The translations under genes were made by a program, and so were the position numbers. Of a DNA stretch of 64,000 nucleotides, positions 1-64,000 are shown piece after piece. The notes under the pieces were generated by a model. It did no database searches. It was not told the DNA's origin and saw nothing but the letters and a program-made list of their open reading frames with translations. Positions within the stretch are counted from its first letter, which is position 1. Each line of letters opens with the position of its first letter. Source of the stretch: Stappia indica (GTDB lineage Bacteria; Pseudomonadota; Alphaproteobacteria; Rhizobiales; Stappiaceae); contig NZ_CP046908.1 in assembly GCF_009789575.1 (NCBI RefSeq), positions 372,001 through 436,000 of the forward strand, in the 5' to 3' direction.

Positions 1-54
1 TCCTTGCCGGACCGGCAGTTTCGTCTTTGCATGTTAACAACCCGTTCGCGGGCC
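1..54. other. Short gene-free edge downstream of dxr
   Basis: This is the stretch after the dxr stop codon on the minus strand, up to the window edge. I see no convincing start of the next gene. An ATG at 32 (minus) opens a frame with no recognisable product. Confidence 0.4.
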
Positions 55-1275
55 TCAGCCCGCCTGTTCGGCGATCGCCTCCAGCGCCATCGCGCGGGCG
101 ATGGCGTCGATGCGCAATACGTCGTCCACCGAGGCCGGCTCGACGAGGTCGCCGGACGCGGCCATGCGCTCCAGCACCCTCTCCGCCGTAGCGGCGATCC
201 CGAGAAACCCGATCCCGCGATCGAGAAAGGCCCTGACGGCGATTTCGTCTGCAGCATTGAGAGCGGCCGTCGCAGCCGTGCCCGCGACCATCGCCTCGCG
301 GGCGATGCGCAGGGCCGGGAACCGCGCCGGGTCCGGTGCCTCGAAGCTGAGCGTTGCCAATGCGGCGAGATCAAGGCGCTGTGCCGGCGTCGCCATGCGG
401 CGCGGCCAGGCAAGACAGTGCGCGATGGGCGTGCGCATGTCCGGTGCGCCGAGCTGGGCGAGCAACGAGCCGTCGCGATATTGCACCATGCCGTGCACGA
501 CGGATTGCGGATGGACCAGGACGTCGAGCTGGTCCGGCCCCAGCGGAAACAGGTGGAAGGCCTCGATGATCTCGAAGCCCTTGTTCATCATCGTGGCGCT
601 GTCGATGGAAATGCGCGCGCCCATGCTCCAGTTGGGATGGCGCAGCGCCGCCTCGGGCGACACATGGCGCATCTCCTCCAGCGACAGGGTGCGGAACGGC
701 CCACCGGACGCAGTCAGCGTCAGCTTTTCCACCTGGTCGAGATTGCCGCGCTCCAGCACCTGGAACACGGCATTGTGCTCGGAATCGACCGGCAGGATGG
801 TGGCGGAGGCCGCCCGCGCGGCCGCCATGAACAGATCGCCCGCGCACACCAGGCATTCCTTGTTGGCAAGGCCGATGGTGGTGCCGCGCGCCGCCGCCGC
901 AATGGTCGGCGCAAGGCCGGCCGCCCCGACGATGGCCGCAATCACCATGTCGGCAGGCCGCGTGGCCGCCTCGCACACCGCCTGCGGCCCGGCCGCCGCA
1001 GTGATGCCGGTGCCGGCAAGTGCGTCCTTCAGCCGCTGGTAGGCGGCGGGGTCCGCGACCACCGCATGCTCGGCACCGACCGCGATGGCGGCGCGGGCAA
1101 GCTCCTCGGCCCGGTCGTTGGCGGTGAGCGCGACGACATGGAAGCGCTCGCGGTTGCGGGAAACGAGGTCGAGCGTCGAGCCGCCGATGGAGCCGGTCGC
1201 GCCGAGCACGGTCAGGCGCAGCGGATCCGTGCCCGCGCCCACGCCAGCCCCCTGCCCGCCCGTCGCGGTCTCCAT
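55..1275 (-). CDS. dxr: 1-deoxy-D-xylulose 5-phosphate reductoisomerase
   Basis: Second enzyme of the MEP (non-mevalonate) isoprenoid pathway, converting DXP to 2-C-methyl-D-erythritol 4-phosphate with NADPH; cytoplasmic. The product is 406 aa from the ATG at 1275. It has an N-terminal Rossmann motif GATGSIGGST near residue 30, the metal/substrate loop PVDSEHNAVFQ, the loop SGGPFRTL and a C-terminal helical domain. A longer frame begins at a TTG (1296), but GTGGGAAGC just before the ATG makes the ATG more likely. It follows cdsA by about 25 bp and ends the rpsB-tsf-pyrH-frr-uppS-cdsA-dxr run, the usual alphaproteobacterial order. It supplies precursors that UppS, two genes upstream, consumes. 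Family assignment is secure. Confidence 0.96.
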   Translation of the reverse strand: METATGGQGAGVGAGTDPLRLTVLGATGSIGGSTLDLVSRNRERFHVVALTANDRAEELARAAIAVGAEHAVVADPAAYQRLKDALAGTGITAAAGPQAVCEAATRPADMVIAAIVGAAGLAPTIAAAARGTTIGLANKECLVCAGDLFMAAARAASATILPVDSEHNAVFQVLERGNLDQVEKLTLTASGGPFRTLSLEEMRHVSPEAALRHPNWSMGARISIDSATMMNKGFEIIEAFHLFPLGPDQLDVLVHPQSVVHGMVQYRDGSLLAQLGAPDMRTPIAHCLAWPRRMATPAQRLDLAALATLSFEAPDPARFPALRIAREAMVAGTAATAALNAADEIAVRAFLDRGIGFLGIAATAERVLERMAASGDLVEPASVDDVLRIDAIARAMALEAIAEQAG

Positions 1276-1300
1276 GCTTCCCACTTGCACCTTCAAGATC

Positions 1301-2164
1301 TCAATACCCTTGCAGGGCGATCACCGCGCCGACCGGATCGACCAGCGAGCCGGCAAGGACGGCCGCCACCAGGTAGCCGAGCACGCCGGCACCCGTCAGG
1401 CCGTCGACCCGGTCCATGACACCGCCATGGCCGGGAATGATATGGCCGGAATCCTTGACGCCGAAATGGCGCTTCAGGGCCGATTCGAGCAGATCGCCGG
1501 CCTGCGAGAAGACCGACAGGATGCCGGCCGACACGATCCACAGCGACAGCGGCACGCGCCCGACAAGCGCGCCCATCGCGGCGCCGACGAGAAGCGCCGC
1601 CGCCAGCCCGCCGAGCGCGCCGCTCCAGGTCTTCTTCGGCGAAACGCGCGGCCACAGCTTCGGCCCGCCGATCCGACGGCCGACGAAATAGGCCAGGATA
1701 TCCGTTGCCCATACGACGGCGAACAGGAAGAGGATCATCACGAAGCCTTCCGCACCGTGCCGGAAGGCGATCAGCGCAACGCCGGTCAGGCCGGCATAGA
1801 GCACGCCGGTGCCCATCCAGCCGACGGACGCTGCGCCCGAGACCTGCCCCCACACCCAGAGCAGCGCGGCGAAGGCGAAGGCGAGCCCCAGCGCCAGCGG
1901 CACGAGGCCGAGCGCCGCGGCAACCAGCATCGCGGCGATGCCGATACCGGAAACGACGATGGCCGCGAACTCGCGGCGCGCCTGGACGATGACCGTCCAT
2001 TCCTGCAGGAGGATCGCAGAGCACAGCGCCGCACCGGCGGCAAAGGCCCAGCCGCCGAGCCAGGTGATGGCCAGAACCGCGGGCGCCAGCAGCAGGGCAG
2101 AGACCACCCGCAGCTTCAGCTCGCTCGCCCTGGGCCTGCCTCCCCCCTCGGCGCCCTGGCTCAT
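1301..2164 (-). CDS. cdsA: Phosphatidate cytidylyltransferase (CDP-diglyceride synthase)
   Basis: Integral inner-membrane enzyme making CDP-diacylglycerol from phosphatidate and CTP, the branch point for all phospholipids. The product is 287 aa with about eight hydrophobic segments. The C-terminal CDP-diglyceride synthase signature is visible in KRHFGVKDSGHIIPGHGGVM and VDGLTG, where the conserved D residues bind metal. Its ATG overlaps the uppS stop as ATGA (2161-2164), so translation is probably coupled. Length is normal for the family (about 270-290 aa). Confidence 0.96.
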   Translation of the reverse strand: MSQGAEGGGRPRASELKLRVVSALLLAPAVLAITWLGGWAFAAGAALCSAILLQEWTVIVQARREFAAIVVSGIGIAAMLVAAALGLVPLALGLAFAFAALLWVWGQVSGAASVGWMGTGVLYAGLTGVALIAFRHGAEGFVMILFLFAVVWATDILAYFVGRRIGGPKLWPRVSPKKTWSGALGGLAAALLVGAAMGALVGRVPLSLWIVSAGILSVFSQAGDLLESALKRHFGVKDSGHIIPGHGGVMDRVDGLTGAGVLGYLVAAVLAGSLVDPVGAVIALQGY

Positions 2165-2931
2165 CTGGCGACTTTCGCCGACAGGCCTCCGAACCTGCGG
2201 TCGCGGGCCGAATAGGCCTCGATCGCGCGGTCGAAGGCCGCCTCGTCGAAGTCCGGCCAGTGCAGGTCGGGAAAATAGAACTCGCTATAGGCGGACTGCC
2301 ACAGCAGGAAGTTGGAGAGCCGCTGTTCGCCGCTGGTGCGGATGACGAGATCGGGATCGGGCAGGCTCGCGGTGTCGAGCCGCGCGGCAATCGCCGCCTC
2401 GTCGATGTCGCCGGGCGTAATGCGCCCCGCCGAAACATCCTCGGCAAGGGCGCGCATCGCCCGCACCATCTCGTTGCGGGCGCCGTAGTTGAAGGCGACG
2501 ACGAGGACCATGCCGGTATTGTCGCGGGTAAGGTTCTCGCCCTCCTCGATCAGCGACAGGATCGAGGGCTCGAGGCCGCTGCGCTCGCCGATCATCCGCA
2601 CGCGCACGTTCTGCCGGTGGATCTCGGCAAGGTCGCGCCGCACGAAGCGCTCCAGCAGCGCCATCAGGAAGCCGACCTCGGCGGCCGGCCGGCTCCAGTT
2701 CTCGGAGGAGAAGGAGAAGATCGTCAGCACCTCGACGCCGCGCCGGGCGGCGTGCTTGACGATGCGCCGCAAGGCCGAGACGCCGGCCCGGTGGCCTTCG
2801 GTGCGCGGCAGTCCGCGAGAAACCGCCCAGCGACCGTTGCCGTCCATGATGACGGCGACGTGCCGCGGCACAGCGATCCGCTCCCCGGCTTCGGCCGGGG
2901 CGGACACGTCAAGGCCAGCCGTCACCGTCAT
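2161..2931 (-). CDS. uppS: Isoprenyl transferase (undecaprenyl diphosphate synthase)
   Basis: Condenses farnesyl diphosphate with isopentenyl diphosphate units to make the C55 lipid carrier for peptidoglycan and other surface polymers. The product is 256 aa. The cis-prenyltransferase signature HVAVIMDGNGRWA lies near residue 25, with FSFSSENWSRP and the C-terminal DLVIRTSGEQRLSNFLLWQ also present. The open frame runs further upstream to 3324, but that part is a shadow of frr. The ATG at 2931 has GGGGAG before it and starts about 20 residues ahead of the first conserved motif. It lies between frr (41 bp) and cdsA (overlap). Confidence 0.96.
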   Translation of the reverse strand: MTVTAGLDVSAPAEAGERIAVPRHVAVIMDGNGRWAVSRGLPRTEGHRAGVSALRRIVKHAARRGVEVLTIFSFSSENWSRPAAEVGFLMALLERFVRRDLAEIHRQNVRVRMIGERSGLEPSILSLIEEGENLTRDNTGMVLVVAFNYGARNEMVRAMRALAEDVSAGRITPGDIDEAAIAARLDTASLPDPDLVIRTSGEQRLSNFLLWQSAYSEFYFPDLHWPDFDEAAFDRAIEAYSARDRRFGGLSAKVAR

Positions 2932-2972
2932 CTTTTGCTCCCCGCCACTTGGATCAAACCGCGATCCTGGGG

Positions 2973-3536
2973 TCAGATCTGGGAGATTTCTTGTTCCTTC
3001 TTCGCCAGCATCGAGTCGATCTCGGTGATCATCTCGTCGGTCATCTTCTGGACCTTGTCGGCGTGGACGCGGCTGTCGTCCTCGCTGATCGTGCCGTCCT
3101 TTTCCAGCTTCTTCAGCGTGTCCATGCCATCGCGGCGCACATGGCGCACGGCGACCTTGGACTGCTCGGCATACTTGTGCGCGATCTTGATGAGATCCTT
3201 GCGGCGCTCCTCGTTGAGCTCCGGGATCGGCAGGCGCAGCGTGGTGCCGTCGACGACCGGATTGAGGCCGAGGTTGGATTCGCGGATGGCGCGCTCGACG
3301 GCGCCGACCATCGACTTGTCCCACACCTGCACGGAGATCATGCGCGGCTCGGGAACGCTCACGGTCGCCACCTGGTTGATCGGCATCTCCGAACCGTAGG
3401 CATTCACCGTGATCGGATCCATCATGCTGGACGAGGCGCGTCCGGTGCGAAGCCCGGCGAGATCCGTCTTCAGCACGCCGAGCGCACCGTTCATCCGACG
3501 CTCGAGGTCGCCAAAATCGATACCCTGGTCCGCCAT
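2973..3536 (-). CDS. frr: Ribosome-recycling factor
   Basis: Splits post-termination ribosomes together with EF-G. The product is 187 aa, the standard RRF length. It starts [19 protein letters not shown] and contains the conserved [20 protein letters not shown] and the lysine/arginine-rich [20 protein letters not shown] segment of the three-helix bundle. It sits between pyrH and uppS as in most alphaproteobacteria, 140 bp after the pyrH stop. Confidence 0.97.
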
Positions 3537-3676
3537 CTTGTCCTCTCTTATTGAAGCATCTTCCCGTGAAACCGGGAGGCTCGAAACCCTTGGCGTCTTA
3601 TTTCCATGACGGCGGCGGCAAAGGCAAGCCCTGCAAGCGCTTTTGCAAGGGATGCCGCGCCGCCCGGCGGGCTCTG

Positions 3677-4396
3677 CTAGTCGGAGATCACCGTATAGCG
3701 GCCGGAGCCGTTCATCACGTCGACCAGGGCGCCGGGGGTGCGAATCGAAAAGACGATGACCGGAATGGCATTGTCGCGTGCGAGCGCGATGGCGGTGGCG
3801 TCCATCACCTTGAGGTCGCGTCCCAGCACCTCGCCGGGGGTCAGCGTGTCGTAGCGCTCGGCATCCGGCACCTTCTTGGGGTCGTCGGAATAGACCCCGT
3901 CGACGCTGGTGCCCTTCAGGAAGGCATCGCAGCGCATCTCGGCCGCACGCAGGGCCGCGCCGCTGTCGGTGGTGAAGAACGGATTGCCCGTGCCGCCGGC
4001 GAAGACGATGACATCGCCGTCTTCCATGTAGCGCTCGGCGCCGCGCTGGGTGAAGGTCTCGCAGATCGAGGGCACCGGCACGGCGGACAGGACACGCGCG
4101 GGAACGCCGAGGCGCCGCAGCGCATCGGCCAGCGTCAGCGAGTTCATGACCGTGGCCAGCATGCCCATGTGGTCGCCGGTGACGCGGTTGCCGCCCTTGG
4201 CGGCGATCGCCACGCCGCGGAAGATGTTGCCGCCGCCGACGACGACGCCGACCTGGGCGCCGAGCGAGACCGCCTCGGCAATTTCCTTGGCCACCCGGCC
4301 GACCGTCTCAGGGTCGATGCCGAAATCCTGCGAGCCCATCAGCGCCTCGCCGGAGAGCTTGACCAGCACGCGCCGCCAGCGGAGTTTTCCCGTCAT
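3677..4396 (-). CDS. pyrH: Uridylate kinase (UMP kinase)
   Basis: Phosphorylates UMP to UDP for pyrimidine nucleotide synthesis; hexameric amino-acid-kinase fold. The product is 239 aa with the phosphate-binding [13 protein letters not shown] at residues 9-21, [12 protein letters not shown] near 55 and the nucleotide-binding [14 protein letters not shown] near 140. The frame is open upstream to 4642; the ATG at 4396 gives the canonical N-terminus [19 protein letters not shown]. It is 122 bp after tsf, from which it is separated by an intrinsic terminator hairpin, so part of its transcription may need readthrough or a separate start. Confidence 0.96.
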
Positions 4397-4487
4397 TGTT
4401 CTTCTCGTCGTGATCAGGGCCAGTGTGTCTTGAGCAGACACGAAAACGCAAGCCGATCCGTCGGACGGGCTTGCGCGCATAGAAGAA

Positions 4488-4510
4488 GGGCGCCGGAATG
4501 ACCGGCGCCC
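4488..4510 (-). terminator. Intrinsic terminator after tsf
   Basis: Perfect 9-bp GC stem GGGCGCCGG / CCGGCGCCC around a 5-nt loop (AATGA on the plus strand). On the minus strand it is followed by TTCTTCT. It lies directly downstream of the tsf stop and would partly separate rpsB-tsf from pyrH. Confidence 0.7.
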
Positions 4511-4518
4511 TCCTGGAC

Positions 4519-5442
4519 TTAATTGCCGACGGCCGCCGCGACTTCCGCGGCGAAATCGGTCTCTTCTTTCTCGATGCCTTCGCCGAGCGCATAGCGCACG
4601 AAGCCGACCAGCTTCACCGGCTTGCCCAGCTCCTTGCCGCACGCCTCGACGGCCTGCTCGACGGTCTTGTCCGGATCGATCACGAAGGCCTGCTTCACGA
4701 GGGTGACTTCCTCGTAGAACTTGCGCAGACGGCCCTCGACCATCTTCTCGATGATGTTCTCCGGCTTGCCCGACTCGCGCGCCTGCTCGGCGAAGATCTG
4801 GCGCTCGCGCTCCACGACCTCCGGATCGAGGTCCTCGACGCCCAGCGACAGCGGGTTGGTCGCGGCGACATGCATCGCGATCTTGCGGCCGAACGCGTTC
4901 AGCTCGCCGGTATCGCCTTCGGACTCAAGCGCCACCAGCACGCCGATCTTGCCGAGATTGTCGGCGATCGCGCTGTGGACATAGGTGGCGACGACGCCCG
5001 ACGACACCGACAGGACGGCGGCGCGACGCAGCGACATGTTCTCGCCGATGGTAGCGATGGCGTCCTTGATCGAATCGGAGACGGTCTTGGACGAGCCCGG
5101 GAAGGTCGCGTTGCCGAGAGCCTCGACATCGCCGCCGACCGACAGGGCCGCATTGGCGGTGCCGGAGACCAGCGCCTGGAACGCATCGTTGCGGGCGACG
5201 AAGTCGGTCTCGGAGTTCAGCTCGACGACGGCGGCCTTGGTGCCCTCGGCGGCGACGCCGACCAGACCCTCGGCGGCCACGCGGCCGGCCTTCTTGGCGG
5301 CCTTGGCCAGACCCTTGGTCCGCAGCCAGTCGATGGCCGCTTCCATGTCGCCGTTGTTCTCGGTGAGGGCTGCCTTGCAGTCCATCATGCCCGCGCCGGT
5401 CTTCTCGCGGAGCTCCTTCACCATCGCAGCGGTAATGGTCAT
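4519..5442 (-). CDS. tsf: Elongation factor Ts
   Basis: Guanine nucleotide exchange factor for EF-Tu. The product is 307 aa. The N-terminal UBA-like region [20 protein letters not shown] and [20 protein letters not shown] are diagnostic, as is the core segment [16 protein letters not shown] that contacts EF-Tu (TDFV motif). It is encoded 125 bp downstream of rpsB, the almost universal bacterial pairing, and shares its promoter. Two hairpins in the rpsB-tsf gap could tune relative expression. Confidence 0.97.
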
Positions 5443-5512
5443 AGATTGCCTCGTTGACGGGTTGTCACCCCGGCAGCTTTAGCCGAGGCCATACTTAAGA
5501 ATGATGACAGGC

Positions 5513-5552
5513 GCCGCCGGAAAGGCGGCAGCCGGCGGAAGGTTTCCGCCGG
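5513..5552 (-). other. Two intergenic hairpins between rpsB and tsf
   Basis: Two inverted repeats lie in the rpsB-tsf gap: CCGGCGGAA-N3-TTCCGCCGG at 5532-5552 (9 bp, perfect) and GCCGCC-N5-GGCGGC at 5513-5529. Neither is followed by a T run on the minus strand. They may stabilise mRNA or act as an attenuator rather than as a terminator. Confidence 0.5.
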
Positions 5553-5567
5553 CCCGGGTCTATCCCG

Positions 5568-6362
5568 TCAAGCCTGGGCTTCTGCAGCCGCTTCCGCGGG
5601 GGCTGCCTCGGCAGCTTCCAGCGCCGGCTCCACCGGAGCCTCCTCGGCGGCACCGACGTCGATGCCCATGCCACCCTGGGCGCGGGAGATGCCGTCGATG
5701 GCAGCGCGCGCGATCAGGTCGCAGTAGAGGGTGATCGCGCGGCCGGCGTCGTCATTGCCCGGAACCGGGTAGTCGATGCCGTCCGGATCGCAGTTGCTGT
5801 CGACGATCGCGGCGACCGGGATGCCAAGGCGCTTGGCTTCCTGGATGGCGATGGCCTCGCGGTTGGTGTCGATCACGAAGATCAGGTCCGGCAGGCCGCC
5901 CATGTCCTTGATGCCGCCCAGGTTCCGCTCGAGCTTCTCGCGCTCGCGGTCCATGAACAGGCGCTCCTTCTTGGTGAGGCCGCTCGGGTTGCCGAGGGTC
6001 TCTTCGAGCTTGCGCAGGCGCTGGATCGACTGGGAGATGGTCTTCCAGTTGGTCAGCATGCCGCCGAGCCAGCGGGCGTTGACATGGTACTGGGCCGAAC
6101 GGCGAGCCGCGTCGGCAACCGACTCCTGAGCCTGGCGCTTGGTGCCGACCAGCAGCACGCGGCCGCCGGCTGCAACCGTGTCGGACACGGTCTTCAGCGC
6201 CTGGTGCAGCAAAGGCACGGTCTGGGCGAGATCCAGGATGTGGATGTTGTTGCGGACGCCGAAGATGTAGTTCCCCATCTTGGGGTTCCAGCGGTGCTTC
6301 TGGTGGCCGAAGTGGACACCGGCTTCCAGCAGCTGGCGCATCGTGAAATCGGGCAGGGCCAT
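5568..6362 (-). CDS. rpsB: 30S ribosomal protein S2
   Basis: Small-subunit ribosomal protein at the neck between head and body. The product is 264 aa from the ATG at 6362, starting [20 protein letters not shown]. The S2 signatures [19 protein letters not shown] and, near residue 160, [20 protein letters not shown] are clear. It has an alanine/glutamate-rich C-terminal tail, common in this class. The frame continues upstream, but AAGGAG 11 nt before this ATG and the family N-terminus fix the start. First gene of the translation operon, expressed from the promoter at 6481-6509. Confidence 0.97.
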
Positions 6363-6474
6363 AGCCTTGCAACTCCTTGATTTTCCGGTTGTACCTCCGC
6401 AGGGTGTGACAGCGCTCACGCACCGACACCGGATGGACCCCGTCCGTGACGAAAACCGACCCTGCGTGTGGAAT
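6363..6474 (-). promoter_or_regulatory. Structured rpsB mRNA leader
   Basis: A leader of about 110 nt is predicted between the promoter and the rpsB start. The segment at 6459-6466 near its 5' end is perfectly complementary over 8 nt (CGCAGGGT with ACCCTGCG) to 6398-6405 near the Shine-Dalgarno region, closing a long stem. S2 leaders are known sites of autoregulation in other bacteria. The role here is inferred from position and pairing only. Confidence 0.4.
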
Positions 6475-6480
6475 GCGCGC

Positions 6481-6509
6481 GTTATACTGACCTGCGCGCC
6501 ACAAGACAA
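6481..6509 (-). promoter_or_regulatory. Promoter of the rpsB-tsf operon
   Basis: On the minus strand a -35 box TTGTCT (6504-6509) is followed by a 17-nt spacer and a -10 box TATAAC (6481-6486). This is an excellent sigma-70 match about 120 bp upstream of rpsB. Confidence 0.75.
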
Positions 6510-6862
6510 GCCCCGCCGGCCCGCCTTTTGCCTCGCCTGCCGCGAAAAAGATGCGGCTGGCGGGAGGGTGGCGCCGCTTTCTTCGGAGGTCCATGAGTCG
6601 CGGTGGGTGAGAGCTTTACGCCGCTGGGCGCAACGCCGAGGCCTGAACCGAACCGCCCGCGGTTACTGGGTCCCGGTCTTCGGTAAGCCTGAACCGGGAC
6701 GACAGGCTGAGGGATGGGCGCGCGTCGCGCATCTTCGCTACCGCTCTGGCAACCAATAGGCCGAGGAGATGCGAGGCGGCTGCCAGTCTCCCCGGCCGAG
6801 GGGATGAGGGCGCGCGCGCCCTTTCGGACGTCCCCCCCTGCCAGCCCCCCTGCCCGGCCGGA
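6510..6862. other. Gene-free stretch between dnaE end and rpsB promoter, with repeat copies
   Basis: About 350 bp with no credible gene. It holds one copy of a palindromic repeat (6661-6703) and the short segment CCGCTCTGGcAACCAATAG near 6737, both found again near 13670-14005. It may also contain the dnaE 3' end, but I see no clear terminator. Confidence 0.5.
6661..6703. repeat. REP-like palindromic repeat, copy 1
   Basis: The core TTACTGGgTCCCGGTCTTCGG followed by an imperfect inverted CCGGG..GAC arm matches the element at 13964-14008 with few differences. Such short intergenic palindromes are dispersed in many rhizobial genomes. Confidence 0.5.
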
Positions 6863-10303
<3,441 letters not shown>

Positions 10304-10456
10304 CTTTGCCCGCCGTTCCTGCCTGCCGAAAATGCCGGGCGGCGCGCATGCGATCAGGGCTGTTGCGCGATCGGGTAAGGCGGCCGCCTGTCGTGGTCGA
10401 ACGGACAGTGTTTCCCGTCCGCCCTCCAATGTCGACCCGCCCTGCCCGCCGATCCC

Positions 10457-10484
10457 CAGATATGGGCACGCCATGCACCGTCAA
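10457..10484 (-). promoter_or_regulatory. Predicted dnaE promoter
   Basis: On the minus strand, -35 TTGACG (10479-10484), 16-nt spacer, -10 TATCTG (10457-10462), about 150 bp upstream of the dnaE start. It lies downstream of the small SOS-type gene, so dnaE can be transcribed independently of it. Confidence 0.5.
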
Positions 10485-10533
10485 TTGACGAGACCGGCGA
10501 GAACCGCCGGCGGACGGCAAGCCTTTCGGATGG

Positions 10534-10650
10534 TCAGGCGGTCAGCAGCTCGGCGATGGCGCTGCTCCACAGCAGCATGGTGGTGCCGAACAGGGTCAGT
10601 GCCGCCAGTGCGGCCAGGTCCTGAAAACTATCGCGAAACTCATCGAACAT
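10534..10650 (-). CDS. 38-aa single-pass membrane peptide under a LexA-type promoter
   Basis: A short ORF reading MFDEFRDSFQDLAALAAL, then TLFGTTMLLWSSAIAELLTA, then TGA. An acidic/charged N-terminus of about 11 residues precedes one hydrophobic helix (about residues 12-36). Support for translation: AAGGGAGG sits 6-7 nt before the ATG, and a promoter with a perfect LexA operator lies 53 bp upstream. I know no family by sequence. The size, topology and SOS-type control resemble Caulobacter SidA (29 aa), an SOS-induced inner-membrane division inhibitor; that is an analogy, not homology. It precedes dnaE on the same strand by 230 bp. The alternative is a chance ORF, but the coincidence of RBS, promoter and operator argues against that. 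Confidence 0.65.
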   Translation of the reverse strand: MFDEFRDSFQDLAALAALTLFGTTMLLWSSAIAELLTA

Positions 10651-10697
10651 GGTAGCCTCCCTTGCCCAGGAACTCTCGGTGAACTCTCGATAATTCG

Positions 10698-10726
10698 AGT
10701 ATGTTCATGTTTTGTTCTTTTTGCAA
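10698..10726 (-). promoter_or_regulatory. SOS-type promoter with LexA box in the spacer
   Basis: On the minus strand, -35 TTGCAA (10721-10726), 17-nt spacer and -10 CATACT (10698-10703). The spacer carries GAAC-AAAACAT-GAAC (10703-10717; GTTC-N7-GTTC on the plus strand), an exact match to the alphaproteobacterial LexA operator. LexA bound here would block the polymerase. A CTCGA-TAAT-TCGAG palindrome (10686-10699) follows at the likely start of the transcript. Confidence 0.7.
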
Positions 10727-10854
10727 CCCCCGTCATTCCGACGGCACGACTCATGGTTAGCGCGCGGTTAAACCGGGTGCAGGGGCGCGGTCCGGAGCGA
10801 GGGCGCAGAGGAGCCCCCCTCCGCAGGCATGAGGCGGCATGCCTCTGCCTGGCG

Positions 10855-10893
10855 TCTTCCCGGACGAGGACGAAGGCCGCAGATCCAGGGACC
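10855..10893. repeat. Dispersed repeat, copy A
   Basis: The segment TCCCGGACGAGGaCGAAGG continuing as CCGcAGATCCaGGGACC is repeated with few changes at 13763-13801. The two copies flank the TPR-protein gene on either side. Confidence 0.55.
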
Positions 10894-11032
10894 GGCGAGA
10901 CACGGCGCTCGTGGTATGGTTCAGGAGCGCACCTTATACGCCCTCGGCTCTCCGATCCCGGCTCGGCGCTAACCGTCCGGGAGGACGAAAAGAAAGAACC
11001 GCGCTCCATCGCGAGCGCCGCATACCCCCCTC

Positions 11033-11083
11033 TGTCGGCTTCGCCGACATCTCCCCCTCCTCTCTTCTTCTTGGGAGGGGGAG
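11033..11083. repeat. Double-hairpin intergenic repeat
   Basis: TGTCGGC-TTC-GCCGACA (11033-11049) is followed at once by CTCCCCCTCC-N13-GGAGGGGGAG (11051-11083), both perfect stems. The arrangement resembles a common rhizobial intergenic repeat. It lies just past the stop codon of the TPR gene and could end that transcript, though no T run follows. Confidence 0.55.
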
Positions 11084-11121
11084 AGTGACGCGTGGGCTTG
11101 GCCCGCGTGTCGTCGCCGGTC

Positions 11122-13554
11122 TCAAGGCGCCTTTCGCCGCTCGTCCAGCAGTGATTGCGCATGGGCAAGATTTTGAGACGCGATGCCGTGATAATACGGC
11201 GCTGTCTCGGGCGTCCACTCCTCCAGCGCCAGCCGGTAGGCGGCGAGCGCCTGTTCCAGCCGCGCCGTGCCGGCCTCGCGCGTACCCAACTCTCGCAGCG
11301 CGTTGCCGAGATTGTTCTGCGTCGTCGCCCAGTCGAGCGGCACGCGCTCTCGCGTCCACTCCTCCAGCGCCAGCCGGTAGGCGGCGAGCGCCTGTTCCAG
11401 CCGCGCCGTGCCGGCCTCGCGCGTGCCCAACTCTCGCAGCGCGTTGCCGAGATTGTTCTGCGTCGTCGCCCAGTCGAGCGGCACGCGCTCTCGCGTCCAT
11501 TCCTCCAGCGCCAGCCGGTAAGCGGTGACGGCTTGCTCCAGCCGCGTCGTGCCGGCCTCGCGCGTGCCCAACTCTCGCAGCGCGGTGCCGAGATTGTTCT
11601 GCGTCATCGCCCAATAGAGCGGCACGCCTTCCCGCGTCCATTCCTCCAGCGCCAACCGGTAGGCAGTGGCCGCCTGCTCCAGCCGCGCCGTGCCGTCCTC
11701 GCGCTCGCCCAACTCGGCAAGCGCATTGCCGAGATTGTTCTGCGTCATCGCCCAGTCGAGCGGCACGCGCTCCCGCGTCCGCTCCTCCAGCGCCAGCCGG
11801 TAGGCCTCGACCGCCTGTTCCAGCCGCGCCGTGCCGGCTTCGCGCGTGCCCAACTCTTGCAGCGCAGCGCCGAGATTGTTCTGCGTTGTCGCCCATTGGA
11901 GCGGCACGCGCTGCCGCTTGCGCTCCTCCAGCGCCAGCCGAAAGGCCTCGAGCGCCTGCTCCAGCCGCGCCGGGTCACCCGCGCGCGCGCCTAGGTTCCG
12001 AAGCGCGTTGCCGAGATTGTTCTGCGTCGTCGCCCAGTCGAGCGGCACGCGCTCGCGCGCCCGCTCCTCCAGCGCCAGCCGAAAGGTCTCGACCGCCTGT
12101 TCCAGCCGCGTCGTGCCGGCCTCGCGCGTGCCCAACGTTTGCAGCGCGTTGCCGAGATTGTTCTGCATCATGGCCCAGTCGAGCGGCACGCGCTCGCGCG
12201 TCCGCTCCTCCAGCGCCAGCCGATACGTCTCGACCGCCTGCTCCAGCCGCGCGGTGCCGGCCTCGCGCGTGCCGAGCTCGGCACGCGCGAGGCCGAGATC
12301 GTTCAGCGCCATGCCGCGCTGATCGGCATCGGCAGCAAGGTCGACCGTGTGGCGGGCAAGGGTGATCACCACTTCAAGATCGAGATTGAGCCCCTTGTCG
12401 CGGCCGCGTTGGTACCAGTCGTCCTGGACGGCGCGCAAATGATCGAACAGGCTCGCGCCCTCGGGAAGCTCGATCTCCGCCTTACGGACAAGGCGGGCGG
12501 CAGCGCTCTCGGCATCGCGGCGCAGAAGGTCCTGTTCGATGGCAGCGTCGAGCAGGCGCAGGCTGCGGGCACGGGACTCCTGCCGGCGCTCTTCCAGAAG
12601 GCGGGCTTCCTCCGCCTCCCTGACGAGCGCAGCGTCAATTGCGCTTGCTGCTTCGTCATAGGCGCCGGTGGCGGCGAGCGCGGCGACACGGGCCAGCACC
12701 TCGTCGACAAAGGCACCGAGATTGGAGTCCTGCCGCCCTTCCTGCTGGACGCGAATGGCGATCTCGACAGCGTTTTCCAACTCGCGGAAGGCCTGCTGCG
12801 GGTCGGAAATGTCGGCGGAGATCAGGCGGGCCAGTTCGATCAAGGCTGCGTCGGTGATGCCGCTGGCGCGGGCGGTGGCAACTCGATCCTCCATCGCCGC
12901 AAGCAGGCGGGCCTCAAAACCGGTGAGGTCCTCTCGCGTCGCCATTGTGTCGCGGATCGCTTTGGTATCCTCACGGATCGCGCCGGTGTCCTCCTTGATC
13001 GCTGTCATGCGCTCCAGGAGTTCGCGCCATAGCGACGGACGCAGATCGTCGACGAACTCGGCATCGGCGAGCAGGCGCGCGCAGGCGCGTTCGATCACCT
13101 GCCGCAGAAAGTGGCGAGCGAGTTGGTTGGCGGGGTCCTTCGGGCCCTTGTCCTTGTAGATGTCGGGTCGCGTCGATTCGGCGCGCTCCAGCACCAGCAC
13201 CGCGATCCCGTCTGGTTGCAGGTCCTTGCCGACGAGGTCGGCTGGCGCCGGCATCGCCCGCGGCAGCACGTCGATAAAGGAGGCTTTCGCATGGGCGAGG
13301 TCCCCCATGTCGGTTTGGGACGATCGAGGCACCCAGGCCGCCATCTCGGCCTCGACCTCAAGGGCCGTGCGCTCGATCACGCGCTCAAGATCGCGGCGAC
13401 GGGCGCTCGACAACGCGCCGAACCACGCGCCGCCGGCAAATACCGCCTCGACCGCGCCGGGAAGAACAGGGAGACCGGTTAGTCGTGCGCCCGTCGCGAT
13501 GAGACAGCCGGCGGCCATCTTCACAGCTTCGCGGATCGCGGATTTTTCCCCCAA
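11122..13554 (-). CDS. TPR-type repeat protein with coiled-coil N-terminal region
   Basis: 810 aa if started at TTG 13554 (GGGGG just upstream), or 798 aa from ATG 13518, which lacks a clear ribosome site. Residues 1-75 hold a short hydrophobic glycine/alanine-rich stretch and a basic helix. About 165-240 is a helical region with IREDTxAI-type heptads. About 250-410 is alpha-helical and charged. Residues 414-789 are eight 47-residue tetratricopeptide-like units of the pattern ATTQNNLGNALRELGTREAG, then TARLEQALAAYRLALEEW. A 21-residue cap ends the protein. No P-loop, TIR, caspase or other catalytic motif is visible. The repeat style is that of the sensor ends of NLR-like (STAND) proteins, so a scaffold or sensor role is possible. 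Not a core gene: it interrupts the lolD-dnaE neighbourhood and is flanked by dispersed repeats. Confidence 0.8.
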   Translation of the reverse strand: MGEKSAIREAVKMAAGCLIATGARLTGLPVLPGAVEAVFAGGAWFGALSSARRRDLERVIERTALEVEAEMAAWVPRSSQTDMGDLAHAKASFIDVLPRAMPAPADLVGKDLQPDGIAVLVLERAESTRPDIYKDKGPKDPANQLARHFLRQVIERACARLLADAEFVDDLRPSLWRELLERMTAIKEDTGAIREDTKAIRDTMATREDLTGFEARLLAAMEDRVATARASGITDAALIELARLISADISDPQQAFRELENAVEIAIRVQQEGRQDSNLGAFVDEVLARVAALAATGAYDEAASAIDAALVREAEEARLLEERRQESRARSLRLLDAAIEQDLLRRDAESAAARLVRKAEIELPEGASLFDHLRAVQDDWYQRGRDKGLNLDLEVVITLARHTVDLAADADQRGMALNDLGLARAELGTREAGTARLEQAVETYRLALEERTRERVPLDWAMMQNNLGNALQTLGTREAGTTRLEQAVETFRLALEERARERVPLDWATTQNNLGNALRNLGARAGDPARLEQALEAFRLALEERKRQRVPLQWATTQNNLGAALQELGTREAGTARLEQAVEAYRLALEERTRERVPLDWAMTQNNLGNALAELGEREDGTARLEQAATAYRLALEEWTREGVPLYWAMTQNNLGTALRELGTREAGTTRLEQAVTAYRLALEEWTRERVPLDWATTQNNLGNALRELGTREAGTARLEQALAAYRLALEEWTRERVPLDWATTQNNLGNALRELGTREAGTARLEQALAAYRLALEEWTPETAPYYHGIASQNLAHAQSLLDERRKAP
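11188..12315 (-). repeat. Eight in-frame 141-bp tandem repeats within the TPR gene
   Basis: Eight units of 141 bp (47 codons) in the C-terminal half of the gene. The last two units (starting near 11212 and 11353) differ at one position out of 141, while unit 3 is the most diverged. This pattern indicates recent unit duplication or gene conversion, so copy number may vary between strains. Confidence 0.9.
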
Positions 13555-13762
13555 TGCAGCCCCCGCACCTCTCGTCCCCTGCCCGTCATCCTAGCAAGGC
13601 GGAAGGCGATCACAAGCGGGAGATGCAACCGGGGTAGGCGCGCGCGAGGCTCGGCCGGCGCGTCCTCGCCGCCGCTCTGGAAACCAATAGCCCCCGGATC
13701 TCGCGATGCTCATCCGGGGTGACCTCGGAGGGTGGGGCAAGGCCGTGCCACTCTCTCGAGTG

Positions 13763-13801
13763 TCGTCCCGGACGAGGCCGAAGGCCGAAGATCCGGGAAC
13801 C
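13763..13801. repeat. Dispersed repeat, copy B
   Basis: TCCCGGACGAGGcCGAAGG and the following bases match copy A at 10855-10893 with a handful of substitutions. Confidence 0.55.
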
Positions 13802-13853
13802 ATTGGCGCCCTCAGTGGGCACGAGGCGGGTGGCGCTTGCTCCACTCTCGGCT

Positions 13854-13880
13854 GTCATACCTGCGAAGGCAGGTATCCAG
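13854..13880. repeat. Short palindromic REP-type element
   Basis: GTC-ATACCTGC-GAAG-GCAGGTAT-CCAG: a perfect 8-bp inverted repeat. It has the form of the widespread GTCATNCCNGCGAAGGCNGG-type intergenic palindromes of proteobacteria. Confidence 0.65.
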
Positions 13881-13963
13881 TATCCGCCGGGGCGGATGGT
13901 GGTGCGAAGCTAGCAGCCTCCGGCGTTCCGGCGGCAGCGCCGAGGCTTCACTCGAACCGTTCG

Positions 13964-14008
13964 GGATTACTGGATCCCGGTCTTCGGCTGCGCCGAAACC
14001 GGGATGAC
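13964..14008. repeat. REP-like palindromic repeat, copy 2
   Basis: The core hairpin is CCCGGT-CTTCGGC and its complement GCCGAA-ACCGGG (13976-14003). The flanks GGATTACTGGAT and GATGAC are shared with copy 1 at 6661-6703. Confidence 0.6.
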
Positions 14009-14110
14009 ATCCTGTGGGTGGGTTAGCGGCGGCGTGTCGTTTCCGCCGTTTCCTTCGGAAATATCTCTCCCGCCGCCTTTACGCGCCCTGCCGAGCCCCC
14101 GCAACGGGCG

Positions 14111-14833
14111 TCAGAGCTCGATGATCTGCTGGTCGCGCAGGGTGATGCGGCGGTCCATGCGGCCCGCCAGCTCCATGTTATGGGTGGCGATCAGCGCGGC
14201 AAGGCCGGAAGCGCGGACGAGCGCCACCAGCGCGTCGAAGACATAGCCGGCGGTGCCGGGATCGAGATTGCCGGTCGGTTCGTCGGCCAGCAGGATGCGC
14301 GGCGCGTTGGCGACGGCGCGGGCAATCGCCACGCGCTGCTGCTCGCCGCCCGACAGCTCGGACGGACGGTGGCTCGCCCGGTTGCCGAGGCGCATGTAGT
14401 CGAGCAGCTGGCTCGCCCGCTCCTCGGCCTCGCGCTTGTCGAGCCCGCGGATCAGCTGCGGGATGACGAGGTTCTCCAGCGCCGTGAACTCGGGCAGCAG
14501 ATGGTGGAACTGGTAGACGAAGCCGAGCTCGGTGCGGCGCATGCGCGTGCGGTCGGCATCGTCCATGGCGCCGCAGGCCCGCCCGCCGACATAGACCTCG
14601 CCGCTGTCCGGCCGCTCCAGCAGGCCGGCAATGTGCAGCAGCGTCGACTTGCCCGCGCCCGAGGGTGCGACCAGCGCGACAAGCTCGCCCGGATGCAGCG
14701 CGAGATTGGCGTCGATCAGGATGTCGAGCTTGCCCTCGCCCTCGCGAAAGCTGCGGTTGATGCCCGCAAGCACCAGCGGCAGGTCGCCGAGTGCGTCGGT
14801 CAGGGCCTGTTCCTGTTCGTGAGCCATGGTCAT
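14111..14833 (-). CDS. lolD: Lipoprotein-releasing ABC transporter ATP-binding protein LolD
   Basis: ATPase of the LolCDE complex that extracts outer-membrane lipoproteins from the inner membrane for transfer to LolA. The product is 240 aa. It has Walker [14 protein letters not shown] near residue 45, Q-loop [12 protein letters not shown], signature [14 protein letters not shown] near 150, Walker [14 protein letters not shown] and H-loop ATHNMELA. The ATG at 14833 overlaps the lolC stop as ATGA; a second ATG six bases on is possible. The longer open frame upstream is a shadow of lolC. Confidence 0.94.
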
Positions 14834-16134
14834 TCGTATCTCAGCGCCTCGACCGGATCGAGCCTGGCGGCCCGCCAGGCGGGATAGAGGGTCGCCAGCA
14901 GCGACAGCACCATCGCCATCACCACGACGGTGAAGGTTTCGCCGGTGTCCATGTCGGCCGGCAGGCGGCTGAGGAAATAGAGCTCGGGCGAGAACAGCTC
15001 GGTGCTGGTCAGCCAGGAAATGCCCTGGCGGATGCTCTCGACATTGAGGCAGACGACGAAGCCGAGCGCAAAGCCCGCCAGCGTGCCGACGATGCCGATG
15101 CTGGCGCCGGTGATCAGGAACACGCGCAGGATGGTGCCGCGCGTCGCGCCCATCGTGCGCAGGATGGCGATGTCGCGGCCCTTGTCCTTCACCAGCATGG
15201 TCATGCCGGAAATGATGTTGAGCGCCGCCACCAGCACGATCAGCGTGAGGATCAGGAACATCACGTTCCGCTCCACCTCCAGCGCGGAGAAGAAGGTCAT
15301 GTTGCGCGCCCGCCAGTCGCTGACGAAGGCGGGCCGTCCGGCGCCCTCCTCCACGGCGGTGCGCATCGGCCCGACGCTGTCGGGATCGTCGGTGAAGACC
15401 TCGATGCCGGTGACGATGCCTTCCTGGTTGAAGAAGAGCTGCGCCTCCTCCAGCGGCATGAAGGCGATGGTGCCGTCGTATTCCGACATGCCGATCTCGA
15501 AGATCGCGCGCACCGGATAGCCCTTGACCCGCGGGGTGACGCCGAGCGCGGTGACATTGCCGCGCGGCACGACGAGGGTGACCATGTCGCCGACGGTGAC
15601 GCCGAGCTGGCGCGCCATGCGCGTGCCGACGGCAAGGCCGCCGGCCGTGTCGAAGCCCTCCAGCGTGCCGACGCTGACCGTGCTGGCGACCAGCGGCAGC
15701 TTGACCATGTCGGCCTCGCGCACGCCGCGCACCAAGGCGCCGAACGCGCCCGAGGGGCCGGAAATCAGCGCCTGCCCCTCGACGAAGGGCAGCGTGAAGG
15801 TGACGCCCTCGAGATTCTCGATGCGCGCGGCGACCGCGTCGTAATCGTCGAGCTCGCTGCCGATGGGCTGCACCAGAAGATGGCCGTTGATGCCGAGGAT
15901 CTTGGACAGAAGCTCGCCGCGGAAGCCGTTCATCACCGCCATGACGATGATCAGCGTCGCAACGCCCAGCATGATGCCGAGGAAGGAGAAACCGGCGATG
16001 ACGGAGATGAACGCCTCGCGGCGCCGCGAGCGGAGATACCGCCCTGCCAGCATCCATTCGAACCGGGCGAAGGCCGGCGTGTCGACGGACTTCGCCGACC
16101 CGGCCCCAGGCTTTGCGGCTGCGTTCATTCCCAT
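14830..16134 (-). CDS. lolC: Lipoprotein-releasing ABC transporter permease (LolC/LolE family)
   Basis: Inner-membrane permease of the LolCDE system. The product is 434 aa. One N-terminal helix ([20 protein letters not shown], about 40-65) precedes a large periplasmic MacB-PCD-like domain (about 70-270). Three C-terminal helices form an FtsX-like domain with the conserved [20 protein letters not shown]. As in most alphaproteobacteria a single permease gene is present, so it probably acts as a homodimer with LolD; whether to call it LolC or LolE is a matter of convention. It lies 130 bp downstream of proS and overlaps lolD by 4 bp. Confidence 0.92.
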
Positions 16135-16264
16135 TCCCTGTGCCAGTCACGACGTGCCAGTCACGATGCGCCGGTCGCGACCGTGCGGTCTTGCCCGGGC
16201 AGGTTCAGCCGGCGGCGGAGTTCCCGCCGTCCGGGATGCCGGCCCCGCAGGGCCGGCCCGCGGG

Positions 16265-17593
16265 TCAGGACGCCAGCTCGCCGACGAGACGAGTGACAGC
16301 TTCCTGTGGCGAAACCGTGCTGCGCTCGCCGCTTGCCCGGTTCTTGATCTCGACGACGCCGTCCTTGAGGCCGCGCGGTCCGACGATAAGCTGCCACGGC
16401 AGGCCGATGAGGTCCATTGTCGCGAACTTCGCGCCCGCCCTCGTGTCGACGTCATCCACAAGCACCTCGATGCCGGCGGCGGTCAGCTGGCGCTCCAGGT
16501 CGGCGCAGGCCGCGTCCGCCTCCGCATCGCCCGGCTTCATGTTGACGAGGCCGACATGGAACGGGGCGACCGAGGCCGGCCACTTGATTCCCGCCTCGTC
16601 GTGATGCGCCTCGATGATCGCGCCCAGAAGACGCGACACGCCGACGCCGTAGGAGCCCATGTGCACCGGCACCTCGACGCCGTCCGGGCCGGCGACCTTG
16701 GCGCCCATCGGCTCGGAATACTTGGTGCCGAAATAGAAGATGTGGCCGACCTCGATGCCGCGTGCCGACATGCGCGCATCCTCCGCGACCGCCTCGTAGG
16801 CGGCTGCATCGTGCATCTCGTCGGTCGCCGCGTAAGGAGCCGTCCAGGCGTCGATGACCGGGGTCAGGTCGCTGTCGAAATCGGTGTCCGCGCCCGGGAT
16901 CGGCAGGTCGAGGATCGCCTTGTCGCAGAACACCTCGCTCTCGCCGGTGGAGGCGAGAATGATGAACTCGTGGCTCATGTCGCCGCCGATCGGGCCGGTG
17001 TCGGCGCGCATCGGGATCGCCTGCAGGCCCATGCGGGCGAAGGTGCGCAGATAGGCGACGAACATGCGGTTGTAGGCATGGCGCGCGCCTTCCTTGTCCA
17101 GATCGAAGGAATAGGCGTCCTTCATCAGGAACTCGCGGCCGCGCATGATGCCGAAGCGCGGGCGCACCTCGTCGCGGAACTTCCACTGGATGTGGTAGAG
17201 GTTCATCGGCAGGTCTTTGTAGGACCGCACCGAGGCCCGGAAGATGTCGGTGATCATCTCCTCGTTGGTCGGCCCGTACAGCATCTCGCGCTCGTGCCGG
17301 TCGGCAATGCGCAGCATCTCCTTGCCATAGGCGTCGTAGCGCCCGCTCTCGCGCCACAGGTCGGCCGGCTGGATCGTCGGCATCAGGAGCTCCTGCGCGC
17401 CGGCCCGGTTCTGCTCCTCGCGCACGATCTGCTCGATCTTGCGCAGGACCCGCAGGCCCATCGGCAGCCAGGCATAGATGCCGGCCGCCTCCTGACGGAT
17501 CAGGCCCGCACGCAGCATCAGCCGATGCGAAACGATTTCCGCCTCCTTCGGCGTTTCCTTGAGGATGGGAAGAAAGGTGCGGGACAGGCGCAT
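16265..17593 (-). CDS. proS: Prolyl-tRNA synthetase (short alphaproteobacterial type)
   Basis: Charges tRNA-Pro. The product is 442 aa from the ATG at 17593 ([20 protein letters not shown]). The class II catalytic core has motif 1 around [20 protein letters not shown], motif 2 [20 protein letters not shown] and motif 3 [22 protein letters not shown]-terminal anticodon-binding domain covers about 345-442. The large editing insertion of the E. coli type enzyme is absent, as is normal in this class, and the length fits. The frame extends upstream to 17842 without family similarity. In rhizobia proS usually neighbours DUF1467/mce; here that partner lies about 19 kb away. Confidence 0.95.
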
Positions 17594-17837
17594 CGGCTGG
17601 CTTCTCGGGCTTCGGTGGCTGGCAGGAACGGCGCGCGAGTGCGACGCCTGAAGTTTGCGCAGTGAAAGCGCATGCGCCGGAAAAACACAAGTCCTGCCCG
17701 TCGCGAAGGTGGCGCGAAACCGCGAAAATCGCGCACCCCGTCCGGAGCCGCGCGAGTTCAACCCCCTCCCCGCAAAAAATTTGGGCTGCCCTTGCACAAA
17801 ATGGTGACAAGGGGATAACGATGCGTTATGGTCCGTC

Positions 17838-18034
17838 CTCATAACAAGGCAAGAAGCTGCAAGGCTTACTTTGCCGAAAAACAGACATCGCGGTCTGAGT
17901 CTTGGGAGGAAGAGCCTTCTGGCGCGTCGTAACTGACTGCTGCCCGCCGAAACAGATCTTATTTGCCTTTGGCGAACGAAGGTGCGATACGCGAAACCTA
18001 AAAAGCAAGGCCTTGTGCCTTGCTTTTTTCTTTT
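17838..18034 (+). ncRNA. Candidate small non-coding RNA
   Basis: A 600-bp gene-free stretch carries, on the plus strand, two overlapping sigma-70-like promoters (TTGCAC-N17-ATAACG and GTGACA-N17-TATGGT, about 17790-17832). About 190 nt follow, ending in a strong terminator (18003-18034). The intervening sequence has local hairpins and no start codon with a good ribosome site whose frame ends before the terminator. A 5' segment ACAAGGC can also pair with GCCUUGU inside the terminator. I cannot assign it to a named RNA family. On the minus strand the same stretch contains CTTCCTCCC and a small hairpin followed by five T, so a minus-strand RNA cannot be excluded. Confidence 0.4.
18003..18034. 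terminator. Strong bidirectional intrinsic terminator
   Basis: AAGCAAGG-N7-CCTTGCTT is followed by TTTTCTTTT on the plus strand and by TTTTT on the minus strand, so it can stop transcription from both sides. It would end the candidate small RNA (plus) and the lipoprotein gene transcript (minus). Confidence 0.8.
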
Positions 18035-18198
18035 GTGGCCTCTGCTTCAACCGAAAACATGCTTGCGCATTACGCAGGGCGCACAGGCTACATGCCGCTT
18101 TCGCCCGGTGAAAAACGAAAGCCGCTGCCTGCGGATCTTGCAGAGGTGTTTTCCGAAAAACTTGGGTCCAGGCCTTGCGGACAATCGCGAGGGCGCGC

Positions 18199-18846
18199 TC
18201 AGCTGCGCTCAGCGAACCAGGCGTCCAGCGGCATGATCACCGGCGGAACGCCGTTCGCCTCCGGCCAGGAATCGACCGCGAAGGCCGCCCCGCTCCCGGT
18301 CTCGCGCACCACGGCGGTTGCGTGCGGATAGCGGCCGTCGAGGAAGAAGCCGCGCGCCACGGGGCTCGCCACCTGGTGATGGGCGAGATAGCCGGCGCGG
18401 GCGGCGACGCTCAGCACGCTGGTGGTGTTGGTCGCCTCGTCGATGCAGTCCATCTGCCCCGGCACGCCGGCATTGTGCAGGTCGTAGCCGCCGACATCCT
18501 TGTCCGAACCGACGACCGGGCCGATGGTCTTCTCCGACCAGGCGATGGCCTGGGCAATCGCCGCACGCTCGGCCGCCGGCGACTTGCGCCCCTTGGCAAG
18601 GATCGCCTTGAGGCGGCGCATATGGGCGGGCGAGAAGTCGAAGGGCGTCTTCCGCGCGCAGCCGAAGGCATGGCAGACATAGATGCGGGTCCCGGCGGGA
18701 GCGACGCCGCCGCGGGCCGAATACCAGCCGCCGATATTGCCGGAGGCCTGTCCGGCACAGCCGGCCAGCAGCAGGCACCCGAGCGCAAGCAACGCCTTGC
18801 CGCGCGGCGCAATGCCCCGCCGTCCCGCATCCCCGTCCCGAATCAT
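18199..18846 (-). CDS. Conserved hypothetical lipoprotein
   Basis: 215 aa from the ATG at 18846 (GGGGGAG 6 nt upstream). The N-terminus is MIRDGDAGRRGIAPRG, then a hydrophobic stretch ending in the lipobox LLLAGC, so it is probably lipidated at that cysteine (residue about 29). The mature part is globular with several cysteines (YVCHAFGCARKTPFDF, MDCIDEATNTTSVL), which may form disulfides. No catalytic motif is recognised. Similar uncharacterised proteins occur in Rhizobiales. It is transcribed divergently from trmFO, 140 bp apart; a longer frame upstream to 18948 would overlap that promoter region. Confidence 0.75.
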   Translation of the reverse strand: MIRDGDAGRRGIAPRGKALLALGCLLLAGCAGQASGNIGGWYSARGGVAPAGTRIYVCHAFGCARKTPFDFSPAHMRRLKAILAKGRKSPAAERAAIAQAIAWSEKTIGPVVGSDKDVGGYDLHNAGVPGQMDCIDEATNTTSVLSVAARAGYLAHHQVASPVARGFFLDGRYPHATAVVRETGSGAAFAVDSWPEANGVPPVIMPLDAWFAERS

Positions 18847-18986
18847 CGCGCTCCCCCGGCCCTTGTCCCCTCTGTTATCCTTCCTGCGTTTGCCTGATGG
18901 AAGGGGACGCGGTAAGTCAGCCTTGAAACGGATACGCCCGGACGGCATCTGCCCCCGGGAACGACAAGCGCGGAGAGTGTAGCGAG

Positions 18987-20399
18987 ATGCAGCCAGTTCA
19001 TGTCATCGGCGGGGGCCTTGCCGGTTCGGAGGCAGCCTGGCAGCTTGCCCGGCGCGGCGTGCCGGTGGTGCTGCACGAGATGCGCCCGGTGCGCGGCACC
19101 GATGCGCACAAGACGCAGGACCTTGCCGAGCTGGTCTGCTCCAACTCCTTCCGCTCCGACGATGCCGAGCAGAACGCCGTCGGGCTGCTGCATGCGGAGC
19201 TGCGCGATGCCGGCTCGCTGATCATGGCCAGCGCCGATGCACACCAGGTGCCGGCCGGCGGAGCGCTCGCCGTCGACCGCGACGGCTTTGCCGCGGCCGT
19301 CACCGCCGCGCTGGAAGCGCATCCGCTGGTGACGATCTGCCGCGAGGAAATCGCCGGCCTGCCGCCGGCGGAGTGGGACAGCGTCATCATCGCCACCGGG
19401 CCGCTGACCTCGCCTGCCCTGTCGCAGGCGATTCTCGAGGCGACCGGCGAGGACGCCCTCGCCTTCTTCGACGCCATCGCGCCGATCCTGCATTTCGACA
19501 GCGTCGACCTCGACACCTGCTGGTTCCAGTCGCGCTACGACAAGCCCGGCCCCGGCGGCTCGGGCAAGGATTACATCAACTGCCCGATGGACAAGGCGCA
19601 ATACGAGGCCTTCATCGACGCCCTGATCGCCGCCCCCAAGGCGGAGTTCAAGGAGTGGGAAGAGAACACGCCCTATTTCGACGGCTGCCTGCCCATCGAG
19701 GTGATGGCCGAGCGCGGCCGCGAGACGCTGCGCCACGGACCGATGAAGCCGATGGGCCTGACCAACGCGCACAAGCCGGACCAGAAGCCCTATGCGGTGG
19801 TCCAGCTGCGCCAGGACAACGCGCTCGGCACGCTCTACAACATGGTCGGCTTCCAGACGAAGCTGAAGCACGGGGCGCAGCTCGAGGTGTTCCGGACGAT
19901 CCCGGGGCTGGAGGATGCCGTCTTCGCCCGGCTCGGCGGCCTGCACCGCAACACGTTCCTGAACTCGCCGAAGCTGCTGGACGGCACGCTGCGCCTCAAG
20001 GCACGCACCGAGCTGCGCTTCGCCGGCCAGGTGACGGGCTGCGAGGGCTATGTGGAATCGGCGAGCGTCGGCTGCATGGCGGGCCTGTTCGCGGCGGCCG
20101 AGCGGCTGGGCGAAGCCTGCCCGCCGCCGCCGGAAACGACGGCCATGGGCGCCCTGCTCGGCCACATCACCGGCGGGCATATCCTGCGCGACGAGCCGGG
20201 CCCGCGCTCGTTCCAGCCGATGAACGTGAATTTCGGCCTGTTCCCGCCCATCGAGGCGCCGAAGACCGACGAGGACGGCCGCCGCCTCAAGGGCAAGGAC
20301 AAGACCAGGGCGAAGAAGCTGGCGATGACCCGCCGGGCGCGCGAGGACTTCGGCCGCTGGATCGCCGGCACGGTACCCGTGCGCGACGCCGCCGAATAG
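18987..20399 (+). CDS. trmFO: Methylenetetrahydrofolate-tRNA-(uracil-5-)-methyltransferase
   Basis: Folate- and FAD-dependent enzyme making ribothymidine at position 54 of tRNA. The product is 470 aa, standard length. The N-terminal FAD-binding [20 protein letters not shown] lies at residues 4-23 and [12 protein letters not shown] near 50. The GidA-like core includes [14 protein letters not shown] and the C-terminal [20 protein letters not shown]. One of the few plus-strand genes here. Its last codons (VRDAAE, stop) form the first unit of a 51-bp tandem repeat that runs on past the stop. Confidence 0.95.
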
Positions 20400-20512
20400 G
20401 CGGGGAAGCGTCGCGCACAAACAGGGCATGCCGCGCGACGCCGCCGAACAGGCGGGAAGCGTCGCGCACAAACAAGGCATGCCGCGCGACGCCGCCGAAC
20501 AGGCGGGAAGCC
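20381..20512. repeat. 51-bp tandem repeat spanning the trmFO stop codon
   Basis: Units begin at 20381 (52 bp with one extra G), 20433 (51 bp) and 20484 (29 bp, partial). Each full unit contains the long inverted repeat GCGCGACGC ... GCGTCGCGC with inner arms CGCC/GGCG, so each can fold into a hairpin. The first unit includes the last codons of trmFO. The array lies between the converging trmFO and mscS-like genes and may serve as a terminator. Confidence 0.85.
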
Positions 20513-20529
20513 AGGAGACCGGCGGCCGC

Positions 20530-22500
20530 TCAGGCCGCCGGGGCGGCCTGCGTGCTGTCCTGCGCCGCCGGATCGCCCGAACGCGCCTCGGCCTTGGGCA
20601 GCCCTCCGTCGCGGCCGAAATAGGTCGTCGTCGAGGGGAATGCGAAATCGGAGCCGTGCGCCCGCACGATGGTGCCGATCTCGACCAGCAGCTCTTCCTG
20701 GATCGTGAGAAACTCGACCCGGTCGGCCGTCGAGATGTAGGTGAACAGCTCGATATCGAGCGAATAGGCGCCGAATCCCACGAAGGAGACCCGCAGCGCC
20801 ACCTGGTCCATGACCCTCGGATGCCCCATCAGGTAGCTGCGGATCGCATCGACGACCGCAAGCATCGCCTTGGAGTCGGTCTCGTAGCGCAGGCCGAGCG
20901 TGTGGCGGAACAGCAGACGGTCGCGCCGGCTGAAGTTGACGATCTTGCGCCTGGCGAGATCGGAGTTCGAGACCGTGATCAGCGTGCGGTCGAGCGCGCG
21001 AATGCGCGTGGAGCGGATGCCGATGGCCTCGACGGTGCCGGCAAGCCCCTCGAACTCGCAATATTCCCCCACCCGCACCATCCGGTCGGCATAGAGGATG
21101 ACGCCGCCGATAAGGTTTTCCAGCGTCGGCTGGGCGGCAAGCGCGACGGCCAGGCCGCCGACGCCGAGGCCGGCGATGACGCCATAGACCGGAATGCCGA
21201 TCCGGGTGGCGCCATAGCCGAGCAGGACGACGGCGAGCGCGAAGCCGACCAGGCGGAAGGCCGAGAGCAGCAGGCTGGAATCGAGGCTTGCGGCCGGCAC
21301 GGCCGGGTTCTTCATCACCCAGCTCGCAAGCAGATCGACGGACTGGTAGGCGAACCAGGCGACGCTCGCCCACTGCAACGCCTCGCAGACGGCGCCGACG
21401 ACGATCATCGGGTCGCCGGTGATGTTCACCTGCACCTCGGCCAGATACCGGAAGGCGAGCGCCGTCAGGAACAGGCAGAGCGGATGCTGCATCCGCCGCA
21501 GGCGGCGGCGCACGTCGGAGAGAGGCACCGCCCGCCAGCGGTTCCAGCGCTGCAGTCCGAGCGGAACGGAAACGGCAGCGGCGACAAGCAGCGCCATCGC
21601 GATCCACTGCCAGACGGCCTGGTTGCCGAACTGGCCGCGAAGCCAGTCCGGCCCGGCAAGAATGAGATCGTACCAGCGCGGCGCCACGAGAGTGCCGGGC
21701 GTGTAGATGTAATAGGCATAAAGGTCCTCGCCGGCATCCGAGCGCGAGGGAAACAGCTTGACCGCCTCGTAGTCCTCGGGGATCCGGGCGACCGTCTGGC
21801 GGGAGACAAGATAGCGGACCTCGCCCTTCTCGGTCCCCACCTCGGCGATGACGAGATCCGTGCCGGGCAGCGTCCAGCGCGCCGGCAGATCGGCGGCCTC
21901 CTGTGCATCCAGGAAAGTGCCCGCCGCCTCTCCCGGAACGTTGTCGAGATCGGGCAGATAGATGCGGTCCAGAATCTCCTGGAACTGGAGCGTGATTTCC
22001 ACAGCGGTGCTCGCACGCGCCGTCTGCGGGATATCCGAAAGGTCGAAGACCTCGCCCGCCTTGTCGATGAACATCCGCACGACGGCGAGCTGCCGGTGCT
22101 GCTGTTCGGAGAGGAAGAGGTTGCCGCTGCCCTGAAACTCGTCGCGCACTTCGATCCAGAGCCGGCTGGCCTCGTGCATGAGCAGGAGGAAACTCTCCAG
22201 CGCAGCGCGCGGGCTCGATGTGTCCGGCGGGGCGATGGGATAGTCGCGGAACAGGCGCTGGAGATCGGGAATGCGGCTCCTGATCTCGCTCTCCACCTCA
22301 TCGGAGGAGATCTTGCCGGCCTCGCTCGGAGCGTCCGGCTGCTGCAGCAGGGCCTGCTGCGCCGGGACTTGCAGCCCGGCGTCCTGTGCCCCTGCAGGAC
22401 CGGCAAGCGGCCCCACGACGACCAGCAGAAGCGCCAGGGCGCCAAGCCAGGCAAACCCGCGTGCGCCTGCCGACCGAAATCCGTCTGTACCGCTTCGCAA
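20530..22500 (-). CDS. Mechanosensitive ion channel family protein (MscS-like)
   Basis: Large MscS-superfamily channel, inner membrane, expected to open under hypo-osmotic tension. 656 aa from a TTG at 22500 (GGGGA upstream); a TTG at 22518 would add six residues, and no ATG/GTG fits the signal peptide. Signal peptide ends about residue 38 (AGPAGA|QD). A periplasmic helical domain of about 240 residues follows, then about five membrane segments. The pore-lining helix and hinge are GLGVGGLAVALAAQ-PTLENLIGG near 455. The cytoplasmic beta domain has EGLAGTVEAIGIRSTRIRAL and a C-terminal alpha/beta domain. It converges on trmFO. The ligand or exact tension class cannot be told from sequence. Confidence 0.85.
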   Translation of the reverse strand: MRSGTDGFRSAGARGFAWLGALALLLVVVGPLAGPAGAQDAGLQVPAQQALLQQPDAPSEAGKISSDEVESEIRSRIPDLQRLFRDYPIAPPDTSSPRAALESFLLLMHEASRLWIEVRDEFQGSGNLFLSEQQHRQLAVVRMFIDKAGEVFDLSDIPQTARASTAVEITLQFQEILDRIYLPDLDNVPGEAAGTFLDAQEAADLPARWTLPGTDLVIAEVGTEKGEVRYLVSRQTVARIPEDYEAVKLFPSRSDAGEDLYAYYIYTPGTLVAPRWYDLILAGPDWLRGQFGNQAVWQWIAMALLVAAAVSVPLGLQRWNRWRAVPLSDVRRRLRRMQHPLCLFLTALAFRYLAEVQVNITGDPMIVVGAVCEALQWASVAWFAYQSVDLLASWVMKNPAVPAASLDSSLLLSAFRLVGFALAVVLLGYGATRIGIPVYGVIAGLGVGGLAVALAAQPTLENLIGGVILYADRMVRVGEYCEFEGLAGTVEAIGIRSTRIRALDRTLITVSNSDLARRKIVNFSRRDRLLFRHTLGLRYETDSKAMLAVVDAIRSYLMGHPRVMDQVALRVSFVGFGAYSLDIELFTYISTADRVEFLTIQEELLVEIGTIVRAHGSDFAFPSTTTYFGRDGGLPKAEARSGDPAAQDSTQAAPAA

Positions 22501-22518
22501 TATCTTGTCCCCGCCCAA

Positions 22519-22547
22519 GCCGGTTGCTGCCTATTTCCTAAACCGGC
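22519..22547 (-). terminator. Possible terminator after the sec-associated operon
   Basis: GCCGGTT-N15-AACCGGC, a perfect 7-bp stem, sits between the squalene-synthase-like gene and the mscS-like gene. The loop is long and there is no clear T run on the minus strand, so the assignment is weak. Confidence 0.35.
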
Positions 22548-22607
22548 GGCGAGCCTGGAGGAGAAAGCTGAAATCGATGTTAAGGGCGCGGTGCGGCAAG
22601 CCCCAGC

Positions 22608-23486
22608 TTACGCGAGGGAGCTGCGGCAGCCCTTGCGCGCGCGGCGCCAGGAGCGCCACAGGATCCAGTGCTTGGCGAGCGGCGACAGGTCGGCGACCGA
22701 GTTGAGCGGATCTTCGCCCCGCCGCTCGATCCGCGACAGCAGCGGCTCCGCCAGACAGACCGGCAGGAAGGCGGGGATCGCCTCGCCCGGAACGTCGCCG
22801 ATGCGCCGGCGCAGTTCGTGGAGGTGTCGGCGAGCGATGGCGACGAGATCGGAAATCACGCCCTTGAGCTCCGGCGTCGGCTCGCCTGCGAACACGCGCT
22901 CGCGGTCGACGCCGTGCGCATCCAGCATGTCGCCCGGCAGGTAGAGCTGGCGGCGGCGGGCATGCCAGGGCAGAGCGCGCAAAAGCCCGGTGATGGCATA
23001 GGCGACGCCCGCATGGCCGGCCGCCTCCGCCGTGCCGGGATCGCGCCCCTGGCACAGGATCATCGCGGCCAGCTGGATCAGCACCGACGAGGTCTCGCCC
23101 GCATAGCCTTCCAGATCGCCGAGCGTCGGCATCGGGTCGTCGTAGAGATCGAAGACCCGTGCGTCGATCAGGTTGACGAAGGGCGCGAGCGGCAGGGAAT
23201 TGGCGGCGATGGTCTGCCGAATGGCGCCGGCAACCGGGTGCTGGTCGACATCGGCCCCTGCCGGCGCCTCCAGCGTGTCCCGCCACCACTGGAAGCGGAT
23301 CTCGCCGGGCATGGGATCGGAGACGATCTCGCGCGCCCGCGCGATCTCCATGTTGAACGCATAGAGCGCGGCAAGCCCGTCCTGCGCCGCTCCACCGGTG
23401 TAGAGCAGCGACAGGTAACGGTCGAAGTCGAACTTGCGCACGAGGGAGAGGCAATGGCCGTCCCCCGTGCCATCCTTGGCCCACAT
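22608..23486 (-). CDS. Squalene/phytoene synthase family protein (NDUFAF6-like)
   Basis: 292 aa with the all-helical trans-isoprenyl diphosphate synthase fold. Visible segments are FDFDRYLSLLYTGGAAQDGL near 20, the first aspartate-rich equivalent AREIVSDPMPGEIRFQWWRD, and DLEGYAGETSSVLIQLAAMI. The catalytic Asp clusters (DxxxD) are poorly kept: the first reads AREIVSD, and there is no clear second DDVxD. With the Mth938 gene next to secF upstream, this matches the bacterial relatives of mitochondrial NDUFAF6, a complex I assembly factor, better than a carotenoid enzyme; no crt or hpn genes are nearby. The exact biochemical role is unknown. Last gene of the yajC-secD-secF-Mth938 run. Confidence 0.8.
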   Translation of the reverse strand: MWAKDGTGDGHCLSLVRKFDFDRYLSLLYTGGAAQDGLAALYAFNMEIARAREIVSDPMPGEIRFQWWRDTLEAPAGADVDQHPVAGAIRQTIAANSLPLAPFVNLIDARVFDLYDDPMPTLGDLEGYAGETSSVLIQLAAMILCQGRDPGTAEAAGHAGVAYAITGLLRALPWHARRRQLYLPGDMLDAHGVDRERVFAGEPTPELKGVISDLVAIARRHLHELRRRIGDVPGEAIPAFLPVCLAEPLLSRIERRGEDPLNSVADLSPLAKHWILWRSWRRARKGCRSSLA

Positions 23487-23568
23487 TCAGGGACACCTAG
23501 CGCGCGAGGGGGAAATGGGGAGCCCGAAACGGGCAGAAGGGAGCGAAAGGACGACCGGCCGGGGCCGG

Positions 23569-23967
23569 TCAGTCCACCGCCAGCAGGACCGCGGCGACCG
23601 CCCGGTCCTCGGAGAGAAGCACATTATAGGTCCTGACTGCCGCGCCGGTGGACATCGGGTCGGCCATGATGCCGGCTTCGCGCGCCGCCGAGCGCAGGTC
23701 CGCGGTCAGCGGCACGAGGTCCGCCCCGGTGCCGACCAGGAGCACCTCGATATCCGCGACCTCCTCGAAGACACGCTCCAGCGCATCCCGGTCGAGCTGC
23801 TTCGGCGCCAGGTCCGCAAACCCGTAGATGCCGCTGGGAACGCACAGGATCGAGCCGCGATGCGACATGCCGGCAAAGCGGAAGCCGCCACCGCCATAGG
23901 CCTCGATCGGCGCGCGGCCGGGAAAGTGCGCGTCGCGAATGACGATGCCCTGTCCGCGGCCGGCCAT
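23569..23967 (-). CDS. Mth938-like domain protein (DUF498; NDUFAF3-like)
   Basis: 132 aa from the ATG at 23967 (AGGGAGA 8 nt upstream). The whole chain is one Mth938 domain. Visible are VIRDAHFPGRAPIEAYGGGG, LCVPSGIYGFADLAP and the cap motif EVLLVGTGADLVPLTADLRS. Human NDUFAF3, a complex I assembly factor, has the same fold, and bacterial homologues typically follow secF, as here (22 bp). A role in complex I assembly in this bacterium is an inference from that relationship. The open frame extends upstream into secF sequence without similarity. Confidence 0.85.
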   Translation of the reverse strand: MAGRGQGIVIRDAHFPGRAPIEAYGGGGFRFAGMSHRGSILCVPSGIYGFADLAPKQLDRDALERVFEEVADIEVLLVGTGADLVPLTADLRSAAREAGIMADPMSTGAAVRTYNVLLSEDRAVAAVLLAVD

Positions 23968-23989
23968 GTGCTGGTCTCCCTGCCGGCGA

Positions 23990-24964
23990 TCAGGCGGAGG
24001 CGGCCGAGGAGCCGCCCGCGGACGCCTTGCCCTCGCCGCCGTCCGGCGTGTCCCCGTCCTCGCCGGCAATGCTCGACGGGCGCAGGTTCAGCAGGATCAG
24101 GAAGGGCGCGGCCAGGAAGACCGACGAATAGGTGCCGATCACCACGCCGAAGATCATCGCCAGCGTGAAGGAACGGATCACCTCGCCGCCGAAGAAGTAG
24201 AGCGCGGCGAGCGCCAGCAGCGTGGTCAGCGAGGTCATCACCGTGCGCGACAGCATCTCGTTGATCGAGCGGTCGAGGAGCTCGGGCAGCGGCTGCTTCT
24301 TGTACTTGCGCAGGTTCTCGCGCACGCGGTCGTAGACGACGACGGTGTCGTTCAGCGAATAGCCGATGATCGTCAGGATCGCCGCGATGCTCGACAGCGA
24401 GAAGTCGAGCTGCAGCACCACGAACAAGCCTATCGTGACGACGATGTCGTTGATCGTCGTCAGGATCGCGCCGACGGCGAAATGCCATTCGAAGCGGAAC
24501 CAGATGTAGAACATGATGACGAGCAGCGAGGCGACGACGGCGATCAGGCCGGCCTGGGCCAGCTCGCCGGACACGCGCGGGCCGACCACCTCGACGCGGC
24601 GGAACTCGACGCTCTCGGCGAAGCTCTCGCGCACCAGCGACACGACCGCCTGCTGCGCCATCTCGCCGCCTTCCGGCTGCTGCACGCGCACCAGGACCTC
24701 GTCAGGACCGCCGAACTGCTGCACCTGGACGTCGCCCAGATTGAGCGTGCCGAGCTGGGTGCGGATCGACGAGATGTCGGCGGGCGATTCCATCGTCTTC
24801 ATTTCGAAAACGGTGCCGCCGCGGAAGTCGATGCCGAAGTTCAGGCCGACCGAGAAGAACAGCGCGATGGAGGCGAGGAACATGACCGCCGACAGCGGAT
24901 AGGACACCGTCCTGAACCGCATGAAGGCGATGTGTGTGTTGTCCGGGACAATCTTCAAGAGCAT
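23990..24964 (-). CDS. secF: Protein translocase subunit SecF
   Basis: Inner-membrane RND-type partner of SecD that uses the proton motive force to pull preproteins through SecYEG. The product is 324 aa with six membrane segments and a small periplasmic domain (about 50-140). Motifs: GLNFGIDFRGGTVFEMKT after TM1 (the SecF signature D-F-x-G-G), VVASLLVIMFYIWFRFEWHF, YSLNDTVVVYDRVRENLRKY in TM4-5 and the terminal FGVVIGTYSSVFLAAP. A short acidic/alanine tail ends the chain. [16 protein letters not shown] precedes the ATG. It is 18 bp downstream of secD. Confidence 0.96.
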   Translation of the reverse strand: MLLKIVPDNTHIAFMRFRTVSYPLSAVMFLASIALFFSVGLNFGIDFRGGTVFEMKTMESPADISSIRTQLGTLNLGDVQVQQFGGPDEVLVRVQQPEGGEMAQQAVVSLVRESFAESVEFRRVEVVGPRVSGELAQAGLIAVVASLLVIMFYIWFRFEWHFAVGAILTTINDIVVTIGLFVVLQLDFSLSSIAAILTIIGYSLNDTVVVYDRVRENLRKYKKQPLPELLDRSINEMLSRTVMTSLTTLLALAALYFFGGEVIRSFTLAMIFGVVIGTYSSVFLAAPFLILLNLRPSSIAGEDGDTPDGGEGKASAGGSSAASA

Positions 24965-24982
24965 GGTCTTTTCTCCCGGCGC

Positions 24983-26593
<1,611 letters not shown>

Positions 26594-26670
26594 GACGTTG
26601 CCGCTTCTGGTGTTCCGGCGGGCCGCCTGCTGACGATCCGCCGGACTGGGAAAAGGTTAGACCCGAAAGG

Positions 26671-27006
26671 TCAGCCGTTGTCCTTGACGGGCTCGGACTT
26701 GGACCGGACTTCCGTGATCATGCTGCGCACGGCGCGCACCTTCAGCCCTTCGGCCAGTTCCAGCTGCACTTCGCTGTCGTCCACCACCTTGGAGACCTTG
26801 CCGATCAGACCGCCGGCGGTCACGACCGTGTCGCCGCGGCGCAGGTTCGCGACCAGCTCCTGGTGCTGCTTCATGCGCTGGCGCTGCGGGCGGATGATCA
26901 GGAAATACATGATCACGAAGATCAGCACGAACGGCAGCAGCGACATCAGAAGGTCGGTCGAGCCACCGGCGCCGGCTCCCTGCGCATAGGCTGGCGAAAT
27001 CAGCAT
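26671..27006 (-). CDS. yajC: Preprotein translocase subunit YajC
   Basis: Small accessory of the SecDF complex. 111 aa from the ATG at 27006, which has GGGAG at the right spacing; a second ATG six bases upstream lies too close to that site. A hydrophobic segment LLMSLLPFVLIFVIMYFLII near residue 20 precedes RPQRQRMKQHQELVANLRRG and the YajC motif GDTVVTAGGLIGKV. First gene of the operon, expressed from the promoter at 27086-27113. Confidence 0.95.
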   Translation of the reverse strand: MLISPAYAQGAGAGGSTDLLMSLLPFVLIFVIMYFLIIRPQRQRMKQHQELVANLRRGDTVVTAGGLIGKVSKVVDDSEVQLELAEGLKVRAVRSMITEVRSKSEPVKDNG

Positions 27007-27085
27007 GTACATCTCCCTTAGCCGCCCGTGTATCGCGTTTTCGCGATCACTCCACGAGGCCGGCTCCTGAATGAAAGTCGCGCGG

Positions 27086-27113
27086 ACTATACAAGTCGCG
27101 CCGGTCTTTGCAA
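27086..27113 (-). promoter_or_regulatory. Promoter of yajC-secD-secF
   Basis: Minus strand: -35 TTGCAA (27108-27113), 16-nt spacer, -10 TATAGT (27086-27091), about 80 bp upstream of yajC. Confidence 0.65.
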
Positions 27114-27261
27114 GACGAACCGCGCGGTTCGCGGCCCGCTTCCGCCGGTGTTTTCCCGGCTTTGGCGCAGCCGTCGACCGTGCTAGGAAATTCCCCCCGC
27201 ACTTCTGCTGCCGGTCATCTTGACCCGGCAGGCCCCATCACAAAAGACCCACGGCACAGAT

Positions 27262-28158
27262 ATGGATCCCGCACAGCAGTACAAGACCCAGGTCGACCAA
27301 CTGGCCAGCCGCCTCGACACCTTGATCGAGCTGATTTCCCGCGCGGTGCCGCCGGCCCGCCCTGCCCCGGACTTTGCCGCCGCCGACGCCTTCGTCTGGC
27401 AGGCCGACACGAGTTCGCTGGAGCCGGTGGCGAAGGTCAACCGGGTGGATATCGGCCTGCTGCAGGGCGTCGACCGGGCCCGCGACCAGCTGGTCGACAA
27501 CACCATGCGCTTTGCCAGCGGCTTTGCCGCCAACAACGTCCTTCTGTGGGGCGCGCGCGGCATGGGCAAGTCGTCGCTGGTCAAGGCGACCCATGCCCAT
27601 GTCAACGCCGAGCTGGCGGGCCGCGGCCTGCCCGACCGGCTGAAGCTGATCGAGATCCACCGCGAGGACATCGAGAGCCTGCCGGCCCTGATGAAGCTGG
27701 TGAAGGCCGGCGGCCACCGCACCATCGTCTATTGCGACGATCTCAGCTTCGACAGCGGCGACGCCTCCTACAAGTCGCTGAAGGCCGCGCTCGACGGCGG
27801 CATCGAGGGCCGGCCCGACACGGTGCTGTTCTACGCCACCTCCAACCGCCGCCACCTCTTGCCGCGCGACATGATCGAGAACGAGCGCTCGACCGCGATC
27901 AATCCGGGCGAGGCGGTGGAGGAGAAGGTCTCCCTCTCCGACCGCTTCGGCCTGTGGCTCGGCTTCCACAAATGCAGCCAGGACGAGTTCCTCGCGATGA
28001 TCGACGGCTACGTGACGCATTACGGCCTCGACTACGACCCGGCGACCTTGCGCGCCGAGGCGCTGGAATGGTCGACCACCCGCGGCAGCCGCTCGGGCCG
28101 CGTCGCCTTCCAGTTCATCCAGGACCTCGCCGGCCGGCTCGGCCGCAGCCTCGCCTGA
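27262..28158 (+). CDS. DUF815 family AAA-type ATP-binding protein
   Basis: 298 aa from the ATG at 27262; a TTG at 27220 would add 14 residues. A helical N-terminus (about 1-80) precedes an AAA-like core with Walker A WGARGMGKSSLVKA near 95, Walker B RTIVYCDDLSF near 160 and sensor-1 VLFYATSNRRHLLPRDM near 190. The family is widespread and uncharacterised. In rhizobia it commonly lies beside yajC, and here it is divergent from it, sharing a 255-bp intergenic region. No regulatory site was recognised on its own side. Confidence 0.85.
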   Translation: MDPAQQYKTQVDQLASRLDTLIELISRAVPPARPAPDFAAADAFVWQADTSSLEPVAKVNRVDIGLLQGVDRARDQLVDNTMRFASGFAANNVLLWGARGMGKSSLVKATHAHVNAELAGRGLPDRLKLIEIHREDIESLPALMKLVKAGGHRTIVYCDDLSFDSGDASYKSLKAALDGGIEGRPDTVLFYATSNRRHLLPRDMIENERSTAINPGEAVEEKVSLSDRFGLWLGFHKCSQDEFLAMIDGYVTHYGLDYDPATLRAEALEWSTTRGSRSGRVAFQFIQDLAGRLGRSLA

Positions 28159-28246
28159 CGGCGGCCTTTGCGCAAAACCGCAGGTTGAACAGACACCATC
28201 CCGTCCCCACCTGCCCGACACGGACGGCGGAACCAATGGGGACGGG

Positions 28247-29323
28247 ATGCGCAAACCAGCAAGGACAGGCCGCAGGCTCATCGCGGTCGCGATTCTCGTT
28301 GTTCTCGGCCTTGCGGCCGTGGCCCTCGCCCTGCCCGGCCTTTCCGACTTCGATCTGGACGCGCGCGACCAGCGCGAGCTGCCGTTCACGGCGGGCGGCG
28401 CAACGCTGTCCGGAACCCTGCTCCTGCCGGACGGGGCTGGAGAACACCCCGACGCCGTGGCCCTGCTGGTGCACGGCGACGGACCGCAGGACCGCTGGTC
28501 GAACGGCGGCTATCTCCCGCTCGTCAACGCACTGCTCGATCGTGGCATCGCCGTCTACTCCTGGGACAAGCCGGGGATCGGCGCCAGCACCGGCGACTGG
28601 CTGGACCAGTCGATGCAGGACCGCACCGAGGAAGCCCGTGCCGCCTGGGCGGCCGTTGCACAGGCCCTGCCGCAAGCGCGCGGGCGCATCGGCTTTCTCG
28701 GATTCTCGCAAGCGGGTTGGGTGCTGCCGGCGCTTGCCGCCCACGACGGCCCCAGGCCGACCTTCTTCGTGCTGGTGGGCGGGGCGGTCAGCTGGCAGCG
28801 GCAGGGCGACTATTTCACCACGCGCCGGCTGGAGGCCGAAGGCCGCACGCCGGAAGAGATCGCGCAGCAGCTGATCGAGGCCGAACGAAGCGAGGAGGAG
28901 ATGTTCTCCGCTCTCGCCGCCGGCACGCTGCCCGAGGTGGACGCGGCCCGGCAGATGGGGACGTCGGTGGAGCGTCTCGCCTTCATCCGGCGCAACCGCC
29001 ATGCGGACGCCAGCGACGCCATCGCGCAAGTGGATACGCCGTTCCTGGCCGTGTGGGGAGAAGAAGATCTGAATGTCGATCCGCAGGCGAATGCGGGCGA
29101 CTATCGGCAGCTGCTCCCGCCCTCCCCGCACCATCGCGTCGAGGTGCTGCCGGACGCAACGCACGGGCTGCTGCGGGCGGGCCTGTTCGGCTACCAGCTC
29201 GCCGACGAGATGCCCTGGTATGCAAAGGGCGCCTTCCTGCTGCTCGGCCGCGAGGCCTACGCGGAAGGCGCCATTCCGCTTGTCGGGGACTGGATCGTGA
29301 AGACGGTGCAAGGCGCAAACTGA
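28247..29323 (+). CDS. Alpha/beta hydrolase, membrane-anchored or secreted
   Basis: 358 aa. A basic N-terminus and one hydrophobic helix (about 10-30) form a signal anchor or signal peptide. The hydrolase core shows the oxyanion region LLVHGDGP (73-80), strand-turn SWDKPGIGAS, nucleophile elbow GFLGFSQAG with Ser154, a likely catalytic Asp in VWGEEDLNVD and the His in PDATHGLLRAG. These are the complete triad elements of serine esterases/peptidases. The substrate is unknown. It lies 88 bp after the DUF815 gene on the same strand and converges on the DUF2155 gene. Confidence 0.85.
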   Translation: MRKPARTGRRLIAVAILVVLGLAAVALALPGLSDFDLDARDQRELPFTAGGATLSGTLLLPDGAGEHPDAVALLVHGDGPQDRWSNGGYLPLVNALLDRGIAVYSWDKPGIGASTGDWLDQSMQDRTEEARAAWAAVAQALPQARGRIGFLGFSQAGWVLPALAAHDGPRPTFFVLVGGAVSWQRQGDYFTTRRLEAEGRTPEEIAQQLIEAERSEEEMFSALAAGTLPEVDAARQMGTSVERLAFIRRNRHADASDAIAQVDTPFLAVWGEEDLNVDPQANAGDYRQLLPPSPHHRVEVLPDATHGLLRAGLFGYQLADEMPWYAKGAFLLLGREAYAEGAIPLVGDWIVKTVQGAN

Positions 29324-29354
29324 GGACATACGGGCCCTCGTCCGCGCCTGTCGC

Positions 29355-29888
29355 TTACATCGGCGGCTTGAGCCGCGGGAGAACCTGGTCGGGGCCGAGC
29401 TCCGGCTTGGTGCCGGCCAGCGGATCCTCGCCGGCGGCCGCTTCCGCCGAGATCGGCGGGCCGCTGTAGTTGGGCGGCGGGGCAACGCTGGAGGACTGCT
29501 TGCAGTCGGTCAGCCACACGTCGTAGACGGCGTGTTCGACCGCGTGCAGGCCGGGGCTCGCCGCGAACATCCACCCGGTGAAGATCCGCCGCACCTCGTT
29601 GTTCAGCGTGATCTCGTCCACCTCGACGAAGGCGGTGGTCTGCGGCGCCTCGGTCTCGGGGCGGGTGTTGCACTGGCGCGGCGTCACCTGCAGCGCGCCG
29701 AACTGCACCGTCTCGCCGATATAGACGTCGAAGCTGATGATGCGGCCGGTGATCTTGTCGAGACCCGAGAACACGGCGACCGGGTTCTCGATCTTTTCGG
29801 CAAGGGCCGGCGACAGGCCCGTCAACAGCACCATCGCCGCGCCCGCCACACCGGGCAGGAAGCTCCGCAACTCCGCAGCCAGCTTCAT
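29355..29888 (-). CDS. DUF2155 domain protein, exported
   Basis: 177 aa from the ATG at 29888, with GAGGGAA upstream; a GTG six bases earlier is less well placed. Signal peptide to about residue 30 (SPALA|EK). The DUF2155 domain covers about 35-130. It contains AVFSGLDKITGRIISFDVYI, cysteine-bearing TPRQCNTRPETEAPQTTAFV and IFTGWMFAASPGLHAVEHAV, then VYDVWLTDCK. A proline-rich tail ends the chain. Function is unknown; alphaproteobacterial, probably periplasmic. It follows valS by 28 bp and may be cotranscribed with it. Confidence 0.85.
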   Translation of the reverse strand: MKLAAELRSFLPGVAGAAMVLLTGLSPALAEKIENPVAVFSGLDKITGRIISFDVYIGETVQFGALQVTPRQCNTRPETEAPQTTAFVEVDEITLNNEVRRIFTGWMFAASPGLHAVEHAVYDVWLTDCKQSSSVAPPPNYSGPPISAEAAAGEDPLAGTKPELGPDQVLPRLKPPM

Positions 29889-29916
29889 CCGCACTTCCCT
29901 CGCTCAGCTTGCCGGA

Positions 29917-32760
<2,844 letters not shown>

Positions 32761-32870
32761 CGGTTTTCCCGGGGATTTGAGAACTGATCGCGTGGTTACT
32801 CGCTGGCGCGGCGCCAAGTCAACCATTGCGCGGTGGCATCGCGCGGTGGCGGGGGCGCCACCGGAAACGA

Positions 32871-32895
32871 AAACGCCGCCCGGTGGGCGGCGTTT
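32871..32895 (-). terminator. Intrinsic terminator downstream of popZ
   Basis: Perfect 11-bp stem AAACGCCGCCC / GGGCGGCGTTT with a 3-nt loop. On the minus strand the closing arm ends in TTT followed by TCG. It would separate popZ from valS. Confidence 0.7.
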
Positions 32896-32918
32896 CGAGC
32901 GGAAGCAGCGCCTGGGGC

Positions 32919-33593
32919 TCAGCGCCCGCGCGATACCCGCTCGATCTCCTGGCGTACGAGCCGCTCCACCAGAGGCGGAAGGTTCTCGTCGAGCCAGCCC
33001 TTCAGCATCGGCCGCAGCATCTCCTTGACGAGATCCTCCAGCGTGCGGGCATTGTTGGACAGGATCGTGCCGGCGAGATTGTGGAACGCCGCCTGGACCG
33101 CCTGGTTGGCGTCGGGAGACAGCAGGTCCTCGCCGTCCGGGCCAGCAGCGGCACGGGGCGCCGCGCGCGGGGCGGGCCTGGGCGCGGGCGCCGGCTCGGG
33201 CTCCTCGTCGACGAAGGCGACATCGCCGGCCTCGTCGTCGTCGGACCCCAGTCCCTCGACCATGTCGAAGGTATCCATGTCGTCTTCGGCCTCGACCGCC
33301 TGGGCCTCGGTCAGCTCCAGCACGTCGTCGGCATCGGCCTCGGCGTCCACCTCGGCTTCGGCTTTCGCCGCCACCGGCTCCTCGATCTCCACCTCGATCT
33401 CGTCGTCGCCGGCGGAATCGAACAGCTTGTCGAGGTCGTCCTGCGACATCTCCTCGCCGGCGGCGGGCATCGCCTCTTCCGGCTCGGCCGCTGCCTTCCC
33501 GCCTGCAGACGTGTCTTCATCGGAGATGATCCGGCGAATGGACGCCAGGATTTCTTCCATTGAAGGTTCTTGAGCTTGACTGGCGTTGGCCAT
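32919..33593 (-). CDS. popZ: Polar organizing protein PopZ (DUF2497)
   Basis: Self-assembling pole-organising hub that anchors the ParB-origin complex and polarity factors. 224 aa. The conserved N-terminal helix [20 protein letters not shown] (9-28) binds client proteins. A long, highly acidic, alanine/proline-rich disordered linker (about 30-145) follows. The C-terminal oligomerisation helices include [20 protein letters not shown] and [20 protein letters not shown]. The architecture equals Caulobacter PopZ (177 aa) with a longer linker. A -10-like TATAGT lies upstream near 33700, without a clear -35. It lies between tolC and valS. Confidence 0.92.
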
Positions 33594-33799
33594 ACCGATC
33601 CCCGCACTCGAAAACTCTGCGTCCGGCCCAGGGGCCGGGAAGCTTCTGACCGTCTGCAGCCCTTGGTGGAACTGCCGAGTCGATCACGAAAAACTATAAC
33701 GTGTTAAGCCGCCGGGGGAAACGCACCACCGCGCCGCGATGCCCCATGCCGACCCGAACGGGCCAACAATTCCCCGATTCGGGCCATTTTGCACGAAAA

Positions 33800-33825
33800 A
33801 CCGCCCCTGAACTCCCAGGAGCGGT
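33800..33825 (-). terminator. Intrinsic terminator of tolC
   Basis: Stem ACCGC(C)CCTG / CAGG(A)GCGGT with a 6-nt loop; on the minus strand it is followed by TTTTTCG. It lies about 50 bp downstream of the tolC stop. Confidence 0.75.
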
Positions 33826-33871
33826 CCTTCCCGATGCAGCAGTGCGGACGGGACGGGCCCGCCGCTTTCGC

Positions 33872-35245
33872 TCAGCGGCCGTCCGGCGTCTTCAGGCCGT
33901 ACCAGCTGTTGCGCACCTTCTTGTAATGCGCGGTCTCGTCGTAGCGGGCCACGGCAAGGCCGATCTGGTCGGACGTCAGGCGCCCGCTGGCCGAAATCAG
34001 CGAATAGGCCGCGACCGTGCGGTTGCGCTGCGCGCTGATCAGGCTGACGCGGCTGTTGACCAGATCGAACTGCGCGTTGAGCACGTCCAGCGTGGTGCGC
34101 TGGCCCACGCGCTGCTCCTCGATGACGCCTTCCAGCGCCAGCTGGTTGGCCGAAACCGCATCCTCGCCGGCCTGGATCGAGGCCAGCGCCGCCTGATACT
34201 GCCCCCAGGCGGAGACGACATTGGCGCGAATCTGGTCGCGTGCCACGTCGAGCTGGATCTGGGTCTGGCCGAGATCTTCCTTCGCCTGCCGCACGCGCGA
34301 CGACACCGCGCCGCCCTGGTAGAGCGGGATGGACACGCGGCCGAAGATGCTGGCGCTGTCCACCGTGTCGGTGTTCGGCGAGGACGGCGGACGCCACTGG
34401 CGCTGCAGGTCGGCCTCGACGGTGACGGTCGGCAGCAGCTCGCCCTCGATGGTCTTGACGCCGAACGTGCCGGCATCGACGAGGTGCTGCGCCGCAAGGA
34501 TCGACGGATGGTTGGCGGCGCTGAGCTTCAGCGCCTCATCCAGCGAGCGCGGCATCCGGCCATAGATCGTGGTGCGTGCGGACAGCGACTTCGGGTCCGA
34601 GCCGACGACCTGGCGGTAGATGGCCCGCGCGGTGTTGACGTTGGCCATCGCCAGGTTGAGGTCCGACTGGGCCTCCGAGTAGCGGGCCCTCGCCTGCGAC
34701 ACGTCGGTGCGGGTGCCCTCGCCCACCTCGAAACGGTCCTGCGCCGCGCGCACCTGCTCCGAGAGGAAGGCAAGGCTGCTGCGCCGCAGCGAGACGATGG
34801 CGGTGGTGCTGATGACGTCCATATAGGCGGTCGCCGCATCCAGCATCACCGCCTGCTCGGTCGCCCGCAGGCTCTCGCGCTCGGCCCGCACCACGGCCTC
34901 GGCCTGGCGAACCGAGTTCACCGTGCGGAAGCCGCGGAACAGGGCCTGCGAAATCGACAGGCCGACGGAGGCCGTGTTGCCGTAGCGCGAGCGGCCCGGA
35001 TCGCTGTTGGTGTGCTGCGCGCCGACATCGAGGCGGCCGAAGATCTGCGGACGCCAGCCCGACAGCGCCTGCGGCACCGATTCATTGACCGAGCGCAGCG
35101 CCGCACGGGCCGCGTTCAGCGTGGGATTGTCGGAATAGGCCTGAGCCAGCGCCTGGTCGATCGACTGCGCGCGTCCCGTCGCGGGCACGCCAGCGACCGC
35201 CACCGCAAGCGCGGTCGCAAAGAGCCATGAACCCGTCCGCTTCAC
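33872..35245 (-). CDS. tolC: TolC family outer membrane efflux protein
   Basis: Trimeric outer-membrane channel for type I secretion and RND/ABC efflux. 457 aa from a GTG at 35245, with AGGGG 8 nt upstream. Signal peptide VKRTGSWLFATALAVAVAGV, cleaved near GRA|QS. Two OEP repeats follow: the first around SIDQALAQAYSDNPTLNAAR and VGLSISQALFRGFRTVNSVR, the second around SLDEALKLSAANHPSILAAQ and SIPLYQGGAVSSRVRQAKED. The equivalent Gly-Gln-Arg turn VGQRTTLDVLNAQFDLV is clear. The frame runs upstream to 35503, but only the stretch from the GTG has a signal peptide. No inner-membrane pump genes are adjacent, as expected for a shared exit duct. Confidence 0.9.
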   Translation of the reverse strand: MKRTGSWLFATALAVAVAGVPATGRAQSIDQALAQAYSDNPTLNAARAALRSVNESVPQALSGWRPQIFGRLDVGAQHTNSDPGRSRYGNTASVGLSISQALFRGFRTVNSVRQAEAVVRAERESLRATEQAVMLDAATAYMDVISTTAIVSLRRSSLAFLSEQVRAAQDRFEVGEGTRTDVSQARARYSEAQSDLNLAMANVNTARAIYRQVVGSDPKSLSARTTIYGRMPRSLDEALKLSAANHPSILAAQHLVDAGTFGVKTIEGELLPTVTVEADLQRQWRPPSSPNTDTVDSASIFGRVSIPLYQGGAVSSRVRQAKEDLGQTQIQLDVARDQIRANVVSAWGQYQAALASIQAGEDAVSANQLALEGVIEEQRVGQRTTLDVLNAQFDLVNSRVSLISAQRNRTVAAYSLISASGRLTSDQIGLAVARYDETAHYKKVRNSWYGLKTPDGR

Positions 35246-35592
35246 CTTGAACACCCCTGTACAACTCCGGAGCAGCCGCGACGGCAGAATCACCGGCGGC
35301 CGACTTCTGTTTGACGCGGGTCCCTGTGACCCATGATCCTGCCTGTGCGGATCTGCGGTTTTCCGGTCCGCCCCAGGGGCGCCCGCCGCTTTTTGATCCT
35401 CGCAAAGCGCTGCAGTCTTCGCCGCTGCGCCATGCCGGTTGCCCGCCCTCCGTCGGACAGTCCACGGCATGCGTACTGTTATCCCCCACCGGTCGCGACA
35501 CAACCTTTCAAAGGTAACCGTGCTCGCATTCGGGAGGGGCTGCGACCTCTCGGCAACACCTGTGTCCGAAAGTCACGTCGCGGAACATGAAA
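35246..35592. other. tolC upstream region with a 13-bp palindrome
   Basis: About 350 bp without a gene. It contains the perfect palindrome ACCTTT-C-AAAGGT at 35503-35515, about 260 bp upstream of tolC, followed on the minus strand by GGGGGATAACAG, a possible -10. It may be an operator, but no cognate regulator gene is nearby. Confidence 0.35.
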
Positions 35593-35625
35593 AGGGCCGC
35601 GCAGACACTCGTCCGGCGCGGCCCT
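35593..35625 (-). terminator. Intrinsic terminator of the PIMT-family gene
   Basis: Perfect 10-bp stem AGGGCCGCGC / GCGCGGCCCT with a 13-nt loop, followed on the minus strand by TTTTC, about 30 bp past the stop codon. Confidence 0.7.
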
Positions 35626-35653
35626 GAACCTTGCAAAAAACCTTGGAAAACCG

Positions 35654-36316
35654 TCAGAAGACGAATTCCTTCGGGCGCTCGAAGCCCGGCAGCAGATGCG
35701 CCGAGGCGTTGAAAGCAAAGCGCCCGGAGACCGCATCGCCCGAGCGCACATGCAGCTCGGCCTGGCCCGCACCGCCGAGGCCGCGCACGACCACGAGCCG
35801 GCCGCCGTCCTTGAGCTGCGCCGTCAGGGACTGCGGCAGCACCTCGACGGCGCCGTCGACGAAAATCACGTCATAAGGGCCTTCCGAGGCGCCGCCCTTG
35901 GCAAGGTCGCCCTCGATCACCGCCGCGTTCTCGATGCCGAGCTCCACCAGCAGCTCCGAGGCGGCCGCCGCGATCTGCGGATCCGACTCGATGCCGACGA
36001 CCGAGCCGGCCAGCTGCGCGAACACAGCGACGCTGTAGCCGGTGCCGCAGCCCACGCACAGCACCACCTCGCCCGGCTGGACGGCAGCGAGCTGCACCAG
36101 CTTGCCGAACACATGCGGCTTCATCAGGTAGCGGCTGGTCTCCCCGCTCGCCGCGAGGATGTCCTGGTCGCTATAGGCGATGCAGCGCTTGGACGCCGGT
36201 ACGAACCGCTCCCGCGGCACGCTTTCCATCGCGTCCAGCACCCTCAGGTCCGTGACGTCGTTGGTCCGCAGCTGGTTGTCCACCATGTGGGTGCGGACCT
36301 GCTCGTAATCGCCCAT
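35654..36316 (-). CDS. Protein-L-isoaspartate O-methyltransferase family protein
   Basis: 220 aa from the ATG at 36316 (MGDYEQVRTHMVDNQLRTND). SAM-dependent methyltransferase fold with motif I VVLCVGCGTGYSVAVFAQL near 80, the acidic loop VVGIESDP and motif VIFVDGAVEVLP near 145. Compared with the window's other PIMT (pcm at 59298), motif I reads GCGTGY rather than GTGSGF, and the QTISQP segment that recognises isoaspartate is missing. The substrate may therefore differ from classical isoaspartyl repair. Paralogues of this type often lie upstream of tolC in alphaproteobacteria, as here. Confidence 0.85.
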   Translation of the reverse strand: MGDYEQVRTHMVDNQLRTNDVTDLRVLDAMESVPRERFVPASKRCIAYSDQDILAASGETSRYLMKPHVFGKLVQLAAVQPGEVVLCVGCGTGYSVAVFAQLAGSVVGIESDPQIAAAASELLVELGIENAAVIEGDLAKGGASEGPYDVIFVDGAVEVLPQSLTAQLKDGGRLVVVRGLGGAGQAELHVRSGDAVSGRFAFNASAHLLPGFERPKEFVF

Positions 36317-36629
36317 TGCACGCCTCTTTGCGTTCTTGCCCCGGTCCGGCAGCACCCGGCCCGGTCTTGCGCCGGCCCGCCAAAGCGGACCTGCAAACCC
36401 TCATCCGGTTCCTTACCGGGGTCCGGCCCGCCTGACAAGCCGCACGCATGCGCAAGACCCGGCAAGGCCCCTTCCGCGAGATAACGATGCAATCACGGCG
36501 TGCATTCGAGGATGGATCTGGGGGTGACGGGATAGCAGGCGATTGCCGGTGCAATCACGCAAGGCCTTCGGTGACAGGACGACACCGGCGACACCATATT
36601 GCGGCATCAGCCTGCCGAGGGAGTGCGTA
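36317..36629. other. Divergent intergenic region
   Basis: About 310 bp between the PIMT-family gene (minus) and the 114-aa ORF (plus). It holds the inverted repeat GATTGC-CGGT-GCAATC at 36541-36556 and two direct copies of GCAATCACG (36489, 36551). No promoter is clear enough to call. Confidence 0.35.
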
Positions 36630-36974
36630 ATGCTGTTTGGCGATCCCAATGACAAGACCCCCGCCCAGTCGGGCTGGTCTGTCGACTGGCGCTTCGACCA
36701 GCTCTTGCTGAAGCTGGGACGCTACGACCAGATGCCGCTTGCCCGCGGGCTCGCCGGACGCAGGTTCGGCTGCGACGACCTGTCTCTCCTCAGCGGAGAG
36801 CAGAAGGCGCAATTCATCTCCGACTGCGAGCACGAACTGGCGATCGCGATCGCCCTCGACGGACCCATGACCGTCACGCGGCCGGGCAAGCGCCTGTCGC
36901 GCCAGCGGCCGCGCCGCCGTCAGCGGCTGCTGGGCGGCTTGAAGGGCAGGTCGTCGAGCGTCAAGCCGGAATAG
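36630..36974 (+). CDS. Hypothetical protein, 114 aa
   Basis: The ATG at 36630 is preceded by GAGGGAG at ideal spacing, which is the main support. The product starts MLFGDPNDKTPAQSGWSVDW and has a compact, charged central part (LSLLSGEQKAQFISDCEHEL). It ends in a very basic tail (RPGKRLSRQRPRRRQRLL). No family is recognised. The last 55 bp overlap the 3' end of the DUF1467 gene on the other strand, so the basic tail may be a product of antisense reading and the true end is uncertain. Possibly nucleic-acid binding, but this is only from charge. Confidence 0.5.
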   Translation: MLFGDPNDKTPAQSGWSVDWRFDQLLLKLGRYDQMPLARGLAGRRFGCDDLSLLSGEQKAQFISDCEHELAIAIALDGPMTVTRPGKRLSRQRPRRRQRLLGGLKGRSSSVKPE

Positions 36975-37189
36975 ACCTTGAGCCAGTAGACCCCGGCGAA
37001 GATCACGGCCGCGACGACCGTGGTGATCAGCGCCTTCTTCAGCAGATGCGGCCGCTGGGGCGCGCTGGATTCGGTCCCCGGGATCACCTCCCCGCCTTCT
37101 TCCTGCGTCACCACGCCGATCGGCAGGATCGCGAAGAGGATGATCCACCAGATGACGAAATAGATCGCGAGCGAGGATACGAGAGACAC
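36920..37189 (-). CDS. DUF1467 family small membrane protein
   Basis: 89 aa from a GTG at 37189. Two membrane segments: SSLAIYFVIWWIILFAILPI (about 5-24) and ITTVVAAVIFAGVYWLKVY (about 55-73). They are joined by GVVTQEEGGEVIPGTESSAP, the family's hallmark loop. Alphaproteobacterial, function unknown, usually between mce and proS; here it is next to mce, while proS lies elsewhere in the window. Confidence 0.85.
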   Translation of the reverse strand: MSLVSSLAIYFVIWWIILFAILPIGVVTQEEGGEVIPGTESSAPQRPHLLKKALITTVVAAVIFAGVYWLKVYSGLTLDDLPFKPPSSR

Positions 37190-37240
37190 CGCTTTGCCTT
37201 TTTAACGAGATCGATTGCGCGCCGGGCGGGCAGCAGGCCG

Positions 37241-37645
37241 TCAGACCTGCTCCAGCTCCACCAGGGTGCCGTTGAAATCCTTCGGGTGCAGAAACAGCAC
37301 CGGCTTGCCATGGGCGCCGATCTTCGGCTCGCCCGTGCCCAGCACCCGCGCCCCCTTTTCCACCAGCCGGTCGCGGGCGGCGAGGATGTCCTCCACCTCG
37401 TAGCAGACATGGTGGATGCCGCCGGACGGATTGCGCTCCAGGAAGGCATTGATCGGCGAGTTCTCGCCGAGCGCTTCCAGCAGCTCGATCTTGGTGTTGG
37501 GAAGCTCGATGAAGACGACGGTGACGCCATGGTCCGGCTCGGGCTGGGGCTGCGACACCCGCGCCCCCAGCGTGTCGCGATAGGTCGCCGTCGCCGCCGC
37601 AAGGTCCGGCACGGCGATGGCCACATGGTTCAGGCGTCCGATCAT
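37241..37645 (-). CDS. mce: Methylmalonyl-CoA epimerase
   Basis: Interconverts (2S)- and (2R)-methylmalonyl-CoA in propionyl-CoA metabolism. 134 aa from the ATG at 37645 (GGAGGGA upstream). Vicinal-oxygen-chelate fold: the metal-binding His lies in GRLNHVAIAVPDL, with SGGIHHVCYEVEDI and the C-terminal Glu in FNGTLVELEQV. Length is standard. It lies between rnj and DUF1467, a conserved rhizobial arrangement. Confidence 0.95.
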   Translation of the reverse strand: MIGRLNHVAIAVPDLAAATATYRDTLGARVSQPQPEPDHGVTVVFIELPNTKIELLEALGENSPINAFLERNPSGGIHHVCYEVEDILAARDRLVEKGARVLGTGEPKIGAHGKPVLFLHPKDFNGTLVELEQV

Positions 37646-37766
37646 CAGCTTCCCTCCACAACGCAACGACGGCCGGGCCGTAACGCCCCATCCGCCAGTC
37701 ATTATCCGCCAGTCATGACCCACAAGTCATGACGCATGGCGGGCACGCCCGCCACCCGTCATTTGG

Positions 37767-39476
37767 TCACACGCGCTGGACCAGCGCCTCGGTCAGCGGC
37801 TTCTTACCCCAGCAGTCGCGCACGGCCGCGCGCGCCGCCCGCCGGGCCGCCTCGGCCACCACATCGTCGTCCTTGCGCCGGTTCTTCGGAATGCTCTCCA
37901 GCGCGGAGATCACCTCGTCGATGACGATGTCTTCCAGGTCGTCGCCCTCGCGGTCGGTCTCCGGCAGGCCGAACAGAGAGGCCATCGGCTCGCCGATCAG
38001 CGCACCCTTGGCATCGATCACGACGCTGACGGTGACGGCGCCGGCGAAGGACAGCTTGCGCCGCTCGTTGACGCCCATCTCCTCGACATCGCCATAGAGC
38101 AGGCCGTCCTTGACCGTGATGCCGGTCGGCACCTCGTCGACGACCGCCAGCTTGCCCGTCCCCAGCCGCACCACGTCGCCGTTGCGGGCGATCAGCGTGT
38201 CCTTGATGCCGTGGCGCAGCGCCAGATCCCGGTGCGCCTTCAGGTGCATCGCCTCGCCATGCGCCGGGATCAGCGCCTTGGGCTTCAGCAGTTCGTAAAG
38301 CTGCACCAGCTCGTCCTGGCGCGGATGGCCGGACACATGCACCAGGGCGTCGCGGTCGGTGACGATGTCGACCTCGGCCTCCGCCAGCTTGTTGACGATG
38401 CTGCCGACCGCCTTCTCGTTGCCCGGGATCGTGCGGGAGGAGAAGATCACCGTGTCGCCCTTGGACAGCGCCACGTTGCGATGGTCGCCGGACGCGATGC
38501 GGGCAAGCGCCGCCCGCTCCTCGCCCTGGCTGCCGGTCAGCAGAAGCACGACGCGCTCCGGCGGCAGGTAGCCATAGGCATCCTCGGAGAGGAAGGCGGG
38601 AAGATCGTCGAGATAGCCGAGTTCGCGGCAGACCTCGATGGTGCGGTGCATGGAGCGGCCCATCACCACGACGTCGCGCTCGGCCTGCTGCGCGGCGAGC
38701 GCAACAGAGCGGATACGCGCCACGTTGGAGGCGAAGGTTGTCACCGCGACGCGGCGCTTTGCCTTGCGGATGACCTGGGTGAGGCCCTTGGAGACATCCG
38801 CCTCGCTCGGGCTCGAGCCCTCGCGCGGCGCATTGGTGCTGTCGCAGATCAGCGCGACCACGCCCTCGTCGCCGATCTCGGCCAGGCGCTGCGTGTCGAT
38901 GGGCAGGCCGATGCCCGGCGTCGGATCGATCTTCCAGTCGCCCGAATGCAGCACGGTGCCGGCCGGGCTGCGGATCGCCAGCGCGCAAGGCTCGGGAATC
39001 GAGTGCGACATGGCGACGAACTCGACCTCGAACGGGCCGATCTCGACGCGCGCGCCCTGCTTCACCACGGTCACCGGGATCTTGCCGACGCCCGGCTCGC
39101 TCAAAGCCTTCGCCTCCAGCAGCGCCGCCGTGAAGGGGGTCATGTAGAGCGGTGCCTTGAGCCGCGGCCACAGGTGCACGATGGCGCCGTAATGGTCCTC
39201 GTGCGCATGGGTGATGACGATGCCGTCGAGCCGGTCGAGCTCTTCCTCGATGAAGCGGATGTCGGGAACGACGATGTCGACGCCGGGAAGGTCCGGCCCG
39301 GCAAAGGTGACGCCGCAGTCGACCATCAGCCAGCGGCGGTCATGGGCCGGGCCGTAGCCGTAGAGCGCCATGTTCATGCCGATCTCGCCGAGGCCGCCGA
39401 GCGCGACGAACACGAGCTCGTTCTCGCCCGTACTCGCGCCCTTGCCCTTGCCGCCTGCCCTCTTTCTGGTGGCCAT
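37767..39476 (-). CDS. rnj: Ribonuclease J
   Basis: Metallo-beta-lactamase/beta-CASP ribonuclease with 5'-3' exo- and endonuclease activity; rRNA and mRNA processing in alphaproteobacteria. 569 aa from the ATG at 39476 (CAGGAG upstream). Motif GIVITHAHEDHYGAI gives HxHxDH near residue 75. The beta-CASP part includes VISFSSRTIPGN-like VIFSSRTIPGNEKAVGSIVN, and VHVSGHPRQDELVQLYELLK carries a further metal His. A C-terminal RNase J domain follows. The start is set by the family N-terminus and the ribosome site. It lies between birA and mce. Confidence 0.95.
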   Translation of the reverse strand: MATRKRAGGKGKGASTGENELVFVALGGLGEIGMNMALYGYGPAHDRRWLMVDCGVTFAGPDLPGVDIVVPDIRFIEEELDRLDGIVITHAHEDHYGAIVHLWPRLKAPLYMTPFTAALLEAKALSEPGVGKIPVTVVKQGARVEIGPFEVEFVAMSHSIPEPCALAIRSPAGTVLHSGDWKIDPTPGIGLPIDTQRLAEIGDEGVVALICDSTNAPREGSSPSEADVSKGLTQVIRKAKRRVAVTTFASNVARIRSVALAAQQAERDVVVMGRSMHRTIEVCRELGYLDDLPAFLSEDAYGYLPPERVVLLLTGSQGEERAALARIASGDHRNVALSKGDTVIFSSRTIPGNEKAVGSIVNKLAEAEVDIVTDRDALVHVSGHPRQDELVQLYELLKPKALIPAHGEAMHLKAHRDLALRHGIKDTLIARNGDVVRLGTGKLAVVDEVPTGITVKDGLLYGDVEEMGVNERRKLSFAGAVTVSVVIDAKGALIGEPMASLFGLPETDREGDDLEDIVIDEVISALESIPKNRRKDDDVVAEAARRAARAAVRDCWGKKPLTEALVQRV

Positions 39477-39642
39477 TGAATACTCCTGTCTGGACCGGGC
39501 AGGCAGCAGCAATCCTTGCGGATCCCGCCCCGGCCGGTCGTTCGAATGCCGATATGGGCCGTCCGCCTCATGCGGACAGCCTCGTGTCGCGTCTGTGGTC
39601 ACCGGCAGGGCATCCGCGACATGCCCGCCTGCAATCTCGTCG

Positions 39643-40455
39643 TCAGCCGGCCGGTTGGCCGGGGGCGGACGTACCAAGAGCCGCGCCATCGAAGAACACA
39701 TCGCCCGCGGCGATGGTCTGCCTCGTGTCGCCGGTCTCCAGCACCAGCCGCCCGTCCGGGTCGAGCCCGGAGAAAATCCCGTTCAGTTCGCGGTCCTCAA
39801 GCCGCACCCGGATCGGCGCGCCGATGCCGACGGCACGGCGCCGCCAGTCGTCCAGGGTCTGCGAGAACGGCGCCTCGCGCCAGCGCGCCATGTGCTGCGC
39901 GACGCTGGCGGCAAGCGCTTCGAAAGCGCGCTCCGGGCCGACCGGAAAGCCGAGCCCGGCAAGGTTCGCCGCCTTGTAGTCCGGCAGCTCCGGATGATGC
40001 GAAAGGTTGAGCCCGAAGCCGCATACCACCGCGCGCCGTCCGTCGGCAAGCATGGTGGCCTCCAGCAGGATGCCGGAAATCTTGGCGCCGTCCACCAGCA
40101 GATCGTTCGGCCACTTGAGCCGGATTAGCCCGTAGGAGCCGGTCATCGTGTCGACGGCATCGGCAAGGGCAAGCGCCGCGACCAGCGGAAACTGGCCGAT
40201 CCGCGCAGGCGGCACCGGATCGATGGTCAACAGGGAAGCATATAGGTTGCCGGGTTCGGAAACCCAAGGGCGCGCCCGCCGGCCGCGCCCTGAGGTCTGG
40301 CGGCCGGCGACGATCCACAGATTGCCCGGATCGCCCTCTCCGGCCGCGGCAAGGGCCGCACTGTTGGTCGACCCCAGTTCCGCGTGGGCGGCAACCCGGT
40401 ATCCAGCGACGCCGGGAACCTCGCGGACCCGGCCATCGAAGGCGAGCGTGCTCAG
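39643..40455 (-). CDS. birA: Biotin-[acetyl-CoA-carboxylase] ligase (no HTH domain)
   Basis: Attaches biotin to the carrier domain of acetyl-CoA and other carboxylases. About 270 aa. Motifs: [15 protein letters not shown], biotin/ATP loop [40 protein letters not shown] and the KWPND motif [20 protein letters not shown]. It lacks the N-terminal DNA-binding domain of E. coli BirA. No ATG, GTG or TTG exists in this frame between the nuoN coding end and residue about 110. The first plausible initiator is a CTG at 40455 that overlaps the nuoN stop (CTGA). Translation therefore seems coupled to nuoN, probably with a rare start codon. Function is secure; the start is not. Confidence 0.85.
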
Positions 40456-41906
40456 AACAGCGTCCCCGCTGCCGTGCCGGCCATCTCGACGATGGACCCG
40501 GCGAAGACGACGAAGAACACCACGAAGGCCGAGGACAGGCCGAGGGTGAACTTCAGCTCCACCGGCATCGGCAGGAACTGGCGCGCCGGCTCGTCGAAGA
40601 ACATCACCTTGCAGATGCGCAGGTAATAGTAGGCGCCGACCACCGAGGCGAGCATACCGATCACCGCCAGCGGATAGAGCCCCGCCTCGACCGCCGCCAG
40701 GAACACGTAGAACTTGGCGAAGAAGCCGACGAACGGCGGGATGCCGGCGAGCGAGAACATCAGAATGCCGAGCAGCACCGCCATCGGCAGGTTGGTGCGC
40801 GACAGGCCGGCAAGATCGGAGATCTCCTCGACCATGCCGTCCTTGCGCCGCATCGACAGGATGCAGGCGAAGGCTCCCAGCGTCATCGCCAGATAGGCGG
40901 TCATGTAGATCATGACGCCCTCGACACCGGCCTGCGACCCGGCGGCAAGACCCACCAGCGCAAAGCCCATGTGGCCGATGGAGGAATAGGCCATCAGGCG
41001 CTTGATGTTCTTCTGGCCGATCGCGGCGAAGGCGCCGAGCGCCATCGAGGCGATGGAGATGAAGACGACGATCTGCTGCCAGTCGTGGGTCACCGGCTCG
41101 AAGGCCTCGATGACGACGCGGGTCAAGAGGCCCATGGCGGCGATCTTCGGCGCGGCGGCGAAGAAGGCCGTCACCGGGGTCGGCGCGCCCTCGTAGACGT
41201 CCGGCGTCCACATGTGGAACGGCACGGCCGAGATCTTGAAGGCAAGGCCGGCGAGGATGAACACCAGGCCGAAGACCAGGCCGAGCGAGGAGCCGCCCTG
41301 CGCGGTGACCGCCGCGGCAATGGCCGCAAAGCCGGTCTGGCCGGTGAAGCCGTAGACCAGCGACATGCCGTAGAGCAGCATGCCCGAGGAGACCGAGCCG
41401 AGGACGAAATATTTCAGGCCCGCCTCGGTGGAGCGCACGCTGTCGCGGTTGAACGCCGCGATCACGTAGAGCGCCAGCGACGACAGCTCGAGGCCGAGAT
41501 AGAGCGTGATCAGGTCGTTGGCCGAGAGCATCAGGAGCATGCCGAGCGTCGACAGCACGATCAGCACCGGATACTCGAACCGCTCGAAATTCTCGTTGCG
41601 GGCGAAGGCCACCGACATGGCGATGGCGAAGCCCGAGCCGATCAGCGTCAGCAGCTTGAGATAGCGGGCGAAGCCGTCCAGCACGAAGGCGCCGTGGAAG
41701 CTCAGCGTCTCGGTGATGCCGAACTGTGCCGGCAGCAGCAGCGGCAGCGCCGCCACCGCCAGCAGCGCGACCGACAGCGCGGTCACGTAGGGCGTGATCC
41801 TGCGGCCGCCGAACACGCCGATCATCAGGAGCGCGAGCGCACCGACGGCGAGAAACAGCTCCGGCAGAGCGGGCGAGAGATCCGGGAGTTGGGAATAGGC
41901 GTTCAT
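40452..41906 (-). CDS. nuoN: NADH-quinone oxidoreductase subunit N
   Basis: Antiporter-like proton-pumping subunit of complex I. 484 aa from the ATG at 41906, with about 14 membrane helices. It has the conserved TM7 lysine region [20 protein letters not shown], the TM5-type acidic motif [20 protein letters not shown] and [20 protein letters not shown]. Last nuo gene; its stop overlaps the birA frame. The frame continues upstream to 42017 without similarity. Confidence 0.96.
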
Positions 41907-41928
41907 GGCGTCTTTCGTCCTCGGGACC

Positions 41929-43440
41929 TTACTGCGCCAGCATGGCGGTCGAGTGGGCCGCCTCGATCGCGGCCTGGTATTGCGTGACGAGCGCGCCGAC
42001 GGAGGCGGCGGTGGCATCCAGGATCGGCGCCGGGTAGAAGCCGAACAGGATGGTCAGGATGATCATCGGAACCAGGATCACCTTCTCGCGCAGCGTGAGG
42101 TCGGTGATCGACTTAAGGCTCTCCTTGTCGAGCACGCCGAACACCACGCGCCGGTAGAGGAAGAGCGCATAGGCAGCCGACAGGATGACGCCCGTGGTGG
42201 CGATCAGCGCCACGAAGGTGTTGACCTGGAACGCGCCCATCAGCGTCAGGAACTCGCCGACGAAGCCGCTGGTGCCCGGCAGGCCGACATTGGCCATGGT
42301 GAAGATCAGGAAGGCCACCGCATAGAACGGCATCCGGTTCACCAGCCCGCCATAGGCGGCGATGTCGCGGGTGTGCATGCGGTCGTAGATCACGCCGACG
42401 CACAGGAACAGCGCGCCCGAGACGATGCCGTGCGAGAGCATCTGGAACAGCGCACCCTGCACGCCCTGCTCCGTCATGGTGAAGATGCCCATGGTCACGT
42501 AGCCCATGTGCGCCACCGAGGAGTAGGCGATCAGCTTCTTGATGTCTTCCTGGGCGAGCGCCACCAGCGAGGTGTAGACGATGGCGACCACCGAGAGGGT
42601 GAAGATCAGCGGCGCGAACATCTCGCTCGCCAGCGGGAACATCGGCAGCGAGAAGCGCAGGAAGCCGTAGCCGCCCATCTTCAGCAGGATCGCCGCCAGG
42701 ATGACCGAGCCGGCCGTCGGCGCCTCCACGTGCGCATCCGGCAGCCAGGTATGCACCGGCCACATCGGCATCTTCACCGCGAAGGAGGCGAAGAAGGCCA
42801 GCCACAGCCAGGTCTGCATGCCCGCCGGGAAGCCGTGCGACATCAGCGTCGGGATATCGGTGGTACCGGCGTTCCAGTACATCGCCATCAGCGCGATCAG
42901 CATCAAAAGCGAGCCGAGCAGCGTGTAGAGGAAGAACTTGTAGCTGGCATAGACGCGCCGCTTGCCGCCCCACACGCCGATGATCAGGAACATCGGGATC
43001 AGGCTGGCCTCGAAGAACACGTAGAACATGACCAGGTCCAGCGCGCAGAAGACGCCGATCATCAGCGTTTCCAGCACCAGGAAGGCGATCATGTATTCCT
43101 TCACCCGCATCTGCACGCTCTGCCAGCTGGCGAGGATGCAGAAGGGCATCAGGAACGTGGTCAGGATGACGAACAGCATGGAGATGCCGTCGACGCCCAT
43201 CCGGTAGCCCATGTTGGCGCCCAGCCACTCCCCGCTTTCCTGGAACTGGAAGCCGGGATTTGCCGCATCGAAGCCGCCCCAGATGAAGAGCGACACGATG
43301 AAGGTGAACACCGTGGTGATCAGCGCCACGCGGCGCATGTTCTCCTTCGCCCCCTCGTCCTCGCCGCGGACCAGCAGGATGAAGAAGACGCCGACCAGCG
43401 GAAGGAAGGTCGTGATCGAAAGAAGCGGCCAGTTGCTCAT
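41929..43440 (-). CDS. nuoM: NADH-quinone oxidoreductase subunit M
   Basis: Antiporter-like subunit of complex I. 503 aa. The ATG at 43440 overlaps the nuoL stop as TGATG. It has the acidic TM5 segment [20 protein letters not shown] and TM7 lysine [20 protein letters not shown] near 230. [20 protein letters not shown] is also clear. The upstream open frame to 43647 is a shadow of nuoL. Confidence 0.96.
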
Positions 43441-45401
43441 CAGTGAGCGCCCCCGACGGAGAACATGGACCAGGTGATCAGCGCGGCGACGCCGATCAGC
43501 ATGGCGAATGCGTAGTGATAGAGATATCCGGTCTGCAGGCGCACGGCCCAGGAGCTGACGTCCTGGACGCGGGCGGCGATGCCGTCCGGTCCGAGCCGGT
43601 CGATGGTCGCCCCGTCGCCCTTCTTCCAGAGCTGGCGGCCGAGCCACATGGCGGGCCGGACGAAGATCGCGTCATACAGCTCGTCGAAGTACCACTTGTT
43701 GAGCAGGAAGCGGTACAGGCCGTCGTGACGCTCCGCCAGGCGGCGCGGGATCTCCGGCGAGCGGATGTAGAACAGCCAGGCCATGGCGAGGCCGCCCAGC
43801 ATCATCACGAAGGGCGAGGCCTTCACCCACAGCGGCACCTCGTGGATGTCGTGCAGGATGTGGTTCTCCTCGGACGTGAACAGCGCGCCCTTCCAGAAGC
43901 CCTCGTAGCCCTCGCCCATGAACACGCCGGCAAAGACGAGACCTGCGAACAGCGCGCCGACCGCAAGGATCATCAAGGGCACGGTCATCACCAGCGGGCT
44001 CTCGTGCACATGCTTCATCACGTCCACGGAGGCACGCGGCTTGCCGTGGAAGGTCATGAAGGCAAGGCGCCAGGAGTAGAACGAGGTCAGGCCGGCAGCC
44101 GCCACGGTCAGCCAGAAGCCGTACATGGCGAAGGCGTTGTGGCCGACATAGGCCGCCTCGATCACGCCGTCCTTGGAGAAGAAGCCGGCGGTCAGCGGGA
44201 AGCCGGTCAGCGCCAGCGTGCCGATCACCATCATCCAGTAGGTCAGCGGGATGTGCTTCCGAAGACCGCCCATCTTGCGCATGTCCTGCTCGTTCGACAC
44301 GGCATGGATCACCGAGCCGGCGCCGAGGAACAGCAGCGCCTTGAAAAAGGCATGCGTGAACAGGTGGAAGATCGCGATCGAGTAGCCGCCGACGCCGAGC
44401 GCGACGAACATGTAGCCGAGCTGCGAGCAGGTCGAGTAGGCGATCACGCGCTTGATGTCGTTCTGGACGAGGCCGACGGTCGCGGCGAAGAAGGCCGTCG
44501 TCGCGCCGAAGAAGGTCACGACGGTGAGCGCGGTGTGCGACAGCTCGAAGACCGGCGACAGGCGCGCCACCATGAACACGCCCGCGGTCACCATGGTCGC
44601 GGCGTGGATCAGCGCGGAGACCGGCGTCGGGCCTTCCATCGCGTCCGGCAGCCAGGTGTGCAACAGGAACTGCGCCGACTTGCCCATGGCGCCCATGAAC
44701 AGCAGCAGGCAGGTCACGGTCAGCGCCGCGTCCTGGGTCAGCTGGTAGCCGAGGAAGTCGAGGACGACGCGCGGCTCGCCTTCCACGAAGGCCTGGGCAT
44801 TGGCGAAGATCGCGTCGTAGTCGGCCGAGCCGAACAGCACGAAGAGGCCGAAGATGCCGAGGATGAAGCCGAAGTCGCCGACGCGGTTGACCACGAAGGC
44901 CTTCATCGCCGCCGCGTTGGCCGAGGGCTTCTGGTACCAGAAGCCGATCAGCAGATACGAGGCGAGACCGACGCCCTCCCAGCCGAAGAACATCTGCAGC
45001 AGGTTGTCGGAGGTCACCAGCGTCAGCATGGCGAAGGTGAACAGCGACAGATAGGCGAAGAAGCGCGGCCGGTGCGGATCGTGGTGCATGTAGCCGATGG
45101 AGTAGACATGCACGAGCGCGGACACGGAGTTGACCACCACCAGCATGACGGCGGTCAGCGTGTCGACGCGGATGGTCCACTCGACATCGAACGTGCCGGA
45201 GGTGATCCAGCGCATCACCGGCTCCTTGACCACGGCGGTCTCGCCGTAGCCGATGGAGAAGAAGCCGATCCACGACAGGATGGCCGCCACGATCAGCAGG
45301 CCGGAGGTGACGTATTCGCTCGCCTTGGCGCCGATCACTCGGCCGAAGAGGCCGGCGATCAGGAAGCCGATCAGGGGCAGAAAGACGATAAGCTGGTACA
45401 T
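43440..45401 (-). CDS. nuoL: NADH-quinone oxidoreductase subunit L
   Basis: Distal antiporter-like subunit with the long lateral helix HL that braces the membrane arm. 653 aa with about 16 helices. The TM5 acidic motif is [20 protein letters not shown] and the TM7 lysine segment is [40 protein letters not shown] and the C-terminal lateral helix are present. It starts 7 bp after nuoK. Confidence 0.97.
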
Positions 45402-45408
45402 CCTGCCC

Positions 45409-45717
45409 TTACCCCTTCATCATGTTGACGTCTTCAACCGCGATCGAGCCGCGGTTGCGGTAGAACACCACCAGGATCGCAAGGCCGATGGCCGCCTCGG
45501 CGGCCGCCACGGTCAGCACCAGCAGCGCGAAGACCTGCCCGACCAGATCGCCCAGGAACGCCGAGAAGGCGACCAGGTTGATGTTGACGGAGAGCAGCAG
45601 GAGCTCCACCGACATCAGGATGACGATCACGTTCTTGCGGTTCAGGAAGATGCCGAAGATTCCGATGGTGAACAGAATCGCGGCGACCGCCAGATAGTGT
45701 GACAGACCGATTTCCAT
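45409..45717 (-). CDS. nuoK: NADH-quinone oxidoreductase subunit K
   Basis: Small three-helix membrane subunit of complex I. 102 aa, the standard length. The key glutamates of the E-channel lie in [20 protein letters not shown] and [20 protein letters not shown]. Confidence 0.97.
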
Positions 45718-45804
45718 GGGCGCCTCGTGATGCTCCCCCGAGTGAGACCTTTGGCAGTGCGCGGCCCGGGCAGGCGCGCACCTGGCATGTGAATGGCGGG
45801 ATCC

Positions 45805-46419
45805 TCAGATACCCTTGCCGGTTTCGACCTTGCGCACCTCGACCGACGCTTCGCGCGTGCGGCCGACCTGCTCAGAGATGTTCTGCCGCCGCACGCCTTC
45901 CTTGTGGCGCAGCGTCAGCACGATGGCGCCGATCATCGCCACCAGCAGGACGAGGCCGGCCGTCTGGAAGAACAGGATGTAGCGGGTGTAGACGAGCTCG
46001 CCGAGCGCGCGGGTGTTCGACATGTCCGCAGGCAGTGGCGCGGGCGCCGCCGTCGTTCCGGCAATCTCCGGCGATATCACCCAGGCGCCGAGCACGAACA
46101 GCAGCTCGACAAGGAGGATCATGCCGATCAGGCCGCCCACCGGCATGTACTGCAGGAAGCCCTGGCGCATCTCGACGAAGTCGACGTCGAGCATCATCAC
46201 CACGAACAGGAACAGCACCATCACCGCGCCGACATAGACGACGACGAGCAGCATCGCCAGGAACTCGGCCCCGAGCAGGATGAACAGGCCCGCAGCGTTG
46301 AAGAAGGCGAGAATCAGGAACAGGACGGAGTGCACCGGATTGCGGGACGCGATGACCATGAAGGCCGACGCAACCGCAACAGCGGCGAAGAGATAGAAGA
46401 AGATGGCTTGCAGGACCAT
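45805..46419 (-). CDS. nuoJ: NADH-quinone oxidoreductase subunit J
   Basis: Five-helix membrane subunit at the quinone end of the membrane arm. 204 aa. FLILAFFNAAGLFILLGAEF and the TM3 pi-bulge region VVYVGAVMVLFLFVVMMLDV with the conserved tyrosine are clear. An extended cytoplasmic tail (RRQNISEQVGRTREASVEVR) ends the chain. The nuoJ-nuoK gap is 87 bp. Confidence 0.96.
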   Translation of the reverse strand: MVLQAIFFYLFAAVAVASAFMVIASRNPVHSVLFLILAFFNAAGLFILLGAEFLAMLLVVVYVGAVMVLFLFVVMMLDVDFVEMRQGFLQYMPVGGLIGMILLVELLFVLGAWVISPEIAGTTAAPAPLPADMSNTRALGELVYTRYILFFQTAGLVLLVAMIGAIVLTLRHKEGVRRQNISEQVGRTREASVEVRKVETGKGI

Positions 46420-46547
46420 GTCGCGGTGTGCCCCCGTCGTCCCCGTTTAAGTCGCAGCCGCGTCGCGGCTCCAGATGAATTGGGCGCTTCCGGCGCGCAG
46501 CGGCCTCGTCTTAGACCACGGGCCGCGCGCCGTCCACTCCCGCCGCC

Positions 46548-47036
46548 TCAGCGATACGGCGCGTCCATGGCGATGTTGCTGGCGATCTCCCGCTCCCAAC
46601 GGTCGCCGTTCGCCAGCAGCTTGTCCTTGTCGTAGTACAGCTCCTCGCGCGTCTCGGTGGCGAACTCGAAGTTCGGCCCCTCGACGATCGCGTCCACCGG
46701 GCACGCCTCTTGGCAGAAGCCGCAGTAGATGCACTTGACCATGTCGATGTCGTAACGGGTCGTGCGCCGCGTGCCGTCGTTGCGGCGCGGGCCGGCCTCG
46801 ATGGTGATCGCCTGCGCCGGGCAGATCGCCTCGCACAGCTTGCAGGCGATGCAGCGCTCCTCGCCGTTCGGATAACGGCGCAGCGCATGCTCGCCGCGGA
46901 AGCGCGGGCTCACCGGCCCCTTCTCGAAGGGGTAGTTGATCGTCGGCTTCGGCTTGAAGAAGTAGCGCATCGCCAGGAAGAAGGCGGAGACGAACTCCTT
47001 CAGCAGAAGCGATTTTGCCGCCTGTTGCAGTGCCAT
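46548..47036 (-). CDS. nuoI: NADH-quinone oxidoreductase subunit I
   Basis: Ferredoxin-type subunit carrying clusters N6a and N6b in the connecting arm. 162 aa from the ATG at 47036 ([20 protein letters not shown]). The two [4Fe-4S] motifs are [12 protein letters not shown] (C62, 65, 68, 72) and [12 protein letters not shown] (C102, 105, 108, 112). The frame continues upstream to 47114 without similarity. Confidence 0.96.
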
Positions 47037-47180
47037 GGCGTCTAGCCCCGTGGTTACGTTTTCCTCTGGCCCGCCCGCCGGTCCCGCAAGCCCCGACAAG
47101 GGCGCGAACCGCAAGCGGCCAAATCCTCGATTGCGCCGGCATGCCGCCCATCGGCCGCCGGCTGCGAAGTCCCCGCCCGC

Positions 47181-47417
47181 CTATCCGGCAAGCGCGCTGC
47201 CGGCCAGGTACCCGACCACCGGAAACCCGACCAGCGAGAAGGCCATCACCAGGATCTGGATCTGGCCCATGTATCGCCCGAGCAGGCTTTCCCGCCCGCT
47301 CTGCTGCTTCTGCCGTTCCGCCGCCGCCCGCAGGACGCCGACGACGATCTTGTAGTCGATCCAGCCCACATAGAGGCCGATGGCGGCGCCGATCAGTCCT
47401 GCAATCGAGACCGACAT
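47181..47417 (-). CDS. Small two-helix membrane protein inserted between nuoH and nuoI
   Basis: 78 aa (MSVSIAGLIGAAIGLYVGWI at the N-terminus). Two hydrophobic segments, about 4-22 and 55-76 (QIQILVMAFSLVGFPVVGYL), flank a basic loop (RAAAERQKQQSGRESLLGRY). It starts 14 bp after the nuoH stop and lies in the operon in the same direction, so it is surely cotranscribed. It is not one of the 14 core subunits and I do not recognise a named family. A supernumerary or assembly role in complex I is inferred from location only. Confidence 0.75.
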   Translation of the reverse strand: MSVSIAGLIGAAIGLYVGWIDYKIVVGVLRAAAERQKQQSGRESLLGRYMGQIQILVMAFSLVGFPVVGYLAGSALAG

Positions 47418-47430
47418 GCCGCCCTCTCCC

Positions 47431-48492
47431 TTACGTGCCCGTCGGGGCCCAGCCCATCGCCATCAGCACCGCCGCGACGATGAACACCATGGCCAGCGAC
47501 AGCGGCAGGAACACCTTCCAGCCGAGGCGCATCAGCTGGTCGTAGCGGTAGCGCGGGACCATCGCCTTGACCATGGCGAACATGAAGAACACCAGCAGCG
47601 ACTTCAGCAGGAACCAGACGAAGCCCGGCACCCAGGTGAAGGGGGCGAAGTCCAGCGGCGGCAGCCAGCCACCCATGAAGAGGATGGTCGTCAGCGCGCA
47701 CATCAGCGCGATCGACACATACTCGCCGAGCATGAACATCATGTAGGGCGTGGAGCCGTATTCGACCATGAAACCGGCGACCAGCTCGGACTCGGCCTCG
47801 GCCAGGTCGAACGGCGGACGGTTGGTCTCCGCCAGCGCCGAGATGAAGAAGATCACGAACATCGGGAACAGCGGCAGCCAGTACCAGTTCAGGAAGGCCA
47901 GCCACGGCACCCCGAGCGCGCTGGCAAGGCCGGTTTCCTGCGCCCGGACAATGTCCGTCAGGTTCAGCGAGCCGACGCACAGCAGCACCGTCACGATGAC
48001 GAAGCCGATGGACACCTCGTAGGAGACCATCTGCGCCGCCGAGCGCAGCGCCGACAGGAACGGGTACTTCGAGTTCGAGGCCCAACCGCCGATGATGATG
48101 CCGTAGACGCCGAGCGAGGAGATCGCCAGGATGAACAGGATGCCGACATTGATGTCGGCGATCACCCACCCATCGGCGACCGGAACCACCGCCCAGGCGG
48201 TCAGCGCCAGCGTCACGGTGACCAGCGGCGCCAGCAGGAACAGGCCCTTGTTGGCGCCGGCCGGGATCACCGGCTCCTTCAGCACGAATTTCAGAAGGTC
48301 GGCAAACGACTGCAACAGGCCCCAGGGCCCGACGACGTTCGGGCCGCGACGGATCTGCACCGCCGCCCAGACCTTGCGGTCCGCGTACAGGATGTAAGCC
48401 ACGATCAGCAGCAGTGCGACCAGCAGCAGCACGCTCTGTGCCACCATGATGATCAGCGGGAAGAGGTAATCCGCCCAGAAGTCCGCCATCAT
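47431..48492 (-). CDS. nuoH: NADH-quinone oxidoreductase subunit H
   Basis: Eight-helix membrane subunit that forms the quinone chamber entrance. 353 aa. It has the conserved loop [20 protein letters not shown] near 40, [20 protein letters not shown] with the essential glutamates near 215, and a C-terminal [20 protein letters not shown]. 10 bp separate it from nuoG. Confidence 0.97.
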
Positions 48493-48501
48493 TGCCCCCG
48501 T

Positions 48502-50601
48502 TTACTCCGCGGCCTCTGCCGCGCGTGCCTTGGCGAGGGCCGAACATTCGGCCATCGTCGCGGAGGCCCGCGCGATCGGATTGGTCAGGTAGAAGTCGGT
48601 GATCGCCGGCTGGAACGCCTCGCCGGCCATCTTGCCGCCGAGGTCCGCCGCCTTCGCGGCGCCTGCGCCGCCGTCGTTCTCGATGGCGTCGATGCCGGCC
48701 ATCAGCGGATGCGCCGCATAGAGCGCCTTGCGCAGGTCCTGCAGCGAATCGAACGGCAGCGCCGCCCCCAGCTGCGCGGACAGCGCCCGCAGGATCGCCC
48801 AGTCCTCGCGGGCCTCGCCCGGAGGGAAGGCCGCACGGTCGCCGAGCTGCACGCGGCCCTCGGTGTTGACCCAGGTGCCCGACTTCTCGGTATAGGCCGC
48901 ACCCGGCAGGATCACGTCGGCGCGGTGCGCGCCGCGGTCGCCATGGGTGCCGACATAGACCACGAAGGCCGAGCCGAACGCGTGCATGTCCATCTCGTCG
49001 GCGCCGAGCAGGAACACGACATCCATCGCGCCCTCGCCTGCCGCCTGCTGGATCCCGGCCGTGCCCTTGCCGCCCTCGCCCGGCACGAAGCCGATGTCGA
49101 GGCCGCCGACGCGCGAGGCCGCGGTGTGCAGCACCGAGAAGCCGTTCCAGTCGGCACCGACCGCACCGACCGAACGGGCGAGCGCAGCCGCAGCCGACAG
49201 GACCGCCGCGCCGTCAGTGCGCGACAGCGCGCCCTGGCCGACGATGATCAGCGGACGCTCGGCGTTCTTGAGAACATCGGCAAAGCCGTGCTTGCCGGCC
49301 GCAAGATCGGCCAGCGTCTCGGCGCCGGCGCCCAGATACGTCGCCGGATAGGTCAGGTCGGCCTGCTGGCCGATGACGCCCACGGGCAGCGGGCCCATGC
49401 GCATGCGCTTGCGGATGCGCGCATTCAGCACCGGTGCCTCGAGCCGCGGGTTGGAGCCGATGATCAGCACCGCATCCGCGTTCTCGATCCCCTCGATGGT
49501 CGCGTTGAACAGGTAGGAGGACCGGCCGAGCGCCGGGTCCAGCGCTGCCCCGTCCTGGCGGCAGTCGATGTTCGCCGAACCGAGCGCCGTCATCAGGCTC
49601 TTCAGCGCGAACATCTCCTCGACGCTCGCCAGATCGCCGGCAATGGCCGCCAGCTTCTCCGGGCTCGACGCCTTCACCTTGGAGGCGATGGCGGCGAACG
49701 CCTCGCCCCAGCTGGCCGGGCGCAGCTTGCCGTCGACGCGCACATAGGGGCGGTCGAGGCGCTGGGTCTTCAGGCCGTCCCAGATGTAGCGGGTCTTGTC
49801 GGAGATCCACTCCTCGTTGACCGCCTCGTTGAGACGCGGCAGCACGCGCATGACCTCGCGGCCGCGGGTGTCGACGCGGATCGCCGAGCCGACCGCATCC
49901 ATCACGTCGACGGTCTCGGTCTTCTTCAGCTCCCACGGACGGGCCTGGAAGGCATAGGGCTTGTGGGTCAGCGCACCGACCGGGCACAGGTCGACGACGT
50001 TGCCCTGCATCTCGGAGGAGAGCGCGTTCTCCAGGTAGGAGGTGATCTCGGCATCCTCGCCGCGGCCGATCAGGCCGAGGTCGGCGACGCCGCAGACTTC
50101 CGTGGTAAAGCGGACGCAGCGCGTGCAGTGGATGCAGCGCGTCATGATCGTCTTCACCAGCGGGCCGATATACTTGTCCTCGACGGCGCGCTTGTTCTCC
50201 GCATAGCGGGACGCGTCGACGCCATAGGCCATGGCCTGGTCCTGCAGGTCGCACTCGCCGCCCTGGTCGCAGATCGGGCAGTCGAGCGGATGGTTGATCA
50301 GCAGGAACTCCATCACGCCCTCGCGGGCCTTCTTGACCATCGGGGTCTTGGTGAAGACCTCCGGCGCCTCGCCGTTCGGGCCCGGGCGCAGGTCGCGCAC
50401 GTTCATGGCGCAGGACGCGACCGGCTTCGGCGGTCCGCCCTTCACCTCGACCAGACACATGCGGCAGTTGCCGGCGATCGACAGCCGGTCGTGGAAACAG
50501 AAGCGCGGCACCTCGGCACCCGCCGCCTCGCAAGCCTGCAGCAGCGTGTAGTCCTGCGGAACCTCGATCTCCTTGCCGTCGACAAAGATCGTCTTGTTCA
50601 T
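48502..50601 (-). CDS. nuoG: NADH-quinone oxidoreductase subunit G
   Basis: Largest peripheral-arm subunit, related to molybdopterin oxidoreductases but without the cofactor. 699 aa. The N-terminal [2Fe-2S] domain includes [19 protein letters not shown]. The His/Cys N5 site and N4 ligands lie in [20 protein letters not shown] and [21 protein letters not shown] degenerate molybdopterin-like domain follows from about residue 215. Confidence 0.97.
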
Positions 50602-50688
50602 GCCTTGCTGCCCTCGCGGCTTGCCCGCAGCGCCCTTTTCGCGCGCGAACGTGTCGTCCTGTTTCCTGCGACCATCTCTGCGGCCGCC

Positions 50689-51993
<1,305 letters not shown>

Positions 51994-52008
51994 CGCGATC
52001 CCCTTCCC

Positions 52009-53256
52009 TTAGGACTTGCTCGTGGGCACGTCGCCACCGTCGACGCGCCTGGAGAAATCGGTTTCGCCACCGGACGCCAGCACCTTGGCCTGCGCGATCC
52101 AGTCTTCGCGATCGATACGCCCCTTGAACTTCAGCCGTGTGTCGACCCAGGCCTTGTTCTCCTCGTTCCAGGAGGCGATCTGGTCGAAATGGTAGACGCC
52201 GAGTTCGTTGAGGATGCCCTCGATCTTCGGGCCGACGCCCTTGATCCGCTTGAGGTCGTCGGCCTTGCCGCCGCGCGCGCCCTTCAGCAGCTCCGGCTCC
52301 GTCTCGCCGGCAACGCCGCCGGCCAGGTCCAGGCTGGTCTGCGGGCTCTCGTGGCTCTTGACCGCCGCGACCGGCTTGCCGGCCTCCGACGGCTTCGGGC
52401 CGGCATCGCTCGCCGCCGGAGCGTCCGGAACCTTCGTCTTCGTCTCGGGCTTCGCCTCGGCCTTGGCAAGATCCGCCGGCTTGCCGGCCCGCGGGGCCGG
52501 TGCCTTCGTGGTCGTGCCGGTCGCCTCGGCGGCGCCCGGAATGCCGTTATAGTCGTTGCCGCCGCCATTGATCGAGGCGCCGGCAAAAGCGTGCGAGGCC
52601 ACTTCCGCGCCCTTGACCACATGCGGAAGCGGATCGCCGCCGCGGGTCTTGTCGGACAGGCCGGTCAGCGTGGTCGGACCGCCTTCCGGAGCGCCGAAGC
52701 GACGGCCGTTCTGCGGGCCCGGCGTCACTTCGCGCCCGGCGGAAATGTCGTCGATGAGCTTTTCCAGGCTCTCCGGCGTCAGATCCTCGTAGGTGTCCTT
52801 GAAGATCTGCACCATCGGCGCATTGACGCAGGCGCCGAGGCACTCGACCTCTTCCCAAGAAAAGTCGCCATCGGCCGACAGCTCGTGCGCATGGGCCGCG
52901 ATCTTCGACTTGCAGACGCGGACGAGATCTTCCGCGCCGCGCAGCTGGCACGGCGTGGTGCCGCAGACCTGGATATGCGCCTTCTTGCCGACCGGGGCCA
53001 GCTGGAACATGGTGTAGAAGGTCGCGACCTCGAGCACGCGGATATCCGGCATGCCGAGCATTTCGGCGACATAGCGGATCGCCGGCTCGGGCAGCCAGCC
53101 CTCGTGCTGTTCCTGCGCCCGCCACAGCAGCGGGATCACGGCGGAGGCCTGCCGGCCGTCCGGATAGCGCGCGATGATTTTCCTGGCCCATTCCAGATTG
53201 GCCGCCGTGAAGGCGAAGCTCTCGGGCTGCTCAGGGTGAAGGCGACGAACGGCCAT
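52009..53256 (-). CDS. nuoE: NADH-quinone oxidoreductase subunit E with C-terminal HhH extension
   Basis: Peripheral-arm subunit carrying [2Fe-2S] cluster N1a. 415 aa, about twice the usual length. Residues 1-165 are the thioredoxin-like NuoE domain with ligands C98, C103 (VCGTTPCQL), C139 and C143 ([10 protein letters not shown]). About 170-350 is a low-complexity Pro/Ala/Lys/Gly linker. Residues about 350-400 form a helix-hairpin-helix-type module ([20 protein letters not shown], then [20 protein letters not shown]). The ATG at 53256 overlaps the nuoD stop as TAATG. Longer NuoE proteins of this kind are found in Rhizobiales. The role of the extension is unknown. Confidence 0.93.
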
Positions 53257-54440
53257 TACCGGTCCACCTCTCCGAACACGATATCGAGGGAGCCGAGCAC
53301 CGCCGACACGTCGGCCAGCTGATGTCCACGGCACATGAAATCCATCGCCTGCAGGTGGGCAAAGCCGGGGGCCTTGATCTTGCAGCGATAGGGCTTGTTG
53401 CTGCCGTCGGCGACGAGATAGACGCCGAACTCGCCCTTCGGCGCCTCGACGGCCGCATAGACCTCGCCTTCCGGCACGCGGTAACCTTCGGTGTAGAGCT
53501 TGAAGTGGTGGATGAGCGCTTCCATCGAGCGCTTCATCTCGCCGCGCTTCGGCGGAACCACCTTGCCGTCCAGCGACGAGACCGGCCCCTTCTCCACCGT
53601 CAGCTTCTCCAGGCACTGCTTCATCAGCCGCACGGACTGGCGCATCTCCTCCATGCGGATGAGATAGCGGTCGTAGCAGTCGCCGTTCTTGCCGATCGGG
53701 ATGTCGAAATCGAGTTCGGCATAGCACTCATAGGGCTGCGACTTGCGCAGGTCCCAGGCCGCGCCCGAACCGCGCACCATGACGCCGGAAAAGCCCCGCG
53801 CCCATGCGTCCTCCAGCGACACCACGCCGATATCGACGTTGCGCTGCTTGAAGATGCGGTTGTCGGTCAACAGGCCCTCGATGTCGTCCAGCGTCTGCAG
53901 GAACGGATCGCAGAAGTCCCAGATGTCGTCGAGCAGCTCCTTCGGCAGGTCCTGGTGCACGCCGCCCGGCCGCACATAGGCGGCATGCATGCGCGCGCCG
54001 CAGGCCCGCTCGTAGAAGACCATCAGCTCTTCGCGCGGCTCGAAGCCCCACAGCGGCGGGGTCAGCGCGCCGACGTCCATCGCCTGCGTCGTCACGTTCA
54101 GCAGGTGCGACAGGATCCGGCCGATCTCCGAGTAGAGCACGCGGATCAGCTGGCCGCGCTTGGGCACGGTGATGCCGAGCATCTTCTCGACCGCCAGCGC
54201 GAAGGCATGCTCCTGGTTCATCGGCGCGACATAGTCGAGCCGGTCGAAATAGGGCACCGCCTGCAGGTAGGTCTTGTGCTCGATCAGCTTTTCGGTGCCG
54301 CGATGCAGCAGGCCGATATGCGGATCGACACGCGTCACCACCTCGCCGTCCAGCTCCAGCACCAGGCGCAGCACGCCGTGCGCCGCCGGATGCTGCGGGC
54401 CGAAATTGATGTTGAAGTTGCGGACCTGAGCCTCTGCCAT
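53256..54440 (-). CDS. nuoD: NADH-quinone oxidoreductase subunit D
   Basis: 49-kDa subunit that, with NuoB, builds the quinone-reduction site. 394 aa from the ATG at 54440 ([20 protein letters not shown]). The quinone-contacting loop [20 protein letters not shown] near 10-28 and [20 protein letters not shown] are diagnostic. The C-terminal motif [12 protein letters not shown] ends the protein. Separate from nuoC, unlike the fused form in some gammaproteobacteria. Confidence 0.97.
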
Positions 54441-54448
54441 CGGCTGCC

Positions 54449-55054
54449 TCAATTGGTCTTGGCTTTTTCGTCGCCGGGCAGGATGTATTCCGCACCCTCC
54501 CAAGGCGACATGAAGTCGAAGTCACGGAATTCCTGGTTGAGCCGGACCGGCTCGTAGACCACCCGCTTCTTCTCGTCGTCGTAGCGAACCTCGACATAGC
54601 CCGTCAGCGGGAAATCCTTGCGCAGCGGATAGCCGTCGAAGCCGTAGTCGGTCAGGATCCGGCGCAGGTCCGGATGACCGGAGAACAGCACGCCGTACAT
54701 GTCGTAGGTCTCGCGCTCGAACCACTCCGCACCGGCGAACACGTCGATGATGGAGGGAACCGGCGTCTCCTCGTCGGTCGCCACCTTCACGCGGATGCGC
54801 AGGTTCTGCTTCGGCGACAGGAAGTGGTAGACCACGTCGAAGCGATTGTCCCGCTGCGGCCAGTCGACGCCGCACAGGTCCGTCAGGTTGACGAACTGGC
54901 AGCTGGAGTCGTCGCGCAGGAACCGCACCACCTGGACGATCTCGGAAGACCGTACCAGCAGCGTCAGCTCCCCGTACGCGACGTTGTAGCCGTCGAGGGC
55001 ATCGCCCAGATGCGCCTGAATGTGTTCGCCAAGCTCGGCGAGCGTCTCGTCCAT
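54449..55054 (-). CDS. nuoC: NADH-quinone oxidoreductase subunit C
   Basis: 30-kDa peripheral-arm subunit. 201 aa from the ATG at 55054. The signature [20 protein letters not shown] and [20 protein letters not shown] near 120-150 is exact. The frame extends upstream to 55294 as a shadow of nuoB. Confidence 0.97.
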
Positions 55055-55119
55055 GATCCTGACCCGTCTAGTCGCTTGCGGGAGGCGTGCCGGCCGGGCC
55101 GGCACTCCGCGGGCGGCGT

Positions 55120-55698
55120 TCAGCGTTCGATCGTTCCGGTGCGGCGGATCTTCTTCTGAAGCAGAAGAACGCCGTAGAGCAGCGCCTCGGCCGTCGGGGG
55201 ACAGCCGGGAACGTAAATATCGACCGGGACGACCCGGTCGCAGCCGCGCACCACCGAATAGGAGTAGTGGTAGTAGCCGCCGCCATTGGCACACGAGCCC
55301 ATGGAGATGACGTAGCGCGGCTCCGGCATCTGGTCGTAGACCTTGCGCAGGGCCGGAGCCATCTTGTTGGTCAGCGTGCCGGCGACGATCATCACGTCCG
55401 ACTGGCGCGGTGAGGCGCGCGGCGCGAAGCCGAAGCGCTCGGCGTCATAGCGCGGCATCGACATCTGCATCATCTCGACCGCGCAACAGGCGAGGCCGAA
55501 GGTCATCCACATGAGCGAGCCGGTGCGCGCCCACTGGATCAGATTGTCGGTCGCGGTGACGACGAAGCCCTTGTCGGCCAGTTCGTCGTTGATGTCCATG
55601 AAGAACGGATCGTTGGCCCCGACAGGCTTGCCGGTGGCCGGATCCAGGATGCCCTTCGGAGCCTGGGCGATGAGCGGCTGCTGCGACGTCAGTCCCAT
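55120..55698 (-). CDS. nuoB: NADH-quinone oxidoreductase subunit B
   Basis: Carries cluster N2, the last in the electron path to quinone. 192 aa from the ATG at 55698; an ATG at 55719 would add seven residues inside nuoA. Ligands: the tandem Cys in [20 protein letters not shown], then [20 protein letters not shown] and [16 protein letters not shown]. The start overlaps the nuoA stop by about 10 bp. Confidence 0.96.
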
Positions 55699-56054
55699 TC
55701 CAGGGCCCCCTTCTTCCATTCGTAGATGAAGCCGACGGTCAGCACGCCGAGGAAGGCCATCATCGACCAGAATCCGTACCAGCCGAGGTCACCGAACGCG
55801 ATCGCCCAGGGGAACAGGAATGCCACTTCGAGATCGAAGATGATGAACAGCAGCGCGACCAGATAGAAGCGGATGTCGAACTTCATGCGCGCATCGTCGA
55901 AGGCGTTGAAGCCGCACTCGTAGGCCGACAGCTTTTCCGAATCGGGATTCTTGTAGGCGAGCAGGAACGGCGAAACCAAAAGCGCGAGGCCGATGACGAG
56001 CGATACCCCGATGAAGACGAGGATCGGAACGTAATCTCTCAGGAGCTCTTCCAT
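55689..56054 (-). CDS. nuoA: NADH-quinone oxidoreductase subunit A
   Basis: Three-helix membrane subunit. 121 aa. The loop with the conserved cysteine, [20 protein letters not shown], and [20 protein letters not shown] are diagnostic. First gene of the nuoABCDEFGH-orf-IJKLMN run. Confidence 0.97.
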
Positions 56055-56205
56055 GTCCTAATGTCCTTCCGCCGGGCCATTTTCGCTGCCGGAACCCTGT
56101 GTTCCATGCAACGTGTCCGGCCGCGCGACGCGCAGCCGGTCCCTCTATCCCGGCGATTGCGGCGGATGCGCGTGGAGGCACGCTCCCGCCAGTGCCCATG
56201 GGGCA

Positions 56206-56234
56206 CGCTTAGCCCACGCACAAACGCAACGCAA
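56206..56234 (-). promoter_or_regulatory. Candidate promoter of the nuo operon
   Basis: Minus strand: -35 TTGCGT (56229-56234), 17-nt spacer, -10 TAAGCG (56206-56211), about 150 bp upstream of nuoA. A palindrome GTGCC-CATGG-GGCAC (56192-56206) overlaps its downstream edge and could be an operator. Confidence 0.4.
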
Positions 56235-56289
56235 GTCCGACGACGGTGTAATTGAAAGCGGTTTTTTGCAGGCGCGAAGGACCCCTGCG

Positions 56290-57150
56290 TCAGTTGTCGC
56301 CCGAAAGCGGCGGGCCGCCCGCGGGCAGGCGCTTTGCAATGGCCGGCCATTCCTTCAGGAAGGCCGCGCGGGCGCGCCGGCCCGGCGAGCCGCGCTTGCG
56401 CGTCTCGTCCTGCACCAGCCGCACGAAGACCAGCCGCCGCCCCTCGCCCGCGCCCTTCGCCTCGGCCCAGCCGACGAACCAGCCATAGCCGCGCGAGCGG
56501 TCGAAACTGCCGTCCGCGCGCCGCGGATAGGCCCCGCCCGGCTTGCCCGTCAGCGTCCAGCCCGCCCCCGCCTCGTGCGCCGGCAGCAGGGCCTCCGCCT
56601 GCGCCTGCGCGCGCTCCGACAGCGGCAGCGTGCGGTTCACGAGCTTGGTGAGAAACAGCGCCTGTTCGCGCCCCGACACCGTCAGCGACGAGGCGATCCA
56701 AGCCCGCTCCAGCCCGTTGTCTTCACCCGGATCGCCGGAGAAGTCGGCATTGCCGAAGCCGAGCGCGCTTGTGCGCTGCTCCAGCACCGCACGGCCGAGC
56801 TGCCTTGCCATGCGCTGCGAGTACCAGACGACGGAATGCTCCATCCAGTGAAGAGGATCGACGTCGCCGCGCCAGGCATCGCCGCCCCAGTCGACTTCGC
56901 CCCTGGCCCAGGTCCAGACCGGGGAATGCGCGCCGTCCAGGACGCCTTCCTCGTAGCCGATGGCCGCGAGCGGCACCTTGAAGGTGGAAGCCGGCGTGAC
57001 GCGCGCGGCGCAGTCGCCCTCCTCCAGCAACACGGAGCGGGTCTGCGATTCGATCACCATCGTGCACAGGACCCCGGCCTGCGCCGGCGCAGCAGCCGCT
57101 CCCATGACCGGAACCAGAACTGCAAATGCCGCGCCCGTGATCCGTGCCAT
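56290..57150 (-). CDS. Class D beta-lactamase family protein
   Basis: 286 aa from the ATG at 57150 (GGGGGC upstream); signal peptide cleaved near AQA|GV (residue 25). The penicillin-recognising fold is clear. STFK carries the acylated Ser55 and Lys58, SVV at 106-108 is the second motif, WIASSLTVSGREQALFL holds the W151 region and GYGWFVGW lies at 221-228. Two motifs deviate from the OXA consensus: FGN (132-134) instead of YGN, and KPG (203-205) instead of KTG. It may be a true oxacillinase or a divergent relative with altered activity. The gene stands alone, with no regulator and no mobile element beside it. Upstream lie 13-bp tandem repeats. Confidence 0.85.
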   Translation of the reverse strand: MARITGAAFAVLVPVMGAAAAPAQAGVLCTMVIESQTRSVLLEEGDCAARVTPASTFKVPLAAIGYEEGVLDGAHSPVWTWARGEVDWGGDAWRGDVDPLHWMEHSVVWYSQRMARQLGRAVLEQRTSALGFGNADFSGDPGEDNGLERAWIASSLTVSGREQALFLTKLVNRTLPLSERAQAQAEALLPAHEAGAGWTLTGKPGGAYPRRADGSFDRSRGYGWFVGWAEAKGAGEGRRLVFVRLVQDETRKRGSPGRRARAAFLKEWPAIAKRLPAGGPPLSGDN

Positions 57151-57170
57151 CGATGCCCCCTCCCCGTTCG

Positions 57171-57224
57171 TTCCCGAAAGCTTGGCCCGAAAGCTTTGCC
57201 CGAAGTCTTGGCCCGAAGTCTTGG
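57171..57224. repeat. 13-bp tandem repeats upstream of the beta-lactamase gene
   Basis: Units (TT)CCCGAAAGC, TTGGCCCGAAAGC, TTTGCCCGAAGTC, TTGGCCCGAAGTC and a partial TTGG lie in the 5' region of the gene, 21-75 bp upstream of its ATG. They probably fall in the untranslated leader and could change length by slippage. Confidence 0.75.
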
Positions 57225-57394
57225 AAAGGCGAGCCCGCCACGCAAATGGTGCGACAATGTGTCGGCCCGCTTGCTTGTGCACAGGAGAGACGAAACCGCG
57301 CTACGCAAGGCGAAGACGCGGCCCGAAGGCCTGTCCGTCGCCCTGGCGTCCGGTCTGGATAAGTCTGGACTGTCAGGAGAAAGAAAGGGGCGAG

Positions 57395-57471
57395 TGGCGC
57401 GAGTGACGGGGCTCGAACCCGCGACCTCCGGCGTGACAGGCCGGCACTCTAACCAACTGAGCTACACCCGC
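57395..57471 (-). tRNA. tRNA-Asp (GUC), copy 1
   Basis: 77 nt including an encoded CCA. Acceptor stem GCGGGTG/CACTCGC with one G-U pair, D-arm AGCTCAGTTGGTTAGAGT, anticodon stem-loop CCGGC-CTGTCAC-GCCGG giving anticodon GUC, T-arm CGGGTTCGAGCCCCG. Identical to copy 2. Confidence 0.96.
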
Positions 57472-57515
57472 TCGCCCGCTTCGCATTGCTGCGAAAGGCT
57501 CCCGTAAAAGGTGAG

Positions 57516-57592
57516 TGGCGCGAGTGACGGGGCTCGAACCCGCGACCTCCGGCGTGACAGGCCGGCACTCTAACCAACTGAGCTACACCCGC
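57516..57592 (-). tRNA. tRNA-Asp (GUC), copy 2
   Basis: Identical 77-nt sequence to copy 1, including the encoded CCA, 44 bp upstream of it on the same strand. A tandem duplication, probably cotranscribed. Confidence 0.96.
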
Positions 57593-57807
57593 TCACCTCA
57601 TGGCGACGCTTGGCCGCCGGGAGTGGCGGTGATGTACGGCGAGCCGCGCGTCAAGTCAAGCGCAAGCGGCCGCTCATGTGACGATTGTGCAAAGAGCCTT
57701 TGCCTCCCGCCCTCCCCGCTTGTGGAAAACGAAAACGGACGCGCCGGGTGGGCGCGTCCGCTGCAACGTTTCTGCCCGCCGCAATGGCGCGGCAAAGGCG
57801 AAATCCC

Positions 57808-59139
57808 TTACAGGCTCGCGAGATACTTCATCGGGTCGACCGGCTTGTTGCCCCGGCGCAGCTCGAAATGGAGCTGCGGCTGGCTCACCGAGCCGCTGGA
57901 GCCGGCCTTGGCGATGGTCTGGCCGCGCTGCACGCCGTCGCCGCGCTTGACCAGCAGCGAGCTGTTATGGGCATAGGCGGAGACCCAGCCGTCGTCGTGG
58001 CGCACCAGCACCAGGTTGCCGAAGCCCTTCAGCTCGTTGCCCGAGTAGATCACCGTGCCGTCCTCGACCGCCTTGATCTCGGTGCCTTCCGGCAGGGCCA
58101 GGTTGATTCCATCGTTATGCGCGCCGCCCGGCTTGGGGCCGAACTCGGAGATGATCCGCCCGCGCGCCGGCCAGCGGAAGCGCCGCTCGCCGGTTGCCGC
58201 CGGCTCCGGCGAGGTCTCGCGGGACACGGCGATCGGCGCGGTCGGCGCCGGCTCGTCGCGCGCCACGGCGGGGCGCGCCGGCGTCTTCGGGGTGGATGCT
58301 GCCGGCTGGCTCGGCCGGCTGGACAGTGCCGCCGGCTTGCGCTTGGGCTGCGCGGCAAGGCCGGCATTGCCCGGCTGCGGCGTGGTCAGGGAGGCGACGC
58401 GAACCTGCGCGCCGGGCTTGGCCTGCGGACGCGGCGCGCCGGCAAGGCCGGCCCCGGCCGGGATCGATCCGGTGACGGTCGGCGAGCCGCCGGCCGCCGG
58501 CAGGCGCGTCGTCGGCTGCGAGGGCACCGCGGAGGCGATGTTCGGCGCCCCGTGCGAATAGGTCGGGATGGTCACGCGCTGGCCGGCGGCGAAGCTGCCG
58601 TTGGCGTCGGTGCCGTTGATCTCGCCCAGCACGTGCTGGGGAATGCCGTAGCGCCGCGACAGGCTGGCGACCGTATCGCCCTGGCGTGCGGTGATCTGGG
58701 TGGCGCCGGCCGTCGTCCAGCCGCGCACCGTGCGCACCTCGCCGGACGGGGCCGCCGGGGCGGGAACCGCTCGCGGCGCACTCGTGGCTGCCGGCACGCC
58801 GGCATAGGTGCCGGAGGTCGTCGGCGTGCTGGTCCGCGCCGAGCCGATGGAGCCGGTCGAGACCTGCCGGTTTGCAGCCGTCGGCGGCGGCAGCGTCGAG
58901 CGCTGGACGGCGCCGGTGGAGGCGCCGGTGGACTGGCGCGGCCCGGCCGCGACACTGTCGAAGCTCGGCTGCGACTTGCTGCCCAGCATCGCGCGCTGAT
59001 TGTCGGTATTGCCGGTGAAGATCGGATCCTCGAACCGCTCGACGCCGCCGCTGCAGGCTCCCGCGAGCGCGGCGAGCACGATCACGATGGCGGTCTGCGT
59101 AAGCAGTCGGGAGGAAGGGCGAAGAACCTGCATTGTCAT
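57808..59139 (-). CDS. NlpD/LytM-like lipoprotein with LysM and degenerate M23 domain
   Basis: 443 aa from the ATG at 59139; ATGs at 59133 and 59172 are alternatives. Signal peptide ends in the lipobox LAALAGAC, so an outer- or inner-membrane lipoprotein. A disordered Ser/Thr/Pro-rich region follows, then a LysM domain around ITARQGDTVASLSRRYGIPQ (about 185-230). A second Pro/Ala linker leads to a C-terminal LytM/M23 domain (about 330-443). The zinc ligands of active M23 enzymes are replaced: the first motif reads NDGIN rather than HxGxD, and the last reads QLHFE rather than HxH. This is the pattern of NlpD/EnvC activators of amidases rather than of endopeptidases. It lies downstream of the surE-pcm run. 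Confidence 0.88.
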   Translation of the reverse strand: MTMQVLRPSSRLLTQTAIVIVLAALAGACSGGVERFEDPIFTGNTDNQRAMLGSKSQPSFDSVAAGPRQSTGASTGAVQRSTLPPPTAANRQVSTGSIGSARTSTPTTSGTYAGVPAATSAPRAVPAPAAPSGEVRTVRGWTTAGATQITARQGDTVASLSRRYGIPQHVLGEINGTDANGSFAAGQRVTIPTYSHGAPNIASAVPSQPTTRLPAAGGSPTVTGSIPAGAGLAGAPRPQAKPGAQVRVASLTTPQPGNAGLAAQPKRKPAALSSRPSQPAASTPKTPARPAVARDEPAPTAPIAVSRETSPEPAATGERRFRWPARGRIISEFGPKPGGAHNDGINLALPEGTEIKAVEDGTVIYSGNELKGFGNLVLVRHDDGWVSAYAHNSSLLVKRGDGVQRGQTIAKAGSSGSVSQPQLHFELRRGNKPVDPMKYLASL

Positions 59140-59297
59140 GGCGCTACTCGGACTGAAGACACCTGAAATCATGATGTCGATTAAATGCCGGTAACGTTGA
59201 TAAAGACTTAAAGTCGCGCCCCGCCCGTAAACCAATTTGCGTTTTCGTGCCGGAAATCTCCGGCCGGCCTGCATCCGCGCTCCATGCCGGCCGCCGA

Positions 59298-59966
59298 TTA
59301 CAGCCGGCTCGCCGTCCCTTCCACCAGCGGCACGAATCGCACCTCGGCCAGCACCTTTTCGGAAATGCGCCCGCCCTGCTTCTCCACCAGCACCAGTTCC
59401 TGCACGCTGCCCTTGGGCCCGCGCGGCATGATCAGCTTGCCGCCCTCGGCCAGCTGATCGAGCAGCACCTTGGGGATCTCCGGTCCGGCGGCCGTCACGA
59501 TGATCCGGTCATAGGGCGCATGCTCGGCCAGGCCCTCCAGCCCGTCGCCGTGATGCACGCGCACGCTGGTGATGCGCAGCGAGGCCAGCCGCTCGCGCGC
59601 CAGGTCGACAAGGGTGCGGTAGCGCTCGATGCTGTGCACCTCCCCCGCCATCAGGCCGAGGATCGCCGCCTGGAAGCCGGAGCCGGTGCCGACCTCCAGC
59701 ACCTTGTGCGCCGGGCCGATATCCAGCGCATCGGTCATCCGCACCACGAGGCTCGGCTGGGAGATGGTCTGGCCGCACTCGATCGGCAGCGCCGTATCCT
59801 CGCCCGAATGCCGCTGCATCGCGGCGGACAGAAACAGGCGCCGCGGCACGCGCTCGATGGCGGAGAGCAGCCTTGTGTTGCGGATGCCTTGCGAGCGCAG
59901 GCGCAGGATCAGCGCGGCCGTCGCTTCGCGGTCGGCCTCGGCCTGCCGTTCGGCGGCGCTGCGCAT
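59298..59966 (-). CDS. pcm: Protein-L-isoaspartate O-methyltransferase
   Basis: Repairs isoaspartyl residues in aged proteins with SAM. 222 aa from the ATG at 59966 (GGAGAGG upstream); a GTG at 60020 with a GGGAGG site would add 18 residues. It has LPIECGQTISQPSLVVRMTD (substrate recognition), motif I VLEVGTGSGFQAAILGLM and YDRIIVTAAGPEIPKVLLDQ. The complete classical PIMT set distinguishes it from the paralogue at 35654. It follows surE, the classic surE-pcm pairing. Confidence 0.94.
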   Translation of the reverse strand: MRSAAERQAEADREATAALILRLRSQGIRNTRLLSAIERVPRRLFLSAAMQRHSGEDTALPIECGQTISQPSLVVRMTDALDIGPAHKVLEVGTGSGFQAAILGLMAGEVHSIERYRTLVDLARERLASLRITSVRVHHGDGLEGLAEHAPYDRIIVTAAGPEIPKVLLDQLAEGGKLIMPRGPKGSVQELVLVEKQGGRISEKVLAEVRFVPLVEGTASRL

Positions 59967-60067
59967 GTCCTCTCCGTCGGCCGGCCAGCCATCGTCTCGG
60001 CCATCGCCGTTGTCGCTCACCAGCCCCTCCCTCGGCCATCGCTGGCCGGAGACGCGAAACCGCGCCT

Positions 60068-60828
60068 TTAGCCCAGCAGGTCTTTCAGTTCGCCGAGCAG
60101 GTCGTGCGCCGTCAAGTCCAGCTTCAGCGGCGTCACCGAAATGCGGTTGTGCACCAGAGCGGACAGGTCGGTGTCGCGCGGCGGATCCTCGTCCGCATTG
60201 CGGAAGCCGAGCCAGTAATAGGGCACGCCGCGCCCGTCGGTGCGCGCATCGACGCCGAGCTCGCTCACCTTGCGCTTGCCCTGCCGCGTCACCTCGACGC
60301 CCTCGACCTCGTCCGGCGCGCAAGGCGGGAAGTTGAGATTGAGCAGCGTGTCGGGCGGGAAGCTGAAGCCGAGCAGCCGCTCGATCAGCTTCGGCGCATG
60401 GGAGATCGCGCAGGAATAGTCGGCGCGCGCGCCCTTCGACCAGGCAACGCCCTGGGACAGCGCGATGGAGCGGATGCCCATCAGCGTGCCTTCCATGGCG
60501 CCGGCGATGGTGCCGGAATAGGTCACGTCGTCGGCCGCGTTCTGGCCCCGGTTGACGCCCGACAGGATCAGGTCCGGCCGCTTGTCGGTCAGGATCTCGC
60601 GCACGCCCATGATGACGCAGTCGGTCGGCGTGCCGCGCACGGAGTAGCGGCGCTCGCCCATCTCGCGCAGGCGCAGCGGGTCGTGCAGGGTCAGCGAGTG
60701 CGCCACGCCGCTCTGGTCGGTCTCGGGCGCCACCACCCACACGTCGTCGCTCAGTTCCCCGGCGATCTGCTCCAGCGCGGCAAAGCCGGCTGCGTGGATG
60801 CCGTCGTCGTTCGTCAGCAGAATGCGCA

Positions 60829-60829
<1 letters not shown>
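60068..60829 (-). CDS. surE: 5'/3'-nucleotidase SurE
   Basis: Metal-dependent nucleoside monophosphate phosphatase linked to stress survival. 253 aa from the ATG at 60829, overlapping the serS stop as TGATG. The N-terminal metal motif [14 protein letters not shown] has the paired Asp at 8-9. [18 protein letters not shown] and [20 protein letters not shown] complete the active site. Confidence 0.96.
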
Positions 60830-62169
<1,340 letters not shown>

Positions 62170-62952
62170 TCAGGTCTCCGCCTCGGCGGCCTCCCGCTCG
62201 GCCCGCTTCTTCTCGACCAGCCTGACGCAGATGATCGACACTTCGTAGAGAAGCAGTGTGGGAAGTGCAAGACCGATCTGGCTGATCGGATCCGGCGGCG
62301 TCAGCACCGCCGCCGCGATGAAGGCGATGACGATGGCGTATTTGCGCTTGGTCCGCAGCCCCTCGGCCGTGACCAGCCCGACGCGGCCGAGCAGCGTCAG
62401 CAGCACCGGCAGCTGGAACACCAGGCCGAAGGCGAAGATCAGCGTCATGATGAGGCCGAGATACTCGCTCACCCGCGCCATCAGCTGGATCTTGGCCGTG
62501 CCGCCCGTTCCGTCCTGCTCCATCGACAGGAAGAAGCCCATGGCCAGCGGCATCACCATGAAGAAGACCAGCGAGGCGCCGATGGCGAACAGCACCGGCG
62601 TCGCGAAGAGGAACGGCAGGAACGCGCCGCGCTCATGCTTGTAGAGCCCCGGCGCCACGAACATGTAGAGCTGGCCGGCGATCACCGGGAAGGCGATGAA
62701 CAGCGCGCCGAAAAAGGCGAGCTTCAGCTGGGTGAAGAACAGCTCCTGCGGCGCGGTGTAGATCATCTCCACCGGGTGTCCGGCGGCATTCTCGTAAGGG
62801 ATGACGAGGATGTTGTAGATGTCCTGCGCGAAGTAGAAGCACACGATGAACGCAAGGAGCGTCGCAATCACCGATCTCAGCAATCGGCTGCGCAATTCGA
62901 TCAAGTGTTCGATGAGCGGCGCCTTCGAGGCGTCGATGTCTTCCTGGCTCAT
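62170..62952 (-). CDS. tatC: Sec-independent protein translocase TatC
   Basis: Six-helix receptor for twin-arginine signal peptides. 260 aa. The N-terminal [20 protein letters not shown] has the conserved Glu. The first periplasmic loop ends in [20 protein letters not shown], and [17 protein letters not shown] carries the FxxPGL(x)xxE region. A Glu-rich tail ends the chain. The ATG overlaps the tatB stop as ATGA. Confidence 0.96.
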
Positions 62953-63464
62953 GCCGTCCTGTCACTCGCCGTGTTGGCCGTGCCGCTCTCGCCCGGCGTT
63001 GCGGAACCCGGTGTCGCCGGGGTCTTTGATGCCGGAGCTCCCGCCGCCGCAGCCTGGGCCGCCTGCGCCTGGGGCGCCGGCCCGGTGCCGGTCTCGGATG
63101 CGCCCGCCGGCGTCGTGCTTTTCCCGCCCGCCTCGTCCGCCGGCTTGGCCGCCGCCGTGTCGGCGGGCTTGGCCTCGGCCGGCTTCGGCGGCTTGCGATC
63201 CGTCTCGATGGATTTCTTGATGTCGCCGAGCGGATCGAAATTCGCCGCCTTCTCGACCTGCTTCTTCATGTCGGCGATGTCGGCCTGCTGTTCGGCCTCG
63301 CGCAGCGCCTCGTTGAAGGTCGACTGGAACTCGCCGGCCATCCGCCGCACCTTGCCGATCGTCTGGCCGAAGGTGCGCAGCATCCGCGGCAGGTCCTTCG
63401 GCCCGACGACAAGGATCATGACGACCGCGACAACAAGCAGTTCCGTCCAGCCGATATCGAACAT
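62949..63464 (-). CDS. tatB: Sec-independent protein translocase TatB
   Basis: Works with TatC in substrate recognition. 171 aa. One N-terminal helix [20 protein letters not shown], hinge [13 protein letters not shown], an amphipathic helix to about 70, then a long disordered Ala/Pro/Lys-rich tail. Confidence 0.96.
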
Positions 63465-63559
63465 GTCGATCCGTCTTCCGCGTTCGAAGGGTCAGTGTCC
63501 GCATCCGCACGCCGCCCGCGAAGGGGCGGCATGGCGCAGGCGTCCGGCTCGTCCGGCGC

Positions 63560-63799
63560 TCAGCCCGCCTGGGACTTGTCCTCGGACTTGCTGGTGACCA
63601 CGGTCTCGTCGGCCTTGTGATCGATCGTCTTGCGGCTGGCGGCGGTGTCCGTCTCGGCCTCGTCGTCCTCGTTGAGCCCCTTCTTGAAGCTCTTGATGCC
63701 CTTGGCGACGTCGCCCATGAGCTCGGAGATCTTGCCGCGGCCGAACAGCAGAACAACGATCACCGCGATGATCAGGATCTGCCAAATGCTGATACCCAT
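63560..63799 (-). CDS. tatA: Sec-independent protein translocase TatA
   Basis: Pore- or patch-forming subunit of the Tat system. 79 aa. N-terminal helix [20 protein letters not shown], the [20 protein letters not shown] hinge/amphipathic helix, and an acidic tail. First gene of tatABC-serS-surE-pcm. Confidence 0.96.
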
Positions 63800-63889
63800 A
63801 CGCCCAACTCCCTGGTCTTCCGGTGCACGCGCTCCGGCGCGGCACTATTGCAACAAAGCGGTCGCCACCGCAACCGGACCCTTGCGGCC

Positions 63890-64000
63890 CTATTCCCCGC
63901 TTTCGCGCGGGAAGGCGATCACGTCTCTGGCATCGAGGCGCACCCCGACATCCATGCCGACGGCGAAGCGCCCGCCGTCGCGAATCCTTGCGTGGAGCGG
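63890..64000 (-). CDS. ABC transporter ATP-binding protein, C-terminal fragment
   Basis: The last 36 codons of a gene cut by the window edge. It reads PLHARIRDGGRFAVGMDVGV and then RLDARDVIAFPRESGE before TAG. This looks like the TOBE-type end of ABC importer ATPases (sugar/polyamine/iron CUT1-like). The substrate cannot be told. Same strand as tatA, 90 bp upstream. Confidence 0.6.
   Translation of the reverse strand, partial: PLHARIRDGGRFAVGMDVGVRLDARDVIAFPRESGE

What the first reader, a model, noticed from the sequence alone, without database searches (positions are those of the whole stretch)
10534..10726. LexA-controlled 38-aa membrane peptide: a SidA-like SOS regulator candidate
A 38-codon ORF with a strong ribosome binding site (AAGGGAGG) encodes a one-helix membrane peptide. 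Its promoter has the perfect alphaproteobacterial LexA operator GAAC-N7-GAAC (10703-10717) placed exactly between -35 and -10. In Caulobacter, tiny SOS-induced membrane proteins such as SidA block division after DNA damage. I recognise no sequence family here, so this could be an undescribed functional analogue in Hyphomicrobiales. It is too short for most gene callers. What is seen: ORF, RBS, promoter and LexA box. What is inferred: SOS induction and a role in division.
Basis: partly seen in the sequence, partly recalled or inferred. Interest (0 to 1): 0.8.

Follow-up and report, generated by a model that had tools for sequence, protein, structure and literature searches.

The report
Divergent SidA-like SOS membrane peptide
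A tiny, easily overlooked membrane protein sits behind a DNA-damage switch in front of the replicative polymerase gene, and it is a distant relative of Caulobacter's SidA, the peptide that halts cell division when DNA is damaged, which suggests that this brake may be much more widespread than its present annotation shows.

Summary
A 38-codon ORF (10650-10534, minus) follows a GAAC-N7-GAAC operator (10717-10703) placed between TTGCAA and CATACT, 17-nt spacer. The frame is under purifying selection (8 synonymous, 0 non-synonymous differences against each of two close relatives). A profile finds the peptide in 86 of 87 genomes of the family. All 15 loci of the first search, the window's included, carry the operator with TTG exactly 9 nt upstream.

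The next gene is the replicative polymerase dnaE1. In Caulobacter and Phenylobacterium the ORF in that place is SidA: 15 of 15 peptides scanned match NCBIfam NF033228. The window's kind and SidA align in register (hhalign E 1.3e-6 without hand-picking, 0 of 60 column shuffles reach the score). A dnaE-anchored survey found the operator upstream in 56 of 110 genomes of the order (about 1 in shuffles) and 14 of 108 others, followed by a small hydrophobic ORF in 51 and 14.

Best reading: a divergent SidA homologue that the curated SidA model does not reach, made when LexA is cleaved and probably blocking FtsW-driven septation. Damage induction and division block are inferred, not shown.

The parts
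10534..10650 (-). 38-codon ORF, one-helix hydrophobic microprotein (SidA-like), ATG to TGA
   Evidence: purifying selection; 86 of 87 family genomes; helix
10656..10663 (-). ribosome binding site AAGGGAGG, 5 nt from the ATG
   Evidence: sequence
10698..10703 (-). -10-like CATACT
   Evidence: sequence; a hexamer in the same place in the 15 loci
10703..10717 (-). LexA-type operator GAACAAAACATGAAC
   Evidence: perfect boxes also upstream of recA and lexA in this genome
10721..10726 (-). -35-like TTGCAA; TTG exactly 9 nt upstream of the operator
   Evidence: 15 of 15 loci; the composite occurs once in the genome
10670..10684 (+). second GAACN7GAAC, opposite orientation, in the 5' leader; seen only in the window and three closest relatives, function doubtful
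   Evidence: L001-L004; not in L005-L015
6863..10303 (-). dnaE1, replicative DNA polymerase III alpha subunit, 230 bp downstream of the peptide's stop
   Evidence: NF004226 1485 bits, cut-off 1002; start codon

Best explanation
The ORF encodes a divergent homologue of the Caulobacter division inhibitor SidA. LexA sits between -35 and -10 and keeps the gene off. RecA-driven LexA cleavage after DNA damage opens the promoter, and a 38-residue inner-membrane peptide is made. By homology it acts on the late divisome (FtsW, possibly FtsN) and holds FtsW/FtsI/FtsN inactive until damage is repaired. Shown here: gene reality, operator, locus conservation, sequence relation to SidA. Inferred: LexA binding, SOS induction, membrane location, FtsW binding, division delay. 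Read-through into dnaE1 is possible (no terminator-like site found in the gap) but open.
For: Coding: synonymous/non-synonymous differences 4/0, 8/0, 8/0 (window against three relatives) and 10/2, 13/4 (between other relatives), five of 14 pairs tested. Distribution: 86 of 87 family genomes, 7 of 7 genera. Operator: 15 of 15, 26 of 30 perfect. LexA circuit in this genome: lexA found with a perfect box about 107 bp upstream; perfect box about 119 bp upstream of recA. FtsW present. Same locus as SidA: in 19 of the 20 Caulobacteraceae genomes searched a dnaE was found, and all 19 have a short hydrophobic ORF just upstream; 15 of 15 such peptides scanned match NF033228 SidA. Literature: dnaE1 is CC1926 (PMC1839093, passage), sidA is CCNA_02004 (PMC10769358, passage), SidA is 29 aa, SOS-induced, acts through FtsW (PMC4211646, passages). 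Homology: hhalign E 6.5e-7 with chosen peptides (0 of 100 column shuffles), E 1.3e-6 with all 51 script-picked order ORFs against all 19 Caulobacteraceae ORFs (score 28.9, 0 of 60 shuffles, largest 12.6). The box goes with the peptide: in two genomes where the peptide is not next to dnaE (L025, L030) the box stays with it and no perfect box lies within 550 bp upstream of dnaE (L190, L257).
Against: No NF033228 match was reported for the window peptide or for any of 27 relatives of A2 at E up to 1; that model passes its cut-off in 0 of 297 genomes of the order. With the first alignments hhalign gave only 24% probability, E 8.5e-4. Perfect GAACN7GAAC is hardly enriched genome-wide (100 against 88). 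54 of 110 order genomes and 94 of 108 others examined lack a perfect forward box upstream of dnaE. In the class search with profile A2 only 7 of 385 genomes matched, and three of the seven loci (L047-L049) show neither box nor dnaE. More distant pairs show weaker constraint (dN/dS up to 0.38). Hydropathy is borderline. I had no expression, interaction or phenotype data for this organism.
Confidence: 0.72

Rival explanations
1. SOS-induced membrane peptide of another kind (TisB/DinQ-like): it depolarises the membrane or slows growth instead of blocking FtsW, and resembles SidA only by being small and helical.
For: Small size, one helix, LexA-type operator; a toxic single-transmembrane SOS peptide, DinQ, is known in E. 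coli (PMC3567139, start of abstract in search listings).
Against: In-register profile match to SidA, the same dnaE1 locus, acidic rather than basic N-terminus. No antisense RNA was looked for.
Confidence: 0.15
2. Cis-acting leader ORF of dnaE1: its translation or the operator serves to tune dnaE1 expression, and the peptide itself does nothing.
For: Mostly directly upstream of dnaE1; no terminator-like site in the gap.
Against: Purifying selection on amino acids; the distance to dnaE varies, for example from some 40-85 bp before the dnaE motif in Caulobacteraceae to 230 bp here; in two genomes the boxed peptide lies away from dnaE and dnaE has no perfect box.
Confidence: 0.08
3. Convergent functional analogue, unrelated to SidA by descent, that occupies the same locus.
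For: NF033228 not reached; identity to SidA is low (13-19% over the aligned columns in hhalign).
Against: Shared spacing [RKQE][DE]xxAxx[SA]xxxF; column-shuffle controls 0 of 100 and 0 of 60; forms from other orders align with the window's kind (E 1.1e-10; 1.3e-8) and, weakly, with SidA (E 1.8e-4; 5.7e-4).
Confidence: 0.1

Closest known systems
SidA of Caulobacter (NCBIfam NF033228, div_inhib_SidA)
   Same: LexA-type operator, one-helix microprotein of about 30 residues, upstream of dnaE1, in-register core [RKQE][DE]xxAxx[SA]xxxF
   Different: 38 aa instead of 29; no match to the curated SidA model; a single forward operator between -35 and -10, whereas Caulobacteraceae mostly have tandem near-operators; FtsW binding untested
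DidA of Caulobacter
   Same: small one-helix membrane protein made after DNA damage that blocks division
   Different: 71 aa and SOS-independent, driven by DriD, binds FtsN (PMC4211646, passages)
YneA / ChiZ / SosA
   Same: SOS- or damage-induced membrane division inhibitors; FtsW the shown (YneA) or predicted target (PMC13396833, passages)
   Different: ChiZ is described there as LysM-domain-containing (YneA too, recalled); no Pfam domain in this peptide; other phyla
SulA
   Same: SOS-induced division inhibitor
   Different: disrupts FtsZ polymerisation (PMC4211646, passage); not a one-helix membrane microprotein (recalled)

Membership tests
SidA (NF033228 equivalog) | score at or above the curated 35 bits | tested here: not met
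   no match for P0001 nor for any of 27 members of A2 at E up to 1; 0 of 297 order genomes over the cut-off, one sub-threshold match inside a 404-residue frame
SidA (broader homologous family) | sequence relation to SidA beyond membrane composition | tested here: met
   hhalign E 6.5e-7 and 1.3e-6 without hand-picking, no column shuffle reaching the score; weaker with the first alignments
SidA (broader homologous family) | LexA operator in the promoter | tested here: met
   by sequence; LexA binding itself not measured
SidA (broader homologous family) | position directly upstream of dnaE1 | tested here: met
   window; Caulobacteraceae 19 of 19 dnaE loci
SidA (broader homologous family) | single transmembrane helix | tested here: inconclusive
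   AlphaFold2 helix, pLDDT 92.9; hydropathy maximum 1.60, borderline; membrane location unmeasured
SidA (broader homologous family) | RecA/LexA-dependent induction by DNA damage | not testable with these tools
   no expression data at hand
SidA (broader homologous family) | binds FtsW and blocks septation | not testable with these tools
   FtsW is present; binding needs an experiment
ChiZ / YneA | LysM domain (ChiZ; YneA: recalled) | tested here: not met
   0 Pfam families
DidA | SOS-independent, DriD-driven expression | not tested
   a LexA-type operator is present, which argues against; no DriD site was sought
type I SOS toxins (TisB/DinQ) | antisense RNA partner | not tested
   no RNA data; not searched

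The most novel reading that the evidence does not exclude
LexA box - SidA-type microprotein - dnaE1 is an ancestral alphaproteobacterial checkpoint module: one damage-opened promoter makes the division brake and, by read-through, raises the replicative polymerase, so that division is held just while replication capacity is boosted. SidA of Caulobacter would then be one fast-evolving tip of a class-wide family that the curated model and probably most gene callers miss.
Probability: 0.35. Interest if true: 0.78.

Novelty: new member of a known kind. Interest (0 to 1): 0.62.

Why it matters
As far as I know, how most Alphaproteobacteria hold division after DNA damage has been worked out only in Caulobacter. 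If the peptide is a working SidA, the answer for a good part of the class lies at one predictable place, upstream of dnaE1, and can be tested there. It also gives natural variants from many genera to map what SidA needs in order to act on FtsW, and ties the division brake genetically to the replicative polymerase.

Tried and rejected
A single-sequence search found the peptide in only 15 of 87 family genomes; the profile raised this to 86. Profile A1 in the order gave 54 of 297 genomes. Profile A2 in the class gave 7 of 385: G000, G121 of the same order, and five outside the order, of which L045 and L046 carry a box and dnaE while L047-L049 have neither and look like chance. Pfam and NCBIfam found nothing for the peptide. 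The generic promoter scan missed the promoter. Counting GAACN7GAAC genome-wide was uninformative. Of 20 own-genome stretches chosen by eye, mostly for AT-rich box spacers, 20 neighbouring ORFs from 15 stretches were scanned: 14 had no hit at E 1e-10; RecA is clear; a partial UvrA match starts some 0.4 kb from its box and a MATE transporter (DinF-like, but below that model's cut-off) lies 62 bp from its box, and both boxes are in the orientation opposite to the gene; the other three (pyruvate carboxylase, acetoin reductase, branched-chain aminotransferase) look like chance neighbours. The second, opposite box (10670-10684) was dropped as a functional claim because only the closest relatives have it. 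Leader-peptide and toxin readings are weighed above.

Not in print? In the open-access library I searched SidA with Caulobacter/FtsW/SOS, LexA/dnaE/Alphaproteobacteria, SidA/Rhizobiales, CC1927/CCNA_02004 and dnaE tags, SidA/small membrane protein/alphaproteobacteria, SidA/dnaE, SidA with Sinorhizobium/Agrobacterium/Brucella and small proteins of S. meliloti. No report of this family outside Caulobacteraceae showed in the listings or in the passages I read; no paper was read whole. Modell 2011, the original SidA paper, is not held, so what it says on homologues is unknown to me.

Survey limits. Order: 121 genomes, 117 with a dnaE hit, 110 examined, the window's own included (7 hits not fetched). 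One search gave 55 with a box and 50 with an ORF; L185 had been read at the wrong place and adds one to each, hence 56 and 51. Class outside the order: 168 of 240 genomes had a dnaE hit, 3 of these in the order; 108 of the other 165 were examined, best DnaE scores first, so not a random draw; one (L345) had only 198 bp upstream. Shuffle controls were mononucleotide; the 4.5% ORF rate was taken on order loci only. Opposite-orientation boxes (11 of 110, 9 of 108) are unexplained. The 20 Caulobacteraceae genomes were picked by me from the 80 loci. (order: sense 54 of 110, antisense 0; class: 14 of 108 and 0; E 0.01) is partly circular, because its profile was built largely from these loci. For one search I chose 33 order peptides by eye: near-identical ones and about 11 of the script-picked ORFs without a clear core (such as L206, L216, L221, L236, L253) were left out, 4 of 14 class ORFs were left out, and several starts were trimmed or set to M by eye, as also. 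One search repeats the test with nothing left out or trimmed; its third shuffle set (order against other orders) crashed, so that pair has shuffles only. My note says 13 of 19 Caulobacteraceae have a perfect box; the right number is 12, 19 of 19 with at most 1 mismatch.

Full report
What is there. On the minus strand a 38-codon ORF runs 10650-10534 with AAGGGAGG 5 nt from its ATG. Upstream, TTGCAA (10726-10721) and CATACT (10703-10698) are 17 nt apart, and GAACAAAACATGAAC (10717-10703) lies in that spacer. The next gene, starting at 10303 and 230 bp beyond the stop, is replicative dnaE (NF004226, 1485 bits, cut-off 1002), not the error-prone dnaE2. A second, oppositely directed box at 10670-10684 is shared only by the three closest relatives.

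Is it more than chance? The box alone would not be: two are found in the window with 1.41 expected, and 100 in the genome against 88 for the reversed control. Conservation settles it. One query found 15 loci in 87 family genomes, the window's own included; all 15 have the box, with TTG exactly 9 nt upstream, and all precede dnaE. A profile found 86 of 87 genomes, in 7 of 7 genera. Of the 30 of those loci that were read, 26 have a perfect box, 30 a box with at most one mismatch, and 30 have dnaE downstream. TTG-N6-GAAC-N7-GAAC occurs once in the 5.1-Mb genome, at this site. Codon changes show purifying selection: 8 synonymous and 0 non-synonymous between the window and each of two relatives, 10 against 2 and 13 against 4 between other relatives (14 pairs were tested, and in the most distant the ratio rises to 0.38).

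LexA in this genome. lexA is at G000:C1:356403-357116 and a perfect box lies about 107 bp upstream. recA has a perfect box about 119 bp upstream. So the operator type fits the organism's SOS circuit. Less telling: a partial UvrA match and a MATE transporter also lie by perfect boxes, in the opposite orientation. This is inference from position; no binding was measured.

A family tied to dnaE1. To avoid choosing loci by the peptide, I anchored on dnaE. Of 117 order genomes with a dnaE hit (121 searched), 110 were examined: 56 have a perfect forward box within 550 bp upstream, against about 1 in shuffles, and 51 of these have a 24-60-aa hydrophobic ORF starting 10-110 bp behind it, against 4.5% with shuffled sequence behind the box (one row corrected). 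Outside the order, 14 of 108 examined have the box and all 14 the ORF. In the order survey TTG stands exactly 9 nt upstream of 30 of 59 boxes, in the class survey of 2 of 14, so the promoter layout is shared less widely than box and ORF. Two genomes carry the boxed peptide away from dnaE (L025, about 1.6 kb off by the coordinates; L030, on another contig), and their dnaE loci have no perfect box. The box therefore goes with the peptide.

The link to SidA. Caulobacter's SidA is a 29-aa SOS-induced inner-membrane protein that blocks division through FtsW (PMC4211646, passages). sidA is CCNA_02004 (PMC10769358, passage) and dnaE1 is CC1926 (PMC1839093, passage); that the two are neighbours was my recollection, and the genomes bear it out. 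I took 20 genomes (19 named Caulobacter or Phenylobacterium, one named only Proteobacteria isolate CAULO1) from the 80 loci of a PopZ search; 19 gave a dnaE hit (the miss is a Caulobacter vibrioides MAG) and all 19 have a short ORF upstream, of the general type M[IV]R[IVL]ARESLALVSVxxFVWMMCxVAQLVA. All 15 of these peptides that I scanned match NF033228, SidA (71.5 and 71.6 bits, cut-off 35, for the two shown in full). 12 of the 19 have a perfect box, and 19 of 19 have a box with at most one mismatch, mostly two or three in tandem 16-18 bp apart.

Are they related? The SidA model gives no match for the window's peptide nor for any of 27 relatives, and passes its cut-off in 0 of 297 genomes of the order, while it does in the Caulobacter vibrioides control. 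Profile against profile, 33 chosen order peptides and 11 SidA peptides align in register with E 6.5e-7 and score 26.0; 100 column-shuffled versions reach 15.3 at most. Because I had chosen those peptides by eye, I repeated the test with all 51 script-picked order ORFs and all 19 Caulobacteraceae ORFs, untrimmed: E 1.3e-6, score 28.9, 60 shuffles reach 12.6 at most. Peptides of other orders align well with the window's kind (E 1.1e-10; 1.3e-8) and weakly with SidA (E 1.8e-4 and 5.7e-4; no shuffle reaches either score). With the first alignments the match was weak, probability 24% and E 8.5e-4. The shared spacing is [RKQE][DE]xxAxx[SA]xxxF.

How it most likely works. LexA would cover the spacer and the edge of the -10, so RNA polymerase is excluded until RecA triggers LexA cleavage. 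The peptide, helices 2-27 and 29-37 by AlphaFold2 (pLDDT 92.9), would enter the inner membrane; its hydropathy maximum of 1.60 is borderline. [quoted passage not shown] the authors favour a model in which it holds FtsW/I/N inactive (PMC4211646, passages). A 2026 study of YneA predicts, without high confidence, that SidA packs against TM7 of FtsW (PMC13396833, passages). FtsW is present here. By homology I give about 0.7 that this peptide delays septation in the same way. The induction, the target and the phenotype are not shown.

Known or new. It is not a member of the NF033228 equivalog as curated, since the cut-off was tested and not met. It is best filed as a divergent homologue in a broader SidA family, at the same locus and under the same kind of control. 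I found no description of that wider family in the library searches named under Tried and rejected, but the original SidA paper is not held.

Noticed in passing
11211-12308: Tandem array, 141-bp unit, 7.8 copies, 86% matches, inside a long minus-strand ORF (11122-13554, 810 aa). 47 residues per unit would suit a repeat protein.
   Followed up: no
L160-L178: Caulobacteraceae mostly carry two or three near-LexA boxes in tandem, 16-18 bp apart, before sidA, unlike the single forward box in the window.
   Followed up: partly
550 bp upstream of dnaE in the survey loci: Opposite-orientation boxes (GTTCN7GTTC on the coding strand) in 11 of 110 and 9 of 108 genomes, where shuffles gave about 1 forward box per 110 loci; unexplained.
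   Followed up: no
L034, L035, L036, L038, L041: In one genus the SidA-like core ends an open frame of 109-118 residues, with boxes 265 and 320 bp before the core: a long N-terminal extension or a different start.
   Followed up: no
G000:C1:4129129-4129143 (L289): Perfect box 62 bp from the start of a MATE transporter gene, DinF-like but below that model's cut-off, box orientation opposite to the gene; dinF is SOS-regulated in E. coli (recalled).
   Followed up: partly
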